DNA of 64,000 nt, taken from assembly GCF_020911925.1 (NCBI RefSeq), contig NZ_CP087134.1:1426001-1490000 (forward strand), read 5' to 3'. Both the position numbers and the translations under genes were made by a program. Positions 1-64,000 of the stretch are shown here, one piece after another. The notes below the pieces were generated by a model, which made no database searches, was not told the DNA's origin, and saw nothing but the letters and a program-made list of their open reading frames with translations. The stretch comes from Flavobacterium cupriresistens. Lineage in GTDB: Bacteria > Bacteroidota > Bacteroidia > Flavobacteriales > Flavobacteriaceae. Numbering within the stretch: position 1 is the first letter of the stretch; each line of letters opens with the position of its first letter.

Positions 1-219
1 GCTGAAAACAATACCATTTCTGTAACTGATTTGGATATTCTTGACTTTGATGAGCCAGATGAAACTGACGACAATCCATTGTTTGAAATGGAAAAAAATG
101 CAATCGAAAAAGCATTGTTTAAACACAACGGAAACATTAGCAAGACGGCTGAAGAATTGGGTTTGTCCAGAGCCGCTTTATACAGAAGAATTGAAAAATA
201 CGATTTAAAGAATTTGTAA
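1..219 (+). CDS. NtrC-type sigma-54 response regulator, C-terminal fragment
   Basis: The frame is open from base 1, so only the last 72 residues are in the window; the gene begins upstream. The visible part ends in a Fis-type helix-turn-helix (HNGNISKTAEELGLSRAALY) after an acidic linker. This is the usual DNA-binding end of sigma-54-dependent NtrC-family regulators. The receiver and AAA+ domains would lie upstream and are not seen. A sensor kinase follows 176 bp downstream on the same strand, so the two are probably cognate partners. The family assignment is firm for the HTH and inferred for the rest. Confidence 0.85.
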   Translation, partial: AENNTISVTDLDILDFDEPDETDDNPLFEMEKNAIEKALFKHNGNISKTAEELGLSRAALYRRIEKYDLKNL

Positions 220-239
220 ACTGCGGTGAGAATAATTTT

Positions 240-379
240 GCCACAGATTAGAGGATTAAAAGGATTAAAAATCTGTGGCGTAAAAAATAGCCACGAATTA
301 CACGAATTACACTAATTCGTTCGTGGCAAAAAAATAATTCGTGGCAAGAAAATCAATTCAATCCTTTTAATCTGTGGCA
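240..379. repeat. Inverted repeat pair, 'GCCACAGATT' family
   Basis: The spacer begins with GCCACAGATTAGAGGATT and ends with AATCCTTTTAATCTGTGGC, which are inverted arms. An inner CACGAATT/AATTCGTG pair lies between them. The same arms recur at 2274, 2563-2588, 4046-4130 and 52676-52733, so this is a dispersed repeat family rather than a local terminator. Confidence 0.7.
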
Positions 380-395
380 TAAAAAAAATAAAATA

Positions 396-1721
396 ATGAA
401 AAACTGGAAGTTCTATAATGCTTTGTTTATAAGAGTTTTGTTGGTTATGACGCTCTTTTTTCTTTGCGTTTTTTTAATTTATAAGACGTTTTACTACAAT
501 GCAGTTTTAGTTGGTGCTTTTGTGGTCATAGTATTATTTGAGATGTATTTCTATATCAAAAATGAATCGTTGTTTTATGACAAAACATTGCTTTCGATCT
601 TGCAAAATGATTTTTCGACCAATTTCCCGGAAGAGAATAAAAAGGGCAATTTCAAAAACCTGTACCTGTTGTACGATACTTTAAAAGTGCAGAAGCAGGA
701 GCAGACCTCCAAAGAACTTGTTTATCGTTCGATTTTGAATAGTATAGACACAGCCACTTTGATTTTGGAAAAGGAGAATGAAGAATGGGATATTTTTTTG
801 ATGAACGATTGTTTCTCTAACCTCTTTAAAGTTCCAAAAGTCAGTCATTGGAAATACCTTAAAAATTATCTGCCGTCACTTTGTGATGAAATTGAAAAAG
901 TAGAGTTTGCCGAGTTAAAAACAGCGATTTCGATTAAAATAGAATCACAAGACTTGCAGACTTTTATGCTGCAAACCTCCCATACCAAAACCTACAACAA
1001 AGAGTATTTTATTATTTTATTGGATAGTATTCAGCGTGTAATAGAGAAGAAAGAGAAGGAGGCGTGGATTAATTTAATGAAGATTATTTCGCACGAGTTA
1101 ATGAATTCCTTGACGCCAATTCGTGCGCTTTCACAGAATTTACTCCACATTGTCGATCAGGAGGCACTCGAAGAAGAAGATTTTGATGATATCAAAAGCA
1201 GTATTTCGACGATCATAAACAGAAGTGATCATTTGCAGGTTTTTGTCGAAAATTATCGAAAACTGGCGATGTTGCCAACGCCAAATAAAGTAATGACCCC
1301 TATAAATGCGCTTTTTGAGGATTGTATGAGAATTATGACCCCCATTCTCAAGGCTGAAAATATCGAATTGATCAATGAAATTAATAGTTCACGTTCTATT
1401 CTGATTGATAAAAATCAAATGGAGCAAGTGATTATTAATCTAATTACCAACAGTGTTTATGCCTTGAAAGATAAAAGTGAAAAGAAAATGTTTTTGTCCA
1501 GTTACTCCGAGAACAATCGGTTTTTTATCATTATTTCAGATAACGGAAAAGGAATTGATCCAGCCATAAAAGACAAAGTTTTTCTGCCGTTTTTCACCAC
1601 CAGAAAAGACGGCGCGGGAATTGGCTTAACGCTTTCTAAAAACATTATAGAAGCACATGGCGGTTATTTAAGTTATCAGACAGATGAAGATAAAACCAAC
1701 TTTGTTATTTGTCTTATTTAA
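396..1721 (+). CDS. NtrY-like sensor histidine kinase
   Basis: A 441-residue membrane sensor kinase that would phosphorylate the response regulator just upstream. The N terminus has two hydrophobic segments (about residues 11-30 and 33-52). A PAS-like linker follows at about 110-215. The HisKA H-box is ISHELMNSLTPI with the phospho-acceptor at about H233. The HATPase domain has an N-box (NLITNSVYAL), a G1 box (DNGKGI) and a G2 box (GAGIGL) near the C terminus. The order regulator-kinase, with a PAS-like linker and no HAMP obvious by eye, resembles NtrY-type kinases. The signal sensed cannot be read from the sequence. The ATG start is preceded by an AT-rich repeat spacer. Confidence 0.9.
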   Translation: MKNWKFYNALFIRVLLVMTLFFLCVFLIYKTFYYNAVLVGAFVVIVLFEMYFYIKNESLFYDKTLLSILQNDFSTNFPEENKKGNFKNLYLLYDTLKVQKQEQTSKELVYRSILNSIDTATLILEKENEEWDIFLMNDCFSNLFKVPKVSHWKYLKNYLPSLCDEIEKVEFAELKTAISIKIESQDLQTFMLQTSHTKTYNKEYFIILLDSIQRVIEKKEKEAWINLMKIISHELMNSLTPIRALSQNLLHIVDQEALEEEDFDDIKSSISTIINRSDHLQVFVENYRKLAMLPTPNKVMTPINALFEDCMRIMTPILKAENIELINEINSSRSILIDKNQMEQVIINLITNSVYALKDKSEKKMFLSSYSENNRFFIIISDNGKGIDPAIKDKVFLPFFTTRKDGAGIGLTLSKNIIEAHGGYLSYQTDEDKTNFVICLI

Positions 1722-1731
1722 AAAAGGTTTA

Positions 1732-1843
1732 AACCATATAAGTGATGTAAGTTCATTTAAACTTTGCGAACTCTTTGCATAAAGTTTAAGGCAAAGCTTA
1801 GTTTTAGCGTAACGTTAATATGAACTTATATCACTTATATGGT
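1732..1843. repeat. Imperfect palindrome, 'ACCATATAAGTGAT' family
   Basis: The left arm (1732-1762, AACCATATAAGTGATGTAAG...) is complementary to the right arm (1816-1843, ...TATCACTTATATGGT). The interior holds GCGAACTCTTTGCATAAAGTTTAAGG-like sequence of another repeat family. Related full palindromes lie at 6740-6964, 60870-60934 and 60971-61034, and single arms occur in the 25.6-27.0 kb array. Confidence 0.75.
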
Positions 1844-1855
1844 GAAAAAAAAACA

Positions 1856-2182
1856 CTATAATTCTATCTCAGGCTGCCAAAAATGCTTCTCAAAATCTAT
1901 AATCTGATGGTTGACGACTTTAATCCCTTCGCTTTCGAGTAATTGCTGCATTAGATTGGTTCCGTCAAAATGATGTTTTCCGGTCAGAAGCCCTTTTCGG
2001 TTAACAACGCGATGTGCGGGAATATCATCCATATCATGACAGGCATTCATTGCCCAACCCACCATTCGTGCAGAACGAGCAGTTCCTAAAGCTTTTGCAA
2101 TAGCGCCATACGAAGTTACTTTTCCGTAAGGAATCTGTCTGGCAATAGTATAAACTCTTTCGAAAAAATTCTCTTCAGCCAT
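1856..2182 (-). CDS. Alkyltransferase-like (ATL) DNA-binding protein, MGMT family
   Basis: A 108-residue protein equal to the DNA-binding half of O6-methylguanine-DNA methyltransferases. It shows IPYGKVTSYGAIAKAL, a winged-helix segment, and GWAMNAC. At the active-site loop the usual PCHRV is PAHRV (residues about 54-58), so the alkyl-acceptor cysteine is replaced by alanine. In the ATL family such proteins flip and bind alkylated guanine without repairing it and pass lesions to nucleotide excision repair. That function is inferred from family knowledge. It stands alone, with repeat-filled spacers on both sides. Confidence 0.88.
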   Translation of the reverse strand: MAEENFFERVYTIARQIPYGKVTSYGAIAKALGTARSARMVGWAMNACHDMDDIPAHRVVNRKGLLTGKHHFDGTNLMQQLLESEGIKVVNHQIIDFEKHFWQPEIEL

Positions 2183-2384
2183 AAGTTGATTTTTTGTTGC
2201 AGATTAATTAAATGTGTTTTGATTATCATGATCTTTTTGCCACTAATTTCACCAATTGGCACGAATTATTTTTTTGCCACAGATTAAAAAGATTTCAATG
2301 ATTTTAATGGGTGTGATTTTTTTTAATTCTATACAAATAAATTTACAGGACTGATAAATAAAAAGTTAGCTTAATTAAGTTTTG

Positions 2385-2562
2385 ATTATTCTTATCTTTT
2401 CGCCGCGAATTAAACGAATTAATTAGTGTAATTAGTGCAATTCGTGTTAGCTTTTTTTGCACTACAGCTATTAATCATTCTTATTTTTTCGCCGCGAATT
2501 AAACGAATTAATTAGTGTAATTAGTGCAATTCGTGGCAACTTTTTTTTGCACTAGAGATCAT
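2385..2562. repeat. Two tandem ~89-bp repeats in the 2183-2599 spacer
   Basis: CGCCGCGAATTAAACGAATT occurs at 2401 and again at 2490, giving an 89-bp period. Both copies continue through AATTAGTGTAATTAGTGCAATTCGTG and a run of T, then GCACTA. The copies are nearly identical, so the duplication is recent or maintained by conversion. The rest of this 417-bp spacer is AT-rich, with arms of the GCCACAGATT family at about 2274 and 2563-2588. No gene is seen. Confidence 0.8.
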
Positions 2563-2599
2563 TAATCATTTTAATCCTTTAATCTGTGGCCTGTATTTT

Positions 2600-3235
2600 T
2601 TAACTAAAATAGTAATTTAGAATATTAAAAAGCGTGGCAATAGAGATCAGTCCGGTGATACTCCCAATGATGGTATTCATGTTTCGCATCATATAATCTG
2701 TTTTCTTTTCGATTCTCCCGAAGAAAGCAATATAGCTGTATAAAGCCATAAAGGAACCCAAAACAGAACCTAAAACAAACGTAAAGATAATGTTGTTTTC
2801 GAAGGCAAAAAGGTGGTAAGAGGCCAAAGTGACGCTCACAACCACATAATAAGGAATCGGAAAGAAATTTAAACCCGAAAGAAGCATGCCTAAAAAGAAG
2901 CGGCTTCTTTTGCTGCTCTTTTTAATTTTTGATTTTTTGGCTTTAGGTTCTTTTGCTATAAACAGAAAATAAATCGTTAGTATAGAAAAAATACCAAAAC
3001 CAACTTCACGTAATAAAGTCACAACATCCGGACGGTTATCAATTACGCGCGCAAACAAAACAGCCAGCGAAACCTGAAATAAAATAACCAGTACGGCCCC
3101 GACAGTAAACCATAAAGCATTCTTTTTTCCTTCTTTTAGATTTATTTTAGCGGCTGTCATGTTGATTAATCCGGGCGGAATAATTCCAATGAAAGCAGCT
3201 ATGAAACCAGAAATTAAAGGAGTAAGTAATGCCAT
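2600..3235 (-). CDS. LysE-family translocator (amino acid exporter)
   Basis: A 211-residue integral membrane protein with about six hydrophobic segments and a basic cytoplasmic loop (KEPKAKKSKIKKSSKR, about residues 95-110). The N-terminal GFIAAFIGIIPPGLINM matches the conserved PGP/PGL opening of LysE/RhtB exporters. The family exports basic or neutral amino acids and related solutes; the substrate here is unknown. It runs in the same direction as trmB, whose start lies upstream beyond a short gap of about 43 bp, so the two are probably co-transcribed. Confidence 0.8.
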   Translation of the reverse strand: MALLTPLISGFIAAFIGIIPPGLINMTAAKINLKEGKKNALWFTVGAVLVILFQVSLAVLFARVIDNRPDVVTLLREVGFGIFSILTIYFLFIAKEPKAKKSKIKKSSKRSRFFLGMLLSGLNFFPIPYYVVVSVTLASYHLFAFENNIIFTFVLGSVLGSFMALYSYIAFFGRIEKKTDYMMRNMNTIIGSITGLISIATLFNILNYYFS

Positions 3236-3278
3236 TCAGTTGATTGATGGGTTATAAAAAGTTGATTTTAAAATTAAA

Positions 3279-3956
3279 TTAGTCTTTAATTTTAAAACGA
3301 ATATACGTAATTGCCTTATTAATTTCTAAATATTGTTTTTCATAGAAAGTTTGAAAAGCAGTAACTTCTTCCGGACTTCCTTCGTTTTTGTATACATTGT
3401 GATTCGCATATAGAACCTCGTGTCCCTCACCGTGTAATAATCCAAGGGTATACCCGTGCATAAATTCACTGTCGGTTTTAAGGTTTACAACACCGTCTTT
3501 TTTAAGGATTTTTTTATACAATTGCAAAAACTCAGAGTTTGTCATTCTGTGTTTCGTTCTTTTGTATTTGATTTGCGGATCCGGAAAAGTAATCCAGATT
3601 TCATCTACTTCATTATCAGCAAAAATATGATTGATCAATTCGATTTGAGTTCTAACAAAAGCAACATTATGCAAACCGGTATCTACAGCAGTTTTAGCAC
3701 CTCTCCAGAAACGAGCCCCTTTGATATCAATTCCGACAAAATTTTTGTTGGGATATTTTTCTGCTAATCCAACAGAATATTCACCCTTTCCGCATCCTAA
3801 TTCTAAAACTAATGGATTGTCATTTTTAAAGAAATCAGAATTCCATTTTCCTCTTAGGGGCATTAAATTGCCTACAACTTCTTCTCTGGTTGGTTGAAAA
3901 ACGTTTTGAAATGTTTCGTTTTCTCTGAATCTTTTTAGTTTATTTTTACTTCCCAC
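3279..3956 (-). CDS. trmB: tRNA (guanine-N7-)-methyltransferase TrmB
   Basis: The enzyme methylates G46 of tRNA using S-adenosylmethionine. The SAM-binding motif LELGCGKGEYSVGLA, the acidic NFVGIDIKGARFWRGA strand, and the catalytic/substrate loop TFPDPQIKYKRTKHRM are all present. The reading frame is open back to a TTG at 3977. I prefer the GTG at 3954-3956 because it gives the family-typical beginning MGSKNKLKRF and a length of 225 residues. The seven extra residues of the longer version look like read-through of the leader. A single-copy housekeeping gene in this group. Confidence 0.93.
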   Translation of the reverse strand: MGSKNKLKRFRENETFQNVFQPTREEVVGNLMPLRGKWNSDFFKNDNPLVLELGCGKGEYSVGLAEKYPNKNFVGIDIKGARFWRGAKTAVDTGLHNVAFVRTQIELINHIFADNEVDEIWITFPDPQIKYKRTKHRMTNSEFLQLYKKILKKDGVVNLKTDSEFMHGYTLGLLHGEGHEVLYANHNVYKNEGSPEEVTAFQTFYEKQYLEINKAITYIRFKIKD

Positions 3957-4045
3957 TTTTACAAAAATTTTCAGCAAAATTAAGGAATATAAACGAATGA
4001 ATTACCTGTAACGGTTTAAAAACGATTAGTAGGATTGATTTTTTT

Positions 4046-4130
4046 GCCACAGATTAGAAGATTAAAGTGATTTTCTTGTTTTAATAAAGTATTCGAAATG
4101 AAAAATCAGTTTAATCCCTTAATCTGTGGC
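4046..4130. repeat. Imperfect palindrome, 'GCCACAGATT' family
   Basis: GCCACAGATTAGAAGATTAA at the left is complementary to TTAATCCCTTAATCTGTGGC at the right, spaced by about 45 bases. Same family as 240-379 and 52676-52733. Confidence 0.7.
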
Positions 4131-4220
4131 CTGTTTTTAATCTGTTTTTAGTTTTTTCGCCACTAATTAATTCAAGTAGCTAGTTAATCCTATTTGACGA
4201 AAACACAAAAAGATTGATTT

Positions 4221-4351
4221 GCCTCCTGCTTCAGCTGGAGGTATATGATTGAGAGGTGAATAATTGGCTTTAGCCGAAAGAACCGTGGTATAATTCGGCT
4301 AAAGCCATTAAATCTTGAACTACTTAAAATCCTCCAGCTGAAGCAGGAGGC
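4221..4351. repeat. Nested perfect inverted repeats (REP/MITE-like element)
   Basis: The outer arms at 4221-4241 and 4331-4351 are exact reverse complements over 21 bases (core CTGCTTCAGCTGGAGG). Inside them a second exact pair, TGGCTTTAGCCGAA (4265-4278) and TTCGGCTAAAGCCA (4294-4307), forms an inner hairpin. The element sits in the 594-bp spacer between trmB and amt, is richer in GC than its surroundings, and codes for nothing. The remainder of that spacer is AT-rich without a recognisable gene. Confidence 0.85.
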
Positions 4352-4550
4352 TATTAAAAATGATACTTTTGAAAATATTTTAATTTTTACTAGAAATTTA
4401 CGTTGTTATAATTCAAAAATGAGGTATAGGCGGTCTAATTTCAAACATAAAACAACTCGCAACTTAAATTAATTACAAGAATTAATTTTATCGCATAAAG
4501 TTTAAGGGCAAAGAAATTAGTGAAAATCAGTGTGATTCGTGTTAGTTTTT

Positions 4551-5933
4551 TTAATGATATTCTACTTCCGCGACCGCTAATAATTTTGGATCGAGTGTTT
4601 CGTCATGTTGTGATAAGTCCAAACCAATATGTTCGTTTTCTTCAGAAACACGCAACGGAATAATGAAATTGGTTACTTTGAACAGGAAATACGCCCCGAA
4701 GAAAGTAAAGATCGAAACCAAAACCAATGCCATCATGTGATGCCCAAAGACATTCCAACCACCATGTAATAAACTGGCATTTTCGCCATGAGCAAAGATA
4801 GCAGTCAGAATCATTCCCATAATTCCGCCAACACCATGGCAGGCAAAAACATCAAGCGTATCATCAAATCTTCTGGAAAGACTACAATTAACTACAGAAT
4901 TGGAGACCAAAGCCGTAATAAATCCAAAAAACATACTCTCAGGAACCGAAACATAACCCGCAGCGGGCGTTATAGAAACCAATCCGACAACCGCTCCGAT
5001 ACAAGCTCCCAAAGCCGAAACTTTCCTGCCGTTCATTCTGTCAAAGAAAACCCAGGTTAACATTGCCGCTGCCGATGCGGTAGTGGTGGTCGCAAATGCC
5101 ATTGCGGCCGTTCCGTTGGCAGCAAGTGCAGAACCGGCGTTGAATCCGAACCAGCCAAACCACAACATACCCGTTCCTAATAATACGAAAGGAATATTAG
5201 TGGGGATGTGCAGACTGTTTTTTCTTTTTCCCAAAACCAAAACTCCGGCCAGTGCTGCAAAACCCGAACTCATGTGTACTACAGTTCCTCCGGCGAAATC
5301 TTTCACACCAAAATAACTTCCCAAAATACCGGTCGGATACCAAACCACGTGGCATAATGGGGCGTATATGAAAATAGTAAATAAGCTGATAAAAATTAAA
5401 TACGAAATAAAACGAACGCGTTCTGCAAATGAACCCGTAATAATCGCCGGAGCAATTATGGCAAACTTCATTTGAAACAAAGCAAATAACATAAACGGAA
5501 TCGTACTGGCCAGTTTTTTATGCGGAAGAACACCCACATAATCCATAAAAGCAAAAGTGGTCGGATTGCCAAAGAAACTGTAAAAATGGTCTCCTGAGCC
5601 AAAACCGACAGGATCACCAAAAGCCAGACTGAAACCTACTGTTACCCATAAAAGTGTTACAACACCCAAACAGATAAAACTCTGCAGCATAGTCGAAATA
5701 ACGTTTTTCTTGCCAACCATTCCACCATAAAAGAAAGACAATCCCGGAGTCATAATCAAAACCAGACAACAGGATGTCAACATCCAGGCAACATCGGCAG
5801 TAACGATATGATCGGTGGTGCCAAATTCAGACAATACATAATTGTTTTCTGTAACAGTGGGCCAAAAGGCTCCTGTAATACAAACAATACTGATAATAAT
5901 AAAGGAAATGATCCAGCGTTTTTCTATTTTCAT
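4551..5933 (-). CDS. amt: Ammonium transporter (Amt/MEP/Rh family)
   Basis: A 460-residue channel that conducts ammonium across the inner membrane. It begins with a hydrophobic helix, then shows DVAWMLTSCCLVLIMTPGLSFFYGG, typical of the first core helix. GGTVVHMSSGFAAL and CHGVGGIMG carry the twin pore histidines, and LLGTGMLWFGWFGFNAGSALAANG is also present. About eleven to twelve membrane segments are visible, and the C-terminal tail (EENEHIGLDLSQHDETLDP) matches the regulatory tail of Amt proteins. No P-II (glnK) gene is adjacent, which is unusual since many amt genes pair with glnK. The 5' leader has an AACCCTA/TAGGGTT hairpin (5953-5973). Confidence 0.95.
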   Translation of the reverse strand: MKIEKRWIISFIIISIVCITGAFWPTVTENNYVLSEFGTTDHIVTADVAWMLTSCCLVLIMTPGLSFFYGGMVGKKNVISTMLQSFICLGVVTLLWVTVGFSLAFGDPVGFGSGDHFYSFFGNPTTFAFMDYVGVLPHKKLASTIPFMLFALFQMKFAIIAPAIITGSFAERVRFISYLIFISLFTIFIYAPLCHVVWYPTGILGSYFGVKDFAGGTVVHMSSGFAALAGVLVLGKRKNSLHIPTNIPFVLLGTGMLWFGWFGFNAGSALAANGTAAMAFATTTTASAAAMLTWVFFDRMNGRKVSALGACIGAVVGLVSITPAAGYVSVPESMFFGFITALVSNSVVNCSLSRRFDDTLDVFACHGVGGIMGMILTAIFAHGENASLLHGGWNVFGHHMMALVLVSIFTFFGAYFLFKVTNFIIPLRVSEENEHIGLDLSQHDETLDPKLLAVAEVEYH

Positions 5934-6058
5934 TTTTCAAATACTTTGTGTGAACCCTATTTTTTTTAGGGTTAAAGTTATGAAAAAATAAATATTCAGG
6001 ATTTAATGGCTTGAAAAACAGGGGTAATTGTCTAATTTTAGTTAATTTTTCAAAACAA

Positions 6059-6106
6059 GGCTCGTTTTTTTGATAGTATTCTATTTTGACTATCAAAAAA
6101 AGAGCC
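6059..6106. repeat. Long inverted repeat in amt / NTF2-like spacer
   Basis: GGCTCGTTTTTTTGATAGT (6059-6077) is complementary to ACTATCAAAAAAAGAGCC (6089-6106) with one bulge. It could be a transcript end for the minus-strand gene at 6197-6688, but no run of U follows the stem, so the terminator role is uncertain. Confidence 0.5.
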
Positions 6107-6196
6107 CTAATTGATAAATGTGTTACAAGTAAAGGAGAGATTACTTCTGTAACAGGTCCGAAAAGTTATAATTGTAATAAGAAAACGAAGAAATGT

Positions 6197-6688
6197 TTAT
6201 TTTTTCTGAAGTTTTGCGATTAATACGTCTTCAATTGGAGCTTTTATTTTAATAGCAGCATCAACTTCGTCATTCGGAACAGTCATGGATAAAACATAAT
6301 GTTGAATTTTCCATTCTTTCCCAACTTTTACCAAAACACCCGATCCGCGGCAAATTTTCATTTGGGTATTTAGTAATTCATCAAACCAAGCTGTTTTTCC
6401 GGATTTGTCAAAAAAGATATGACGTTCTAAGGTGGTGAAATTCCAAGTTGTTCCTTTGTCGAAGAAGGGTTTTGCCCATGTTTTAAAGTCTGGTTTTACC
6501 CAATTTTCGGTGGCGTCTGTACCAATAAAAATGGCATCTTCGGCCATTAAATCAAAATATGCATCAAATTTTACATCGGCAGCTGCTTTGTGCCAACTGT
6601 TTAGTATTTGATTGATTTTGTCTTTTTCGGCATTTTGGGCATTCGTAAAAGTGGTGATGAAGAGTAGGAGTAACAGTGCTTTTTTCAT
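6197..6688 (-). CDS. Exported SnoaL/NTF2-like protein (DUF4440-like)
   Basis: A 163-residue protein with a signal peptide (MKKALLLLLFITTFTNAQ). It is followed by one NTF2-like domain: LNSWHKAAADVKFDAYFDLMAEDAIFIGTD at the start, and VLVKVGKEWKIQHYVLSMTVPND at the end. This fold is used by small hydrolases, isomerases and ligand-binding proteins; no catalytic set is evident, so no reaction is assigned. It stands alone, with a palindromic repeat upstream of its start. Confidence 0.75.
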   Translation of the reverse strand: MKKALLLLLFITTFTNAQNAEKDKINQILNSWHKAAADVKFDAYFDLMAEDAIFIGTDATENWVKPDFKTWAKPFFDKGTTWNFTTLERHIFFDKSGKTAWFDELLNTQMKICRGSGVLVKVGKEWKIQHYVLSMTVPNDEVDAAIKIKAPIEDVLIAKLQKK

Positions 6689-6739
6689 GAGTGAGATTAT
6701 TTGGTTTTAGAGTTAAGAAATATAGTGAAAGTTTTTTTA

Positions 6740-6964
6740 AACCATATAAGTGATATAAGTTCATATAAACTTTGTGGCTCTGTGTTGAGGGTTAACCGCA
6801 AGGTGCGCAAAGAATTTTTATTGCTGTGTTTATTTAAACGCTAAGTCCGCAAAGCTTTGTAAAAAAAACTTTGCGCACCTTGCGTAGACCTTTGCGCACC
6901 TTGCGGTTAAATCAAGACAAAGATTTTACATACTATAATATGCACTTACATCGCTTATATGGTT
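6740..6964. repeat. Palindrome of the 'ACCATATAAGTGAT' family with a composite interior
   Basis: The left arm AACCATATAAGTGATATAAG (from 6740) and right arm ACTTACATCGCTTATATGGTT (to 6964) enclose a second inverted pair. That inner pair is made of AACCGCAAGGTGCGCAAAG and CTTTGCGCACCTTGCGGTT sequences (about 6791 and 6890). It is therefore one repeat family nested in another. It fills most of the 351-bp spacer; a TATATTTG box (7011-7018) before the next gene may be a -7 element. Confidence 0.75.
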
Positions 6965-7040
6965 TCAATTTTTTTAATAAAATACAAATTAGAAATCAAT
7001 CAAAAACCAGTATATTTGATTACTTTAAAATACCACTGTT

Positions 7041-7730
7041 ATGAACCCGAAAATCTTTATAAGTTCCCTGGTTATCTCTTCTCTAGTTTTAGTGTCTTGT
7101 AAAAAAGAACTGGAACCACAGGAGAATACTCCAACATCAGAATTGATAAAATTAGGATTGATGAAAGATACGACGAAAGTCAATCCGGTAGTTCAGGCAC
7201 CCGTTGCCAATCAAAATACGGTTATGAATGCAACAGGAGGGATAAATCCGGCACACGGAAAACCCGGACATCGTTGCGATATTGCCGTTGGAGCACCTTT
7301 AAATTCAGCTCCGACACAAGCACAGCAAACGCAGCAAACAACTGCAGGGCAACCGGTACAAACCGTACAAGTAAAACCGAATCAACCCGTAGTTACAACG
7401 ACAACAACGGCTGCTGCTCCTGTAAAAGTAGCAAAAGGAATGAATCCATCACACGGACAACCCGGACACAGATGCGATATTCCGGTCGGATCACCGTTGA
7501 ACTCTCCGGTAGGTACTAAACCAGTGGCCACTTCGCAAGCAGGAACCCCTTCACAAAGCGGAACTTCTACACAGAAATTTACGGTAACACCACCAGCCGC
7601 AAACAATGCAGTTCCAGCCTTATTAAGTACTGAAACCGAAACAAAAGTAGCCGAAGGAATGAATCCCGCACACGGTCAACCCGGACATCGTTGTGATGTT
7701 GCTGTTGGTGCGCCTTTACCAAAATCGTAA
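7041..7730 (+). CDS. Lipoprotein with three GxNPxHGxPGHRCDIxVGxPL repeats
   Basis: A 229-residue lipoprotein: lipobox LVISSLVLVSC with acylated Cys near residue 20, then charged KKELEPQ. Three copies of a 22-24 residue unit (starting about residues 66, 132 and 206) share NPxHGxPGHRCDIxVGxPL. They are separated by Gln/Thr/Ala/Pro-rich low-complexity linkers. Each unit has two His and one Cys in fixed spacing, which could bind a metal or heme or form disulfides; this is inference. I do not recognise a characterised family. It is monocistronic, with a strong terminator at 7753-7786. Confidence 0.8.
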   Translation: MNPKIFISSLVISSLVLVSCKKELEPQENTPTSELIKLGLMKDTTKVNPVVQAPVANQNTVMNATGGINPAHGKPGHRCDIAVGAPLNSAPTQAQQTQQTTAGQPVQTVQVKPNQPVVTTTTTAAAPVKVAKGMNPSHGQPGHRCDIPVGSPLNSPVGTKPVATSQAGTPSQSGTSTQKFTVTPPAANNAVPALLSTETETKVAEGMNPAHGQPGHRCDVAVGAPLPKS

Positions 7731-7752
7731 AACATTATTTCATATAAATAGA

Positions 7753-7786
7753 AACCCGAATACAGAAGTTTGTATTCGGGTTTTTT
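7753..7786 (+). terminator. Rho-independent terminator
   Basis: AACCCGAATACA - loop - TGTATTCGGGTT followed by a run of T, 22 bp after the stop of the HGxPGHRCD lipoprotein. Confidence 0.9.
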
Positions 7787-7870
7787 ATTTTGTCATAGGT
7801 TTTTAAACCTTCTTGCTTTTGGGTTCTCGCAGTCGCAAAATCGCAAAGTTCCCTCTCTCCCCCTCCAAAT

Positions 7871-7935
7871 GTCAGGCTGAGCGAAGTCGAAGCCCCTTTT
7901 TAACTTAACGAGTCTTCGACTTCGCTCAGGGTGAC
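7871..7935. repeat. Inverted repeat, 'CTGAGCGAAGTCGAAG' family
   Basis: GTCAGGCTGAGCGAAGTCGA and TCGACTTCGCTCAGGGTGAC face each other across a short spacer. The same pair of arms recurs at 47143-47205. The rest of the 7787-8103 spacer holds AATTTGGAATTT repeats and no gene. Confidence 0.75.
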
Positions 7936-8103
7936 AATAGTATAAAATAGAAATTTTATCAGGAAGAGGATTCGTATTTTTTAAAACTGGTTTTAACACA
8001 AAGGAGTTGTCAGTTTTTTAACCTTTGTTCCTCTGCACCTTTACGCCTCTACATCTCCAAAAGTTTGGAATTTGGAATTTAAAAATTTGGAATTTCCAGT
8101 CCT

Positions 8104-9270
8104 TTACTCGATTTCAAAAACCGCCTGAATCTCCACAGCCGAATTGATTGGTAAAGAAAAAGCACCAATTGTAGCTCTGGCATGTTTACCTTTCTCTCCA
8201 AAAACCAAAGCAGTAAGATTCGAAGCCGAATTCATGATAGCCGCATGTTGTGTATATTCCGGAGTAGTGTTAAAATAACCCGTTAGTTGTACACATTGTT
8301 TTACTTTGTTTAAATCACCACCACAAGCTTCTTTTAGCACCGCAATTACATTTAGCATCGTTTGATAAGTAGCTTCCTTGGCTTGTTCATCCGTAACGGT
8401 TGCGCCAATTTTACCGGGATTTAGAATTTTACCGTCTTTTAAGGCTACTTGATTGATGTAAACTTTATGATCTGAAATGGTAAACGGCACATAATTCCCA
8501 ACCGGTTTTGGAGCCTCCGGAAGTGTGATGTTATTGTCTTTTAACGTTTTATTGATGTCAAAACCAACTTTAGATTCTACCGAAGTTGTTTTTAGAATTT
8601 TAGCGCTTTCGGTATTTTTCAATCCTGAAGCAGCTCTGGCCAAAGCTTTTCCTTGTTCCTTCGCCAGATTCAATTCACTTGGAGAAGGTCTTGTTCCGGT
8701 TGATCCTGCCAATGACGTAGCTCCGAAAGGCGTATTTCCTTGTGGAACGGTTTTGTCTAAAGTTGCAGTTCCCATAATTCCTGTTGGTACAATAATCATC
8801 CCGTGTGAGGCCAGAATATTCCAAAAAGATAAAATGGCGGCTTCTTTTCCTGCTCCCGATCCTGCGGACATAAATACGGTTGCCGGTTTTCCTTCTAATG
8901 CTCTTGATGTCCAAAGTGGGATACTCTGGCTGAAAAAAGAATTCATCTCTGCACTGATGTTAGCAAAATGAACGGGGCTTCCAAAAGCGATTCCATCATA
9001 ATTGACTAATTCTTCTATCGTTGCAACAGGTAGTTTTTCTACATCAGCGTTTAATTTTTCTTTTGAATTTATCGAGGGAACTCTTTTAAGTATTGCTTTT
9101 GAGTTCGGATAATCCTGAATTCCTTCGGCGATTGCTTTTGCCATTTTATAGGTTCCTCCGTTTTGAGAATGAATCAGAACCAGTACCGTTGTTTCGGTTG
9201 TTTTTACTTGCGCATTTACACCAAAGCCAATAAAAATTGCTGTTAGTAATACGAGTAGTTGCTTTTTCAT
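8104..9270 (-). CDS. Exported flavodoxin/WrbA-like and RidA-like fusion protein
   Basis: A 388-residue protein with a signal peptide (MKKQLLVLLTAIFIGFGVNA). Residues about 28-205 form a flavodoxin/WrbA-like domain: VLVLIHSQNGGTYKMAKAIA is the FMN phosphate loop region, and GSPVHFANISAEMNSFF and FMSAGSGAGKEA follow. Residues about 235-388 form a RidA/YjgF-like domain ending HARATIGAFSLPINSAVEIQ, which keeps the substrate-binding Arg position of the family. WrbA-like proteins reduce quinones with FMN; RidA-like proteins deaminate reactive enamines/imines. Having both on one chain that is sent out of the cytoplasm is unusual, because both cofactor and substrates are normally cytoplasmic. Confidence 0.85.
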   Translation of the reverse strand: MKKQLLVLLTAIFIGFGVNAQVKTTETTVLVLIHSQNGGTYKMAKAIAEGIQDYPNSKAILKRVPSINSKEKLNADVEKLPVATIEELVNYDGIAFGSPVHFANISAEMNSFFSQSIPLWTSRALEGKPATVFMSAGSGAGKEAAILSFWNILASHGMIIVPTGIMGTATLDKTVPQGNTPFGATSLAGSTGTRPSPSELNLAKEQGKALARAASGLKNTESAKILKTTSVESKVGFDINKTLKDNNITLPEAPKPVGNYVPFTISDHKVYINQVALKDGKILNPGKIGATVTDEQAKEATYQTMLNVIAVLKEACGGDLNKVKQCVQLTGYFNTTPEYTQHAAIMNSASNLTALVFGEKGKHARATIGAFSLPINSAVEIQAVFEIE

Positions 9271-9444
9271 GGATGTATTTTTAAATGATTTGTTATTGAA
9301 AAACCTAAAACAGAAATCAATTCATGTAAGGTAAAAAAGACGCTCTTTAGGGGCTGCAAATTTACTTCATGCAATACCGAAAACCGTTATTATTATCTTA
9401 ATTGATTGATAAATTTTGAGAGCAGGAAAAACAGCTGAAAACTA

Positions 9445-9482
9445 AAAAATGGCATTATCCCGTAAGACAATGCCATTTTTTA
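9445..9482 (-). terminator. Terminator of the hpf gene
   Basis: AAAAATGGCATT and AATGCCATTTTT pair around a 12-base loop, 17 bp beyond the hpf stop on the minus strand, with A/T runs on both sides so it could act in both directions. Confidence 0.85.
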
Positions 9483-9498
9483 GTTGTTAGTATATGGA

Positions 9499-9813
9499 TT
9501 AATACGCTTTCATTTTTTCGAAAGTAGTAGTAAGTGATTTTTTAATTTTAGCAGAGGCACCCTGAAAGGCTTTTTCGATACTCTCGGCATGTTCTGTAAC
9601 GGTAACCGGTTGCAATTTTGCGGTACGAACTTCAATAACACATTTTTTGTCGTGCAGACTGAATTTCTCACCATTTTCGTCTCCGAAATGTACTTCTATG
9701 CGTGTAATTTTGTCTTCAAAACGAGCCAGTGTTTTTTCTAATTCACCAGAAAAATAAGCCTCTAATCTTTCGTGTCCCTCAATGTTTTTGTCGGTGTTAA
9801 TTTGAATTTTCAT
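9499..9813 (-). CDS. hpf: Ribosome hibernation promoting factor (HPF/RaiA family, short form)
   Basis: A 104-residue protein of the sigma-54 modulation/HPF fold: MKIQINTDKNIEGHERLEAYFSGELEKTL, then KITRIEVHFGDENG and the helix ESIEKAFQGASAKIKKSL. Short-form HPF/RaiA proteins bind the 30S decoding region and inactivate or store ribosomes in stationary phase. It lacks the C-terminal dimerisation domain of long HPF. It has its own terminator and stands apart from rpoN-type genes, where hpf is often found in other phyla. Confidence 0.88.
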   Translation of the reverse strand: MKIQINTDKNIEGHERLEAYFSGELEKTLARFEDKITRIEVHFGDENGEKFSLHDKKCVIEVRTAKLQPVTVTEHAESIEKAFQGASAKIKKSLTTTFEKMKAY

Positions 9814-10087
9814 ATTACTTATTGTTTATATGTTTAATACTTGATTGGTTTAAATCTTGTTTCTCAAAGCTATTATTTTATCAATTAAAAAACAATTGAG
9901 TTAATAAAACATTAAGATTTTTTTTGAGATTTTACGCCTCGTTTGTCAATTCCAACGCAGGAGGAATCACATGCGAAGTTCCGCAGCCGTAATCAGACTA
10001 AATTGTAAGAAGCCCATGTAAGTAGCGTAATTTTTTTGGGTATATTAGCAATCTTAAATTTTAAGGATCTGAATTCGAAAAACTTCT

Positions 10088-10165
10088 ACCTGTATAGTAT
10101 GCTGGTGGTATTGGAAACAACTGCAACGCCAACTTAACAGCGTAGGACAGCTAAGCTATGCGGGT
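10088..10165 (+). ncRNA. Candidate structured RNA, copy 1
   Basis: A ten-pair closing stem forms between ACCTGTATAG (10088-10097) and CTATGCGGGT (10156-10165). Inside are a TTG-GAAA-CAA tetraloop hairpin (10110-10119) and an ACGC/GCGT hairpin (10126-10129 with 10140-10143). The core GGTATTGGAAACAACTG and TAGGACA are shared with copy 2. Compared with copy 2, two stem pairs change on both sides (C-G to U-A, A-U to G-C) and three change on one side while still pairing. I see this as a conserved RNA. The strand is inferred from the downstream gene and the homologous leader. Confidence 0.65.
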
Positions 10166-10349
10166 TTTATATTTTATGCTTTGTCTTCTTTGCTAATTTG
10201 ATTTTCTATAGTCAGAAAGAGAAACGAGGAATCGTCATAGACAGTTATAAAATAGCGGAAGTCAGAAGTTAAGGAAATTACATATATTTTTCTTGTTTTC
10301 ATATGTTTACAATCCTAAATGTAAAGATTATGATTCAGAAAAAAAAATT

Positions 10350-10425
10350 ACTCGTGTGGTATGGTGGCGGTATTGGAAACAACTGTAACGCTCTTTACAG
10401 CGTAGGACATCTAAGCCATACGAGT
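10350..10425 (+). ncRNA. Candidate structured RNA, copy 2
   Basis: The closing stem is ACTCGTGTGG (10350-10359) with CCATACGAGT (10416-10425), followed by TTTTATTATTT. The inner hairpins are TTG-GAAA-CAA (10373-10382) and ACGCT-cuuuac-AGCGT (10388-10403). The element is about 260 bp after copy 1 and ends 26 bp before the start codon of the 77-residue protein. It may therefore be a leader of that gene or a separate small RNA. A short frame of 36 codons (10330-10440) also crosses it, but copy 1 has a 2-base indel and stops in that frame, so the coding reading is weaker. The RNA family is not one I can name; Flavo-1 is a possibility I could not test. Confidence 0.65.
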
Positions 10426-10451
10426 TTTATTATTTCCTAAATGTAAAAATT

Positions 10452-10685
10452 ATGAGTACAAACACCCTTTCGAAAGAAACAGAATTAAGATTAATTGATT
10501 TCTTTAATGAATCAATTGATCTTAAAAGTATGGCTAAAACAATTCGTCAAGTAAATTATCTGCTTACCTTAAATGTTATGCGAGAAAATGAATCCTTAGA
10601 GTCGGATCAAACAAATCTCGACGACAGTTTCTACTGGCTGAATAAATTAGCTGAGGTTCTGGATCCTTATCTGGATGTTGAATGA
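10452..10685 (+). CDS. Small acidic all-alpha protein, paralogue of 37527-37757
   Basis: A 77-residue protein without signal peptide or membrane segment. Its conserved core is MAKTIRxxNYL followed by TNLxDxFYWLNxLxEVLDPYL. It matches the protein at 37527-37757 at about 60 percent of aligned positions by eye. I do not recognise the family. Its start ATG follows CCTAAATGTAAAAATTATGA. Almost the same string stands at 10314-10333 before RNA copy 2, so the leader is duplicated. A clear terminator follows at 10694-10724. Confidence 0.8.
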   Translation: MSTNTLSKETELRLIDFFNESIDLKSMAKTIRQVNYLLTLNVMRENESLESDQTNLDDSFYWLNKLAEVLDPYLDVE

Positions 10686-10693
10686 TTCAATGT

Positions 10694-10724
10694 AAAAAAG
10701 CCACTGAGAAAGTGGCTTTTTTTG
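10694..10724 (+). terminator. Rho-independent terminator
   Basis: AAAAGCCACT-gagaa-AGTGGCTTTTTTT, 9 bp after the stop of the 77-residue protein. The A-rich 5' flank means it may also end the converging helicase transcript. Confidence 0.9.
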
Positions 10725-10744
10725 TTTGATATATAACATTAAAA

Positions 10745-13700
10745 TTAGTCTATTGACATTTTTGCAGATTCTTTCCAAAGATAATTTGGTATAGGCTCAT
10801 TTAGCTCCCATTTGATATTCATTGGTTTTGAACCTTCGGTTTCTTTAAATATACCTTCTCCGATAAATACATATCCTAGTGCATTCCCATTTTCATCTTT
10901 ACCTTTTTCTCTGATAAAAAGTAATATTTTTTTATTGATTTTAAGGTGTTTTATATAGGAAGCTCCTTTTGTCGTTTCTGGTCCATAAGCATTATGTGAT
11001 TGCCAATGAAATAATGTTTCACTTATTGCATAGTCATCATACATAGTTGTGGGAGAAAAATTTTCCTCGGATTTAATTAAATTAATAAAGAGGACTTCTG
11101 TATTTAAGCTTTTATTTTCTGCTGCACCTTCTCTGTTAGATGATTTTTTATTAAATGTACTTAAACGGAAAGCTGTTAGTATTTGATCTCTTGTATATCT
11201 AGCGTGCAATTTTAGTGGTTGATTGTAGGGTAATTCAATCTCAATTTCTTTAAATCCAATTTTATCAATTAATATCTCTAAAACTTCTATAATTTCATTA
11301 GTAAGAGTTTTGTTTTTGCCAATTTGAATTATACTTTTCTCTAAAGATTCGAATCCTGCAGCGCTTTGCCATACATCATAATGTAGCATTAATAGCATGG
11401 TTTTTTGATTTTCGTCGAAATCATCAATTTTAATGTTAAAGCCTTTTTTAGCAATCAACAAGATGAAATTGAAATAGCTAGTAGAATTGGTAGAAAACCA
11501 CTTGTTTTTAATTGCTGAATATATTTGCTTTTCATTTATGTTTTCAAAATCATCAATTACTCCCGCTCGATAGCATAGTCTTGACCAGTTGTCTTTTTTA
11601 TATATTGTTTCAATAGGAATATGATAAACTTCAATAAAATTGCTTAAGGTTAAAGGCAAATTAGTTTGATGTTTAAAATTTACGATTTTAGTTAAAAGTT
11701 GATTTACATTTAATGATGTTGCTTTTCTAATATTCTCTAGAATTATTTCTTTGGTTTTTTTCTCTAAAATAATTGAGCAACCCAATGGTAAATGTGGGAA
11801 GTCATCTTCAATTTCTTTTTGAACAGAAGTAGTTGTTTTTCCAATTAAGGCTCTAAACTTATTTTCAAAATCATATTCTGGTCTTGCATTTCCAACAAAA
11901 TCTAAAACTGTTAGACAATCTTTTCCTTCAGACAATCTTAAACCACGACCTAATTGTTGTAGAAAAACAGTTAAGCTTTCGGTTGGTCTTAAAAATAAGA
12001 CGGTATCAATTTCAGGAATATCTACACCTTCATTAAAAATATCAACGACAAATAAATAATTGAATTCTTTGTTCTTGAACTTTTCTCTAATCGTATTTCG
12101 TTCTTTAGAATTTTTGGAGGTTAAAGATGCTGCTTTTAAACCTGCCAAATTGAATTTTTCAGACATAAAATTAGCATGCTCAATAGTCACACAAAAACCA
12201 ATAGCTCGAACATCATTTATGTCATTTGTGTACTTTTTAAGATTGTCGATTATTTGTCCAACGCGAATATTGTTTTTGGTATATAAACTGGTCAATTCAC
12301 TTGCTAAATATTTACCTTTCTCCCATTTGACATTACTTAAATCAATACTATCGGTTATTCCAAAATACTGAAAAGGAGTTAATAGGTTCTTGTTTAATGC
12401 CTCTGGGAGCCTAATTTCAGCAGCAATACGATTACAGAAATCTTTTAATATGTCAGCCCCGTCCATTCTTTCAGGTGTGGCAGTCAAACCTAATAGTATT
12501 TTAGGTTTGAAATAATTTATAATTGGTCTATAAGTTTTAGCTTCAATATGGTGAACTTCGTCAATAATAATAAAATCATAATATTCAGGAGAAAGGTTAA
12601 TGTTTTCAAGCCTGTTGTTCAAGGTTTGAATTGAAGCAAAAACATATTCGTTAGAACTAGGTTCAAGACCATCTACCCATAAATCACCAAAATTATGATC
12701 TTTTAAAATGCCTTGAAAAGCTGTTTTTGCTTGTTGTAAAATTTCTTTTCTATGAGCGACAAAAAGTAATTTAGATGATTGGTTATTCTTTCTGAAATTT
12801 TTATAATCAAATGCTGAAATAACTGTTTTTCCTGTTCCAGTTGCAGCAACTAAAAGATTTTTATATCTATTATGAACTAATCTTTCAACTTCTAATTTTT
12901 CAAGTATTTCACTTTGATAATTATAAGGTTTAACATCGAAATAAGATGTTGTAAAAGTATTTTCTTTCGAGATTTTTCCTTGTTTTAGAGCGTCAACTAA
13001 TTTTACAGAATGAATATTTTGATCGTATAATTCAAATTCTGAGTTTTCCCAATACGATTCAAACGTTTTTCTAAATTTATCAATAATATGTCCAACTTCT
13101 TTGGTTGTTATTTTTAAATTCCATTCTAATCCGTCTGTTAGCGCTGAACGAGAAAAATTAGAGGAGCCGATATAGCCTGTGTGAAATCCTGAATTTCTTT
13201 GGAATAAATATGCTTTTGCATGTAATCTTTCGTTACCAGTATTATATGAAATTTTCACTTCAGTATTTTTTAAAGAAGCTAAAAGTTCAACGGCTTTTGA
13301 ATCTGTTGCACCGATATAAGTAGTTGTAATGACTCTAAGTTTTCCTCCTCTTTCTGTGAATTCTCTTAATTCACGCTCTAGAATTCTAATTCCTTTCCAT
13401 TTTATAAAAGAAACTAATAGATCAATTTTATCTGAAGATAATATCTCTTTACGCAATTCACTTTCTAAAGTTGTTCCTGAATTTCCTCCCGTAAAGAGTT
13501 CACTATGAATAAGTCTTGTATAAGGTGTGATTTCTTTTAAGTGTAGATCTAAGTCAGTAAAATGAGTATCAACTTTTGTAAAAACAGCTTTCAATATTTT
13601 ACCTTCTGTTTCAATTAAATCATCCTCAAATTCTTCTTTCTTTAATTCTTCTTTTAAAAGTAAGATTATTTTGTTGGCAATTTCAATTTGAGTTTCAACA

Positions 13701-13885
13701 ATATTTTCGCCTTTTATCAGTGTAAAAGCATGTTTTATTGTTTTACCAATATGCTGTGATAATATTTGAGATGCTTCAGCTTTGTCTATTGAAACTTTTT
13801 TTATTTGGAAAGTATCTTTGTTTAGTTCATTTATTTTATAGGTTATCAGTTTGGTAACTAATTCTTCATATAATCCTTGGTTCAT
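10745..13885 (-). CDS. PLD-nuclease / superfamily II helicase / DUF3427 protein
   Basis: A 1046-residue multidomain protein. Residues about 125-260 form a phospholipase-D-like nuclease domain with HAKAYLF (H about 222) and GSSNFSRSAL. Residues about 330-700 form an SF2 helicase: Walker A ATGTGKT (about 346-352), IIDEVHH (about 440), LGLTATPERMDG and the arginine-finger motif QQLGRGLR (about 643). The C-terminal part (about 880-1046) matches the DUF3427 type, starting near STFNKKSSNREGA. Such proteins combine DNA translocation with strand cleavage and recur in defence neighbourhoods. The gene overlaps the upstream Nudix gene by four bases (ATGA), so the two are translated together. The role as antiphage or DNA-repair module is inferred. 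Confidence 0.88.
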   Translation of the reverse strand: MNQGLYEELVTKLITYKINELNKDTFQIKKVSIDKAEASQILSQHIGKTIKHAFTLIKGENIVETQIEIANKIILLLKEELKKEEFEDDLIETEGKILKAVFTKVDTHFTDLDLHLKEITPYTRLIHSELFTGGNSGTTLESELRKEILSSDKIDLLVSFIKWKGIRILERELREFTERGGKLRVITTTYIGATDSKAVELLASLKNTEVKISYNTGNERLHAKAYLFQRNSGFHTGYIGSSNFSRSALTDGLEWNLKITTKEVGHIIDKFRKTFESYWENSEFELYDQNIHSVKLVDALKQGKISKENTFTTSYFDVKPYNYQSEILEKLEVERLVHNRYKNLLVAATGTGKTVISAFDYKNFRKNNQSSKLLFVAHRKEILQQAKTAFQGILKDHNFGDLWVDGLEPSSNEYVFASIQTLNNRLENINLSPEYYDFIIIDEVHHIEAKTYRPIINYFKPKILLGLTATPERMDGADILKDFCNRIAAEIRLPEALNKNLLTPFQYFGITDSIDLSNVKWEKGKYLASELTSLYTKNNIRVGQIIDNLKKYTNDINDVRAIGFCVTIEHANFMSEKFNLAGLKAASLTSKNSKERNTIREKFKNKEFNYLFVVDIFNEGVDIPEIDTVLFLRPTESLTVFLQQLGRGLRLSEGKDCLTVLDFVGNARPEYDFENKFRALIGKTTTSVQKEIEDDFPHLPLGCSIILEKKTKEIILENIRKATSLNVNQLLTKIVNFKHQTNLPLTLSNFIEVYHIPIETIYKKDNWSRLCYRAGVIDDFENINEKQIYSAIKNKWFSTNSTSYFNFILLIAKKGFNIKIDDFDENQKTMLLMLHYDVWQSAAGFESLEKSIIQIGKNKTLTNEIIEVLEILIDKIGFKEIEIELPYNQPLKLHARYTRDQILTAFRLSTFNKKSSNREGAAENKSLNTEVLFINLIKSEENFSPTTMYDDYAISETLFHWQSHNAYGPETTKGASYIKHLKINKKILLFIREKGKDENGNALGYVFIGEGIFKETEGSKPMNIKWELNEPIPNYLWKESAKMSID

Positions 13886-14277
13886 ATTTCAAGTTTTAAA
13901 AATTCTTCAACGATTGGTATATCTGCTTCAGCCCAATCAATGTTTAATAGTTCAGATCTTTCTAATAATCTATAATCTGTGTGTTCTGCTAATTTAATAT
14001 CACCTGAAATATAACAAGCTAAAAAAGGAATTAAATTGATTTTAAAATTGCCATAATCATGAATATTATTTGATAGTTTTTGCAATATTTCAATCTCAAT
14101 ATTTATTTCCTCTTTAATTTCTCTTTTAATGCAATCAATTTCACTCTCATTAAATTCTAATTTTCCACCCGGAAATTCCCATTTTAAAGGTAATTTCATT
14201 TTTGTACTTCTCTGCGCAACTAAAATTTTTTCATTCTTTAAAATTATTGCACAAGTAACATTTATGATTTTAGACAT
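13882..14277 (-). CDS. Nudix hydrolase, MutT-like
   Basis: A 131-residue NTP pyrophosphohydrolase. The Nudix box is GGKLEFNESEIDCIKREIKE followed by EINI. It keeps G-x5-E-x7-REUxEE, with N at the last glycine position. The N-terminal VTCAIILKNEKILVAQRS and the C-terminal TDYRLLERSELLNIDWAEAD resemble MutT/CtpP-type enzymes that hydrolyse oxidised or modified (d)NTPs. Its stop overlaps the start of the PLD-helicase gene by four bases. Together they form a two-gene operon, so it probably acts on nucleotides in the same pathway. The spacer upstream (14278-14517) is AT-rich and shows no gene. Confidence 0.9.
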   Translation of the reverse strand: MSKIINVTCAIILKNEKILVAQRSTKMKLPLKWEFPGGKLEFNESEIDCIKREIKEEINIEIEILQKLSNNIHDYGNFKINLIPFLACYISGDIKLAEHTDYRLLERSELLNIDWAEADIPIVEEFLKLEI

Positions 14278-14517
14278 TTATGATAGAAATAGATTTATAA
14301 AAGTAAAGCTGATAAAGAGAATAATTTTTATGGAAATATAAATCATATTAACTACATTTTTTGCTGTTTTCCTATTAAAATAAATCTTCTTGTGTAAAGT
14401 AAATTCTTAGCATAGATAGAAACAGGATACTTTTGTGGTAGGGTTCATAATAAAGAATGCGGCCTGACAATTGAAAACAGCTTGTGATTCTTCAACTTCG
14501 CTTAAGAAGAGATATCG

Positions 14518-16980
14518 TTACTTCCCCCTCTTCCCCCACTTAATCTTCATCTTCCCCTCATCATCCAGCGCAATCAAATGCAACACAATCCCACGTTCCC
14601 GAACCGCATCACGCTCAGCTTTGCTGGCGAGTTTGACATCGTTTTTGGAATTTCGTAAAGGGATGGTGAGGGCCAGATTGGTGCCACGGCCAAAGGAATA
14701 AATCCCTTCGACATCAAAATTTAAAACACTCGAACTGATGGTTAAGTTATGAACGTCGATTCGCTCTCCGCGTAGATTTACATTGCCGGACAAATCGCTG
14801 AAAGTAATGTTTTTGACATCGCGAAACGGAAACGCAAACTTGCCAATCCTTACAATGGGTTCAAAGTCCAATAAGGCACCCTGATTGACAGTAAAGCCCA
14901 GATTTCCGGTCATAGAATTGGTGATGAGTTCGCCTTTGTCGTTGATTAAACCGGTAACATTGGCATGGGAACTGAGTTTTCCTTTAATGTCTTTTGGGCT
15001 AAAAGAACGGATTCCGAAATTGTTGAACGAACGCAGAAAATTCGCAATATCAACGCGATTAACCTGTGCGTTAGATTGAAAGGTGTAATTGTTTCCTCTG
15101 GGCTCAATCGACCCGCTAAAAGCAATCGATCCGCCGGAAGTTTGTAACGAACCGTTTTTTAAAGATAGCTTCGAATTAATCATCTGGATTGTCGCCGAAG
15201 TGTTGGTGGCGGTCAGTTTTCCGTAATTGATTTTGTCGGCTTTGAGGTTGATAACAACGGCACATTTCTCGATTACGGAGCGCATTTGATTCGAAAAATT
15301 GACATTTTTGACCGGTTTTTGCGCTACTTTTTTGGCTTGAGAGTTTTTTAGAATTCCCAGAAATTGTTTGACGTCGATATTCGGACAATAGATATTCCAG
15401 TTGATTACCATTTTTTCGGGAGCATCGTAATAGAGATTCAGGAAATTATCGATTTTTCCGTCTATGCGAAAACTGTTGTTTTTATGTTTGTAGGTAATTT
15501 GTTTGATGAGCAGTGCTTCCTGAGTAAAGTTGAGCTGAATGTTAGTTTCTTTAGCATGAATCTTTTTAGGGATATAATCAAAAGAAGCGTTACTGATATT
15601 GACATCACCGGTAAATCGGGGTTTGGTGATGTACAAATCGACAATATTAAATTGAAATTTCAAACCTGCATGCGCATGACCACTTGTAAAATTAATCCAT
15701 TTGTCACTGCACATTTCGTTGATATTCTGAATATCAAAATCAGAACTCATGTTTCCTGTAGCGATGGGATTTTCTAAATTATTGATGACAACCTGCGGAA
15801 TTTTAATGGGCATTTTTTGATATTTTCCAAAGAAATGACTCAGAACAATAGCCGAATTGGCATCATTAAAACCCTCTTTTGGTTTGAAATTGTTGGTAAA
15901 AATCCCCTTGAAATTACAATCGGTAAAAAGCCCGTCGGGAATAGTGAGTTCATTGTTGGCGACTTCGGCCTGAACCACAATTCTGGGGTCGCCTTGATCA
16001 TTAAAATCCCCTTTGATGTCACAATTGACCTGGATTTCTTTTTTTAGATTAAATCGGTTAAGCTTAGAACTGATGTTATCCGATAATAAGTTCGAAGCAT
16101 TTTGCCATAAAATGGTAGTTCCGATATTGATTCCGAAAGGCGAATTTGTTTTACCGACCGTAAAAAAAGCAATGATGTCAAAAGAATCCGTTCCGATTTG
16201 TAAGCCTTGGGTGTCTACGCTTATTTTTTGGTTTTCAGACGAGTACGAAATGTCAAAAGTACCTTGAAGTATTTTTTGCTTGGCAAAACTCCCATGAACG
16301 GTATTGAACGCTAAACTTTTAACAGTAGTCTTTAAAAACAAATCCGTTTGCCAGTCGTCGCCATCGTAATCTACCTTTGATTTTAAACTCGCAACATCAA
16401 AATCAAAAAGTTTATGACCAACACGATTGTCCAGAATAAAATGAACGTTGTTGAGGTTGATTTGACCAATTGTGGTTTCTGTTTCAGATTTGTTTTCTGA
16501 TGATTTTTTCTTTTTGGGTTTAAAAATATCAGAATTCGAATAACCGTTTGCAGCTTTGTAGAGATAAATGTCGGCTTCGTTGATCAGGATTTTACGAATG
16601 TTGATTTCGTGTTGCAGCAAACTCCAGACATTCAAACGGACTTCAATTTCTTTTGCTTTTAATAGGGTATGACGATGTGTTTTCCATTGTCTGTCTTTGA
16701 GTTCGACTTCTTTTAAGGCCAGCGTAAAGTTCGGAAAACCAGTTAAAAACTTGTATTGAAAATCGCCAATATGAAATTCTCCATTGATATTTTCGTTGAT
16801 TTTAGCATTGATTTTAGCGATAATTTCCGGTTTATTCCGATTGAAATAAAAAGACAAAGCGCCCGAAGCAATAAGAAGGAGCGTTATACATCCTAAGACA
16901 AAAAGGCCAAAGCGTTTCGCGTATTTTTTAAAATGCACTGATTGCAAAAAATCTTTTATTTGAAGTAAAGTTGCTTTCAT
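14518..16980 (-). CDS. AsmA-like membrane protein
   Basis: An 820-residue protein anchored by one N-terminal helix (about residues 22-45, FGLFVLGCITLLLIASGALSF). A long beta-rich periplasmic region follows. The N-terminal part (NGEFHIGDFQYKFLTGFPNFTLALKEVELKD) and the C-terminal part (GNLGFTVNQGALLDFEPIVRIGKFAF, then FDVEGIYSFG) match the AsmA/AsmA_2 family. These proteins are thought to act as bridges for lipid transport between inner and outer membranes. Length is normal for the family in this phylum. It is encoded alone, ending near the Nudix operon. Confidence 0.85.
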   Translation of the reverse strand: MKATLLQIKDFLQSVHFKKYAKRFGLFVLGCITLLLIASGALSFYFNRNKPEIIAKINAKINENINGEFHIGDFQYKFLTGFPNFTLALKEVELKDRQWKTHRHTLLKAKEIEVRLNVWSLLQHEINIRKILINEADIYLYKAANGYSNSDIFKPKKKKSSENKSETETTIGQINLNNVHFILDNRVGHKLFDFDVASLKSKVDYDGDDWQTDLFLKTTVKSLAFNTVHGSFAKQKILQGTFDISYSSENQKISVDTQGLQIGTDSFDIIAFFTVGKTNSPFGINIGTTILWQNASNLLSDNISSKLNRFNLKKEIQVNCDIKGDFNDQGDPRIVVQAEVANNELTIPDGLFTDCNFKGIFTNNFKPKEGFNDANSAIVLSHFFGKYQKMPIKIPQVVINNLENPIATGNMSSDFDIQNINEMCSDKWINFTSGHAHAGLKFQFNIVDLYITKPRFTGDVNISNASFDYIPKKIHAKETNIQLNFTQEALLIKQITYKHKNNSFRIDGKIDNFLNLYYDAPEKMVINWNIYCPNIDVKQFLGILKNSQAKKVAQKPVKNVNFSNQMRSVIEKCAVVINLKADKINYGKLTATNTSATIQMINSKLSLKNGSLQTSGGSIAFSGSIEPRGNNYTFQSNAQVNRVDIANFLRSFNNFGIRSFSPKDIKGKLSSHANVTGLINDKGELITNSMTGNLGFTVNQGALLDFEPIVRIGKFAFPFRDVKNITFSDLSGNVNLRGERIDVHNLTISSSVLNFDVEGIYSFGRGTNLALTIPLRNSKNDVKLASKAERDAVRERGIVLHLIALDDEGKMKIKWGKRGK

Positions 16981-17244
16981 CTGAACGAATTTTCCGAATT
17001 ATTAAAGATACATTAAAAAAGGAAAGTATTTTTAAAAAGATGTCTTTTAATGACTTGTAATTCAGGGTGTGGGAATAAAGAATTTACTATTGGTATAATT
17101 TATGACAATGCATTTATAATGAAAACTAATTTACGAATGGCGCTTGATTGGTTTTAAATTTCTAAATTTGTACCCAAGTTAAAGAACTAATTAGAAAATG
17201 TTCCCGGAGAATTATCAAAGGGATGAACTTTAAATGAAATTATT

Positions 17245-17562
17245 ATGGCATTAGCAATCACAGATGCTACTTTTGATGAAGTAGTTTTGAAATCAGATAA
17301 ACCGGTAATGGTAGATTTTTGGGCAGCATGGTGCGGTCCTTGTCGTATGGTTGGTCCAATCATTGACCAATTAAGTGACGAATACGCAGGAAAAGTAGTT
17401 GTTGGGAAAGTAGATGTAGATGCAAACCAGGAATTTGCTGCAAAATATGGTGTACGTAACATACCAACTGTTTTGGTTTTTCATAACGGTGAAGTAGTAG
17501 GGAAACAAGTAGGAGTTGCTCCGAAACAAACCTATGCAGATAGTTTAGACGCTTTGTTGTAA
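17245..17562 (+). CDS. trxA: Thioredoxin
   Basis: A 105-residue cytoplasmic thioredoxin with the redox site WCGPC (C30 and C33). It also has the buried Asp of MVDFWAAWC and the cis-proline loop RNIPTVLVF. It reduces disulfides in ribonucleotide reductase, peroxiredoxins and other partners. A TAAATTTG box at 17163-17170 could be a -7 element, although no clear -33 box sits at the expected distance. It is a single gene ended by the terminator at 17586-17616. Confidence 0.95.
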   Translation: MALAITDATFDEVVLKSDKPVMVDFWAAWCGPCRMVGPIIDQLSDEYAGKVVVGKVDVDANQEFAAKYGVRNIPTVLVFHNGEVVGKQVGVAPKQTYADSLDALL

Positions 17563-17585
17563 TCGTGAGATTATAATTTATACTC

Positions 17586-17616
17586 AAAGGTTTGGCGAAA
17601 GTCAAACCTTTTTTTA
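17586..17616 (+). terminator. Rho-independent terminator after trxA
   Basis: AAAGGTTTG-gcgaaagt-CAAACCTTT with a following T run. It overlaps the stop codon of the converging kinase gene by a few bases. Confidence 0.9.
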
Positions 17617-19692
17617 TTGAAATAGAATGGTGAAAGTTGTTCCGGAACCAAGGGCTGTCACCACTTCGATTTTGCAATTAATGGCATTTGCCAGATCCCG
17701 AATCAAATGCAATCCTAAACCATTTTTAATTCCGATTACTTCAGAATGATCGTATAAGGCCTTAAATTCTTCCCGAGTTCCGCCTGAACCATTGTCGGTT
17801 ATAGAAAGAAAATAGCTGTTGTTTTCTTGGCGGGCTTTCCAGATTATTACCCCGTCCGAAGTTTTATTAAGCGCCTGAATAGCATTTCCGGTAAGATTCC
17901 GAATAATTGTTTTGAGGTAATTTTCATCGGTTTCAAGGATGATATTTTCGGGATTTTCAAATACAAATGTTACATTTTCTACACTCGAAAAATGTTTCTG
18001 TGTTTCTTCGAATAAAAGCGCTACCGTAACCTTCTTTTGCAGCGGTTTAAAGTTTTCCATTTGTCCCTTACTCCACAATAATATATCCTCCATAGACGAT
18101 AATAAATTCTCGGCTCCGGTAATAATTTTGTTTTGCATACGCAAAGCTGTGGCTTCATCGAGTAGCTCCGGACTTTCTTTTTGTAGGTGTAAAAAGTGGA
18201 TTAAATTCGAAATCGGACTTCTTAAGTCATGATTTAGAATGCCAAAAAAGCGTGCTTTTATTTTATTGGCTTCGTCGAGTTCTTTGTTTAAAAGCTGCAG
18301 TTTCTGATTCGTTTTTTTGCGATTCCGACTTTGATTAAACAACAACAATCCAATAATGGCAACCAGACTAAGTCCACCAATTAAAAAGAGACGTTGTCTC
18401 TCCGACTCTTTAATCTGAATGTTTTTTATGGTGTTCTCAATCGAAAGATTCTTTATTTTCTGCCCTTTCGTTTTGTTTTGATAATGGGCTTCGGCGTTGG
18501 CAATACTTTGTTTGGCTGATTCCTGCAGCATTTCGTCATTGTATTTGCTGTAGATTTTATTGTATCGGTAGGCTTCTTTCCAATTCCCCAGAGCAGCATA
18601 ACTTTCAGAAAGTTTTTTATTGATGGTTACAAAGGACTCTTTGTCGTAAGTAAGGGCGCTTTTAGAAGCCAGGGTCAGCGTTTCGATTGCTTTTTTATAA
18701 TTGCCTTTTTCATACCATACTTTTCCCATTATGGTGTTGGCTTCCATGAGAATTTCATCATCATTTGATTTTTGACCGAATAAAACAGCTTTTTGAGCGT
18801 ATTTATAAGCGGTGTTTGACTGATGATTCCCGATGTAATATTCAGACATGCTTCGGTTGGCAAAACTTAAATTAAGAAATAAGGAATCGTTTACTGATGG
18901 GTAGGTATGGATTAAATTGTAGTATTTCTTAATGCTGTCAAGGTTATTTAATGCAACAAAAGATTGCATATAGTAGTTGCACGAGAAAGCGCTTATATAG
19001 GGAGAAGTTTTGATATAAGGTTTGGCATCGTTTAAGTATTCAATGGCTTTATGGTACTGTTTCATTTTTACATAAGCACTGGCAATCTGGCTATAGGAAA
19101 CCCCAATATTCTCGGTATTAGCGACGCTTTTTTCAAGAAGTTTTTTATAATTGATTGCTTTTAATTGATACTGAATAAAAGGCTCGTACTCCGAATAATT
19201 CAGATAATATTCTCCAAGACTTCCGTAGAGAACGGCCTTCATATAATTGCTTTTTGTGGTATCCAGCACTTTTTTAATGTAAAGAATCAGCTCTTTGTTT
19301 TTGGCTGTTTCATTAAGCGCATAATACGTATAATTGAGGCGCATTAAAGCCGATGTTTCGGTTTTAATTTGTTTGCTGCTTTTGGCATACTGTAACGCGA
19401 GTTCATAATTTGCTAAAGCTTTTTGATATTGATTGTTGCTGAATTCATAACTAATCCCCCGATAAAGGTAAAAGCGACCAAGATAAGCAGGATGGTTTTT
19501 GGCGAGATCAATTCCTTTCTCTGTAATCCATAACAATTTGGAATAATTTTCTGAATCTAAAGCAGTATCGGCATATTTTAGCCAGACTTTAAGTTTTTGT
19601 TCTGTAGACTTGTATGGGGTTAAATCGGGCTCTTGTTGCGGATAAGCAGCAATCGCAAATAAGAGAAAAAACAAAAAACCTATTTTTCTCAT
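17614..19692 (-). CDS. TPR-type sensor histidine kinase
   Basis: A 692-residue kinase. A signal sequence (MRKIGFLFFLLFAIAAYPQQ) leads to about seven tetratricopeptide repeats (residues about 30-400, periplasmic). One membrane helix follows (LFLIGGLSLVAIIGLLLF), with a coiled coil, then the H-box FFGILNHDLRSPISNL with H about 488. The HATPase domain has NLTGNAIQAL, DNGSGG and KNGLGLHLI. This is the common Bacteroidota design in which extracytoplasmic TPRs sense the signal. It overlaps the LytTR regulator by four bases, the kinase following the regulator, so they form one operon. Confidence 0.92.
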   Translation of the reverse strand: MRKIGFLFFLLFAIAAYPQQEPDLTPYKSTEQKLKVWLKYADTALDSENYSKLLWITEKGIDLAKNHPAYLGRFYLYRGISYEFSNNQYQKALANYELALQYAKSSKQIKTETSALMRLNYTYYALNETAKNKELILYIKKVLDTTKSNYMKAVLYGSLGEYYLNYSEYEPFIQYQLKAINYKKLLEKSVANTENIGVSYSQIASAYVKMKQYHKAIEYLNDAKPYIKTSPYISAFSCNYYMQSFVALNNLDSIKKYYNLIHTYPSVNDSLFLNLSFANRSMSEYYIGNHQSNTAYKYAQKAVLFGQKSNDDEILMEANTIMGKVWYEKGNYKKAIETLTLASKSALTYDKESFVTINKKLSESYAALGNWKEAYRYNKIYSKYNDEMLQESAKQSIANAEAHYQNKTKGQKIKNLSIENTIKNIQIKESERQRLFLIGGLSLVAIIGLLLFNQSRNRKKTNQKLQLLNKELDEANKIKARFFGILNHDLRSPISNLIHFLHLQKESPELLDEATALRMQNKIITGAENLLSSMEDILLWSKGQMENFKPLQKKVTVALLFEETQKHFSSVENVTFVFENPENIILETDENYLKTIIRNLTGNAIQALNKTSDGVIIWKARQENNSYFLSITDNGSGGTREEFKALYDHSEVIGIKNGLGLHLIRDLANAINCKIEVVTALGSGTTFTILFQ

Positions 19693-20396
19693 GAGAACAG
19701 ATTTAGATTTTCTTTGTAACTTCTTCCAACAGGAATAGCGATGTTGTTGTTTAGTACAATTTCGGTCGCATTTATTTTTTGAATAAATTGTTTCTGAACG
19801 GCAAAACTTCTATGGATTCGGATAAAAGACTGAAAATGATCTTCTTTTAATAAATTTCCGATACTCGATAAAACACAATGCCTCTTTTTGTTTGTGATCA
19901 GCAGTGTGTAATCTTTAAGAGCTTCGAGGTATAGAATTTCATGGAGTTTAACCTTGGTTTGTTCATGGCCTTCTTTGATATAAATGGTATCACCGCCAAT
20001 ACTTGCTTCAAAAAGCGAGGCTTTGAGTTTGATTTCCATAAACTCTTCGATACGATTTATCGTTTGTGTGAAACGTTCCTGTTTTAAAGGTTTTACGATG
20101 AAATCTAATGTTTCGATCTGAAAACTCTCTACGGCATGCTCGGGGTGTGCCGTTATAAAAATACAAACCGGAATAGCCAAGGCTTGTTTTCTAAAATCGA
20201 TTCCGTTTAAACCCGGCATATCGATGTCCAGAAATAAGATGTCAACTTTTTCTTTTTCTATAAAAGGAAGCGCTCTTTCTGCCGATTCAAAAACACCTAA
20301 AATATCCAGCACAGGGAACTTCTTTGCATAAGAAAGAACCGTTAGTCTGTCTATTTCGTCATCGTCGATAATAATGCAGGTGTATTTTTTTATCAT
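19689..20396 (-). CDS. LytTR-type response regulator
   Basis: A 235-residue regulator. The receiver domain (about 5-120) has acidic pocket DDDEID and phospho-acceptor Asp in LFLDIDMPGLNG, with the Lys in IVKPLKQ. The LytTR DNA-binding domain follows (about 140-235): IYIKEGHEQTKVKLHEILYLEALKDY is preserved in outline, then FIRIHRSFAVQ and INATEIVLNN. It is the partner of the TPR kinase, with which it shares a 4-base overlap. The target genes are not evident; the next gene is divergent. Confidence 0.93.
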   Translation of the reverse strand: MIKKYTCIIIDDDEIDRLTVLSYAKKFPVLDILGVFESAERALPFIEKEKVDILFLDIDMPGLNGIDFRKQALAIPVCIFITAHPEHAVESFQIETLDFIVKPLKQERFTQTINRIEEFMEIKLKASLFEASIGGDTIYIKEGHEQTKVKLHEILYLEALKDYTLLITNKKRHCVLSSIGNLLKEDHFQSFIRIHRSFAVQKQFIQKINATEIVLNNNIAIPVGRSYKENLNLFS

Positions 20397-20626
20397 AAAA
20401 CAGAATTTAGTAAATGCAAAAAACGATAAGAATAACTAAAAAACAGTCGTCTGTCTATTTAAAATGTTGTTCGTCTATTAGCTGTTTTTGTGTCGGTTTT
20501 AATCGTGCAAATTTGTTTTGGAATTAATTCATTAGAAAAAGGAACTGTCGTTTGTCCCGTTTTGACTTTTACAAAATTAAGGCTATTGAATTAAATAAGA
20601 GCTATTTACTAAGATTTAAAACTAAA

Positions 20627-21004
20627 ATGACTATGAAAACTATAAAAATATTTTTCACCGTTTTATTGGCTGCTCTCTTTAGTGTCTCCTGCAGCAGCGA
20701 CAATAATAAAGAGACTGTCACAAATTATGAAGTGGAGAACCCGTTAAACTCAGTTGTTGCTCAAGTCGGATTAAAGAGATACGATTATATGAATAACCCA
20801 TCAGAAGAGTTGGGATTGGTTTTTACTCCTACTGTAAAAGGAAACATCAAAGCAATTACGGTAAAATTGCCTGGCGCAAGTCCGGGGCTGCGGGTAACGA
20901 TTTGGGATTTTGATTCAGAATATTTTAGAATGCAAGGACGTCTATTAAGGAAGTCGTTGGCCTATTGGTGTTGTTTTTATTTGAAAAAGACATCACAAGT
21001 TTGA
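20627..21004 (+). CDS. Truncated lipoprotein, N-terminal part of a DUF4082-like domain
   Basis: Starting at ATG 20627 (or 20633), it begins with a lipoprotein signal (IKIFFTVLLAALFSVSCSSD). The frame is open further upstream to a TTG at 20552, but those 25 residues look like leader read as protein. After EELGLVFTPTVKGNIKAITVKLPG and LRVTIWDFD the sequence loses its domain character (SEYFRMQGRLLRKSLAYWCC). Another frame over the last 60 bases reads LLVLFLFEKDITSLIINN. I infer a deletion or frameshift that leaves about half of a domain. It may be a decaying gene. Confidence 0.5.
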   Translation: MTMKTIKIFFTVLLAALFSVSCSSDNNKETVTNYEVENPLNSVVAQVGLKRYDYMNNPSEELGLVFTPTVKGNIKAITVKLPGASPGLRVTIWDFDSEYFRMQGRLLRKSLAYWCCFYLKKTSQV

Positions 21005-21031
21005 TTATTAATAATTTAAAAAACAGAAAAA

Positions 21032-21628
21032 ATGAAAAAGAATTTTTTAATGCTGGGAATTATGATCTTAACCATGTTGTCTTCTTGTTCTAAACCAGAT
21101 GACGGATCGGATGGAGCAGATGGAAAGGATGGAACTAACGGAACCAATGGTACCAACGGAGCAACCGGTTCTGCAAATGTTATTTATAGCGATTGGAAGA
21201 CCTCTCCTTATGTAAGCCGTGATACAACGGTTGACGGAACTTGTTTGAGAGTAAGACATTTAAATGTACCGGAGCTTAGTGCTGACATTTTAAAAAGTGG
21301 TGTAATCCTGACGTATTTTCGTATTGGTTCTCTTGGTCCTTACAATCTTCCCTATATCAGTGATGCAGGAGGAGCTACCAATCAAATAAGTTCTATTTAC
21401 AATTTAAACAAGATCTTGATATACAGACATACGTTTGATTCTTGTCGATTTACAGCAGCCGTAGCAGAGGCTTTTCCGGGGCAGCCTGTAATGTTAACTT
21501 TGCCTCAGAGTTTAGAATATCGTTATATTATTATTCCGGGAGGCGTAAAAGCAGCAAAGAAAGTACTGCCGGATTATTCAAAAATGTCCTATTCGGAAGT
21601 GTGTGAATCTTTGAATATTAAGGAATAA
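21032..21628 (+). CDS. Lipoprotein with a collagen-like Gly-x-x segment
   Basis: A 198-residue lipoprotein with lipobox MILTMLSSC. A short collagen-like stretch follows, made of about eight Gly-x-x triplets in GSDGADGKDGTNGTNGTNG. A beta-rich domain of unknown family begins at NVIYSDWKTSPYV. Similar Bacteroidota lipoproteins use the Gly-x-x stalk to lift a domain off the outer membrane; that is inference. It follows the truncated lipoprotein by 27 bp and is probably co-transcribed with it. Confidence 0.75.
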   Translation: MKKNFLMLGIMILTMLSSCSKPDDGSDGADGKDGTNGTNGTNGATGSANVIYSDWKTSPYVSRDTTVDGTCLRVRHLNVPELSADILKSGVILTYFRIGSLGPYNLPYISDAGGATNQISSIYNLNKILIYRHTFDSCRFTAAVAEAFPGQPVMLTLPQSLEYRYIIIPGGVKAAKKVLPDYSKMSYSEVCESLNIKE

Positions 21629-21783
21629 TTTAATTCCAATAAGAAATTAAGTTTACCAATAGGTTGTTGTTATATTTTAACAGCAACCTATTTCTATTTG
21701 ATTAAATCGAATAAAAAGTCAGGATCTATAGTAAAAGCTAAGGAAGTCTTCTTTAATTTTAGCAAATCTTAATATCCTTAAAA

Positions 21784-24360
21784 ATGAAAATTTTCTACAG
21801 CTTTCTTCTCTGTTTTACAATCGCAGCAATTGGGTGCTCACAAACGAAACAAAAAGGAACTCTTATTTTAGACAACGGTGTCTCGGAGCAATTGGCCCGT
21901 TTTCGGAAACAACAAATTTCAGAGGTGTCTTACGGATTGTCATTTGAGATTCCAAATCAAAAAGAGCAGGATATCAACTCCAATCTGGTTTTGAATCTTA
22001 CCTTATCTACTTTAAAAGAGCCTTTGTATTTAGATTTTAAAGAGAAAGCGCAGAACCTAAAAACAATCGAAATAAACGGAAAAAGCAGTGTCATTTTGCA
22101 GGAGAAAGGGCATGTCGTTATTCCGACTGAAAATTTAATTTTAGGTAAAAATACAGTTGTAATTTCCTTTATTGCCGGGAATTTATCCTTAAACCGCAAC
22201 GATGATTTTCTGTATACTTTATTAGTTCCGGATCGAGCGAGTACCTTATTTCCGTGTTTTGATCAGCCTGATCTTAAAGCAACGTATAAATTGAGTCTTA
22301 CCGTTCCAAAAGAATGGTCAGTTTTGGCAGGTGGTTTTGTAAAGGACAAACAAGAACAAGGTGATTTTGTGAAATATACTTTTGGGGAATCGGATAAGAT
22401 GAGTACCTACTTGTTTTCATTTGTTGCCGGAAAATTTAAAAGCGTTACTCAAAAACCGGGCAATAGGCAGATGACGATGTTGTATCGGGAAAACAATCCC
22501 GAAAAACTGCAAACCAGTACCGATACTATTTTTAAATTGCACCAACAATCGTTGGATTTCTTAGAAAAATATACGAATTGTAAATTTCCATTTCAAAAGC
22601 TGGATTACGCTTCGATTCCTGTTTTTCAATATGGCGGCATGGAGCATGTTGGCGCCATTCAATACAAAGAATCGACTTTGTTTTTGGATAATACAGCAAC
22701 CGATAGCGAGAAACTGGACCGTGCCAAATTAATCGCTCACGAAACATCGCACATGTGGTTTGGAGATTTGGTGACGATGAAATGGTTCAATGATGTCTGG
22801 ATGAAAGAGGTATTTGCAAATTTTATGGCAGATAAAATTATGAATCCGATTTTTCCGAAGGTCAATCACAATCTGCAGTTTTTTACAGCTCACTATGCTA
22901 GTGCTTACGCCGAAGATCGATCATTAGGAACACATCCGATAAGGCAAAACTTAGCAAATCTAAAAGATGCAGGTTCTCTTTATGGAAGTATTATTTACAA
23001 CAAAGCACCTATAATGATGCGTCAATTAGAGGCTTCGATGGGGAAAGTAGCTTTTCAGAAAGGAATTGAAAAATACATTAAAAAATACGCCAATGATAAT
23101 GCGGATTGGAATAATCTGGTTGAAATTCTAGATGCAGAAACACCACTCGATATGCAAAAATGGAGTACGGTATGGGTGAATAAATCAGGAAGACCCTTAT
23201 TGAAAGACAAAATAGAATACGATGCCCAAAACCGAATCTCGAAGTTTGAAATTTTACAAGAGGCAGAAGATAAATCGGCAAATGTATGGCCTCAGATTTT
23301 TGAAATTGGTTTGGTTTATGCCGATAAGGTACAAGTGGTAAGTGTTAATCTAAAAGGTAAAAGCCTTCTTTTAAAAGAGTTAACCGGACTCCCAAAACCG
23401 ATTAGTGTGGTTTACAATTACAACGGTTTTGGATATGGTGTTTTTCCGCTTGACGGGAAGAATCTGGAAGCTGTTTTGACTTTAAAAGATGAGGTTGCAA
23501 GAGCTTCAACCTATAGCAATATGTATGAAAATACCTTGACAGGAAATGCTTTACCCGTTAAAGCGTTTGATTGTTTTGTGAAAGGAATTCAAAGCGAACA
23601 AAATGAATTGGTTCTAAAAATAATCGCCAATCAGACCAGTTCGGTTTTTTGGAAATTCCTTACCGAAAAACAACAAAACGCAAAGCAAAAACAATTGGAA
23701 GATATCGTTTACGAACGTTTGCAGGCTAATTTACCGGGAAATATCAAAAAGACGTTGTTTAATTTGTTTAGTTCAATTGCCTATTCAGATTCAGGGAAAG
23801 AAAAGTTATATAAGATCTGGACTAAAGAAACGGTTGTTTCAGGTTTGAAATTAAACGAAGACGATTATACCAATATCGCTATGAATTTGGCTATATTTAA
23901 ACATGAAAAAGCCGTTGAGATTTTAGAGAAAACCAGAACAACAATTTCAAATCCGGACAAGCAAAAACGTTTTGAGTTTCTACTTCCCTCTTTATCTGAA
24001 GAAGAATCCGTTCGAAATGTTTTTGTGGAGTCTTTAAAAGACGATAAAAACAGAGAGAAAGAATCGTGGGTTTCTGTTGGCTTGGCTAATATACATCATC
24101 CGTTACGTCAGGAAAGTGCGCAAAAGTATATTAGATTTTCATTAGATTTGACAGACGAAATTCAACGTACAGGAGATATTTTCTTTCCAAAGGACTGGTT
24201 GAATAATACCATTGGTAAATATTCTTCAAAGTATGCTTTTGACGAAGTACAGCGATTTTTAAAAGAGAATCCGGAGTTTAGTCCAATTCTTAAAAGAAAA
24301 GTATTGCAGGCAACAGACGGTTTATATCGTGCTCAAAAAATTAAAAAAGAAACCGAATGA
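21784..24360 (+). CDS. M1-family zinc aminopeptidase, exported
   Basis: An 858-residue metallopeptidase with a signal/lipoprotein-like N terminus (FLLCFTIAAIGCSQT). The exopeptidase motif is YGGMEHVGAIQ. The zinc site is HETSH (319-323) with the third ligand E342, and it lies in the M1 consensus HExxH-x18-E. The C-terminal 400 residues form the helical ERAP1-like region of large aminopeptidases. It would remove N-terminal residues from peptides in the periplasm or at the cell surface. Its stop overlaps the following DUF58 gene by four bases. Confidence 0.92.
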   Translation: MKIFYSFLLCFTIAAIGCSQTKQKGTLILDNGVSEQLARFRKQQISEVSYGLSFEIPNQKEQDINSNLVLNLTLSTLKEPLYLDFKEKAQNLKTIEINGKSSVILQEKGHVVIPTENLILGKNTVVISFIAGNLSLNRNDDFLYTLLVPDRASTLFPCFDQPDLKATYKLSLTVPKEWSVLAGGFVKDKQEQGDFVKYTFGESDKMSTYLFSFVAGKFKSVTQKPGNRQMTMLYRENNPEKLQTSTDTIFKLHQQSLDFLEKYTNCKFPFQKLDYASIPVFQYGGMEHVGAIQYKESTLFLDNTATDSEKLDRAKLIAHETSHMWFGDLVTMKWFNDVWMKEVFANFMADKIMNPIFPKVNHNLQFFTAHYASAYAEDRSLGTHPIRQNLANLKDAGSLYGSIIYNKAPIMMRQLEASMGKVAFQKGIEKYIKKYANDNADWNNLVEILDAETPLDMQKWSTVWVNKSGRPLLKDKIEYDAQNRISKFEILQEAEDKSANVWPQIFEIGLVYADKVQVVSVNLKGKSLLLKELTGLPKPISVVYNYNGFGYGVFPLDGKNLEAVLTLKDEVARASTYSNMYENTLTGNALPVKAFDCFVKGIQSEQNELVLKIIANQTSSVFWKFLTEKQQNAKQKQLEDIVYERLQANLPGNIKKTLFNLFSSIAYSDSGKEKLYKIWTKETVVSGLKLNEDDYTNIAMNLAIFKHEKAVEILEKTRTTISNPDKQKRFEFLLPSLSEEESVRNVFVESLKDDKNREKESWVSVGLANIHHPLRQESAQKYIRFSLDLTDEIQRTGDIFFPKDWLNNTIGKYSSKYAFDEVQRFLKENPEFSPILKRKVLQATDGLYRAQKIKKETE

Positions 24361-25283
24361 AAATCGAATCAGAAATAGAGAAAGTTTCAAGTTTTCAGCA
24401 TCTCGAAATGCTGGCCAATCAGGTGGTAGAAGGTTTTATATCCGGAATGCATAAAAGTCCGTTTCATGGATTTTCGGCTGAATTTGCCGAACATAAGGTG
24501 TATAATGCGGGAGAAAGTACCAAACACATCGATTGGAAATTATTTGCCAAAACAGACCGTTTGTATACCAAACGTTTTGAAGAAGAAACCAATTTGCGTT
24601 GTCATATTATTGTCGATAATTCGTCGTCGATGCATTATCCGGAACTAAAATCAAATCAGCCTTTTTATGAAAAGAAGATTGGTTTTTCGGTTTTGGCCTC
24701 AGCAGTTTTGATGAACATCCTTAAGAAACAGCGTGATGCCGTTGGTTTGAGTGTTTTCTCCGATACCTATGAATATTACGCTCCCGAAAAAGGAAGTGAC
24801 CGCCATCATAGAATGCTGCTCAACAAATTAGAGCAATTGTTAGAGCAACCAAAAATCAAAAAAAGCACCGATACGATTACTTATTTACATCAGATCGCTG
24901 AAAAAATACATCGCCGCTCGATGATTATCCTGTTTACAGATATGTTGCAGACAGAAGAAGATGAAAAACTGTTTAATGCACTGCAGCATTTGAAGCACAA
25001 TAAACACAAAGTGGTTTTGTTTCATGTGATCGATGATAAAACAGAGCTTAAATTTGACTTTGACAATACCCCTCGCAAGTTTATAGATGTAGAGACAGGG
25101 GAAGAAGTGTCAATTTTTGCAGATAATGTAAAAGAAGAATATGAAAAAAGGGCAGAGGAGTACTTTAAAAAATTGTCATTGACCTGTGCAAAGAACCAAA
25201 TTAAGTACGTTCCGGTAAATGTTGGCGATAATTTTGAAAAAATACTCACGACATATTTAGTTGAAAAACAAAACTTTGGCTAA
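24357..25283 (+). CDS. DUF58-domain protein, vWA-like
   Basis: A 308-residue protein with the DUF58 signature: GFISGMHKSPFHGFSAEFAEH, then STKHIDWKLFAKTDRLYTKR (the HIDWKxxART-type motif). A vWA-like part has IIVDNSSSMHYP, a DxSxS MIDAS-like start. DUF58 proteins often accompany MoxR ATPases, but no moxR gene is in this window. The frame overlaps the M1 peptidase stop by four bases, so translation is coupled. That pairing with a secreted peptidase is unusual and its meaning is unknown. Confidence 0.85.
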   Translation: MKIESEIEKVSSFQHLEMLANQVVEGFISGMHKSPFHGFSAEFAEHKVYNAGESTKHIDWKLFAKTDRLYTKRFEEETNLRCHIIVDNSSSMHYPELKSNQPFYEKKIGFSVLASAVLMNILKKQRDAVGLSVFSDTYEYYAPEKGSDRHHRMLLNKLEQLLEQPKIKKSTDTITYLHQIAEKIHRRSMIILFTDMLQTEEDEKLFNALQHLKHNKHKVVLFHVIDDKTELKFDFDNTPRKFIDVETGEEVSIFADNVKEEYEKRAEEYFKKLSLTCAKNQIKYVPVNVGDNFEKILTTYLVEKQNFG

Positions 25284-25321
25284 TATTTTGAAAATTTATT
25301 TTATTTTTTTTACAAAAACGC

Positions 25322-25351
25322 TTGCAGAAACGAAATTCTATACTATCTTTG
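25322..25351 (+). promoter_or_regulatory. Bacteroidota-type promoter of tRNA-Asp copy 1
   Basis: TTG (25322-25324), 19 bp spacer, TATCTTTG (25344-25351), matching the TTTG-N19-TAnnTTTG pattern. It lies 19 bp before the tRNA. Confidence 0.75.
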
Positions 25352-25369
25352 CAACCGCAATAACGCAGA

Positions 25370-25443
25370 GGTTTGGTAGTTCAGTTGGTTAGAATACATG
25401 CCTGTCACGCATGGGGTCGCGGGTTCGAGTCCCGTCCAGACCG
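25370..25443 (+). tRNA. tRNA-Asp (GTC), copy 1
   Basis: A 74-base cloverleaf: acceptor GGTTTGG with CCAGACC, D-loop AGTTCAGTTGGTTAGAAT, anticodon loop CTGTCAC (GUC), T-arm GGGTTCGAGTCCC, discriminator G. The 3' CCA is not encoded. It is identical to the copy at 27214-27287. Confidence 0.97.
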
Positions 25444-25454
25444 CAATATTGGGG

Positions 25455-25484
25455 AAAGCCTTTCTTAACGGAAAGGCTTTTTTG
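25455..25484 (+). terminator. Terminator after tRNA-Asp copy 1
   Basis: AAAGCCTTTC-ttaac-GGAAAGGCTTTTTT. The same sequence follows the second tRNA-Asp. A second hairpin, GAAAAGCTTTCCAC/GTGGATGGCTTTTTT, lies at about 25564-25597. Confidence 0.9.
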
Positions 25485-25599
25485 CCCAAATACGGTATCT
25501 AAGATTAGTTGTGTTGTTTTGCTACGAATTTGTAACTCGTAGCTGGTTTAGTAGTTAGACCAATGAAAAGCTTTCCACTTTTGTGGATGGCTTTTTTGA

Positions 25600-27015
25600 T
25601 TTATACCAATTGGTGTTTTTGTAAATTCCAATCTTTTGAAATCCCAAATTCCAAATTGTGTCGAAATTTTGACCGCTAGGTTCGCAAAGATTTCGTAAGG
25701 TTCGCAAAGTTTAATTGTAGCGATATGAGTCCTTTTAATTTTATGACTAATTTTTTGCACGCAGATTTAGTTTATCTAAAAAAGACACACGCACGGTTTG
25801 TCCTTTCGACGAAGGAGAAATTTCCGCAAGAAACTCCGTAAAAACAAGCTCAGCAAACGCAGATTTATTCCTTTGAAGTTTCTATTGCGTAATTTGGATT
25901 AAATGAATTTATATCACTTATATGGTGAAGAGAATAATTTGTTTTATAAATTCCAATATTTTAAAATTCCAAATTCCAAAATTGTGTCGAAATTTTAACC
26001 GCTAGGTTCGTAAAGTTTAATTGTAGCAATATGAATCCTTTTAATTTTATGACTAATTTTTGCACGCAGATTTAGTTTATCTAAAGAACACACACACGGT
26101 TTGTCCTTTCGACGAAGGAGAAATCTCCGCAAGAAACTCCGTAAAAACAAGCTCAGCAAACGCAGATTTATTCCTTTGAAGTTTCTATTGCGTAATTTGG
26201 GTTAAATGAACTTACATCACTTATATGGTGAAGAGAATTATTTGCTTCTATAAATTCCAATCTTTTGAAATCCCAAATTCCAAAATTGTGTCGAAATTTT
26301 AACCGCTAGGTTCGCAAAGTTTAATTGTAGCAATATGAATCCTTTTAATTTTATGACTAATTTTTTGCACACAGATTTAGTTTATCTAAAAAAGACACAC
26401 ACACGGTTTGTCCTTTCGACGAAGGAGAAATCTCCGCAAGAAACTCCGTAAAAACAAGCTCAGCAAACGCAGATTTATTCCTTTCAAGTTTCTATTGCGT
26501 AATTTGGGTTAAATGAACTTACATCACTTATATGGTGAAGAGAATTATTTGTTTTAGAAATTCCAATCTTTTAAAATTCCAAAACCCAAAATTGTGTCGA
26601 AATTTTAACCGCTAGGTTCGCAAAGATTACGCTAGGTTCGCAAAGTTTAATTGTAGTAATATGAATCCTTTTAATTTTATGACTAATTTTTTGCACGCAG
26701 ATTTAGTTTATCTAAAAAAGACACACACACGGTTTGTCCTTTCGACGAAGGAGAAATCTCCGTAAGAAACTCCGTAAAAACAAGCTCAGCAAACGCAGAT
26801 TTATTCCTTTCAAGTTTCTATTGCGTAATTTGGATTAAATGAACTTATATCACTTATATGGTGAAAAGAATTATTTGTTTTATAAATTCCAATCTTTTAA
26901 AATTCCAAAACCCAAAATTGTGCGGAAATCTTAACCGCCAGTTCCGCAAAGATTGCGCAAAGCACGCAAAGAAGAAAATTTTCAAATGAATTTACATCAC
27001 TTATATGGTGAAAAA
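25600..27015. repeat. Tandem array of four ~300-320 bp non-coding units plus a partial fifth
   Basis: The marker TCCTTTCGACGAAGGAGAAA starts at 25801, 26104, 26411 and 26737, giving periods of 303, 307 and 326 bp. Each unit contains, in order, AATTCCAATCTTTT, GTGTCGAAATTTT, GCTAGGTTCGCAAAG, CACGCAGATTTAG, the CGACGAAGGAG marker, GCTCAGCAAACGCAGATTT, and an ATCACTTATATGGTGAA end. A shortened fifth unit runs from about 26879 to 27015. Units differ by small substitutions and indels. No reading frame is conserved. The array fills the space between two identical tRNA-Asp genes. Confidence 0.9.
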
Positions 27016-27163
27016 AAACATTTGCGGCATAAAAAAGAAGACTTTTCATCCCCAAAATTGGAATTTGGAATTTTAAAAGATTAGAATTTTAATTTCAACG
27101 AATCTAATTATCAGGGTGTTCGAAAAATTAACATTTTTATTTGTTTAAAAAACGTGAAAAAGC

Positions 27164-27194
27164 TTGTGAAATCAGAACTTCTGTCGTAGTTTTG
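27164..27194 (+). promoter_or_regulatory. Bacteroidota-type promoter of tRNA-Asp copy 2
   Basis: TTG (27164-27166), 20 bp spacer, TAGTTTTG (27187-27194), about 19 bp before the tRNA. Short flanking strings (GCTTG and CAATAACGCAG) are shared with copy 1. Confidence 0.7.
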
Positions 27195-27213
27195 CACCCA
27201 CAATAACGCAGTT

Positions 27214-27287
27214 GGTTTGGTAGTTCAGTTGGTTAGAATACATGCCTGTCACGCATGGGGTCGCGGGTTCGAGTCCCGTCCAGACCG
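27214..27287 (+). tRNA. tRNA-Asp (GTC), copy 2
   Basis: Identical over all 74 bases to the gene at 25370-25443, and the identity continues into the 3' flank (CAATATTGG). Anticodon GUC; CCA not encoded. Confidence 0.97.
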
Positions 27288-27298
27288 CAATATTGGAA

Positions 27299-27328
27299 GA
27301 AGCCTTTCTTAACGGAAAGGCTTTTTTA
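27299..27328 (+). terminator. Terminator after tRNA-Asp copy 2
   Basis: AAGCCTTTC-ttaac-GGAAAGGCTTTTTT, the same hairpin as after copy 1. Confidence 0.9.
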
Positions 27329-27497
27329 TTTTTAGTACTTTCGATCGTCTCATTTTCTTCCTTATATTTAATAGATAATAAATTAAACTGCAAAAAGCGT
27401 TTGGATTTAAACAAGTTTGTAAAGCTGTAATGGTTGTATTTTGTAAACCTTGCGATTTTCCTTTTGCATTCCTTGCGGTTGAAATCTTTATTTTTCG

Positions 27498-28322
27498 ATG
27501 GAACAAACAAATCATAAAGTAGATAAGTATTACATCAAAAAAGTAGATGCCGATCAAAAAAGCATTTATTGTCATCATGATGTAATGGGGGAATTATTTG
27601 TTCCGACGCATAAACATGACAAAGCACAGTTGCTTTATGCCGAAGGCGATGTGGTGTTTGTTACGACCGAAACCAAAACCTATTTTTTACCCGCACGACA
27701 TTTTATATGGATTCCGGGTGGAGTAGAACACAGCATTCATCCAAAATCTGAAAATGTGATGATGCGAAATCTGTATTTTCCTGTTGAAAAGAATGAAAAT
27801 GATTTTTATCAAAATGAAGGAATCTATCCGGTAAATAATCTGCTGCTTCAAATGATGCTTTTTACGAATCAATGGAACGGTGATCTTAAGGATGGAAGTC
27901 CAAATTTTGTAATTGCTAAAGCGATAAAAGCGATTCTTCCTCAAATCTGTCTGATCAATTTACCTTTAGAATTGCCTTTGCCGAAAGACCCGAGATTGGG
28001 TAAAATTCTGCGACACATAGAAAACAATCTGGGAGAAACGATTTTGTTTGCTGAAGTTGCGCATGAATTCGGCTATAGCGAACGCTCTTTGTATCGCTTG
28101 TTTCAAAAGGATCTTAAGATGTCATTCATTCAATATTATACCATCAGGAGAATCTTAAAAGCAATTGAGCTATTATTAGAAAGAAAACTTTCTGTAAAAG
28201 AAGTGGCTCAGGAAGTGGGCTATAATAGTGTTCCCACGTTTAGCAATACTTTTTTTAAGATTTTAGGACAACGCCCGTCTGATTATCTGGGGGGTGAGGA
28301 GATTTTGGTGCGAACTAGATAA
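27498..28322 (+). CDS. AraC-family transcriptional regulator
   Basis: A 274-residue regulator. An N-terminal cupin-like sensor (LFVPTHKHDKAQLLYAEG, then FLPARHFIWIPGGVEHSI) is followed by the two helix-turn-helix motifs of the AraC C-terminal domain (about residues 165-265). These are ILFAEVAHEFGYSERSLYRLF and VKEVAQEVGYNSVPTFSNTF. It precedes the efflux operon at 28820-32835 on the same strand. It is separated from that operon by about 500 bp of repeats, so control of the efflux genes is plausible but not shown. Confidence 0.9.
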   Translation: MEQTNHKVDKYYIKKVDADQKSIYCHHDVMGELFVPTHKHDKAQLLYAEGDVVFVTTETKTYFLPARHFIWIPGGVEHSIHPKSENVMMRNLYFPVEKNENDFYQNEGIYPVNNLLLQMMLFTNQWNGDLKDGSPNFVIAKAIKAILPQICLINLPLELPLPKDPRLGKILRHIENNLGETILFAEVAHEFGYSERSLYRLFQKDLKMSFIQYYTIRRILKAIELLLERKLSVKEVAQEVGYNSVPTFSNTFFKILGQRPSDYLGGEEILVRTR

Positions 28323-28328
28323 AGATTG

Positions 28329-28668
28329 TTTCACGCAGATTTAGCAGATTGGGCGGATTTTTATTGTTTCGACGAAGGGAGAAATCGCATCCAGTATTTG
28401 GAAGAGGAAGAATTCTGGTTGGTTACTAACATATCACACCGCAAAGTTCCGCCTTTAGTAAGATTAAAAAAAATCTGCTAAATCTGCGAGAGAAGTTTCA
28501 CGCAGATTTAGCAGATTGGGCTGATTTTTATTGTTTCGACGAAGGAGGAATCGCATCCAATATTTGGAAGAGGAAGAATCCTGGTTGGTTACTAACACCT
28601 CACGCCGCAAAGTTCCGCCTTTAGTAAGGTTAAAAAAAACCGCTTAATCTGCCAAATCTGCGTGAGAA
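28329..28668. repeat. Two tandem ~167-bp palindrome-ended repeats
   Basis: Units start at 28329 and 28496 (period 167) with TTTCACGCAGATTTAGCAGA. Each contains TTTCGACGAAGG and TTGGAAGAGGAAGAAT, then GCAAAGTTCCGCCTTTAGTA. They end with the inverted partner AAATCTGC(T/C)AAATCTGCG. They fill most of the 28323-28819 spacer; no gene is seen there. Confidence 0.85.
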
Positions 28669-28819
28669 TTTAGCGCATTATTTTTCAATAGTTTAAAACG
28701 GTTTCGCTTAAAATAAGAATTTTTAGAAATGTCCGAAATGAATATGTTATTGACTTTTTAGAGGCATCAGTCATTAAAAAAATGCAGGAACTTTGCACCA
28801 TAATTTATTTTATGTATTC

Positions 28820-30184
28820 ATGTTCCTTATAAAACCGATTTCCACACCGGAAAAATCCCTTAAAAGATTGACTTTGTTTCTTTTTTTTATAGGATTTACC
28901 ACTTCATACGCTCAGCAGGTTGCTACGATTTCATTAAAAGAAGCAATTAAAATAGCCAGAGAGCACAACAGAAATATTCTCAAATCCAATCTTGAAGTTA
29001 CGCTTTCAGAAGAAAATATTAAAGAAAACAAAGAACTTCGTTTACCTGAAGTTGAATTGAACGGAATGTATTCCCGAATCACCAATTTGACAGAATTCAA
29101 AGGAGGATTCCTGAAAGACAAAGAAGTTACCAATACAATTCCTGAAATCTATCAGGTTGGTACCGCTGTTAAAATGCCAATTTATGTTGGGAATAAAATC
29201 AACAATGCTATTAAGATTGCCAATCAGGAAAGTAAAATTGCTCTTATAAAAAAGGAGAAATCAGAAAATGATATTCAATTGGAAGTCATTGGAACCTATT
29301 TGGGAATTTACAAAATGATGCAACTTCAGAAAATCATTGAAGAGAATATCAAAGAAGAATACAACCGACTCAAAGAAGTTCAATCGCTGCAAAAACACGG
29401 TACGGTAACTAAAAACGAAGTGATTCGTGCTGAGTTGCAACTCTCGGATCGGGAATTGAATGCGCTGACCAATTCAAAAAACATCAAAATTGCACTTCAT
29501 GATTTCAAAACGCTGCTTCAAGTATCTGAAGAGCAGGAAATAGCTATTGATACAACGGCAGATATTGATGAAATGAGCAGTATTGATCCGTATGACTCTT
29601 ATATGACTCATGCTTTGCAAAACGAAGAAATGAGGATTTCCAGTCAGGAACTTGCAGTCAAAAAAACAGAATTGAATTTGGTAAAAGGGAATTATTACCC
29701 AAGCATTCATTTCTTTGGAAATTACAGTTTAAACTATCCGAATTATAAGTTCTTCCCGCCAGATCCGTATCTGTATTCATTGGGACAGGTTGGTATCGCA
29801 GCCAGTTTTGATCTTTCGGGTCTGTATAAAAACAGAACCAAAGTAGAGATCGCGAACACCAAAATTCAGTGGCAGGTCCTGCAATCCGAAATTGTAAAAG
29901 ACAAGGTAAAAGACGAATTGTATAGAAACCATACCCAATATCAGGAAATTCTCGAAAGATTTAAAGTGGTCGATAAGGCTTTGGAACTGGCTAATGAGAA
30001 TTACCGAATTGTAAAACTGAAATACTTCAATCAGTTGGTCTTGGTGACCGAAATGGTCGATGCAGATAATGCTTTATTACAAGCTAAATTCAATAAAATT
30101 TCAACCCGTATTGACGCGGCAATGAAACATTACGAATTGTTGCGCACGGCAGGAATGCTAAAAGAAGAGTTTAAAATTCAATAA
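28820..30184 (+). CDS. TolC-family outer-membrane efflux protein
   Basis: A 454-residue outer-membrane channel subunit with signal peptide (LKRLTLFLFFIGFTTSYAQQ) and the TolC repeat architecture. The first helix pair begins ISLKEAIKIAREHNRNI and the second half SSQELAVKKTELNLVKGNYYP. The frame is open to a TTG at 28793; the ATG at 28820 gives a normal signal peptide. It begins a three-gene operon with a HlyD-type adaptor and an MFS pump, forming a tripartite exporter across both membranes. Confidence 0.9.
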   Translation: MFLIKPISTPEKSLKRLTLFLFFIGFTTSYAQQVATISLKEAIKIAREHNRNILKSNLEVTLSEENIKENKELRLPEVELNGMYSRITNLTEFKGGFLKDKEVTNTIPEIYQVGTAVKMPIYVGNKINNAIKIANQESKIALIKKEKSENDIQLEVIGTYLGIYKMMQLQKIIEENIKEEYNRLKEVQSLQKHGTVTKNEVIRAELQLSDRELNALTNSKNIKIALHDFKTLLQVSEEQEIAIDTTADIDEMSSIDPYDSYMTHALQNEEMRISSQELAVKKTELNLVKGNYYPSIHFFGNYSLNYPNYKFFPPDPYLYSLGQVGIAASFDLSGLYKNRTKVEIANTKIQWQVLQSEIVKDKVKDELYRNHTQYQEILERFKVVDKALELANENYRIVKLKYFNQLVLVTEMVDADNALLQAKFNKISTRIDAAMKHYELLRTAGMLKEEFKIQ

Positions 30185-30203
30185 AAAATTAGGAATAGAA
30201 TTT

Positions 30204-31250
30204 ATGGCAAATAAAGGAAAAAAGACCGGTGCGTTTTTTCATGTTTTTGTAAAATTAGTAGCAATTGTGCTTATTGTGAGCGGAATTAGTTTGGGAATCT
30301 GGTTTTATGTTTTTACTAAAAACCACGAAGAAACCAACGATGCACAAATAGAGCAATATGTTACCCCGATTATGTCCCGAATTACAGGTTATGTTGAGGA
30401 AGTTCGTTACGAAGAAAATCAGTTGGTGCATAAAGGCGATACACTGGTTGTGGTAGATAACAGAGAATATAAATCAAAGTTGGATGTGGCTTTGGCTGAT
30501 GTTCAAAATGCGAAACAAAATAGTGTTGTTGCTGAAAAAAATGTGAGAACGACATCGGGAACTTCGGCGATTAGTGAATCGCAATTATTGGCTGCGAAAA
30601 CCGATTTATGGAAGGCAAAATCAGAGTACGATCGCTACAGGGCCTTGGTAAAAGAAGAAGCGGCAACGCAACAACAATTAGAAAAAGTGAAAGCAGATTA
30701 CGAATTGGCTCAGGCGCATTGCCAGGAGATTAAAAACCGAATTCAATTGGCAAGTTTAAGTACTTCTCAGGCAGCGGCAAATGTTCCTACTGCGACAACT
30801 GTAATTCATTCGAAGCAAGCGATCGCAGACAACGCGGCTTTGTATTTGTCTTATACGGTTGTTACTGCGCCTTATGACGGTTGGGTTGGAAAAAGAACAA
30901 TTCAGCCCGGACAACTGATTAAAGAAGGGCAATCGTTGGTTGCGATTGTGAGTAAAGAAAAATGGGTGACAGCAAATTTTAAAGAAACACAACTGCAATA
31001 CTTAAAAGTAGGACAGCAAGTAACTGTTAAAGCAGATGCGGTAAAAGGAAGAGATTTTGTTGGGGTGATTACCTCGTTGTCACCTGCAAGTGGCGCGCGA
31101 TTTTCATTATTGCCACCGGATAACGCTACCGGAAATTTTGTGAAAATTGAACAAAGAATTCCAGTAAAAATAAAACTTCAGGAGAACGATGCGCAAACAG
31201 ATTTTCTAAGAGCCGGAATGAATACAACCGTTATTGCTCAACACGATTAA
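30204..31250 (+). CDS. HlyD/EmrA-type membrane fusion protein
   Basis: A 348-residue periplasmic adaptor with one N-terminal membrane helix (LVAIVLIVSGISLGIWFYVF). It has a biotinyl-lipoyl-like half motif (TPIMSRITGYVEEVRYEENQ), a long coiled coil (about 95-195) and the second lipoyl half (VTAPYDGWVGKRTIQPGQ). EmrA-type adaptors link an MFS pump to TolC. It lies 19 bp after the TolC gene and 1 bp before the pump. Confidence 0.92.
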   Translation: MANKGKKTGAFFHVFVKLVAIVLIVSGISLGIWFYVFTKNHEETNDAQIEQYVTPIMSRITGYVEEVRYEENQLVHKGDTLVVVDNREYKSKLDVALADVQNAKQNSVVAEKNVRTTSGTSAISESQLLAAKTDLWKAKSEYDRYRALVKEEAATQQQLEKVKADYELAQAHCQEIKNRIQLASLSTSQAAANVPTATTVIHSKQAIADNAALYLSYTVVTAPYDGWVGKRTIQPGQLIKEGQSLVAIVSKEKWVTANFKETQLQYLKVGQQVTVKADAVKGRDFVGVITSLSPASGARFSLLPPDNATGNFVKIEQRIPVKIKLQENDAQTDFLRAGMNTTVIAQHD

Positions 31251-31251
31251 A

Positions 31252-32835
31252 ATGAATGACCAAGACATTTTTAAATCCTGGGTTCCCAATTGGGCAATTG
31301 TAATTATTCTGTTTGTTTGTTTACTGCATTCTATGATTTTGCTTGGAGTGTATACTTCAAACGTAACCTATGCAGCAAGTTTTCTGGATATTGAACCCGA
31401 AGATTTGCAGTTCGCAATGTGTGTGACCTACGGAACCTTGCTGGCGACAATTTTGATTGAAGCCCGATTTTCCAGTTTTTTTCCGACCAAAAACTACCTT
31501 ATGGCGGTTTATTCCTTGGTAGGAATTACGATAGTTTCGTCAGCATACGTTACTAATTTTACTGTTTTTTTGCTACTCAGGGTCTTCGAAGGAATTCTAA
31601 TGGCGTTACCCGTAATTACTATTAGACAATTGTTGATAGGACGTTTTAATTCTAAATATGCAATTGTAATTGGATTCTCCTTTTATTATGGAGCATTATT
31701 ATTGTCAACGCCATTTATTATGAATATTGCCGTTTGGTTTCTGGATCATTACGACTGGAAATACATGTTATACGTTTCGGGAATGCTGCAGGTTTTGAAT
31801 GTCTTTTTGATTTGGATTACATTTAAAGGTCATCGGATTACAAAGAAAATTCCGTTATATCAGATCGATTGGATAAGTTATGTTTTGGTATTGACTGCAA
31901 TTCTCACAGGAGCTTATTTTTTTGTGTATGCCGAGAAAAAATACTGGTTTGAATCGTCGCAAATGATTCTTATGTTGATGATTGCTTTGATTACGGCGGG
32001 TTTGTTTGTTTTTAAAGAGCTTTCGGTAAAACGACCGAGTTTTAACTTCGAAGTTTTTAAATATGCCAATCTTCGAATCGGATTTTTGTTGTTTTTCCTT
32101 TTTTATATCAGCAGAGCAACGCTTAGTCTTTGTCATGCTGCTATGTTCCAGATTTGGAATTGGGATCCGTCCCGTGTAGCCGGAGTGCAATACATTAACG
32201 GAATAGGAAATGTAATCGGATTGATTCTGGCGGCTTTCTTTTTGATAAAATCAATATCCACAAAGTATATTTTTTTAATCGGTTTTTCGCTTATAGCCTT
32301 GTTTCATTTTTGGTTCACGTTTCTTTTTGTGCCCGACGTTGCTTTGAGTGATATTATAATTCCGTATGTTTTACAGGGAATCGGAGTGGGGCTTTTGTTT
32401 GTGCCTTTAATTTTGTTCACCACATCATCAGTACCGCCTAAAATGGCTGCGTCATCAGGAATTATTGGAGTTTCAGGACGTTTCTGGGGGAGTACGATTG
32501 GTTTTTGTATTATGCAGAATGCGATGGCATTTTTAAATAAAAAACACTTCTTGAAATTAAGTCAGTTTGTAAACGATAATAGCGCCGAAACACAGGAGGT
32601 AATTGCCAAAACAACGCAAAGTTTTATGGCTAAAGGATATACGGCAGAAAATGCCAATACATTAGCTATAAAAAAGATTTTTGGTACTGTAGCTAAACAA
32701 TCGACTTTACTGGCAGATATGGAAATTTATACGATTGTGGGTTATGGTCTATTGGTTTTGATCGTTTTGATTGCGTTCAATCAGCATCTAAAGCAGACGG
32801 TGAATTTGGTTAAGAGTAAGGTTTGGATTGGATAA
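31252..32835 (+). CDS. MFS drug:H+ antiporter, DHA2/EmrB type
   Basis: A 527-residue pump with about 14 membrane segments. The open frame begins at a TTG at 31234, but the ATG at 31252 fits the 1-bp gap from the adaptor. FEGILMALPVITIRQLLIGRF and the central extra helices match DHA2-family transporters. The long C-terminal loop (NKKHFLKLSQFVNDNSAETQ) is similar to the EmrB group. Substrates are not predictable. The region after it (32836-33153) is AT-rich with only a small TTCCAAATT repeat and no gene. Confidence 0.9.
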   Translation: MNDQDIFKSWVPNWAIVIILFVCLLHSMILLGVYTSNVTYAASFLDIEPEDLQFAMCVTYGTLLATILIEARFSSFFPTKNYLMAVYSLVGITIVSSAYVTNFTVFLLLRVFEGILMALPVITIRQLLIGRFNSKYAIVIGFSFYYGALLLSTPFIMNIAVWFLDHYDWKYMLYVSGMLQVLNVFLIWITFKGHRITKKIPLYQIDWISYVLVLTAILTGAYFFVYAEKKYWFESSQMILMLMIALITAGLFVFKELSVKRPSFNFEVFKYANLRIGFLLFFLFYISRATLSLCHAAMFQIWNWDPSRVAGVQYINGIGNVIGLILAAFFLIKSISTKYIFLIGFSLIALFHFWFTFLFVPDVALSDIIIPYVLQGIGVGLLFVPLILFTTSSVPPKMAASSGIIGVSGRFWGSTIGFCIMQNAMAFLNKKHFLKLSQFVNDNSAETQEVIAKTTQSFMAKGYTAENANTLAIKKIFGTVAKQSTLLADMEIYTIVGYGLLVLIVLIAFNQHLKQTVNLVKSKVWIG

Positions 32836-33153
32836 GGTTGGAAATTCCAAATTTTTAAAGTTCCAAATTCCAAAAAAAGAAAGATACATAGGTGAATTGC
32901 CTTGTGGTTAACTGTTTTTTTTTTGCTATTATGGTCGGAATAAAATTTTGTGAATCGATATCAAAAGAGAGGAGATATCAAGCGATATTAGTCTTTTCTT
33001 CTGTTAAAACTAATTTTTAACTGTTGAAAATAAATATTACTAAAGTTAAGAATTGCTACATCGATATTATATTTGTTTCTTTGGCATCCAAATGTAATTT
33101 TAAACTTTTAAAGAGGTTTAAAACCCACTATAACCATAAGATAAAATCATAAG

Positions 33154-34590
33154 ATGTTTTTTAATTCGATTAGTTTTGCACTATTTTTACCTGTAGTTTT
33201 TATTTTTTATTGGTTCGTTACAAATAAATCTCTCCGATCTCAAAATATATTACTTCTACTATCAAGCTACTTTTTTTATTCTTGCTGGGACTGGCGATTC
33301 CTGTTTTTATTGCTATTTTCAACGGTGTTGGATTACTATACAGGTTTAAAAATGTGCGATGCTAAAAATGAAAATAGTAAGAAATTCTGGTTTTGGTTAA
33401 GTATTTCGGTCAATTTAGGGTTTCTGGGAATTTTTAAGTACTATGACTTCTTTGCTTCATCATTTGCCGAAGCTGTTTCGCATCTGGGCTTTCAGGTAAG
33501 TCCTTGGACCTTAAAATTGATTTTGCCGGTTGGGATTTCTTTCTATACTTTTCATGGACTGTCTTATGTGATAGATATTTATAAAGGACGTATAAAAGCA
33601 GAAAAAAACTTTATTGACTATTCGCTCTTTGTTAGTTTTTTTCCGCTACTTGTGGCTGGTCCTATAGAACGCGCAACGCATCTTTTGCCGCAAATTCAAA
33701 AGAAAAGAACTTTTGATTACGCCAAAGCTGTAGACGGGTTAAGACAAATTTTATGGGGTTTATTTAAGAAAGTAGTCATTGCAGACCAATGCGCAGAAAT
33801 TGCCAATACAATATTTAATAACTCGGCAGATTATTCCGGAAGTACTCTTGTTTTAGGTGCAATCCTTTTTGCATTTCAAATATATGGTGATTTTTCCGGC
33901 TATTCTGATATTGCATTAGGAACGGCTCGATTGTTTGGAATAGAGTTGTTAAGGAACTTCGCTTTTCCTTATTTTTCAAGAGATATTGCCGAATTCTGGA
34001 GACGTTGGCACATTTCGCTTTCTACCTGGTTTAGAGATTATTTGTACATTCCTTTAGGAGGAAGTAAAGGAGGTACATGGATGAAAGTTAGAAATACGTT
34101 TATCATTTTCTTAGTCAGCGGTTTTTGGCATGGTGCAAATTGGACTTTCATAATTTGGGGACTTCTAAATGCGATGTATATTATGCCGTCCATTATTTTT
34201 AATACAAACAGAGTCAATCTGGATGTTGTGGCTCAAGGTAAAAATCTGCCAACATTTAAAGAGCTGTTTCAAATAATAGTGACTTTTGGCTTAACCGTAT
34301 TTGCCTGGATCTTTTTTAGAGCAGAGAATCTACACCATGCGATGAGTTATATTTCTCAAATATTCTCGACTACATTGTTTACAAAACCGGAGTTTTTAAC
34401 TAATAAAATATTTTTGTTTCTCTTAATTTTCATCATAGTGGAATGGTTTGGAAGAGATCAGCAATATGCAATAGCCCAAATAGGTGGAAAATGGAATAAA
34501 GCTATTAGATGGGGATTCTACTATGCTTTAATATATCTAATATTTGATTTTGCTGGTAATGAACAGCAATTTATTTATTTTCAATTTTAA
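33154..34590 (+). CDS. MBOAT-family O-acyltransferase (AlgI-like)
   Basis: A 478-residue membrane protein with about ten membrane segments. The MBOAT motifs are visible: ILPVGISFYTFHGLSYVIDIY, then FWRRWHISLSTWFRDYLYIPLGG, and the catalytic His in VSGFWHGANWTFIIWG (about H326). AlgI-like proteins move acetyl groups across the inner membrane for O-acetylation of a surface polysaccharide. The next gene, 2 bp downstream, is a likely SGNH-type periplasmic partner. No polysaccharide biosynthesis genes lie nearby. Confidence 0.92.
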   Translation: MFFNSISFALFLPVVFIFYWFVTNKSLRSQNILLLLSSYFFYSCWDWRFLFLLLFSTVLDYYTGLKMCDAKNENSKKFWFWLSISVNLGFLGIFKYYDFFASSFAEAVSHLGFQVSPWTLKLILPVGISFYTFHGLSYVIDIYKGRIKAEKNFIDYSLFVSFFPLLVAGPIERATHLLPQIQKKRTFDYAKAVDGLRQILWGLFKKVVIADQCAEIANTIFNNSADYSGSTLVLGAILFAFQIYGDFSGYSDIALGTARLFGIELLRNFAFPYFSRDIAEFWRRWHISLSTWFRDYLYIPLGGSKGGTWMKVRNTFIIFLVSGFWHGANWTFIIWGLLNAMYIMPSIIFNTNRVNLDVVAQGKNLPTFKELFQIIVTFGLTVFAWIFFRAENLHHAMSYISQIFSTTLFTKPEFLTNKIFLFLLIFIIVEWFGRDQQYAIAQIGGKWNKAIRWGFYYALIYLIFDFAGNEQQFIYFQF

Positions 34591-34592
34591 TT

Positions 34593-35537
34593 ATGAAAAA
34601 ATTCACGAAGAACATTATGATTTTCAGTTTACCTGTACTTATGCTACTTGTATTAACTGAATTATCATTAAGAATTATACCTAATGATTATTCCTTTAAA
34701 AGAGACTATTTAGATAAGTATTCTAACAAAATCAGTGTACTTTTTTTGGGAAACTCCCATGTGTATTTTGGTATAAAGCCAGAGTTATTGGAGGCAAAAA
34801 GTTTTAATGCAGCCCATATATCTCAAAGTTTAGATTATGATTTTGAGATCCTGAAAAAATATGAGAACAATTGGTCGAATTTAAAATATATTATCTTACC
34901 GGTTGATTATTTTTCATTGTACGGAAGTCTTACAGATGGTTCGGAAGAATGGCGTGTAAAGAATTACAAAATATATTACGGTGTAAGTACCAGAGATAAG
35001 TTTAATGACAACTTTGAGTTGCTTAACGGAAAGTTTGGTAAAAATATCAATAGAGCTTTTAAATATTGGACTAAAAACAGAAATGATCTTGCTTGTGATA
35101 AACTTGGCTGGGGAACGAGTTATAATTCTGCCAATAATCAAGACTTATTGGAAACAGGAAAATCTGCCGCTTTAAGACATACTTCAGCTAAGGGAACTGT
35201 TCTTCCTGTGCAGGTTTCGGCCTTAAATAAAATACTTTCTTTTGCAAAAACTAAAAATATAAAAGTCATTCTATTTATAAGTCCCGCATATAAAACTTAT
35301 GTAGAGAATTTAAAGCCACAGCAATTGGCCAAAACAATTGGTGTTCTTAATCAGCTAAAGGAGCAAAATAAGGGATTGGAATATTATAATTTTATAAATG
35401 ACAAATCATTTGTAGCTAAAGATTTTTATGATGGAGATCATTTAAATGAAATTGGAGCAAAGAAATTTAGTTTAAAAATGGATAGTATAGTTAAATTTCA
35501 AAATAAAGCATTGATAGCGAAGGTTAAAAAAGAGTAG
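34593..35537 (+). CDS. SGNH-like periplasmic protein, partner of the MBOAT
   Basis: A 314-residue protein with one N-terminal membrane anchor (MIFSLPVLMLLVLTELSLRI). The first conserved block LFLGNSHVYFGIKP (GxSH, about residues 52-60) carries the nucleophile position. The last block DGDHLNEIGAKKF has the catalytic D280-x-x-H283. This is the arrangement of AlgJ/AlgX-like O-acetyltransferases that place acetyl groups taken from the MBOAT. The overall fold assignment rests on these two blocks; the target polymer is unknown. Confidence 0.75.
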   Translation: MKKFTKNIMIFSLPVLMLLVLTELSLRIIPNDYSFKRDYLDKYSNKISVLFLGNSHVYFGIKPELLEAKSFNAAHISQSLDYDFEILKKYENNWSNLKYIILPVDYFSLYGSLTDGSEEWRVKNYKIYYGVSTRDKFNDNFELLNGKFGKNINRAFKYWTKNRNDLACDKLGWGTSYNSANNQDLLETGKSAALRHTSAKGTVLPVQVSALNKILSFAKTKNIKVILFISPAYKTYVENLKPQQLAKTIGVLNQLKEQNKGLEYYNFINDKSFVAKDFYDGDHLNEIGAKKFSLKMDSIVKFQNKALIAKVKKE

Positions 35538-35647
35538 TTGAAAACTTAAAATTTACTGATAAAAGCCTTAAACTTTTATGTACAGGGGATACATTTTTCC
35601 TGTGCAGGATTCGTGCCTGTGTTTTTTAAATTATGGATCTGATATTA

Positions 35648-36415
35648 TTATTTCTTCCAACGGATTCTGTAGTAATACCCAATTTCAGGATTCAGTAAAT
35701 GATATTCATAACTTTTAGTGGTGCTGTCAAAGGAAATTTCTTTTATTTTTTCGAAAGAAGCATTTATTGCGGAGGTTATTTTTCTTTTTTCTAAAATTGC
35801 ATTTTTCGAAAATTCTAAAGGTTTGTTTTTGAGGATTATTCTATAATGTATAATGTCAACTTCACTGGTTACTCTTGTCTCAACGTGTGGTAATGAAACT
35901 TTGTCTACATCATCCAGTATGGCTTTAAAATGCAGTACACAACTTTGATTATAGTATATTGGTTTTTTGAACTTTAATAAGGCTCTGTCGTACTTTGTTG
36001 GGTCATGTTCATCTACAATGTTGATGACCTCTTGTAGGTCAGATGTTATTTTGGGTAAATGAGTGCCTGTCCATTTAAAATTGTAATCCATTTCTGTGAG
36101 CACAGGTTTTTTTACTTGTATTAGTTTGTACGTTTCGTATGTTATACAATTTCCGTCAAGTGTTTCGTATTTAATAAATGTAGATCTATTCTCATGATCA
36201 GTCTGTTTTATGTCTAAGACTTTGTAGAGTGTATAGATAAGATAAATCGTAAAAGTTAAAAGCATTAAGCAGAAGAATGCCAATGCAATGAATAGTGCCA
36301 GTTTGTTGGCAATAAATAAAAAAACAAGCCCTAATATTGATGCCAAAGAAGCAAAAAAGGCAAATTTTCCTGAAAAAATACTACAGATAGTTGTAGTGAA
36401 GTTTTTAGAACTCAT
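35648..36415 (-). CDS. Unknown protein, two membrane helices plus beta-rich domain
   Basis: A 255-residue protein with two adjacent N-terminal helices (FAFFASLASILGLVFLFIA and LFIALAFFCLMLLTFTIYLI). A soluble, strand-rich C-terminal part follows (about 75-255; KYETLDGNCITYETYKLIQV, HFKAILDDVDKVSLPHVETR). I do not recognise a Pfam family. The 2TM-plus-beta layout resembles effector proteins seen in some CBASS systems, but no nucleotide cyclase gene is present, so I do not assign that role. It is encoded in an accessory-looking patch. Confidence 0.6.
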   Translation of the reverse strand: MSSKNFTTTICSIFSGKFAFFASLASILGLVFLFIANKLALFIALAFFCLMLLTFTIYLIYTLYKVLDIKQTDHENRSTFIKYETLDGNCITYETYKLIQVKKPVLTEMDYNFKWTGTHLPKITSDLQEVINIVDEHDPTKYDRALLKFKKPIYYNQSCVLHFKAILDDVDKVSLPHVETRVTSEVDIIHYRIILKNKPLEFSKNAILEKRKITSAINASFEKIKEISFDSTTKSYEYHLLNPEIGYYYRIRWKK

Positions 36416-36702
36416 AAATGCAGTTTCTTACAAAACTACAGTTTTTTCTTATATTTACGCGTCTCCTCCCATAATATTCGATAGATTAATTATTTGATAC
36501 AAATATAGGATAAATTTGACTTCTAAAATTTTTTCTTTCTGATTTTCTGATTTTTAACGTTTTTGTTGGGGTGTTGTCATGGTGTACTTAGTTTTTTTAA
36601 AGAGTTACATTTGCTTCTGTATAGATGAAAGTTTTAGAGGACAGTTATTTTAAAGAAGTTCTATACGAAAAAATAAAATAGAGCAGATGGGAACTGCCAA
36701 TT

Positions 36703-37119
36703 TTATTCCCAGAAAATTTTTTGATTATGATTTGTTAGATAAAAACAAGTATTCCCTTTTTGATCTATTACTTTTTTTAGATCAAAGATATACGACCCAT
36801 TAGATTCTGTATTTCTTCCTGTGCCACACCAACTCCAGTTAAGTTGATATGATTTTTTACTATTTAGTATTGCGCTAATTTGTTCGTATGGTATACTGTC
36901 ATCAAAAGTGAAGTGTTTAAAATCGATAGATTCTGTAGAGCTGTCCTTTTTTAAGTGCCCAATAAAAGTTTCCGCTATTATCAATGAATCAATATTTTCT
37001 CCAGTTTTGTTATAGAACTTTACATGCACGTTTCTAAAATGAATAAAATAGCCTAAGATAATTAGACTTAGCAATGAAATGATAAACAGTTCTATTTTTC
37101 TTTGTTTTGATATTTGCAT
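36703..37119 (-). CDS. Hypothetical membrane-anchored protein
   Basis: A 138-residue protein: one N-terminal helix (IELFIISLLSLIILGYFIHF) and a soluble domain that opens KFYNKTGENIDSLIIAETFI and contains NWSWCGTGRN. The family is not recognised. It lies 55 bp past the stop of the XRE regulator at 37175-37405, on the same strand, and may belong to its transcript. The 36416-36702 spacer before the 2TM gene shows no further gene. Confidence 0.6.
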   Translation of the reverse strand: MQISKQRKIELFIISLLSLIILGYFIHFRNVHVKFYNKTGENIDSLIIAETFIGHLKKDSSTESIDFKHFTFDDSIPYEQISAILNSKKSYQLNWSWCGTGRNTESNGSYIFDLKKVIDQKGNTCFYLTNHNQKIFWE

Positions 37120-37174
37120 TTTTTAAAGGACTTTGATTTAAGAATCAAAAAAATGTAACTAATAAAAAGTGATC

Positions 37175-37405
37175 TTATTTTATAGAAAAGTCTAGTAGTT
37201 CTTTAGGATGAATATCTAAGGCATTAGCAATTTTTATAAGAGTTCTTATACCTGTATTTACTTCTGCTCTTTCTATTCTTCCTATTTGATTTCTTGGAAT
37301 ATCACAATCATTAGCTAAATCTTCTTGTGATATGCCTTTCTTTTCACGTAGTTGTCTAATATGAATCCCAAGATTTATTATAAAAGTTTCTTCTGAAATA
37401 TCCAT
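37175..37405 (-). CDS. XRE-family helix-turn-helix regulator
   Basis: A 76-residue DNA-binding protein. The HTH is in IRQLREKKGISQEDLANDCD with the recognition region IPRNQIGRIERAEVNTGIRT, and no effector domain is present. It is divergent from the small protein gene at 37527. A perfect 24-bp palindrome (37435-37458) lies between them, 30 bp from its start, and is a likely operator. Such small Cro/C-type regulators usually control their own promoter and a neighbour. Confidence 0.88.
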   Translation of the reverse strand: MDISEETFIINLGIHIRQLREKKGISQEDLANDCDIPRNQIGRIERAEVNTGIRTLIKIANALDIHPKELLDFSIK

Positions 37406-37434
37406 ATTTCAAAAGTCATAAGATTTATTTTTTA

Positions 37435-37458
37435 TTTAGACACAAATTTGTGTCTAAA
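37435..37458. promoter_or_regulatory. Perfect 24-bp palindrome, likely operator
   Basis: TTTAGACACAAA followed by TTTGTGTCTAAA, an exact dyad of 12-base arms with no spacer. It lies between the divergent XRE gene and the 37527 gene, just before a TATATTTG box (37464-37471). I infer an autoregulatory operator. Confidence 0.65.
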
Positions 37459-37526
37459 AGTGTTATATTTGATTAATTAAAAAATAATAAAATACTTACA
37501 GAAGTGCTTTTTTAAAATTTAAAATT

Positions 37527-37757
37527 ATGACTACAAGTAACATTTCAGAAGTCGAGACCAGACTAACAGATTTTTTTGCAAACAAAATAGATCCGAAAGA
37601 TATGGCAAAGACCATACGACGATTTAATTATTTAATTGCTTTGAGCGTAATGGAGGAACGTGAAGTCTTTCCATTTGAAAAAACCAATCTTAAGGACGAT
37701 TTTTATTGGCTTAATGAATTGACAGAAGTTTTAGATCCTTATTTGGAGATTGAGTAA
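37527..37757 (+). CDS. Small acidic all-alpha protein, paralogue of 10452-10685
   Basis: A 76-residue protein sharing MAKTIRxxNYL and TNLxDxFYWLNxLxEVLDPYL with the protein at 10452. There are about 42 identities in 69 aligned positions by eye. No signal peptide or helix-turn-helix is evident. The RNA element found before the first copy is absent here; a divergent XRE regulator and palindrome are present instead. The function is unknown; both copies lie beside accessory genes. Confidence 0.8.
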   Translation: MTTSNISEVETRLTDFFANKIDPKDMAKTIRRFNYLIALSVMEEREVFPFEKTNLKDDFYWLNELTEVLDPYLEIE

Positions 37758-37880
37758 AGTAACAGAGGTTTTGCACACCGTGTCATTTCGACGAAGGAGA
37801 AATCACACAAGGAATTCCGTATAGTAAGTCGCCAATCTTTGTCGAGTTGCGGACGTGATTTCTCGTTCCTTATATAAAGT

Positions 37881-38060
37881 CATTTCCTTCCTTTTCCTGA
37901 AGTAAAGCTGACAGGTTTCAAAAACCTGTCAGCTTTGTCTTTTAGGGTATTATTCTTTGGAGGAAAATTTTAAGATCAAGAAGAAGTTATTTCCTCGGTT
38001 TTCCAGAAGTAAATCTGACAGGTTTCAAAAACCTGTCAGATTTATTTTTAGGGTATTTTA
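37881..38060. repeat. Two ~107-bp related units carrying a CTGACAGG hairpin
   Basis: Hairpins CTGACAGGTTT-caaa-AACCTGTCAG occur at 37904-37936 and 38011-38044, each in a longer shared context (TTTTCCTGAAGTAAA/TTTTCCAGAAGTAAA before, TTTTAGGGTATT after). A TTTCGACGAAGGAGAAATCAC element precedes them at about 37785. The 37758-38125 spacer contains no gene apart from these. Confidence 0.8.
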
Positions 38061-38091
38061 AGTTGACGAAAAACCAAAACCTCCATAAAAC

Positions 38092-38123
38092 AAAAAAGCT
38101 TCTGATTTCTCAGAAGCTTTTTC
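38092..38123 (-). terminator. Terminator of tRNA-Leu
   Basis: AAAAAGCTTCTGA-tttc-TCAGAAGCTTTTT, directly 3' of the minus-strand tRNA-Leu. Confidence 0.85.
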
Positions 38124-38125
38124 AG

Positions 38126-38207
38126 TGCGGATAATAGGACTCGAACCTACACGCCTTGCGGCACCAGATCCTAAGTCTGGCATGTCTACCAATTTCACCA
38201 TATCCGC
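38126..38207 (-). tRNA. tRNA-Leu (TAG)
   Basis: An 82-base cloverleaf on the minus strand: acceptor GCGGATA with TATCCGC, discriminator A, anticodon loop in GACTTAGGATC (anticodon UAG), a class II long variable arm (TGCCGCAAGGCG), and T-arm AGGTTCGAGTCCT. CCA is not encoded. Confidence 0.95.
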
Positions 38208-38220
38208 TCAATTGTGGGTG

Positions 38221-38250
38221 CAAAGATAGACATAACTTCGAATATTCAAA
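38221..38250 (-). promoter_or_regulatory. Promoter of tRNA-Leu
   Basis: On the minus strand TTTG (38247-38250), 18 bp, TATCTTTG (38221-38228), 13 bp from the tRNA start. The same design as the tRNA-Asp promoters. Confidence 0.75.
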
Positions 38251-38316
38251 GCCTTTTTTCAAAAAAAATTAATCTTTTTTTTTTGCTACTTTTGAATTTC
38301 TATAAAAATCATTTAA

Positions 38317-39705
38317 ATGGAAAATATTAAGGCTTACGTTCAACAACATAAGGATCGCTTTATCAATGAGTTGATCGAATTATTGAAAATTCCGTCGGTA
38401 AGTGCCGACACTGCATATTCGCAAGATGTTATCGATACAGCCGAAGCTGTTAAGGAAAGTTTAACAAAAGCAGGCTGTGATTTAGTCGAAATTTGCGACA
38501 CTCCGGGTTATCCAATCATTTATGGGGAGAAAATAATCGACCCAAATCTGCCTACAGTTTTAGTGTACGGACATTATGATGTTCAACCACCGGATCCAAT
38601 CGATTTATGGACATCTCCTCCTTTCGAACCGGTTATTAAAACTACCGAAATTCACCCTGAGGGAGCAATTTTCGCACGTGGAGCTTGTGACGACAAAGGT
38701 CAGATGTACATGCACGTAAAAGCGCTTGAATATATGGTACAAACCAATACCTTGCCTTGTAACGTAAAATTCATGATCGAAGGTGAAGAAGAAGTGGGAT
38801 CTAAAAGTTTAGGTTGGTTCGTAGAACGTAATCAGGAAAAACTAAAAAACGATGTGATTCTGATTTCGGACACAGGAATGATTTCTAACCAACAACCATC
38901 AATTACTACAGGTTTACGTGGTTTGAGTTATGTAGAGGTTGAAGTTACGGGACCAAACCGTGATTTACACTCCGGATTGTATGGTGGAGCAGTAGCAAAC
39001 CCAATTAACGTTTTGGCAAAAATGATTGCTTCTCTTCATGATGAGAACAATCATATTACCATTCCGGGATTCTATGATAAGGTTGAAGAATTGTCTCTTG
39101 AAGAAAGAGCCGAAATGGCAAAAGCGCCTTTCAGTTTAGAAAATTATAAAAAAGCTTTAGACCTAAATGATGTTTACGGAGAAAAAGGATATGTAACGAA
39201 TGAGCGCAATTCGATTCGTCCGACTTTAGACGTAAACGGAATCTGGGGTGGTTACCAAGGTGAAGGAGCAAAAACGGTTATTGCAAGCAAAGCTTTCGCA
39301 AAAATCTCAATGCGTTTAGTTCCAAACCAGGATTGGGAAGAAATCACAGAACTTTTTGCTAAACATTTTACGAACATTGCTCCGGCTGGTGTTACTGTAA
39401 AAGTATCTCCGCATCACGGTGGTCAAGGATATGTTACGCCAATCGATAGTATTGGTTATAAAGCAGCAAATATGGCTTACACAGAAACTTTTGGAGTTCC
39501 TGCAATTCCGGTTCGCTCAGGAGGAAGTATTCCAATTGTAGCTTTGTTTGAAAAAGAACTAAAAAGCAAAACCATCTTAATGGGATTCGGATTGGATAGT
39601 GACGCAATTCACTCGCCAAACGAACACTTTGGAATTTTCAATTACTTGAAAGGAATCGAAACGATCCCATTGTTTTACAAGTATTTCGTAGAGCTGTCTA
39701 AGTAA
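38317..39705 (+). CDS. M20-family dipeptidase
   Basis: A 462-residue metallopeptidase of the CNDP/carnosinase-like M20 group. The first zinc ligand region is VLVYGHYDVQPPDP (H-x-D), the bridging Asp lies in FARGACDDKGQM and the catalytic Glu pair in MIEGEEEVGS. The dimerisation/lid domain starts near GLSYVEVEVTGPNRDLHSG and the last ligand His is in GFGLDSDAIHSPNE. It cleaves dipeptides in the cytoplasm. The 3' terminator at 39755-39784 suggests a single-gene transcript. Confidence 0.93.
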   Translation: MENIKAYVQQHKDRFINELIELLKIPSVSADTAYSQDVIDTAEAVKESLTKAGCDLVEICDTPGYPIIYGEKIIDPNLPTVLVYGHYDVQPPDPIDLWTSPPFEPVIKTTEIHPEGAIFARGACDDKGQMYMHVKALEYMVQTNTLPCNVKFMIEGEEEVGSKSLGWFVERNQEKLKNDVILISDTGMISNQQPSITTGLRGLSYVEVEVTGPNRDLHSGLYGGAVANPINVLAKMIASLHDENNHITIPGFYDKVEELSLEERAEMAKAPFSLENYKKALDLNDVYGEKGYVTNERNSIRPTLDVNGIWGGYQGEGAKTVIASKAFAKISMRLVPNQDWEEITELFAKHFTNIAPAGVTVKVSPHHGGQGYVTPIDSIGYKAANMAYTETFGVPAIPVRSGGSIPIVALFEKELKSKTILMGFGLDSDAIHSPNEHFGIFNYLKGIETIPLFYKYFVELSK

Positions 39706-39754
39706 TTTTAGATTTCTACTCTTTGTCAAACTTAGATAAAGATAAATTCAATAG

Positions 39755-39784
39755 AATCCGTTCAGAAATGAGCGGATTTTTTTT
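39755..39784 (+). terminator. Rho-independent terminator
   Basis: AATCCGTTCA-gaaa-TGAGCGGATT followed by a T run. Confidence 0.9.
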
Positions 39785-39972
39785 GTTGCCTAACCTCAGT
39801 TTTGGAATTTGGGTTTTGAGTTTTGGAATTTCATTTCGATAGCTTGCCGCAGCAAGAATTTTTAGGGTCTTACTTAGATCTTAGTGTCTCAGTATCTTTT
39901 TCAAAAGAAAACTTGCGCAATTAAATTTTATTTCTACATTTGTAGAGCAACATCTATAAGTGTAGAGCAAAA

Positions 39973-40398
39973 ATGAACAAGAAAACACTTTTTATATTAT
40001 TCCTGTTTGCATTTCTCGGATGCAAAACCGCACTAATTAATCAGAAAATCGATAAAAAGAAGGAAGGGAAGTGGATGGATGTTTATGTTCAGGATAATGT
40101 TGAATATAAGTCAATAGAATATTACAAGCATGATGAGCCTGTAAAAAAGTGGAAGACCTATATAAATGGAAAAATTTATAAAACGGAGAAATACAAAAAC
40201 GGAATCTGTGTAGTGAAAAACTACTATGAAAACGGAAAACTAGAGTCCAAAGGAAATACAAAATTGGAAATAACGACTTTGCAATCACATTGGTTTTATT
40301 TTGGAGATTGGAAATTCTATTCGGATAAAGGAAAATTAAAAGGGATTAAAAAGTACGAAAACGGAGAATTAGTATCAGAACAAAAAATTAATAAGTAA
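39973..40398 (+). CDS. Lipoprotein with MORN/YwqK-like repeats
   Basis: A 141-residue lipoprotein (lipobox FLFAFLGC). It has several Y-x-N-G-K-type repeats: YINGKIYKTEKYKNG, YYENGKLESKGN and YSDKGKLKGIKKYENGEL. These resemble the MORN-variant repeats of YwqK-like proteins. The usual role is binding or scaffolding; nothing more can be said. It starts the cluster lipoprotein-DUF6624-BlaI-M56. Confidence 0.75.
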   Translation: MNKKTLFILFLFAFLGCKTALINQKIDKKKEGKWMDVYVQDNVEYKSIEYYKHDEPVKKWKTYINGKIYKTEKYKNGICVVKNYYENGKLESKGNTKLEITTLQSHWFYFGDWKFYSDKGKLKGIKKYENGELVSEQKINK

Positions 40399-40409
40399 GT
40401 ATTCAGGTT

Positions 40410-41369
40410 ATGAAAAAAAGGTTTGTTTTTATTTTAGTTGTATTCAATAGTATTTTGCTTCAAGCGCAAACTTATAGCGATTTTGTTCGTAAAGGCGATT
40501 CGTGTTATGCTGGTGGAGCATATAAAATTTCGGTAGGGTTTTATGAAAAAGCATTCAAAAAAGAAGCTGTAAAGTCTGCTCATTTGTATAACGGAGCTTG
40601 TTCGGCTGCATTAGCAAATGAGTCAAAAAGTGCTTTTAAATGGTTGAATTTGGCAATCGATAACGGTTACGAGAATTTGGGTCATTTAAAAAAAGACAGA
40701 GATTTAACGGTATTGCATTCACAAAAAGAATGGAAGGAGTTAATTGAGAAGTTTCAAAAGAAAATGGATGGTATTGAGGCGAATTATGACAAACCGTTAC
40801 AGAAAGAGCTGCTTGCGATCTATGATGAAGATCAGGATATTCGAAAAGACTTTATGGCTGTTTATAAAGATAAAAAGTCTGACAAGAAAAAGATAGACAG
40901 TATTGGCGCGATAATGATTTATAAAGACAGCTTGAATTTGATTAAAGTAGCAAAGATCCTGGACGAAAGAGGATGGGTGGGGAAAAACACGGTTGGTGAA
41001 CAAGCGAATCAAACCTTGTTTTTGGTTATTCAGCACGCACCTTTGAAAACCCAGCAAAAATACCTTCCGATGATGCGGGATGCGGTTAAAAAAGGAGATG
41101 CAAAAGCCGGCTCATTGGCTTTGCTTGAAGATCGTGTGGCATTAAGAGAAGGAAGAAAACAAATTTACGGAAGTCAGACTTCAATGGACAGGGCAACGAG
41201 AAAGCCCCATATTTCGCCAATGATTGATCCGGATAATGTAGATAAGAGACGTGCCGAAGTCGGGCTTGGGACTATGGCGGAATATGCACCAAAAGTCGGT
41301 CTCGTTTGGAATTTAGAAGCTTATAAAAAAGAATTACCTGAATTGGAAAAACTAGAAAATCTTAAATAA
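40410..41369 (+). CDS. Exported TPR/DUF6624 protein
   Basis: A 319-residue protein with a signal peptide (MKKRFVFILVVFNSILLQAQ). A TPR-like helical region covers residues about 20-100 (VGFYEKAFKKEAVKSAHLYNG, DLTVLHSQKEW). The C-terminal DUF6624 has LDERGWVGKNTVGEQANQTL and LLEDRVALREGRKQIYGSQ. The function of DUF6624 is not known. It lies 11 bp after the MORN lipoprotein and 2 bp before the BlaI gene, so all four genes probably form one transcript. Confidence 0.8.
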   Translation: MKKRFVFILVVFNSILLQAQTYSDFVRKGDSCYAGGAYKISVGFYEKAFKKEAVKSAHLYNGACSAALANESKSAFKWLNLAIDNGYENLGHLKKDRDLTVLHSQKEWKELIEKFQKKMDGIEANYDKPLQKELLAIYDEDQDIRKDFMAVYKDKKSDKKKIDSIGAIMIYKDSLNLIKVAKILDERGWVGKNTVGEQANQTLFLVIQHAPLKTQQKYLPMMRDAVKKGDAKAGSLALLEDRVALREGRKQIYGSQTSMDRATRKPHISPMIDPDNVDKRRAEVGLGTMAEYAPKVGLVWNLEAYKKELPELEKLENLK

Positions 41370-41371
41370 TT

Positions 41372-41743
41372 ATGCAACTATCAAACTCAGAAGAACAATT
41401 AATGGAGCATCTTTGGAAGCTCGAAAAAGCTTTCATGAAAGATTTGTTGGAAGCTTATCCGGAACCAAAACCGGCCACAACAACAGTAGCAACTTTGCTG
41501 AAGCGAATGATTGATAAAAAATTCATCGCTTATAATGAATTTGGTAATTCGAGAGAGTACTACCCGTTGGTTAAAAAAACAGCTTATTTCTCGAAACATG
41601 TCAACGGTCTGATTAGTAATTTCTTTAATAATTCGGCCTCGCAATTTGCTTCGTTTTTTACGACAGAAACTGATTTGTCGACTTCGGAATTGGAGGAGCT
41701 TAAGAAAATAATCGATTCACAAATTCAAAAGAAGAAAAAATGA
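41372..41743 (+). CDS. BlaI/MecI/CopY-family repressor
   Basis: A 123-residue winged-helix regulator: SNSEEQLMEHLWKLEKAFMKDLL, then TTTVATLLKRMIDKKFIAYN, followed by a helical dimerisation tail. BlaI proteins are inactivated when the partner M56 sensor peptidase receives a signal. The partner is the next gene, overlapping by four bases. No beta-lactamase gene is near, so the signal need not be an antibiotic. Confidence 0.92.
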   Translation: MQLSNSEEQLMEHLWKLEKAFMKDLLEAYPEPKPATTTVATLLKRMIDKKFIAYNEFGNSREYYPLVKKTAYFSKHVNGLISNFFNNSASQFASFFTTETDLSTSELEELKKIIDSQIQKKKK

Positions 41744-43215
41744 CAGCCTTTCTTATAAAATCGACGATCGCATTATGTGTGCTTCTGGGTGTATATTATT
41801 TGCTTTTGGAAAAAGAGAAATTTAATCAGTTTAACAGGTTTTTCTTGTTGGGGAGTCTTCTCATTTCGTTTGTTATTCCGTTTGTAACTATCGAGATAAT
41901 AGGAGAAGTTTCGAGTGTTGCGACCAATAGTGTTGCAGTTCCCGGGAAGATCACGGCAGAAATAGTAGAAGAGAAAACGCCTGTTTACGAGATTATGGGT
42001 TGGCTTTTGTATGGAATAATTACAGCAGTTTTGTTTTTTCGATTTGTAAAAAACTTGTATAAATTAATTCAAAAGACAAATGCAGTTTCGGTATTAAAAT
42101 ATCAAAATGTAAGATTGGTTTTGTTGAAAGAACAAACACTGCCTTATACTTTTTTGAATACAATTTTTGTGAATGAAGAAGACTATCAAAACAAAAAAAT
42201 AGAAAGCGAATTGTTTACTCATGAATTGATTCATGTGAATCAAAAACACTCTGTGGATGTTTTGTTGATTGAATTAATTAAAACGATTTTTTGGTTCAAC
42301 CCTATTTTTATTTTCTACAAAAAAGCAATACAACTCAATCACGAATTTCTTGCTGATAGTAAAGTTGTCAAATCACATAACAATGTTTCGTTTTATCAGC
42401 ATTTATTACTGTCCAAAGCGAATCAAAGTCCGATATATTACCTGGCCAGTAATTTGAACTATTCTATAACCAAAAAAAGATTAATTATGATGACAACTAC
42501 AACATCAGTTTCAAGAGGATTGTTTAAAAAGACACTTCTTTTACCATTACTAACCGGGCTCGTGTATCTTTTGTGTGCCAAAACTGTAGCGCAGGAGCTA
42601 AAAGCAAAAGCAACTTCGGGTAAAGAAACCACTAAAAAGGCAAGTCTTTTTGCTACTTATTATGATAATACAACTTTTAAAATTAAAGATGATAAAGGAA
42701 CTGTGGTAGCGGAGAAAAAATACAAAGAACTTACTCCCGCAGAGAAAAAGGTGGTTCCAAATGTGTTTGAGGGATCGAAATTTCCGCCAAATAATGAGGA
42801 ATTGGAAGAAAAGCTAGAAAAAGGAGGGCCGGAATCTGTTGAAATTGATTTGTACGACTCAAAGAATCAAAAAGTAAAAAAAGAAGAAGGGATTGTTTAT
42901 AAAACGTCTGATTTAACAGAGAATCCTGTTCATCCTGACGGGGTGGTGGCATTTTATAAATTTGTAGGTCAGAATTATAAAATGCCAACAACGCCGGCAG
43001 ATGTAAAATTGAAGGGTAGGGTTTATGTCACTTTTGTGGTAGAAAAAGACGGGACTTTGGCTGATTTTAAATTGCTGAGAGATGTTGGGTACGGAAGTGG
43101 AGAAGAAGCAATAAGAGTGCTTAAATTATGCCCAAAATGGATACCCGGAAAAGTTAACGGGGAGCCGGTAGCGGTAATGTACAGCTTGCCTATTACCGTT
43201 CAGTCGGCAGAGTAA
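41740..43215 (+). CDS. BlaR1-type M56 peptidase with TonB C-terminal domain
   Basis: A 491-residue protein. The N-terminal part has three or four membrane segments with the zinc motif HELIH (161-165) and VKSHNNVSFYQH downstream (M56). Another helix lies near residues 265-285 (KTLLLPLLTGLVYLLCAK). The C-terminal 90 residues form a TonB-like domain (MPTTPADVKLKGRVYVTFVV, then GEEAIRVLKLCPKWIPGKVN). The repressor protease is thus fused to an energy-transducing domain. This is a known Bacteroidota arrangement, but what it senses is not established. Confidence 0.92.
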   Translation: MTAFLIKSTIALCVLLGVYYLLLEKEKFNQFNRFFLLGSLLISFVIPFVTIEIIGEVSSVATNSVAVPGKITAEIVEEKTPVYEIMGWLLYGIITAVLFFRFVKNLYKLIQKTNAVSVLKYQNVRLVLLKEQTLPYTFLNTIFVNEEDYQNKKIESELFTHELIHVNQKHSVDVLLIELIKTIFWFNPIFIFYKKAIQLNHEFLADSKVVKSHNNVSFYQHLLLSKANQSPIYYLASNLNYSITKKRLIMMTTTTSVSRGLFKKTLLLPLLTGLVYLLCAKTVAQELKAKATSGKETTKKASLFATYYDNTTFKIKDDKGTVVAEKKYKELTPAEKKVVPNVFEGSKFPPNNEELEEKLEKGGPESVEIDLYDSKNQKVKKEEGIVYKTSDLTENPVHPDGVVAFYKFVGQNYKMPTTPADVKLKGRVYVTFVVEKDGTLADFKLLRDVGYGSGEEAIRVLKLCPKWIPGKVNGEPVAVMYSLPITVQSAE

Positions 43216-43225
43216 GAATAAAAAA

Positions 43226-43253
43226 ATCCGCTTCTTGAAAAACAGAAGCGGAT
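43226..43253 (+). terminator. Terminator between converging genes
   Basis: ATCCGCTTCT-tgaaaaac-AGAAGCGGAT, A-rich before and after; between the M56 gene and the converging dehydrogenase gene, so it may serve both. Confidence 0.75.
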
Positions 43254-43302
43254 AAAATTAAAAACTAAAAAAAAAAATCTCGAAAAAAAAATAAACCAGA
43301 AA

Positions 43303-44667
43303 CTAGAATAGGTCCGGGTTATATCCAAAATAAGGCATGGTTTGCTCGTTAAAAACGACACCATACTCTTCTAATTCTTTTAAAATTGGCAAATAAACTT
43401 CTTTGTTTATAGGAAGTTGTACGCCTGGTGTTGTGATTTTTCCATTCAAAATCAACAAGGTGGCCATAGCTACCGGCAGGCCAACTGTTTTTGCCATAGC
43501 TGTATAAGTCTGATCGTCTCCAATACAAACCATTTTAGAGTCAATTTGTTTTTTCTCTCCATTAAGTTCGTATCCAAATTTGTGATACATTACAATCATA
43601 TCTTTATCGTCAGGCTCTAAAGTCCAACTGTCAGAAAGTATTTTTTCTAAGATTTGCGCAGGAGTAGCATTGGGCAGATTTATTTTTTTGTTCGGATTGA
43701 ATAAATCCAATTCCAAAAGTTTGTCCCACATGATATCGTCCTGATCAATTTTTAAGATCAGTCGTGTTTTGATTTCAACAGAATCGGTTGGGTGATACGG
43801 CAAGAAAGAATTCACAAACTGACGGTAACTCATATTTTCAGAATCTTCCATCACATAACTGTCATCCGTCATGCCCAGTTGTACAAACATATTCCAGGCT
43901 TTAGAAAAACCAACTCTTCTGATGGTTCCTCTGTACAAAGTCAGGATATCATCTAAACCGTAGATAGAACGGTATTTTAGCGAATCACGGTTGGAGTATG
44001 CTTCAAATTTTCCGTATTCCTCCACTTCAAGAAATTCAGTTCTTCTAAATAAATTACAATACGGAATATATTTATAAGTGCCTTCTTGTACAAATTTGGC
44101 GGCGCCACCCTGACCTGCTAAAACTACATTTCTTGGTGCCCAGGTAAATTTGTAATTCCATAAATTATTGTCGGATTCAGGTGCTACTAATCCGCCACAA
44201 AAAGATTCAAAAAGCAACATATTGCCGCCTTTCAATCTGATTTCATCAATTACTTTCATGGCGCTCATATGGTCGACTCCCGGATCAAGACCAATTTCGT
44301 TCATGAAAATTAAATTGTTCTTTTTTGCTTCTTCGTCCAAAGCCTGCATGGCATCGCTGATATAAGAAGCAGTAACAAGATGTTTTTTAAATTGAAGACA
44401 ATCTTTTGCAATCTCAATATGCAAATGAGCCGGCAACATCGATATTACAATGGATGCCTTTTCTATTGCCGCTTTTCTTTCTGCAGTATTAAATATATCT
44501 AAAGCCATTGGAGTGGCATTCGGGTGTTTCTGCGTCTTCTTTTCGGCCAAAGCCAAAGATAAATCGGCTACAATAAGATGTAACTTTTCGCTTTCAGATT
44601 TTGCCAGTAAATAACGGATCAGGGAAGAGGCAGATCGACCGGCTCCAATAATTAAAATGCTTCTCAT
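43303..44667 (-). CDS. Saccharopine dehydrogenase-like oxidoreductase
   Basis: A 454-residue NAD(P)-binding enzyme. The Rossmann loop SILIIGAGRSASSLIRYLL, and DPGVDHMSAMKVIDEI, match the saccharopine dehydrogenase (Lys9/LKR-SDH) family. It carries both the N-terminal NAD domain and the C-terminal part (DSWTLEPDDKDMIVMYHKFG). The family acts in lysine degradation or synthesis via saccharopine; the precise direction cannot be read. The gene is single, and a 14-base inverted repeat overlaps its promoter region. Confidence 0.85.
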   Translation of the reverse strand: MRSILIIGAGRSASSLIRYLLAKSESEKLHLIVADLSLALAEKKTQKHPNATPMALDIFNTAERKAAIEKASIVISMLPAHLHIEIAKDCLQFKKHLVTASYISDAMQALDEEAKKNNLIFMNEIGLDPGVDHMSAMKVIDEIRLKGGNMLLFESFCGGLVAPESDNNLWNYKFTWAPRNVVLAGQGGAAKFVQEGTYKYIPYCNLFRRTEFLEVEEYGKFEAYSNRDSLKYRSIYGLDDILTLYRGTIRRVGFSKAWNMFVQLGMTDDSYVMEDSENMSYRQFVNSFLPYHPTDSVEIKTRLILKIDQDDIMWDKLLELDLFNPNKKINLPNATPAQILEKILSDSWTLEPDDKDMIVMYHKFGYELNGEKKQIDSKMVCIGDDQTYTAMAKTVGLPVAMATLLILNGKITTPGVQLPINKEVYLPILKELEEYGVVFNEQTMPYFGYNPDLF

Positions 44668-44670
44668 AAT

Positions 44671-44712
44671 TTATATTTATAACACAAATATATTAAAATG
44701 TTATAAATATAA
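44671..44712. promoter_or_regulatory. Perfect 14-bp inverted repeat, operator candidate
   Basis: TTATATTTATAACA (44671-44684) and TGTTATAAATATAA (44699-44712) are exact reverse complements separated by 14 bp. They begin 4 bp upstream of the dehydrogenase start codon, and the right arm contains a further TGTTATA/TATAACA dyad. I infer a binding site of a dimeric regulator; which one is unknown. Confidence 0.55.
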
Positions 44713-44860
44713 CAATATAAAGAGTTGAAAAAAATCATTTATTTTTAATTTTAAGAGTAAAACAGTCGAATTCCTTTTATTGAAAAAGATTTTTAAAAAG
44801 TGAAAAGCTTTTCAGATTGTTTGCAGTATTTTTGTTTGAATATTAAAAAACATAGAAAAA

Positions 44861-45247
44861 ATGAAAAGAAAAATTGTTTTGACAGGTGCTTTTTTAGGGA
44901 TGGTGGCTATTATTTTAGGTGCTTTTGGAGCTCATCTGTTAAAAAAATGGTTATCGGTCGATCAATTAAATACGTTTGAAGTTGGAGTTCGTTATCAAAT
45001 GTATCATGCTTTTTTTCTGTTTTTTCTTTCAACCAGAAAAGAGATTGCCGAGAAGACTTTAAAAACAATCTACAACCTTACTGTCGCTGGTGTCCTACTG
45101 TTTAGTGGGTCTATCTATTTATTAGTTACAAAAGACTACACTGTTTTTGACTCGAAAATTATAGTATTCGCAACACCTTTGGGAGGATTTTTATTAATTC
45201 TAGCTTGGCTGGTGTTATTTGCTACTATTTTGAAGAAAAAATCATAA
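44861..45247 (+). CDS. DUF423 membrane protein
   Basis: A 128-residue protein with four membrane helices and the DUF423 signature (LGAFGAHLLKKWLSVDQLNTFEVGVRYQMYHA in outline). TPLGGFLLILAWL ends it. The function is unknown; the family is widespread in Gram-negative bacteria (YwdK/YgdD type). It lies between divergent dehydrogenase and pckA genes. Confidence 0.9.
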   Translation: MKRKIVLTGAFLGMVAIILGAFGAHLLKKWLSVDQLNTFEVGVRYQMYHAFFLFFLSTRKEIAEKTLKTIYNLTVAGVLLFSGSIYLLVTKDYTVFDSKIIVFATPLGGFLLILAWLVLFATILKKKS

Positions 45248-45456
45248 AATTCAGAATAAAAAATTCTATCTAAAAATTAATCTTTAATTTTGTCTCATAA
45301 ATAACATATGATATTGCTTATGTGAATTTTTATTGGTTTTTATCTGTATTGGTAAAAAATATAACAATTCGAATTTCAAAAGTATAACTACTTAAGAATC
45401 AAAGTAAAAATTATGTTTGTTCACTAAAAAAAGAAACATACACAACAACAAAATTT

Positions 45457-47061
45457 ATGGACGCTAACACACTTTACACGCAATCGATTTCGTTAAAGGA
45501 ACTAGGAATTGAAAATGCAAAAGTTCGCTATCAATTATCAGCTGATGAATTGCATGCGATTACTTTGCAGTCAGGCCAAGGTGTTGAGAGCTCTACTGGA
45601 GCATTGGCAATTAATACAGGCGAGTTCACAGGTCGATCTCCTCAGGATCGTTTTATCGTAAAGGACAGTATTACCGAAGATCAGGTATGGTGGGGAAAAG
45701 TAAATATCCCGTTTTCTTCTGAAGCTTTCGAAAAACTATATAATAAAGTAACACAGTTTTTATCTAATAAAGAAGTTTTTGTTAGAGACTCTTATGTTTG
45801 TTCTGATGCAAATTATAGATTAAATGTTCGTGTAGTAACAGAAACGGCTTGGTCTAACTTGTTTTGTTACAATATGTTTTTAAGACCGGAAGAGTCAGAA
45901 TTAGCTAACTTTAGCCCGGAATGGACTGTAGTTTGTGCACCAAGTTTTATGGCAGATCCTGCTGTAGACGGAACACGTCAGTCTAATTTTGCTATTTTAG
46001 ATTTTACTAAAAAAATAGCACTTATTGGTGGTACAGGATACACAGGAGAGATGAAAAAGGGAATCTTCTCTGCTTTAAATTTCATTTTACCGGTTTTCAA
46101 AAATACATTACCAATGCACTGTAGCGCCAATGTTGGTGAAGCAGGAGATACGGCAATTTTCTTTGGATTGTCCGGAACAGGAAAAACAACTTTATCAGCA
46201 GATCCGCAACGTAAGTTAATTGGAGATGATGAGCACGGTTGGACTGGTGAAAATTCTGTTTTTAACTTTGAAGGTGGTTGTTATGCTAAAGTTATTAATT
46301 TAACAGAAGAAAACGAACCGGATATCTTTAGAGCAATTAAAAAAGGAGCGCTTTTAGAAAATGTAGTTTTCAAAGCGGGAACTAATGAGGTGGATTTTGA
46401 TGATGTTTCAATTACACAAAATACACGTGTAAGTTACCCAATCACACACATCGATAACATTCAACCGGGATCTATAGGACATAATCCTAAAAATATATTC
46501 TTTTTGACGGCAGATTCTTTCGGAATTTTGCCTCCAATCTCAAAATTAACTCCAGGTCAGGCTGCTTACCACTTTATCTCAGGATATACGGCTAAAGTTG
46601 CCGGAACTGAAGCAGGAGTTACAGAGCCACAACCTAATTTCTCAGCTTGTTTTGGAGCGCCATTTATGCCGTTACACCCAACACGTTATGCAGAAATGTT
46701 AACTAAAAAAATGAAAGACGCAGACGTAAAAGTTTGGTTGATCAATACAGGTTGGACAGGTGGAGCATACGGAACAGGAAGCCGTATGAAATTAAAATAC
46801 ACTCGTGCAATGATCACTGCAGCATTAAACGGTGAATTAGACAATGTAGCTTTTGAAAATCATGAGATTTTTGGAATTGCAAAACCGCAAACTTGTCCAA
46901 ATGTTCCAAATGAAATCCTTAACCCTAGAAATACTTGGGAAGACAAAGATTTATACGATAAAAAAGCAATTGAATTAGCTCAGAAATTCAAAGCTAATTT
47001 TGCCAAATTTGAAGAATTTGCCAATGCCGAAATTTTGGCTGGTGCACCGATTACAGAATAA
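45457..47061 (+). CDS. pckA: Phosphoenolpyruvate carboxykinase (ATP)
   Basis: A 534-residue gluconeogenic enzyme that converts oxaloacetate and ATP to PEP, CO2 and ADP. The kinase loop is GLSGTGKTTLSADP (about 237-250), followed by the metal-binding LIGDDEHGWT and FEGGCYAKVINL. The substrate residues are in TGEFTGRSPQDRF and the C-terminal YGTGSRMKLKYTRAM. Full length for the family. A terminator follows at 47085-47116. The 45248-45456 spacer contains the promoter region but no clear -33/-7 pair could be fixed. Confidence 0.97.
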   Translation: MDANTLYTQSISLKELGIENAKVRYQLSADELHAITLQSGQGVESSTGALAINTGEFTGRSPQDRFIVKDSITEDQVWWGKVNIPFSSEAFEKLYNKVTQFLSNKEVFVRDSYVCSDANYRLNVRVVTETAWSNLFCYNMFLRPEESELANFSPEWTVVCAPSFMADPAVDGTRQSNFAILDFTKKIALIGGTGYTGEMKKGIFSALNFILPVFKNTLPMHCSANVGEAGDTAIFFGLSGTGKTTLSADPQRKLIGDDEHGWTGENSVFNFEGGCYAKVINLTEENEPDIFRAIKKGALLENVVFKAGTNEVDFDDVSITQNTRVSYPITHIDNIQPGSIGHNPKNIFFLTADSFGILPPISKLTPGQAAYHFISGYTAKVAGTEAGVTEPQPNFSACFGAPFMPLHPTRYAEMLTKKMKDADVKVWLINTGWTGGAYGTGSRMKLKYTRAMITAALNGELDNVAFENHEIFGIAKPQTCPNVPNEILNPRNTWEDKDLYDKKAIELAQKFKANFAKFEEFANAEILAGAPITE

Positions 47062-47084
47062 GGAAAATTACTAATTCAAATTTA

Positions 47085-47116
47085 AAAAAAGCTGTTCGTT
47101 ATGAACAGCTTTTTTG
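47085..47116 (+). terminator. Terminator of pckA
   Basis: AAAAAGCTGTTC-gttat-GAACAGCTTTTTT. Confidence 0.9.
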
Positions 47117-47142
47117 TTTTTGTCTCAGTTTTGATTTGCGAT

Positions 47143-47205
47143 GTCACCCTGAGCGAAGTCGAAGGGTTTTACGTTATTAAGGGCTTCGACTTCGCTCAGC
47201 CTGAC
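47143..47205. repeat. Inverted repeat, 'CTGAGCGAAGTCGAAG' family
   Basis: GTCACCCTGAGCGAAGTCGA and TCGACTTCGCTCAGCCTGAC. The same arms as at 7871-7935, with the two end bases exchanged between left and right. Confidence 0.75.
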
Positions 47206-47260
47206 ACTTTTTAGTTTTCAGTTCCGGGTAAAAACTGAAAACTGCGACTGCGACTGAAAA

Positions 47261-48319
47261 CTATTTCCTGGCTTTGTCAATTCGTTGTTGCATCAAATCC
47301 CAGGTATAGTAATGAAATGTCATTCCGTTGCTCATGGCTACCAGGAGGCCGTTTTTGAATTTTCCTCCTAAGTTTGCACTGGTGGCATCTGCTCCGTCGC
47401 ATTCAATTGTTGAGGTTGGGATTTCTGCTAATAAAGGATATTCGTTTGGATTTCCGTTGGCACCTTCTCTCGGATAAACCATAAAAGTATTTGCTTGTTG
47501 GTTGGATACTAAAATGTAACCTGTCGAGTCTGTTTTTTTATAAATTGCGATTCCTTCATTATCTGCTTTGAATCCGGTTTTCCCAAAAAGAGCCAGTTCT
47601 TTGTTGTCCTTTAGGGCGGGATCTGCTTTGTATTTTCTAATTCCGAATTGTTCATCACAGTATAAAATAGTTCCTAATTCGTTGTCAATTGCGATAGCTT
47701 CGATTTCCTTTTTCCCGCTGTAGGCTCCAAATTTTCGAACTACTTTGGCAGTTGCTGTTTTTCCGGAAGCAGAAAGTTCATATTGCCATAAATAACTTCC
47801 TGATGGTCCTGATTTTCTTCCTACAACAGCAAAAATCTTCTTGTCGCTTGGACGTGTGTATAACGCAACTCCCATAGGATCTCTTAAAGTTTCGCCTTCA
47901 AAAACAGGAATTCCACCATTATCAATTGGCTCTAAATTTGGTAAGCTAAAGATTCTTATTTTGTCACTTTCACGTTCTGTAGTAACGGCAATATCTATTT
48001 TTTTACCATCAATTAATAAACCGTAAGCGATATCAACATTGTTTGGTCTTTTTAAAGGAATTGATTTTTTTAGAATTTTTCCATTCAAATCAAAAGCATA
48101 CAAAGCGCCATCAGTGTCTTTATCTGTTCCTATAATTATACTTTTTGAGGAATCTGTGGGGTGAATCCAAATAGAAGGATCATCTGTGTCATGCGGTAAA
48201 GCTTTTGTAACTACGGTTGGTTTTACTGCATTTTTAGCGACAGGCGCTAATTTGTCGTCCTTGCAAGCGATGCATAAAAGTGTAAAAAGTAAAAAAGTCA
48301 GTGCTGATATATTTTTCAT
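47261..48319 (-). CDS. Beta-propeller phytase (3-phytase), lipoprotein
   Basis: A 352-residue lipoprotein (lipobox TLLCIAC). The phytase signature DTDDPSIWIHPTDSSKSIII, DKDTDGALYAFDLNGK and AIDNELGTILYCDEQFGI are typical of beta-propeller phytases, which use calcium to release phosphate from phytate. It sits 75 bp downstream of a TonB-dependent receptor on the same strand. Uptake and cleavage of inositol phosphates at the cell surface is the natural reading. Confidence 0.92.
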   Translation of the reverse strand: MKNISALTFLLFTLLCIACKDDKLAPVAKNAVKPTVVTKALPHDTDDPSIWIHPTDSSKSIIIGTDKDTDGALYAFDLNGKILKKSIPLKRPNNVDIAYGLLIDGKKIDIAVTTERESDKIRIFSLPNLEPIDNGGIPVFEGETLRDPMGVALYTRPSDKKIFAVVGRKSGPSGSYLWQYELSASGKTATAKVVRKFGAYSGKKEIEAIAIDNELGTILYCDEQFGIRKYKADPALKDNKELALFGKTGFKADNEGIAIYKKTDSTGYILVSNQQANTFMVYPREGANGNPNEYPLLAEIPTSTIECDGADATSANLGGKFKNGLLVAMSNGMTFHYYTWDLMQQRIDKARK

Positions 48320-48394
48320 TTTGTTTGTTTTTTTAAATGCAATTAGACAGAGCGGTTAAACTCTGTCTAATTTAAGAATTATATATATGGATTG

Positions 48395-51205
48395 TTACAA
48401 GTCTAACTTCAAACCAAAATTATATCTGGCTTGATAGTATTCTACTTGTTTGGTATGCGCTTCAATTCCTTGATAATAGCGCAATGGTTGGTTAGTTAAA
48501 TTGTTGGCTTCGGCAAAAAGACGCAGTTTAGGTGTAATTTTGAAAGAAGCATTAGCATCAACAAAAAGTTGCTTGTCATAATAACTGTCTTTGTACGATT
48601 CTGAACCCAGCTCGTCTAAATAATCGGAGGTAAAGTTGGTGGAAACTCTGGCTGAAAAACGTTTGTTTTCCCAAGATAATGACCCGTTAAACATATGCGG
48701 AGTTGTTCCCGGAAGGCTAATGTTGTTTCTTTCGTTTCCATCTTCGTCAGCAATTCCTTTTGCTTTAGATTTGGTGTAGGTATAGTTCAGATAAATGCCA
48801 AAACCTTTAAGGAATTTCCCAGGTAAGAAATCTAACTGACGTTGAAAAGCAACTTCAAAACCATAAACATCCACATTGTCTCCGTTTCTAGATTGTACAA
48901 ATGACCAGTTTTCGCCAACCGGAATTGGGTTTATTTGATTCGGGAAATCATTTGCGAATTTTGCAGCTGTATATTGATTGTCGCTGTAGTTGTAAATGAA
49001 ATCATTTAGCTTTTTGTAGAAAACACCACCTGAAATTAATCCCACAGATTTGAAATAATTCTCTGCCATGAAATCATAGTTGTAGGAGTAAGTAACATCA
49101 AGATCCGGGTTTCCGGCTGTAATTGCTTTGTCCGCCGCAATATTGTTCACATAAGGAGCTAAGGCATAATAATTAGGTCTTGCCAAAGCCGTTGTAGCAG
49201 CTGCTCTTAAAACCAAATCTTTAGTGGCATTGTATTGGAAAGAAATACTTGGCAATACGTTTGTGTAGGAATTGGTAGTGTTGATTTTACTTTCTAATTC
49301 TTCTTCGTCAAGAACACGATTTCCGGTATAATCGATGTGCGTATTCTCTACACGGAAACCTAAAACCATTGATAATTTATCATTAAAATCCTGATCCCAT
49401 CTTACGTAAGCGGCATAAATATTTTCTTTAGCATTATAGTTAACTGCCAGATATTCTGCGGCGTCAGCTTCTTTGTCGAATAAAGATGGATTGTTTAAAT
49501 CAAGACTTCCTAAAAAGTTTGCCGATGCAAAAGTTCCCGGAACATATTTGCTCCCCGGATTGAAGTTCTTACCATCAAAAGAACTTGTCGGGATTCCGGA
49601 TAGTAATTCCATTCCGTCACCTGTAGGTTCGTAGGAGAAGAAAATATTATCTCTCTTTTTCTCTTTTAAACGTAGTCGAAGTCCGGTTCTAAGTCTTCCT
49701 TTTTGCGAAGGAATAATTGTAAAAGGAAAACGGATGTTTACTTTGGCGCCAAATTCACTTTCGCTGGTATCGTCTGTGTTTTCTGTAACCGAATCAAATT
49801 TGAATTTATCTAGCGCTTCTCCGCTTGTTGTGATTAAAGGAAATCTCAAATCCGATAAATCTTCGGTCATTTCAAGACCTTTCTGGCGGTATTCGATATA
49901 ACGTTCACCCGGACGATATTCTCTCGCTTTGGCATAATTGGCAGACCAATCCAAATCTAATTTAGAATTGATTAAATGCTCTCCGCGAATAGAATAATTC
50001 TGTACACGTTGGTCTTCTAATCGTCTGTTTTTGTTTCTGTTGTTGTCAACTCCGCCTTTTGTCTGACGTTTTACACGACCTTCAAAACCAGTAATTTGTT
50101 CTCCATTGTAAATAGGTTCAATGTCATCATAAGTAGTTCTGAAACGGTTTTCACGATCGTCTCTCCAGTTGTAAATGGCATTGGCAAAAATGGTGTTGTT
50201 TTCATCAAATTTGTAATCTAAAGCAACAGATCCGCTGCGACGAATACGTTGTACATCGTACTTTCTAATTTCAGATGCCTGCAAATATTGATTTCCGAAA
50301 TCATCTTTTACCCATTCGTTTTCGATATTATCAGAACCATAATCTACATTATTATAAGAACCACTAAAAACGAGACCAAGTTTATTATCGAAAAGTCTGT
50401 TTCCGTATACTAAACCTGCTGTATAACTTGCGTGCTCGCGTATTGGTAGATAGCCGCCGGCAAGTGTTGCAGAGATTCTTTCACCGTTTGGAGTGGCTCT
50501 TGTAATTAAATTTACCGAACCTCCGATAGCATCTGCATCCATATCAGAAGTTAGTGTTTTGTTGACTTCAATCGTAGAAATCATATCAGACGGAATCAAA
50601 TCCATTTGTACGTTTCTGTTGTCTCCTTCGGCTGATGGAATTCGGTCACCGTTTAATGTTACCGAGTTCAGTGATGGAGCTAGGCCTCTAATGATAATAT
50701 TACGGGCTTCACCTTGATCATTTTGCATGGTGATACCGGGAACACGTTTTAAAGCGTCTCCTACGTTGGCATCGGGAAAACGACCCATTTGATCTGAGGA
50801 GATTACGTTTCCTATATTTTTGTTATTTTTTTGCTGATTTAAGGCTTTGGCCTGACCTTTTAAAATGTCTCCCACAACCACTTCATTCAATTCTGTTCCC
50901 GAAGTTTTAAGGGTGAAATCAAGTACGTTGTTTTTTCCTTGTTGTACTGTAATTTCATGAGTAATGGAAGTATATCCAATGTATTTTACTAAAACCTGAT
51001 AAGTACCTGCATTTATATTAAGTAATTCAAAACGACCATTGTAATCAGAAACGGTGTATTTGTTTTCGCCTACAATTTGAATCATTGCTCCGGGCAAGGG
51101 AAGTTTGTCATCAGCATCTAATACCTTTCCGGATATTATCGCTTTCTGAGCATAACCTGCTAGGGTTAATAGAAAGAGTGTTACTACTAAATAGAAGTTT
51201 TTCAT
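48395..51205 (-). CDS. TonB-dependent outer-membrane receptor
   Basis: A 936-residue receptor: signal peptide, a carboxypeptidase-regulatory-like domain (about 22-105), the plug (SSDQMGRFPDANVGDALKRV, then GLAPSLNSVTLNGDRIP) and a beta-barrel ending in GLKLDL. The plug sequence belongs to the Xanthomonas/Caulobacter-type receptors (TIGR01782-like). It imports a large ligand with TonB energy. The adjacent phytase suggests inositol phosphate or its products as ligand; that is inference. Confidence 0.93.
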   Translation of the reverse strand: MKNFYLVVTLFLLTLAGYAQKAIISGKVLDADDKLPLPGAMIQIVGENKYTVSDYNGRFELLNINAGTYQVLVKYIGYTSITHEITVQQGKNNVLDFTLKTSGTELNEVVVGDILKGQAKALNQQKNNKNIGNVISSDQMGRFPDANVGDALKRVPGITMQNDQGEARNIIIRGLAPSLNSVTLNGDRIPSAEGDNRNVQMDLIPSDMISTIEVNKTLTSDMDADAIGGSVNLITRATPNGERISATLAGGYLPIREHASYTAGLVYGNRLFDNKLGLVFSGSYNNVDYGSDNIENEWVKDDFGNQYLQASEIRKYDVQRIRRSGSVALDYKFDENNTIFANAIYNWRDDRENRFRTTYDDIEPIYNGEQITGFEGRVKRQTKGGVDNNRNKNRRLEDQRVQNYSIRGEHLINSKLDLDWSANYAKAREYRPGERYIEYRQKGLEMTEDLSDLRFPLITTSGEALDKFKFDSVTENTDDTSESEFGAKVNIRFPFTIIPSQKGRLRTGLRLRLKEKKRDNIFFSYEPTGDGMELLSGIPTSSFDGKNFNPGSKYVPGTFASANFLGSLDLNNPSLFDKEADAAEYLAVNYNAKENIYAAYVRWDQDFNDKLSMVLGFRVENTHIDYTGNRVLDEEELESKINTTNSYTNVLPSISFQYNATKDLVLRAAATTALARPNYYALAPYVNNIAADKAITAGNPDLDVTYSYNYDFMAENYFKSVGLISGGVFYKKLNDFIYNYSDNQYTAAKFANDFPNQINPIPVGENWSFVQSRNGDNVDVYGFEVAFQRQLDFLPGKFLKGFGIYLNYTYTKSKAKGIADEDGNERNNISLPGTTPHMFNGSLSWENKRFSARVSTNFTSDYLDELGSESYKDSYYDKQLFVDANASFKITPKLRLFAEANNLTNQPLRYYQGIEAHTKQVEYYQARYNFGLKLDL

Positions 51206-51446
51206 TGTGTTTTTTTTGGTTTGATTTTAGTTGCGAAACTAAAACCTTAGTATTATTAAACACACGGAAAAAAATTAACATAGTGTTATGATTTCCAGTA
51301 AAAAGGAAAAACCTATTAAAGTTAAAATAACATTTCATTTGTAGGATTTAGAAGCGAATCAGACAAAAACAAATAGACTATTTACATGAGAATCAAAAAA
51401 TTGGCGCTAAATTTGCCGTATCAATCACAATCAAAAATCATCAATC

Positions 51447-52547
51447 ATGTTAAAGCAATTTTTTATCCTTTGTTCAGGAGTCGACCGAGACCTTCTGGAC
51501 GGTTGTTCAGAAGGTGAACAAACCAAATATGTAGGTATTGGAGCTACCGTTTTTTTTACCGCAGTTATGGCTTTTCTGGCCAGTGCCTATGCACTTTTCA
51601 CCGTTTTTGACTCTATTTATCCGGCCTTAATTTTTGGATTTGTCTGGAGTTTACTAATTTTCAATTTAGACCGTTTCATTGTTTCGACCATCAAAAAGAG
51701 AGATCGTTTTTTAGACGAATTTCTACAGGCGACACCTCGAATTATGTTGGCCGTTATTATTGCAATTGTAATTTCGAAACCATTGGAGATTAAAATTTTC
51801 GAAAAAGAAATCAATACGGTTTTATTGAAAGAAAAAAATGAAATGGAATTAGCCAATAAAAAACAAATTGGAACCTATTTCAAATCAGATTTAGACAAAA
51901 ATAAAGCAGAGATTGCAGCTTTAAAAGGAGATATTGTAAAGAAAGAGAAGGAAGTAAACGCCTTATATTCAACCTATATTACCGAAGCCGAAGGAACTAC
52001 AGGAACCAAGAAATTAGGGAAAGGTCCGGTTTATAAAGAAAAACGAGAGAAACACGATGCTTCTTTAAAAGAATTTGCAACCCTAAAAGCAACAAACGAA
52101 GCTAAGATTGCAGAGAAAGAAAAAGCCGGAAAACAACTTCAGGCAGATTTAGATAAAAAGGTTTCACAAACGCAGCCAATCATTGAAGGTTTTGATGGTT
52201 TAATGGCGCGTATCAACGCTTTGAATAAATTACCTTGGCTACCGTCATTTTTTATAATGTTGTTGTTCCTGGCGATCGAAACTTCACCGATTATAGCTAA
52301 ATTATTATCTCCAAAAGGAGAATTTGATTTTAAACAAGAAGAAGCCGAAACAGCGATCAAAGCCACTTTATCACAGAACAAATACCAACGCGATTTATTG
52401 GTTAAAACCAATGCTCAAATGCACGATAAGGTGTATGCAGACATTGCAGAAGACAAACAACTTTACGACCTGCAAAGAAAAAAAGCCACAGAATTGTTAG
52501 AACTGCAAGCGCATAATTTTGTTGAGAAGCAGAAGGCAACTCTTTAG
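51447..52547 (+). CDS. DUF4407 coiled-coil membrane protein
   Basis: A 366-residue protein. An N-terminal pair of helices (VFFTAVMAFLASAYALFTV, then PALIFGFVWSLLIFNLDRFI) and a third (IMLAVIIAIVISKPLEI) form the membrane part. A charged coiled coil follows (about 130-260), and one more helix (LPSFFIMLLFLAIETSPII). This matches DUF4407, whose role is unknown. It is a single gene between spacers with repeats. Confidence 0.88.
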   Translation: MLKQFFILCSGVDRDLLDGCSEGEQTKYVGIGATVFFTAVMAFLASAYALFTVFDSIYPALIFGFVWSLLIFNLDRFIVSTIKKRDRFLDEFLQATPRIMLAVIIAIVISKPLEIKIFEKEINTVLLKEKNEMELANKKQIGTYFKSDLDKNKAEIAALKGDIVKKEKEVNALYSTYITEAEGTTGTKKLGKGPVYKEKREKHDASLKEFATLKATNEAKIAEKEKAGKQLQADLDKKVSQTQPIIEGFDGLMARINALNKLPWLPSFFIMLLFLAIETSPIIAKLLSPKGEFDFKQEEAETAIKATLSQNKYQRDLLVKTNAQMHDKVYADIAEDKQLYDLQRKKATELLELQAHNFVEKQKATL

Positions 52548-52550
52548 CGT

Positions 52551-52869
52551 GGTTTAACCGCAAGGTTCGCGAAGATTTACGCAAGGTTCGCAAAGGTTTA
52601 TTCAAATCTGTTAAACTAAGAACTATGATCTTTGTTACTATGAGCTTTTAAAAAAACTAGCTACAATTTTTTGCCACAGATTAGAGGATTAACACAGATT
52701 AAAAAAATCATTTTAATCCTGTAATCTGTGGACATTTTTTTTGAGTATTGATCTCACATTAATACGGTATAAATGAAAAATAAAAAGCCCAACATAATAT
52801 AATGTTGGGCTTTGCCTTTTTTTAACCTTTGCGAGCCTTGCGTAAATCTTTGCGTCCTTTGCGGTTAAG
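52551..52869. repeat. Composite spacer: inverted arms around a GCCACAGATT palindrome and a terminator
   Basis: The outer arms (GTTTAACCGCAAGGTTCGCG... at 52551-52600 and ...CTTTGCGTCCTTTGCGGTTAA at 52822-52869) are inverted copies of the AACCGCAAGG family. Between them lies a GCCACAGATTAGAGGATTAA / AATCCTGTAATCTGTGG pair (52676-52733). The only other structure is the hairpin at 52783-52813. No gene. Confidence 0.7.
52783..52813. terminator. Bidirectional terminator
   Basis: AAAGCCCAACAT-taatataa-type loop-ATGTTGGGCTTT with T-rich ends, between the converging DUF4407 and PH/SHOCT genes. Confidence 0.8.
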
Positions 52870-52877
52870 CAAATGTG

Positions 52878-53582
52878 CTACATATAACTCAAAATTTCTT
52901 TCTTAAACGTATCGTATTCCCCCTGCATGATTAATCCGTTGTCTAATAATTTTTTATAATTCTGTAATTTATCGAAAAGTTCTTCCTTAGACAATTCGCT
53001 TAATTTACGATCTCCTGCTGGTGCCTGAGGCTGAATTGGCTCAAAAGTTTCTGTAAAAGAGGGAGTAGTAGCAGGCATAATTTCTGCAAAACTAGTTACT
53101 TCTTCCGTTTCAATTTCTTCGATTTCTTCTTCAACTTCAACTTCTTCTGTTTGAATAGTTTCAACTACAGGAGTTGCAACAACCGGATTTTTTAACAGGT
53201 CCAATTGCTCTTTAGCGTAAGTAAAGATTTTTCGAGCCTGAATTTTAGGAATATAATCGATAGAAACCTGAATATCTGTTTTAGTAGAAAAAGAAAACTC
53301 TGAGCCTAGAATGTTTTCTTTTACAAAAGTCCCGACAATGTCATCCCAGGTGTAATCTGTAAAATCCATAGAAAGACCTAAGTTTTTAGGTTTACAGATA
53401 ATGATTCTCTTGTTTGTTAATACAATACTATCAGGAAAAACAGTAATTGCCGGTTTTTTCTGAACAGCAATATAGCCTACTTCTTCGCCTCTCATCATTA
53501 AATCGTTAAGCTTAGAAGTGATTTTTTCAATCGCTTTAGGGTCTTGTTCTTCGTTTAAAAACTTTTTAAATTGTTCTTTCAT
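52878..53582 (-). CDS. PH-domain protein with SHOCT tail
   Basis: A 234-residue cytoplasmic protein. Residues about 25-130 form a bacterial PH-like domain (MRGEEVGYIAVQKKPAITVF, DSIVLTNKRIIICKPKNLG). An acidic Glu/Thr-rich linker follows. The last 30 residues form a SHOCT motif (FDKLQNYKKLLDNGLIMQGE). SHOCT is an oligomerisation segment. Function otherwise unknown. It is in line with the MmcQ/YjbR gene, 71 bp apart. Confidence 0.82.
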   Translation of the reverse strand: MKEQFKKFLNEEQDPKAIEKITSKLNDLMMRGEEVGYIAVQKKPAITVFPDSIVLTNKRIIICKPKNLGLSMDFTDYTWDDIVGTFVKENILGSEFSFSTKTDIQVSIDYIPKIQARKIFTYAKEQLDLLKNPVVATPVVETIQTEEVEVEEEIEEIETEEVTSFAEIMPATTPSFTETFEPIQPQAPAGDRKLSELSKEELFDKLQNYKKLLDNGLIMQGEYDTFKKEILSYM

Positions 53583-53653
53583 GTGTTATAAGTTGCTAAG
53601 TTACAAAGTAACTGAGTTGCTAAGTTTTTTTTCTTACGCTGCAAATGTAATGC

Positions 53654-54025
53654 CTAATTTTCTAATTCAGTAATTTCGTTTTGAATTTTCTTGGTCAAAC
53701 TTTTGAAAACCAATTCATAGGAATGATCTATTAATTCTTTTACAAAAGCTGTTGGTAAATTCCCGTTTAAGGTAACCGTATTCCAATGCACTTTATTCAT
53801 GTGAAACCCGGGATTTATCTCGTCATATTCCGCTCTTAGCTCCTGTGCGCGCTCAGGATCACATTTTAAATTTGCAGCTGGTTCGTTTTTTTCCCATCGT
53901 TGTAAAGAGGTTAAAGCAAATACTTTATCACCTACTTTAAAGACTAAAGTATCTTCATCAAAAGGAAAATGTTCCGTTACTCCTTTTTTAGAAAGACAAT
54001 ATTCATAATAAGTTTCCAGGTTCAT
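53654..54025 (-). CDS. MmcQ/YjbR-family protein
   Basis: A 123-residue protein with the CyaY-like DNA-binding fold of the family: LSKKGVTEHFPFDEDTLVFKVGDK, then WEKNEPAANLKCDPERAQ and MNKVHWNTVTLNG, HSYELVFKSLTKK. These proteins are small cytoplasmic, often stress-linked and of uncertain function. It is 4 bp from the stop of the DUF4421 gene. Confidence 0.9.
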   Translation of the reverse strand: MNLETYYEYCLSKKGVTEHFPFDEDTLVFKVGDKVFALTSLQRWEKNEPAANLKCDPERAQELRAEYDEINPGFHMNKVHWNTVTLNGNLPTAFVKELIDHSYELVFKSLTKKIQNEITELEN

Positions 54026-54029
54026 ATTT

Positions 54030-55091
54030 TTATAGTTTTATTTTTTCTTCAATCTTTTTTGCTGGTTTTGCTATAAAATTGGGAGCGTCAAAACGATACC
54101 CAAAATACAACAGACCATATATTTTGTTGTTCTCAATGCTATTTTTTCGATCTTCTTTGTACCAGTTAATATTAAAATTAAAACTGGCTCCAAAAAGAAT
54201 ATGGTTCGAATTATAGCCCATTTTTATGCCACCTTCAAGGAACTGTGTAAAATACGTCTCTTTCTCAATTGTATTTCCGTCTGTATCTGCAGATTTATTT
54301 TTTGAAAAACGAACGCCGATAGAAGGAGTTAAGTTAGGCGCAATATAAAACTTTTCGTGAACTATAAAATTATAAAAATAACTCAATCCCAGTCTTATAT
54401 TATAGTTATCTTCTTTGCTTTTATTTCCGTTTTGATCGAATGAAAAACGGTTGTAATCGTATGTTAAAGTAGGAATAAAACTTCCGGCGCTTTGCTTTTG
54501 CCACTCGGTAAAGGAAGTAATGCTTTTGAGCGAAAATTTAGGATTAAAAACATAAGAGGTTGACATGCCAAAAGTTTCATTTTTGAGATTTGGAAATTGC
54601 AGATACGGATCTTTTCCTTCTGTCCAATCCGGCACGAAGTCGGCTGTATTCTCTACATAGTACCCTCGGACTTTACTGTATTGAAAGTTTTGCAGCCAAT
54701 GTCCTAGAAACAAACGGAAGTTGTAATCAGAAAAGGAAGATTTGCCTTTTAGACTATTGTCATTATTTACTCCGAAAAACTTCGGGAAAAATCCATAACT
54801 GAAACCAATAAACTTATAATCGACAGTAAGGAATAATTTGTAGTCATTATTAGGAACAATTTTGAGATTCTGACTTTCTTTGGCGGTATAAAAATACGTA
54901 TCGGTTTGCGTACTCAAATTGGCACGGACCATTATTTTGTCAGGATAATAAATGAAATTTGTAGTGTCCTTTTTAGAATTATTTTGTGCAAACCCGAAGT
55001 TGAAGAGGAAAAAAATAAATAACAGACTGCCGTAAGATTGGAATAAACTTAAAGGATTAATTGTAGTATTTAATTTTTCAGCTATTCTCAT
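54030..55091 (-). CDS. DUF4421 exported protein
   Basis: A 353-residue protein with a signal peptide (YGSLLFIFFLFNFGFAQNN). It has a beta-strand-rich, probably outer-membrane domain: NYKLFLTVDYKFIGFSYGFF-like segment, GYYVENTADFVPDWTEG, and repeated aromatic strands at the end. This fits DUF4421. The frame is open to 55151, but the ATG at 55091 gives a shorter leader before the hydrophobic core. The spacing to the next gene (4 bp) suggests co-transcription with mmcQ. Confidence 0.8.
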   Translation of the reverse strand: MRIAEKLNTTINPLSLFQSYGSLLFIFFLFNFGFAQNNSKKDTTNFIYYPDKIMVRANLSTQTDTYFYTAKESQNLKIVPNNDYKLFLTVDYKFIGFSYGFFPKFFGVNNDNSLKGKSSFSDYNFRLFLGHWLQNFQYSKVRGYYVENTADFVPDWTEGKDPYLQFPNLKNETFGMSTSYVFNPKFSLKSITSFTEWQKQSAGSFIPTLTYDYNRFSFDQNGNKSKEDNYNIRLGLSYFYNFIVHEKFYIAPNLTPSIGVRFSKNKSADTDGNTIEKETYFTQFLEGGIKMGYNSNHILFGASFNFNINWYKEDRKNSIENNKIYGLLYFGYRFDAPNFIAKPAKKIEEKIKL

Positions 55092-55184
55092 TTCGGAAAA
55101 ATGATGTATTAAAGAACAGTCTAAATATAGTATTTTATTACCAAAAGACAATTCGATAGAAGAAAGTTAATAGGTTTTTAAAGT

Positions 55185-55538
55185 TTAGTTTTTACCAATT
55201 TCTCCTAAATGGGTGTTTTTAAAACCGGTTTCGTACTTTAAACCATAACCAAAAAAGCGATCCATTGCAGCGTGAGAAAATAGAATTACTCCGATTAGCT
55301 GGGCCACTTCAATCTTTAGATAACAACCTGAAATATAGAACAAAACAGCAATTCCACGATGATGAAATAAATTGTATAAAAAAGCTCCTGTTTTAGCATT
55401 AACCGTATAACCCAACATGGATACGTCGGGTGCCAAGATCAGTACTAAAAACCACCACCATTCATAACTCAGAAGACTGAATAAATAGAGGCCAAGTATA
55501 AATAAACCTAATTCTTCTAATTTGATAACTGTTTTCAT
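55185..55538 (-). CDS. DUF4260 membrane protein
   Basis: A 117-residue protein with three or four membrane helices and the DUF4260 motifs EWWWFLVLILAPDVSMLGY, TGAFLYNLFHHRG and HAAMDRFFGYGLKY. It is overlapped by the upstream GNAT gene by four bases. Function unknown. Confidence 0.88.
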   Translation of the reverse strand: MKTVIKLEELGLFILGLYLFSLLSYEWWWFLVLILAPDVSMLGYTVNAKTGAFLYNLFHHRGIAVLFYISGCYLKIEVAQLIGVILFSHAAMDRFFGYGLKYETGFKNTHLGEIGKN

Positions 55539-55936
55539 TTGATCACTTTTTCCATCATTTTTTCGGGATGGTCTAATGCTTTAAATCCAAATTTCTCGTA
55601 TAAAAAATGGGCATCAGTTGTGGCCAATCTCCAGATTTTAATTTCGTTCAGTAACGGTTCATTCATCATTTTCTCAATTAGAATAGACGAATAACCTTTT
55701 CCCTGATGTTCTTCAGTAATAAAAACATCCATGACATAAGCAAAAACAACGTAATCGGTTATCACACGTGCAAAACCAATTTGTTTGTCGTCAAGATAAA
55801 TTCCAAAACAAACAGAAGCATCAATAGTTCGTTGTACCTCTTCGATTGTGCGCCCCGCAGCCCAATAAATGTCTTTTAAAAAGTGCTGAATAAACGGAAC
55901 GTCAAGTTTGCTTTTATCGGTTGAAACTGTAATCAT
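55535..55936 (-). CDS. GNAT-family N-acetyltransferase
   Basis: A 133-residue acetyltransferase. The acetyl-CoA loop is VFITEEHQGKGYSSILIEKM and the C-terminal strand LYEKFGFKALDHPEKMM. Substrate unknown. The start of the DUF4260 gene overlaps its stop. Confidence 0.9.
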   Translation of the reverse strand: MITVSTDKSKLDVPFIQHFLKDIYWAAGRTIEEVQRTIDASVCFGIYLDDKQIGFARVITDYVVFAYVMDVFITEEHQGKGYSSILIEKMMNEPLLNEIKIWRLATTDAHFLYEKFGFKALDHPEKMMEKVIK

Positions 55937-55990
55937 AATTAATTGTTGATTTTAGATTTTGACTGTAGATTTAAGGCTTCAGATTTGAAA

Positions 55991-56767
55991 TCAGCAATCT
56001 GAAATCTGAAATAGAATTGGTTTAGACGGACTCGCATCATTCTCAAACGAAGCGATTTGTAAATTTAGTATATAATCTCCGTCTTTAACTTCATCGGGAA
56101 CATAAATCATTTCTGTAATGGTAGCTTTTAGTCGGGCATCAGGATTTAAATGAAGCGTGTCTTTTACATTCCAAAATGCTTTATGGGCTAACAATTTTCC
56201 TTCGTCATGCTCTCTGTCAACACTTGGTAAATCAATTAATAAATGCTGGATTTCGCTTTCACGAATAAAAACAGCAGCGTCTTCGGCCAAATAAGGCGGA
56301 TTGGTATTCGAATATTTTCTTGATTTTTTATCCTTTTGATTGGGTAGTGTTCTGATAATTAAAGCCTCCGTTGTCAAATTGCGTGAAGTCGAAAGGTTCA
56401 TTGCTTTTTGGACTTGCTCTTTAGTAATTAGCAAATCTTCTCCAATTGTTTCAGGTGCAATAGTGATCAATTTTGCCGAAAAGAAAAATTGGGTCAAGGA
56501 TTGATTGATGCTGTAAAAATCGGTTGTAATGTGTCCCAAACATTCGGTGTGTGTACCGTGTCCGTGTGGGTTGAAAAAAATATTATTGAAATTAGTTGAT
56601 GATTTTCCTTCCGAAACTTTGCCAATCCAGTCTCCAAAAACTACGGGTTCAATAGTCGGTTTTTCGATGTACCAGGCAATTGGGTTTTCATCGGTATTTG
56701 TTAATGGGATTGAGATGTCTATGGGTTTAGATAAGTCAATTTCGAAGTTGTTTATTTTAGCTAACAC
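55991..56767 (-). CDS. Cyclase-family (kynurenine formamidase-like) metal hydrolase
   Basis: A 258-residue protein of the cyclase/KynB fold: ISIPLTNTDENPIAWY, then the metal motif PHGHGTHTECLGHI (H-x-x-T-H-x-E type) and DLPSVDREHDEG. The family hydrolyses formamides, arylformamides and lactones. The frame is open to a TTG at 56788, but those bases belong to a GCGCAAAGG repeat; the GTG at 56767 (LAKINNFEIDLSKPID) is preferred. Confidence 0.85.
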   Translation of the reverse strand: MLAKINNFEIDLSKPIDISIPLTNTDENPIAWYIEKPTIEPVVFGDWIGKVSEGKSSTNFNNIFFNPHGHGTHTECLGHITTDFYSINQSLTQFFFSAKLITIAPETIGEDLLITKEQVQKAMNLSTSRNLTTEALIIRTLPNQKDKKSRKYSNTNPPYLAEDAAVFIRESEIQHLLIDLPSVDREHDEGKLLAHKAFWNVKDTLHLNPDARLKATITEMIYVPDEVKDGDYILNLQIASFENDASPSKPILFQISDC

Positions 56768-56854
56768 AGTTGTTTTTTTATGCCGCAAAGGCGCAAAGGC
56801 GCAAAATGAAATTACAATTTACTTTGCGCCTTTGTGTCTTCGTGGCTAATTTTC

Positions 56855-57988
56855 TTATTTCAAATTTAAATAAAATAAATCCGATGCTATCCCATCCGTC
56901 AAAAATTTTCCTTTTTGGGTTGGTCTTAAAATGTTGTCAGCAATATAAAGCAATTCGTCATTTAAGAATTTTTGTGCTTGTTGCTTCAGATAATCTAAAT
57001 ATTCAGTGCCAAATTCATCTTTAATTCTTTCGAGAGAAACACCCCAAATGGTTCGTAATCCCGTCATGATGTATTCGTTGTAGCGATCTGATTTTGAAAG
57101 AATTTCAGTTTCTATCGGCAGAGCATTATCTTGAATAGATTTGATATACAGTGCATTATTCGCTACATTCCAGCCTCTCTTTTCGCCATCATAACTATGT
57201 GCAGAAGGTCCGACGCCAATGTATTTTTTACCCAGCCAATAAGCCGAATTGTTTTTGGAGAAGTAGTTTTCTTTACCAAAGTTGGATAATTCGTAATGAA
57301 TGAAATTGTTTTTCTGAAGCATTTCTACCAGAATCATAAAGTGATTGGAAGCAACTTCATCCTGGGGTTCAGCAATTTTTCCGGTATCGATAAGTTTCTT
57401 CAAGGCAGTTTTGGGTTCAACCGTAAGAGCATAACTTGAAATGTGCGGAATGCCGAAACTTAAGGCAGTTTCAATATTTTGTTTCCACATTTCGTCTGTC
57501 ATTCCCGGAATGCCATAAATTAAATCGAGGGATATGTTATCGAAATATTTAGTTGCCTCGGCTAAACAATTTTTGGCTTCCGCCGAATTATGAGCGCGAT
57601 TCATCAGTTTTAAATCCTCTTCAAAAAAAGACTGAATGCCAATGCTAAGGCGGTTTATAAGACTTTTTGATAACTCAAAAATTCGCTCTTTAGACAAGTC
57701 ATCCGGATTAGCTTCGAGTGTGATTTCCGGATTTTCAGCAACTTTATAATTCTCGTAAACGGTGTCAATCAAAAGTTGTAATTCTGAATTCTCTAAAACA
57801 GACGGAGTTCCACCGCCAAAATAAATGGTTTCTACAATTTCATCTTCAAACTCATTTTTGCGCATCCGGATTTCTTTGGCAATAGCCAAAACCATTTCCT
57901 CTTTCTTCTTCATCGAAGTCGAAAAATGAAAATCGCAATAATGGCAAGCCTGTTTGCAGAAAGGTATGTGGATGTAGATGCCGCTCAT
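56855..57988 (-). CDS. hemW: Radical SAM heme chaperone HemW
   Basis: A 377-residue radical SAM protein. The cluster motif is IPFCKQACHYCDFHFS (C-x3-C-x2-C). YFGGGTPSVL and EANPDDL, RLSIGIQSFFEEDLKLMNRAH follow as in HemW/HemN-like proteins. HemW proteins carry heme to respiratory enzymes and are not true coproporphyrinogen oxidases. The first Tyr-Cys pattern of HemN is absent, which supports HemW. Confidence 0.9.
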   Translation of the reverse strand: MSGIYIHIPFCKQACHYCDFHFSTSMKKKEEMVLAIAKEIRMRKNEFEDEIVETIYFGGGTPSVLENSELQLLIDTVYENYKVAENPEITLEANPDDLSKERIFELSKSLINRLSIGIQSFFEEDLKLMNRAHNSAEAKNCLAEATKYFDNISLDLIYGIPGMTDEMWKQNIETALSFGIPHISSYALTVEPKTALKKLIDTGKIAEPQDEVASNHFMILVEMLQKNNFIHYELSNFGKENYFSKNNSAYWLGKKYIGVGPSAHSYDGEKRGWNVANNALYIKSIQDNALPIETEILSKSDRYNEYIMTGLRTIWGVSLERIKDEFGTEYLDYLKQQAQKFLNDELLYIADNILRPTQKGKFLTDGIASDLFYLNLK

Positions 57989-58050
57989 TTTTTTAGTTTG
58001 CAGTCCCAGTCTCAGTTTTCAGTTCTGAGACTGAAAACTGAGACTGAAAA

Positions 58051-58605
58051 CTATTTCTTAACTCGTTCCTCATTCTGTTTCACAAAAGCATCCCAACCCG
58101 AATAGCTTTGTCCGGCAACAATTTTTCCGGAATTGAAAAAATGACAGACCGCAGCCGCCAAACCATCGGTTGAATCGAGGTTTTTTGGAAGTTCTTTTAA
58201 GCCTAAAAGCTGTTGGAGCATTTTGGCAACTTGTTCTTTGCTGGCATTTCCGTTTCCGGTAATTGCCATTTTTATCTTTTTGGGTTCGTATTCTGTAATC
58301 GGAATATCCCTTGAAAGTCCCGCTGCCATTGCAACGCCTTGCGCACGACCTAATTTTAGCATCGATTGTACGTTTTTGCCAAAGAAAGGTGCTTCGATCG
58401 CAATTTCGTCCGGACTATGTGTTTCGATTAATTCTATGGTACGCTCAAAAATGATTTTAAGTTTCTGGTAATGATTGTCATATTTGGAAAGTTGCAATTC
58501 GTTAAGCTGCAGGAATTCCATTTTTTTATTAATGACTTTAATCAATCCAAAACCCATAATCGTTGTTCCGGGGTCAATACCTAATATGATGCGTTCTTTT
58601 GTCAA
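58051..58605 (-). CDS. ruvC: Holliday junction resolvase RuvC
   Basis: A 184-residue endonuclease that resolves Holliday junctions with RuvAB. Catalytic acidic residues are visible: ILGIDPGTTIMGFG (first Asp), IAIEAPFFGKNVQSMLKLGR (Glu) and the terminal pair in NLDSTDGLAAAVCHF. No ruvA or ruvB is adjacent. Transcribed in the same direction as hemW, 62 bp apart. Confidence 0.95.
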   Translation of the reverse strand: MTKERIILGIDPGTTIMGFGLIKVINKKMEFLQLNELQLSKYDNHYQKLKIIFERTIELIETHSPDEIAIEAPFFGKNVQSMLKLGRAQGVAMAAGLSRDIPITEYEPKKIKMAITGNGNASKEQVAKMLQQLLGLKELPKNLDSTDGLAAAVCHFFNSGKIVAGQSYSGWDAFVKQNEERVKK

Positions 58606-58775
58606 GAGTGTTTTTGTTTCAAGTTTTTTGTTTGTTTCGCCAATTTGGCTTCTAGTCTAATGTCACGTTTCAAGTTTCAAGTTGAAAACGGATAAGGACA
58701 CATTTCCTCATTTTCAAATTGACACATTTTCTAATTTTCAAATGGTCACATTCTCTAATTGCTTACTTTTGCGCT

Positions 58776-59720
58776 ATGATTTCAATTCCCCACAAAGCTA
58801 AACAATTCCTCGTTCTTCTGGCCAAACTTTTGATTGTAGGCGGTGCATTTTATTTTATTTACGATCAGTTGGCGCATAACGACAAACTCGATTGGCAGAA
58901 GTTTATTACTTTATTTCGTAAAAACCAATCCGTTTTAGGAATAGCTTTTATTTTGCTTTTGAGTGTTCTGAATCGTTATTTTGAGATTCTAAAATGGCAG
59001 AACCTGGCTAAAGTATTGCATGAAATTTCGATAGGACAAGCCACCAAAGAAGTTTTGGCAGCCTTAACCGCCGGAATTTTTACGCCAAACGGAGTAGGGG
59101 AATATGCCGGAAAAGCCTTGTTTTATTCGAAATGGGAAGCCAAAAAAGTGGTTTTTCTGAATCTGATCTGTAATGGAATTCAAATGGTTCTGACCGTGAT
59201 TTTTGGCGTTTTTGGCTTGTTGTATTTCAATGCCAAATACAATGTAATCACCACCAAAACGGTGGCAATACTGTTTGCGGTTTTCTTTTTCTTTTTTATT
59301 GTTTTGTTTTCGTTGAAGAAAATAAAAATCAAAGGATACTCCATCGAGAAATTGCTTCATAAGATTAACGAGCTTCCGAAGTCCGTTCATCAAAAAAATA
59401 TACTTTTAGGGATTTGTCGTTATTTGGTTTTCTCGCATCAGTATTATTTTTTATTTCTGGCTTTTGATGTCGAACTGCCTTATTTTACGCTCATTGCAAC
59501 CATTGCAGTGGTTTACTTTTTAGCTTCTTCTTTACCCACTTTTCAGTTTTTGGATTTCGCGGTAAAAGGAAGTGTTGCCATTTATTTCTTTGGAATTTTA
59601 GGCGTAAATGAATGGATTGTTGTTTTTATCTCGACCTTAATGTGGTTTTTAAATGTGGTTTTGCCGGTTATTTTAGGCAGCTATTATGTGTTGAATTTTA
59701 AAACTAAAACCGCAGAATGA
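58776..59720 (+). CDS. Lysylphosphatidylglycerol-flippase-like membrane protein (UPF0104)
   Basis: A 314-residue protein with about eight membrane helices. LAALTAGIFTPNGVGEYAGKALFYSK is the conserved loop of the UPF0104/LPG_synthase_TM family. The family translocates or moves lipids; there is no synthetase domain. The open frame starts at TTG 58719, but the ATG at 58776 is a better start. It overlaps the glycosyltransferase by four bases, so the two may act on the same lipid-linked sugar. Confidence 0.85.
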   Translation: MISIPHKAKQFLVLLAKLLIVGGAFYFIYDQLAHNDKLDWQKFITLFRKNQSVLGIAFILLLSVLNRYFEILKWQNLAKVLHEISIGQATKEVLAALTAGIFTPNGVGEYAGKALFYSKWEAKKVVFLNLICNGIQMVLTVIFGVFGLLYFNAKYNVITTKTVAILFAVFFFFFIVLFSLKKIKIKGYSIEKLLHKINELPKSVHQKNILLGICRYLVFSHQYYFLFLAFDVELPYFTLIATIAVVYFLASSLPTFQFLDFAVKGSVAIYFFGILGVNEWIVVFISTLMWFLNVVLPVILGSYYVLNFKTKTAE

Positions 59721-60820
59721 GTCTGGCTTTGTTGGTCATATTAGCAATTTATGTGCTAACAATTGGGTGGCTTATTTATGGTTATACCAAAGTAAAGAAG
59801 TACAAAGAGAAAAATTTAAAGCCTCAAACGGGTTTTACAATTATAGTACCTTTTAGAAACGAAGCAGATAATTTGCCACATCTTTTAGCAAGTTTTTCAA
59901 AGCTCAATTACCCGACTGATTTGTTTGAGGTTATTTTGGTGGATGATCAGTCCAGTGATCATTTTCAGGTTTCAGGTTTCAGGTTTCAGGTTTCGGTGAT
60001 CGACACGATCAGGGTTTCGGAATCTCCTAAAAAGGACGCTATTTCTACGGCAATGCAACATGTAAAAACTGATTGGGTTATTACTACCGATGCAGATTGT
60101 ATCGTTTCGGAAAACTGGTTGCTGACTTTTGATAATTATATTCAGGAGAATAGGGTTTCGATGTTAGCGGGCGCGGTTACCTACGATTGTGAGGATTCAT
60201 TTTTGCATCATTTTCAGCAGTTGGATCTTACCAGTTTGCAAGGAGCAACCATTGGAAGTTTTGGACTAGAAAGAGCCTTTATGTGTAACGGTGCTAATTT
60301 TGCATACACAAAAGTTTTGTTTGAAAAATTAAATGGTTTTGATGGCAATAATAAAATAGCGAGTGGCGATGATGTTTTTTTACTGCAAAAAGGAGTAGAA
60401 TTATGTTCTAACGAGATTCATTATTTAAAAGCGGAAGCTGCGATTGTACACACACAGCCCACGCAGGACTGGAAATCATTGTTTTATCAGAGAGTACGCT
60501 GGGCAGCCAAAACAAGTTCGTATCAGAGCGGTTTTGGAAAGACGCTGGGATTGATTGTTTTCTTCGGAAATCTGAGTTTTGTAATCGGAACTGTACTTTT
60601 TGTCTTTGGAATCTGGTCTTGGAAGCTTTTTGTTTTGTTTGTCTTTTCAAAGTTCACAATTGATTTTGTATTGCTTTATAGCACAAATCAATTTCTAAGA
60701 AAGACCAGAATAAAAAACCTTATTCTGAGCAGTATCTTATATCCCTTTTTTAGCTCGACGGTAGCTTTGTACAGTTTATTCGGTTCTTACGAATGGAAAG
60801 AGAGACGGTTTAAAGTGTAG
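59717..60820 (+). CDS. Glycosyltransferase family 2 with an in-frame heptanucleotide repeat
   Basis: A 367-residue enzyme. One N-terminal helix is followed by the GT2 fold: FTIIVPFRNEADNLPHLLAS, VILVDDQSSD (first metal Asp), TTDADCIVSENW (DxD-like), and SGDDVFLLQKG with QRVRWAAK late. Two or three helices end the protein. Directly after VDDQSSD the sequence becomes HFQVSGFRFQVSV, encoded by a TTTCAGG repeat (59963-59996). Outside that insert the fold is normal. Substrate unknown; likely a surface or lipid-linked sugar. Confidence 0.9.
   Translation: MSLALLVILAIYVLTIGWLIYGYTKVKKYKEKNLKPQTGFTIIVPFRNEADNLPHLLASFSKLNYPTDLFEVILVDDQSSDHFQVSGFRFQVSVIDTIRVSESPKKDAISTAMQHVKTDWVITTDADCIVSENWLLTFDNYIQENRVSMLAGAVTYDCEDSFLHHFQQLDLTSLQGATIGSFGLERAFMCNGANFAYTKVLFEKLNGFDGNNKIASGDDVFLLQKGVELCSNEIHYLKAEAAIVHTQPTQDWKSLFYQRVRWAAKTSSYQSGFGKTLGLIVFFGNLSFVIGTVLFVFGIWSWKLFVLFVFSKFTIDFVLLYSTNQFLRKTRIKNLILSSILYPFFSSTVALYSLFGSYEWKERRFKV
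59963..59996 (+). repeat. Heptanucleotide repeat (TTTCAGG)5 inside the GT2 gene
   Basis: Four exact TTTCAGG units and a fifth variant unit (TTTCGG) lie in tandem. Seven is not a multiple of three, so gain or loss of one unit would shift the reading frame of the glycosyltransferase. In this window the frame is intact. Confidence 0.85.
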
Positions 60821-60869
60821 CATTTAAAGGGTAAACATTTAAATCTTAAATCAAGCTGTGTGTAATTTA

Positions 60870-61034
60870 AACCATGTAAGTAATATAAGTTCATTTAAAG
60901 CAATCTTATATTTTCTTAAATGACTTATATGGTTAGAGTATCGTCTTTAAAACAAACAGAGTCTGATTTGAACCATGTAAGTGATATAGGTTCATTAAAG
61001 ACAAACTTATATTTCTTACATAACTCATATGGTT
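60870..61034. repeat. Two adjacent palindromes of the 'ACCATATAAGTGAT' family
   Basis: 60870-60934 (AACCATGTAAGTAATATAAG ... AAATGACTTATATGGTT) and 60971-61034 (AACCATGTAAGTGATATAGG ... TAACTCATATGGTT). Between and after them lies short AT-rich sequence. They fill the 60821-61043 spacer. Confidence 0.8.
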
Positions 61035-61043
61035 TAAACCAAT

Positions 61044-61529
61044 TTATTTAGCGTCTTTTGCTTTAATAATTACGGGTAGGATAAACTGGGTTTTTACCGG
61101 GATTCCGCGTTTGATGGCAGGATTTACTTTAGGGAAATCGACTAAACGCGCGTGGAGGATACTGTCAATTTTGATTGTGTCGTAAGCAACAGAATCTTTT
61201 GGGAATTGAGGCTCAAATTGCATCGTAGCATTAGGGAAAACGGTCACTTTTACTTCAATCGTATCAAGCTCGGGATAAAGGATAGAAAGGGAATCGATGT
61301 CTAATTTTTCCTGAATAAGTTGTGCCATTTTTTCGAAGAAACATTGTTCACGCAGTTTTTTATCCGCTATTTTTTCGCAATCTACTACAGAGGGGAATTC
61401 ATCTACTTCTTTCCAGTTAATCGATTTTAGTTCTTTTTGCAGTAATTCTTTTTCAGACGGAACCTGCTTCTCAAAATATTGACAAGAATTGAAAAGTAAA
61501 ACGACTATAAAAAGAAGAAGTTGTCTCAA
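61044..61529 (-). CDS. TonB-like domain lipoprotein
   Basis: A 161-residue lipoprotein (lipobox LLFIVVLLFNSC). The C-terminal part includes PAIKRGIPVKTQFILPVIIK, similar to TonB C-terminal strands. The N-terminal part has CEKIADKKLREQCFFEKMAQ, as seen in the first half of exported TonB-related Bacteroidota proteins. No transmembrane anchor follows the signal, so it is not a classical TonB. A second exported gene lies upstream. Confidence 0.7.
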   Translation of the reverse strand: MRQLLLFIVVLLFNSCQYFEKQVPSEKELLQKELKSINWKEVDEFPSVVDCEKIADKKLREQCFFEKMAQLIQEKLDIDSLSILYPELDTIEVKVTVFPNATMQFEPQFPKDSVAYDTIKIDSILHARLVDFPKVNPAIKRGIPVKTQFILPVIIKAKDAK

Positions 61530-61577
61530 GATTTTGATGTTGAATGGAACTGATTTGATTCGGTTGTAAAAATACGA

Positions 61578-61961
61578 TTATTTTTTTTGGGATGCTTTGT
61601 ATTGGAGATATTCTTCATAGCTTTTTGAAAGCCATTCTTCTTTGTTTTGTGCTGCAACTTCTTTCTGTTCAGGATATAAAGCCGAAAGGCGATCTGAAAA
61701 AGTAGCAATCTGAACGGTATAGTTATAAAATTCTGTTTTGCTTAATACAATATTTGGATCACTCCTGCGATTAAAATACTCGAGGAAAAGCGCATTAAAA
61801 TCTTTCATAGAAAAATTTAATACTTTTTTCTTATTACTTTTATAAATACTGTCTTGAACTAATTGGTCATCTATTGAAAGTTTTTTGGCCTGTGCGTGTA
61901 TATTTACATTGCTCATAAAGATCAAAAAACAAAATAAAGATAAGGGCAAAAGTCTTGACAT
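61578..61961 (-). CDS. Small exported hypothetical protein
   Basis: A 127-residue protein with a signal peptide (LLPLSLFCFLIFMSNVNIHA) followed by a helical, charged region (FNALFLEYFNRRSDPNIVLS, YNYTVQIATFSDRLSALYPE). No family is recognised. It lies 48 bp upstream of the TonB-like lipoprotein on the same strand and is probably co-transcribed. Confidence 0.65.
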   Translation of the reverse strand: MSRLLPLSLFCFLIFMSNVNIHAQAKKLSIDDQLVQDSIYKSNKKKVLNFSMKDFNALFLEYFNRRSDPNIVLSKTEFYNYTVQIATFSDRLSALYPEQKEVAAQNKEEWLSKSYEEYLQYKASQKK

Positions 61962-62009
61962 TGTTATAGTTGATTAAATTGCTTGTAAGAACGAATTTAC
62001 AAAAAAAAT

Positions 62010-62510
62010 ATGGATTTAATATTGGTATTACTTGGTTTTGTATGTGTAATTGTTGGTATTTTTGGTAGTTTTTTACCGGTTTTACCCGGATTATCCAGTT
62101 GTTGGGTGGGTTTGTTGTTGTTGTACTTAACTAAGGCTGTCGAAAATAATTATTGGCTCTTGGGAATTACACTTTTGATAACCGTAATTATTACCATTTT
62201 GGATTATGTTATTCCTGCCAAGGGAACAAAGAAGTTTGGCGGAAGCTCCTACGGAATTTGGGGTACTAATATTGGATTAATAGTGGGGATTCTCTCTCCA
62301 ATTCCTTTTGGAGTAATTTTAGGGCCTTTTTTCGGTGCTTTAATCGGGGAGCTTATTTATGATTCCAAAAACCATCGTCGCGCCTTAAAAGCAGCAACAG
62401 GATCCTTGTTGGGATTCCTTGCTTCGGGATTTATTAACTTCTTGTTTTGCATCATTTTTATGGGGATTTTCATAAGTATTGTATGGCAGAATCGAAGTTT
62501 ATTGTTTTAA
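62010..62510 (+). CDS. DUF456 membrane protein
   Basis: A 166-residue protein with about four helices. The repeated glycine-rich segments VGIFGSFLPVLPGLSSCWVG, YVIPAKGTKKFGGSSYGIWG and IPFGVILGPFFGALIGELIY are typical of DUF456 (YqgC). Function unknown. It is divergent from the exported pair upstream; the 62511-62794 spacer beyond it shows only AT-rich sequence. Confidence 0.92.
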   Translation: MDLILVLLGFVCVIVGIFGSFLPVLPGLSSCWVGLLLLYLTKAVENNYWLLGITLLITVIITILDYVIPAKGTKKFGGSSYGIWGTNIGLIVGILSPIPFGVILGPFFGALIGELIYDSKNHRRALKAATGSLLGFLASGFINFLFCIIFMGIFISIVWQNRSLLF

Positions 62511-62794
62511 ATCTTCATTCAGGATTTAAGCTTTTTCTTATTTTTTTGATTTCCTCAAAAAATATTTTAATTTTCTTTCCTTCTTTTTTTCCTTTGTTTT
62601 GATAACGAAAGGGTTATGTTTATTGAGGCTTTTTGCTTTCGATGTTAAATAAGCAGTAAATCCTTTAGTGAATTTTAAACATATTTTTTGAAAATGTTAA
62701 AATATTTTATATTTTTATCCAGATAAACGATTAAAAGCCCCACTTTGTCGATTATTTTGAATGGATTTAAATAATTCTAAAAATAATAAATAGT

Positions 62795-63394
62795 ATGACT
62801 CCGAACCTACAAATTGAACTTAGACGTTTCATATCTTCTAATGTTGTCTCAAAGTTGAATAAGTTTTATTTTGAAAATGATGCTCTTTTAATAAAGGGAA
62901 TTGATGTTTCAATAGGTACAGTTCTGATGGGATTGTATAATAAAGCAGAGGATTCGGGTTTCTATAAGCAAATAGTGTCATCGATAGAGGAGGATTCAAC
63001 ATTTTACGGAGAGGTTGATTTTGCCTCCGGTAGAATTTTATCAGTTGACGATTGTTATCGCTTAGAAGGAAATGGTTTATTGAAAGAGATTTTTGCTAAC
63101 AAAAAAGGACGGATCTCTGAAATGATTTCTAATGAAGTCGGAATCAAAAGTGAAACCGCCAGAGAAATTCTTAATTTTTCAGCACTACTGGTCGTTTCGT
63201 ATCTTAAGAATAATGTTCAGCTTTTAGATAGTTTAAAATTATTGCTGGAAGAGCAGAAAAGAGATATCTTAAACAGTATTCACCCCGGAATCAAAATAAT
63301 ACTTGGATTCTCCTGTTACGAAACGGTAGACGATAAAAACCAAGCAAGCTTAGGAAGGTCCATTTTTACCCTTTTCGGACATAACTTCTTTTAA
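62795..63394 (+). CDS. DUF937-like cytoplasmic protein
   Basis: A 199-residue mainly helical protein: GTVLMGLYNKAEDSGFYKQI, then EIFANKKGRISEMISNEVGI with ETAREILNFSALLVVSYLKN. This resembles DUF937 (YidB-like) proteins. It lacks a signal peptide. Function unknown. Confidence 0.7.
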   Translation: MTPNLQIELRRFISSNVVSKLNKFYFENDALLIKGIDVSIGTVLMGLYNKAEDSGFYKQIVSSIEEDSTFYGEVDFASGRILSVDDCYRLEGNGLLKEIFANKKGRISEMISNEVGIKSETAREILNFSALLVVSYLKNNVQLLDSLKLLLEEQKRDILNSIHPGIKIILGFSCYETVDDKNQASLGRSIFTLFGHNFF

Positions 63395-63427
63395 TATTCC
63401 CCTTAGTCAGAATTGTTATAAAATAAA

Positions 63428-63459
63428 AAATCCCATTTTACAGAAGCAAAATAGGATTT
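63428..63459. terminator. Hairpin between converging genes
   Basis: AAATCCCATTTT-acagaagc-AAAATAGGATTT, A/T-rich both sides, between the DUF937 gene and the converging pseudouridine synthase gene. Confidence 0.75.
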
Positions 63460-63480
63460 GTATTTTTATTTGAGACGTTA

Positions 63481-64000
63481 CTAAACGTTTTTCAAATTAA
63501 TGATTTCTTGATCCGTCAGGAAACGCCAGTTACCTCTTGGTAAATTCTTTTTGGTAAGACCTGCAAATGAAACACGATCGATACGTAAAACGTCATAATC
63601 AAAATGTTCAAAAACGGCACGAACCACTTTTACATTTGAAGAACGTAATTTAAGTCCAATTTCGCTTTTAGGCTCATTGTCAATATAACTCACTTCTTCT
63701 ACAAAAACGCGGTGTCCGTCAAGAACTAAACCTTTACTGATTTTTTCTAAATCTTCATATTTAAGGTTTTTATCTAAAGAAACCTGATAGATTTTAGATG
63801 ATTTCTGACTTGGTAAAGTAAATTTACGAATCATATCAGTATCATTTGTAAACAACAACAAACCAGTTGTGTTTTTGTCCATTCTTCCAATTGGAGCAAT
63901 TTTAGCTGTAGTAGAACCACGAACTAATTCTAAAACATTACGGTATTCCTGACCTTCGTCAAGAGCAGTGGTAAAGTTTTTAGGTTTATTCAACAAGATG
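63481..64000 (-). CDS. rRNA pseudouridine synthase (RsuA/RluB type), N-terminally cut by the window
   Basis: The last 173 codons are in the window; the reading frame continues past base 64000 (ILLNKPKNFTTALDEG). The catalytic Asp lies in APIGRMDKNTTGLLLFTND and the C-terminal motifs GLKLRSSNVKVVRAVFEHFD and RGNWRFLT are those of the RsuA/RluB/RluE/RluF group. It isomerises a uridine of ribosomal RNA. The missing S4 domain would be upstream. Confidence 0.9.
   Translation of the reverse strand, partial: ILLNKPKNFTTALDEGQEYRNVLELVRGSTTAKIAPIGRMDKNTTGLLLFTNDTDMIRKFTLPSQKSSKIYQVSLDKNLKYEDLEKISKGLVLDGHRVFVEEVSYIDNEPKSEIGLKLRSSNVKVVRAVFEHFDYDVLRIDRVSFAGLTKKNLPRGNWRFLTDQEIINLKNV

What the first reader, a model, noticed from the sequence alone, without database searches (positions are those of the whole stretch)
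10088..10425. Tandem structured RNA with compensatory base changes, apparently unnamed
Two copies (10088-10165 and 10350-10425) keep a 10-pair closing stem, a GAAA tetraloop hairpin, an ACGC/GCGT hairpin and an invariant GGTATTGGAAACAACTG core. Two stem pairs changed on both strands (C-G to U-A, A-U to G-C) and three changed by wobble, so pairing is selected. The copies differ by a 2-base indel in a loop, which argues against a protein. They lie in a row before a gene for a small protein of unknown function.
Basis: partly seen in the sequence, partly recalled or inferred. Interest (0 to 1): 0.75.

Follow-up and report, generated by a model that had tools for sequence, protein, structure and literature searches.

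The report
Self-matching antisense RNA before small gene
The two RNAs belong to a catalogued but little-studied family; in Flavobacterium they look like antisense switches carrying a short address code that matches the start of the small gene they precede, and the code differs from copy to copy.

Summary
Both copies match Rfam RF02944 (c4-2; 66.7 and 70.7 bits, cut-off 41), and 54 related RNAs show strong covariation of the fold. What the family match alone does not tell is the target. Copy 2 sits between two direct repeats: one at the transcript's expected 5' end, one at the translation start of the next gene, a 77-aa protein of unknown function. Both repeats are complementary to the variable hairpin loop plus the conserved UAGGA behind it. 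Over 121 distinct units with 41 different loops, loop and both repeats change together (own match 7.4 and 7.3 nt; 0 of 10,000 permutations reach this), also at one orthologous site (13 loops in 39 units). This is the layout of the phage c4 and P4 CI immunity RNAs, but on solitary chromosomal genes. Most likely: a c4-type antisense RNA that blocks translation of its own 77-aa gene. That it acts in trans is favoured, weakly, by loops never being equal within a genome (0 of 161 pairs, P = 0.025). Copy 1 is an orphan RNA without a gene of its own. Expression, processing and the protein's function are untested.

The parts
10302..10309 (+). -7 promoter-like box TATGTTTA of the copy 2 unit
   Evidence: Position. 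A box TANN(T/C)T(T/C)(G/A) lies within 22 nt 5' of the first target site in 99 of 119 units, 3-4 nt away in 96 of these; 9 in the control stretch before the second site. That flavobacterial promoters look so is recalled.
10313..10327 (+). First target site (a1b1-like): TCCTA + AA + TGTAAAGA, at the expected 5' end of the transcript
   Evidence: Complementary to UAGGA and loop of copy 2; duplex -14.2 kcal/mol; family-wide covariation
10330..10332 (+).
   Evidence: Frame not conserved among 121 units
10350..10427 (+). c4-2 RNA, copy 2 (main unit)
   Evidence: RF02944, 70.7 bits, cut-off 41; covariation
10392..10399 (+). Specificity loop of copy 2, UCUUUACA, in the ACGC/GCGU hairpin
   Evidence: reverse complement of 10320-10327 (8 nt) and, over 6 nt, of 10442-10447
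10403..10407 (+). Conserved UAGGA (last base of the hairpin and AGGA behind it); pairs with TCCTA of both sites
10435..10447 (+). Second target site (a2b2-like): TCCTA + AA + TGTAAA, directly before the start codon
   Evidence: Duplex with copy 2 -10.2 kcal/mol; in 116 of 121 units the match to the loop is 6 nt or more
10452..10685 (+). Putative regulated gene: acidic 77-aa protein (pI 4.29), three-helix bundle predicted, function unknown
   Evidence: no Pfam or NCBIfam match up to E 1
10700..10723 (+). Terminator-like hairpin and T run after the gene
   Evidence: Sequence; terminator-like hairpin within 160 nt of the gene in 92 of 120 units
10088..10167 (+). c4-2 RNA, copy 1 (orphan: no 77-aa gene of its own, no second site)
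   Evidence: RF02944, 66.7 bits; no 77-aa remnant found in 9801-10330 (best tblastn E 0.11)
10130..10139 (+). Specificity loop of copy 1, CAACUUAACA, different from copy 2
10041..10065 (+). Apparently decayed promoter box (TATATTAG) and first target site (TCTTA...TTAAG) before copy 1
   Evidence: loop match only 5 nt, duplex -5.6 kcal/mol

Best explanation
Copy 2 is a c4-type antisense RNA made from the leader of the very mRNA that it controls. Transcription starts at the first target site, runs through the RNA and the 77-aa gene and ends at a terminator. The released RNA pairs in two parts (UAGGA with UCCUA, variable loop with the 6-9 nt next to the start codon) with the second site and blocks initiation of translation; pairing with the first site gives autoregulation or early termination. 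The loop is an address: copies in one genome have different addresses and so need not silence each other. Copy 1 is a left-over or guard RNA of another address. Shown by sequence: fold, two-sided complementarity, its covariation, position at promoter-like box and start codon. Inferred: processing, action in trans, repression, and that the 77-aa protein must be kept low.
For: Fold covaries: 18 of 25 pairs with two-sided changes, 0/500 shuffles. Loop against own flanks: 121 units, 41 loops, mean 7.36 nt upstream (118 of 121 at least 6) and 7.29 nt downstream (116 of 121); other loops 4.37 and 4.02; 0 of 10,000 permutations, also with one unit per loop. Predicted duplexes, one unit per loop: cognate -13.0 (second site) and -14.5 (first), non-cognate -7.1 and -8.9 kcal/mol. 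Units at the same orthologous hpf site carry 13 different loops in 39. Of 148 protein pairs at least 90% identical in different genomes, 111 have different loops. The constant arm also changes with its target in some loci (UAAGA/TCTTA, UAGAG/CTCTA). In a second subfamily with a 91-aa gene (10 loci) the RNA matches an upstream site over 7-12 nt and the start codon region over 5-8 nt. Loops within a genome are never equal: 0 of 161 pairs in 23 genomes, 3.4 expected, P 0.025. Layout equals P4 seqA-CI-seqC (PMC4825925, passage) and c4 a'/b' pairing at the RBS (PMC5320573, passages).
Against: No expression data; processing and trans action not shown. Match under 6 nt in 3 of 121 units upstream and 5 downstream. 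The cognate site is the single strongest of 41 for only 24 (second) and 20 (first) loops, though among the top three for 38 and 34. Address exclusivity weakened from P 0.004 (0 of 202) to 0.025 once genomes held twice or sharing a unit were merged, and predicted cross-matches are not significantly rarer within genomes (7 of 257 against 240 of 5778, P 0.21). In the 91-aa subfamily the own/other contrast at the start codon is small (own scores 11.5-20, others' mean 14.5). Copy 1 fits its own remnant site poorly. 22 of 80 gene relatives have no c4-2. Permutations ignore relatedness.
Confidence: 0.77

Rival explanations
1. Cis-acting leader: loop and second site pair within the same transcript as a pseudoknot that hides the start codon, and the two sites compete; no free RNA.
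For: Both sites lie next to the RNA on the expected transcript; covariation alone does not tell cis from trans; cross-match avoidance within genomes is not significant (P 0.21).
Against: 13 of 136 copies (merged genomes) have no gene of their own; loops within a genome are never equal (0 of 161, P 0.025), which cis pairing would not need; relatives c4 and CI act as free RNAs (PMC5320573, PMC4825925, passages).
Confidence: 0.25
2. Selfish or addiction cassette: the 77-aa protein is harmful, the RNA is its antitoxin, and a cell already making the same address is immune to an incoming copy; orphan copies are kept immunity. (Compatible with the best explanation.)
For: Same kind of layout as phage immunity regions; some gene relatives have a divergent Cro/CI-like HTH gene instead; orphan and main addresses swapped between L024 and L042 at the same site; loops different within genomes.
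Against: Harm untested; protein is acidic and no membrane peptide, unlike usual type I toxins (the usual case is recalled). 22 of 23 orphans match some target elsewhere by 7 nt (count before merging genomes), but chance matches are frequent, so this is not distinctive; window copy 1 has none.
Confidence: 0.32
3. The RNA is a metabolite-sensing leader (riboswitch) and the complementarity is part of its expression platform.
For: Conserved GAAA hairpin and junction before a gene.
Against: Orphan copies and two target sites with a changing address are not explained.
Confidence: 0.03
4. A short leader peptide of about 36 codons, not an RNA.
For: Open frame from ATG 10330.
Against: Frame not conserved, 17 of 121 units lack an ATG, loop lengths vary by single bases; compensatory pairs.
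Confidence: 0.01

Closest known systems
Rfam RF02944 c4-2 RNA (clan CL00128)
   Same: Both copies score far above the family cut-off over the whole model.
   Different: Nothing structural; target sites, 77-aa gene and loop code are outside the 79-position model. Whether the describing paper (Weinberg et al. 2017, recalled; not held) noted them could not be checked.
c4 antisense RNA of phages P1/P7 (RF01695)
   Same: About 77-nt RNA from a longer transcript, three stem-loops, two unpaired elements complementary to the start region of a target mRNA; four changed bases restrict cross-reaction (PMC5320573, passages). Target copies on both sides of P1 c4: recalled.
   Different: Chromosomal, no phage genes seen; variable element is next to the start codon and the constant one upstream, the reverse of c4 as described in PMC5320573; gene of unknown function, not icd/ant.
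CI RNA of satellite phage P4
   Same: Antisense RNA cut from a leader, complementary to seqA upstream and seqC downstream of itself (PMC4825925, passage).
   Different: P4 RNA controls replication genes by transcription termination in a phage; here one small gene, many specificities, mode of block unknown.
C4-like Group 1 sRNAs of Acinetobacter baumannii
   Same: Many c4-type RNAs with differing specificity loops in one genome (PMC5320573, passages).
   Different: In the passages seen their targets are open; here each RNA's likely target is read off next to it and covaries with it.

Membership tests
RF02944 c4-2 RNA | Full-length match above the gathering score (41 bits) | tested here: met
   70.7 and 66.7 bits, model 1-79
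RF02944 c4-2 RNA | Consensus fold kept with compensatory changes | tested here: met
   97.5% of cells paired, 18 of 25 pairs with both sides changed, 54 sequences
c4 antisense RNA (P1/P7) | Score against RF01695 | tested here: inconclusive
   The scan keeps only the best family of a clan, and that was c4-2
c4 antisense RNA (P1/P7) | Two unpaired elements complementary to the target at the start site of the downstream gene | tested here: met
c4 antisense RNA (P1/P7) | Release from the leader by RNase P | not testable with these tools
   No RNA data
c4 antisense RNA (P1/P7) | Phage or prophage immunity region with icd/ant | tested here: not met
   77-aa gene without match in IMG/VR, phage and plasmid records; exact RNA core pattern 0 in IMG/VR; most units between recurring chromosomal genes
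P4 CI RNA | Complementary sites upstream and downstream of the RNA | tested here: met
P4 CI RNA | Acts by transcription termination | not testable with these tools
   No RNA data
Type I toxin-antitoxin | Antisense RNA against the toxin mRNA | tested here: inconclusive
   Antisense complementarity met; that the protein is a toxin is unknown
Type I toxin-antitoxin | Small hydrophobic membrane toxin (usual case, recalled) | tested here: not met
   pI 4.29, charge -8.5; three-helix bundle model
Flavo-1 (RF01705) | Match to the Rfam model | tested here: not met
   No match at gathering for the window or E<=1 for 9900-10700

The most novel reading that the evidence does not exclude
Flavobacteria carry a multi-allelic, RNA-coded self-recognition system outside phages: tiny cassettes whose growth-affecting protein is silenced by a c4-type RNA with a 6-9 nt address; addresses turn over at fixed chromosomal sites, must differ within a genome, and orphan RNAs act as immunity to foreign cassettes. 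The same protein family has a second version with a divergent Cro/CI-like gene and palindromes, so two unrelated kinds of immunity control converge on one small gene.
Probability: 0.26. Interest if true: 0.85.

Novelty: new variant of a known kind. Interest (0 to 1): 0.6.

Why it matters
It gives a catalogued RNA family a likely target and a mechanism that can be tested with one reporter. It offers dozens of naturally diversified antisense/target pairs on one scaffold, useful for learning how RNA addresses stay specific. It also suggests that phage-type immunity control has been adopted by solitary chromosomal genes in Bacteroidota, at a site (hpf-asmA) that also collects restriction-modification genes.

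Tried and rejected

Rows dropped: 4 of 148 distinct RNA hits could not be parsed; of 126 with a downstream ORF five were left out of the permutation test (one ORF of 138 aa, four odd G282 rows); 2 of 121 lacked a recognised first site in the promoter count; 5 hits unparsed in the genome tallies. In one search one 'shared' within-genome pair was the same copy seen twice (removed). In one search some genomes were held under both a name and a G handle; one search merges genomes that share an identical unit (91 to 73 genomes, 174 to 136 copies), which also drops some truly different genomes. My odds for trans action and for the novel case were lowered after that. The 91-aa subfamily is not in the 121, 136 or 174 counts. 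Copy numbers are complete only for ten genomes.

Full report
What is there. The window is part of a 5.74 Mb genome whose gene relatives are in Flavobacterium. Both match Rfam family RF02944, c4-2, over its whole length (66.7 and 70.7 bits, cut-off 41). The genome has five matches, four above the cut-off. In the genus 74 of 398 sampled genomes (own included) have a match, 71 above the cut-off, up to eight copies each; in a sample of 395 genomes of the phylum 11 have one, ten of the same genus (own included) and one of another family below the cut-off.

Fold. On 54 distinct RNAs the Rfam fold holds in 97.5% of pair cells; 18 of 25 pairs change on both sides; no shuffle in 500 equals this and partners slid by 1-3 columns pair in 25-41%.

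The gene behind it. Copy 2 is followed after 24 nt by a 77-aa gene (10452-10685). Of 123 relatives found in genome contigs the best 80 were kept; 58 of these 80 have the RNA directly upstream and 22 have none. The protein has no known domain. Of its 303 database relatives 120 were listed, the named ones nearly all hypothetical proteins of Flavobacterium. It is predicted as a three-helix bundle of moderate confidence (pLDDT 78.7) without a convincing structural relative.

The hidden layer. In the listings the RNA is flanked on both sides by nearly the same short sequence: TCCTAA, then 6-9 variable bases, then often ATTATGA. The variable bases are the reverse complement of the variable loop in the RNA's second hairpin; TCCTA is the reverse complement of the conserved TAGGA at the end of that hairpin. 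In the window, copy 2 pairs with its upstream site over 5 + 8 bases (-14.2 kcal/mol) and with the site before the start codon over 5 + 6 bases (-10.2).

Statistics. 121 distinct units with the gene carry 41 different loops. The longest perfect match of loop to own upstream flank is 7.36 nt on average (118 of 121 at least 6), to own downstream flank 7.29 (116 of 121). With flanks of units that have another loop it is 4.37 and 4.02. None of 10,000 permutations reaches the real mean, nor does any when each loop is used once. Loops overlap in sequence, so the own site is the strongest of all 41 for only 24 (second site) and 20 (first site) loops, and among the top three for 38 and 34. Relatedness is not modelled, but 13 loops occur at the same orthologous site (39 units), and 111 of 148 pairs of proteins at least 90% identical in different genomes have different loops: the code changes faster than the protein. 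The constant arm changes with its target in some loci too.

Where transcription starts. A TAnnTTTG-like box lies shortly before the upstream site in 99 of 119 units, 3-4 nt away in 96 of them, against 9 in a control stretch before the second site. So the first site is the expected 5' end of the transcript, and the RNA most likely comes from the leader of the gene's own mRNA. That last step is inference.

A second subfamily. Ten loci, one in this genome at G000:C1:887717, have a longer loop and a 91-aa gene (25 relatives). There the RNA matches an upstream site over 7-12 nt and the start codon region over 5-8 nt (for example TGACTAAA in genes starting MTK, TGCAAAA in genes starting MQK). The contrast to other loci's sites is clear upstream and small at the start codon. 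The two proteins are not shown to be homologous.

Cis or trans. After merging genomes held twice or sharing an identical unit, 136 copies in 73 genomes remain; 23 genomes hold two or more. None of 161 within-genome pairs has the same loop; 3.4 are expected (P 0.025; before merging 0 of 202, P 0.0042). Predicted cross-matches are not significantly fewer within genomes (7 of 257 against 240 of 5778, P 0.21). 16 of the 136 copies failed my rule for a gene behind them: 13 have no gene of their own, two a damaged one, one a gene that the rule missed. These points lean towards free RNAs acting in trans, as c4 and CI do, without proving it.

Copy 1 of the window is such an orphan: decayed box and first site (5-nt match), no second site, no trace of a gene of its own. 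Its loop differs from that of copy 2 and it is predicted to bind copy 2's start-codon site less well (-8.0 against -10.2 kcal/mol). At site 2, L024 and L042 carry the same two addresses with orphan and main role swapped, which suits either replaced cassettes or retained immunity.

Surroundings. 43 of the 58 RNA-bearing units lie behind an hpf-like gene (S30AE domain in the representative) and 32 of these 43 have restriction-modification genes further on (one representative per cluster typed); in the window this is a type IV methyl-directed restriction enzyme and a NUDIX protein. None of nine units at site 2 has them, so restriction-modification seems to belong to the site, not to the unit. Among the 22 gene relatives without c4-2, seven have a divergent 76-aa gene just upstream; the three tested are Cro/CI-type HTH proteins, and palindromes lie between in several.

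Comparison. P4 CI RNA pairs with seqA and seqC on either side of itself (PMC4825925, passage); c4 of P1/P7 pairs through a' and b' at the start region and four changed bases restrict cross-reaction (PMC5320573, passages). The present units look as if they work like these. They differ in lying on the chromosome without phage genes, in having the variable element next to the start codon, and in the number of addresses. The RNA itself is a member of a named family; the describing paper was not held, and one search found no other paper in the held library that names the family. Hence: new variant of a known kind.

Noticed in passing
L067, L079, L083, L087, L090, L096, L097 upstream of the 77-aa homologue: Gene relatives without c4-2 have a divergent 76-aa gene, Cro/CI-type HTH in the three tested, and palindromes in between in several: a second, protein-based control of the same gene family.
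   Followed up: partly
window 10745-14277 (-): Type IV methyl-directed restriction enzyme (PADLOC PDLC03659, E 8e-230) beside a NUDIX protein matching PDC-S07; part of a restriction-modification hotspot between hpf-like and AsmA-like genes in many Flavobacterium.
   Followed up: partly
G000:C1:887717-887796 and 888401-888478 (L015, L019): Second c4-2 subfamily in the same genome, before a 91-aa gene, with an RNA that matches the start codon region; the second copy is below the cut-off and without such a gene.
   Followed up: partly
L200 (1503), L116 (806): Mixed units: the RNA loop does not fit its upstream site (L116 fits only the downstream one and has a damaged gene), as if parts had recombined.
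   Followed up: no
L161, L169, L171, L175 (G282:C9): A cluster of four divergent c4-2 copies with long loops, three of them before 82-88 aa genes of another kind.
   Followed up: no
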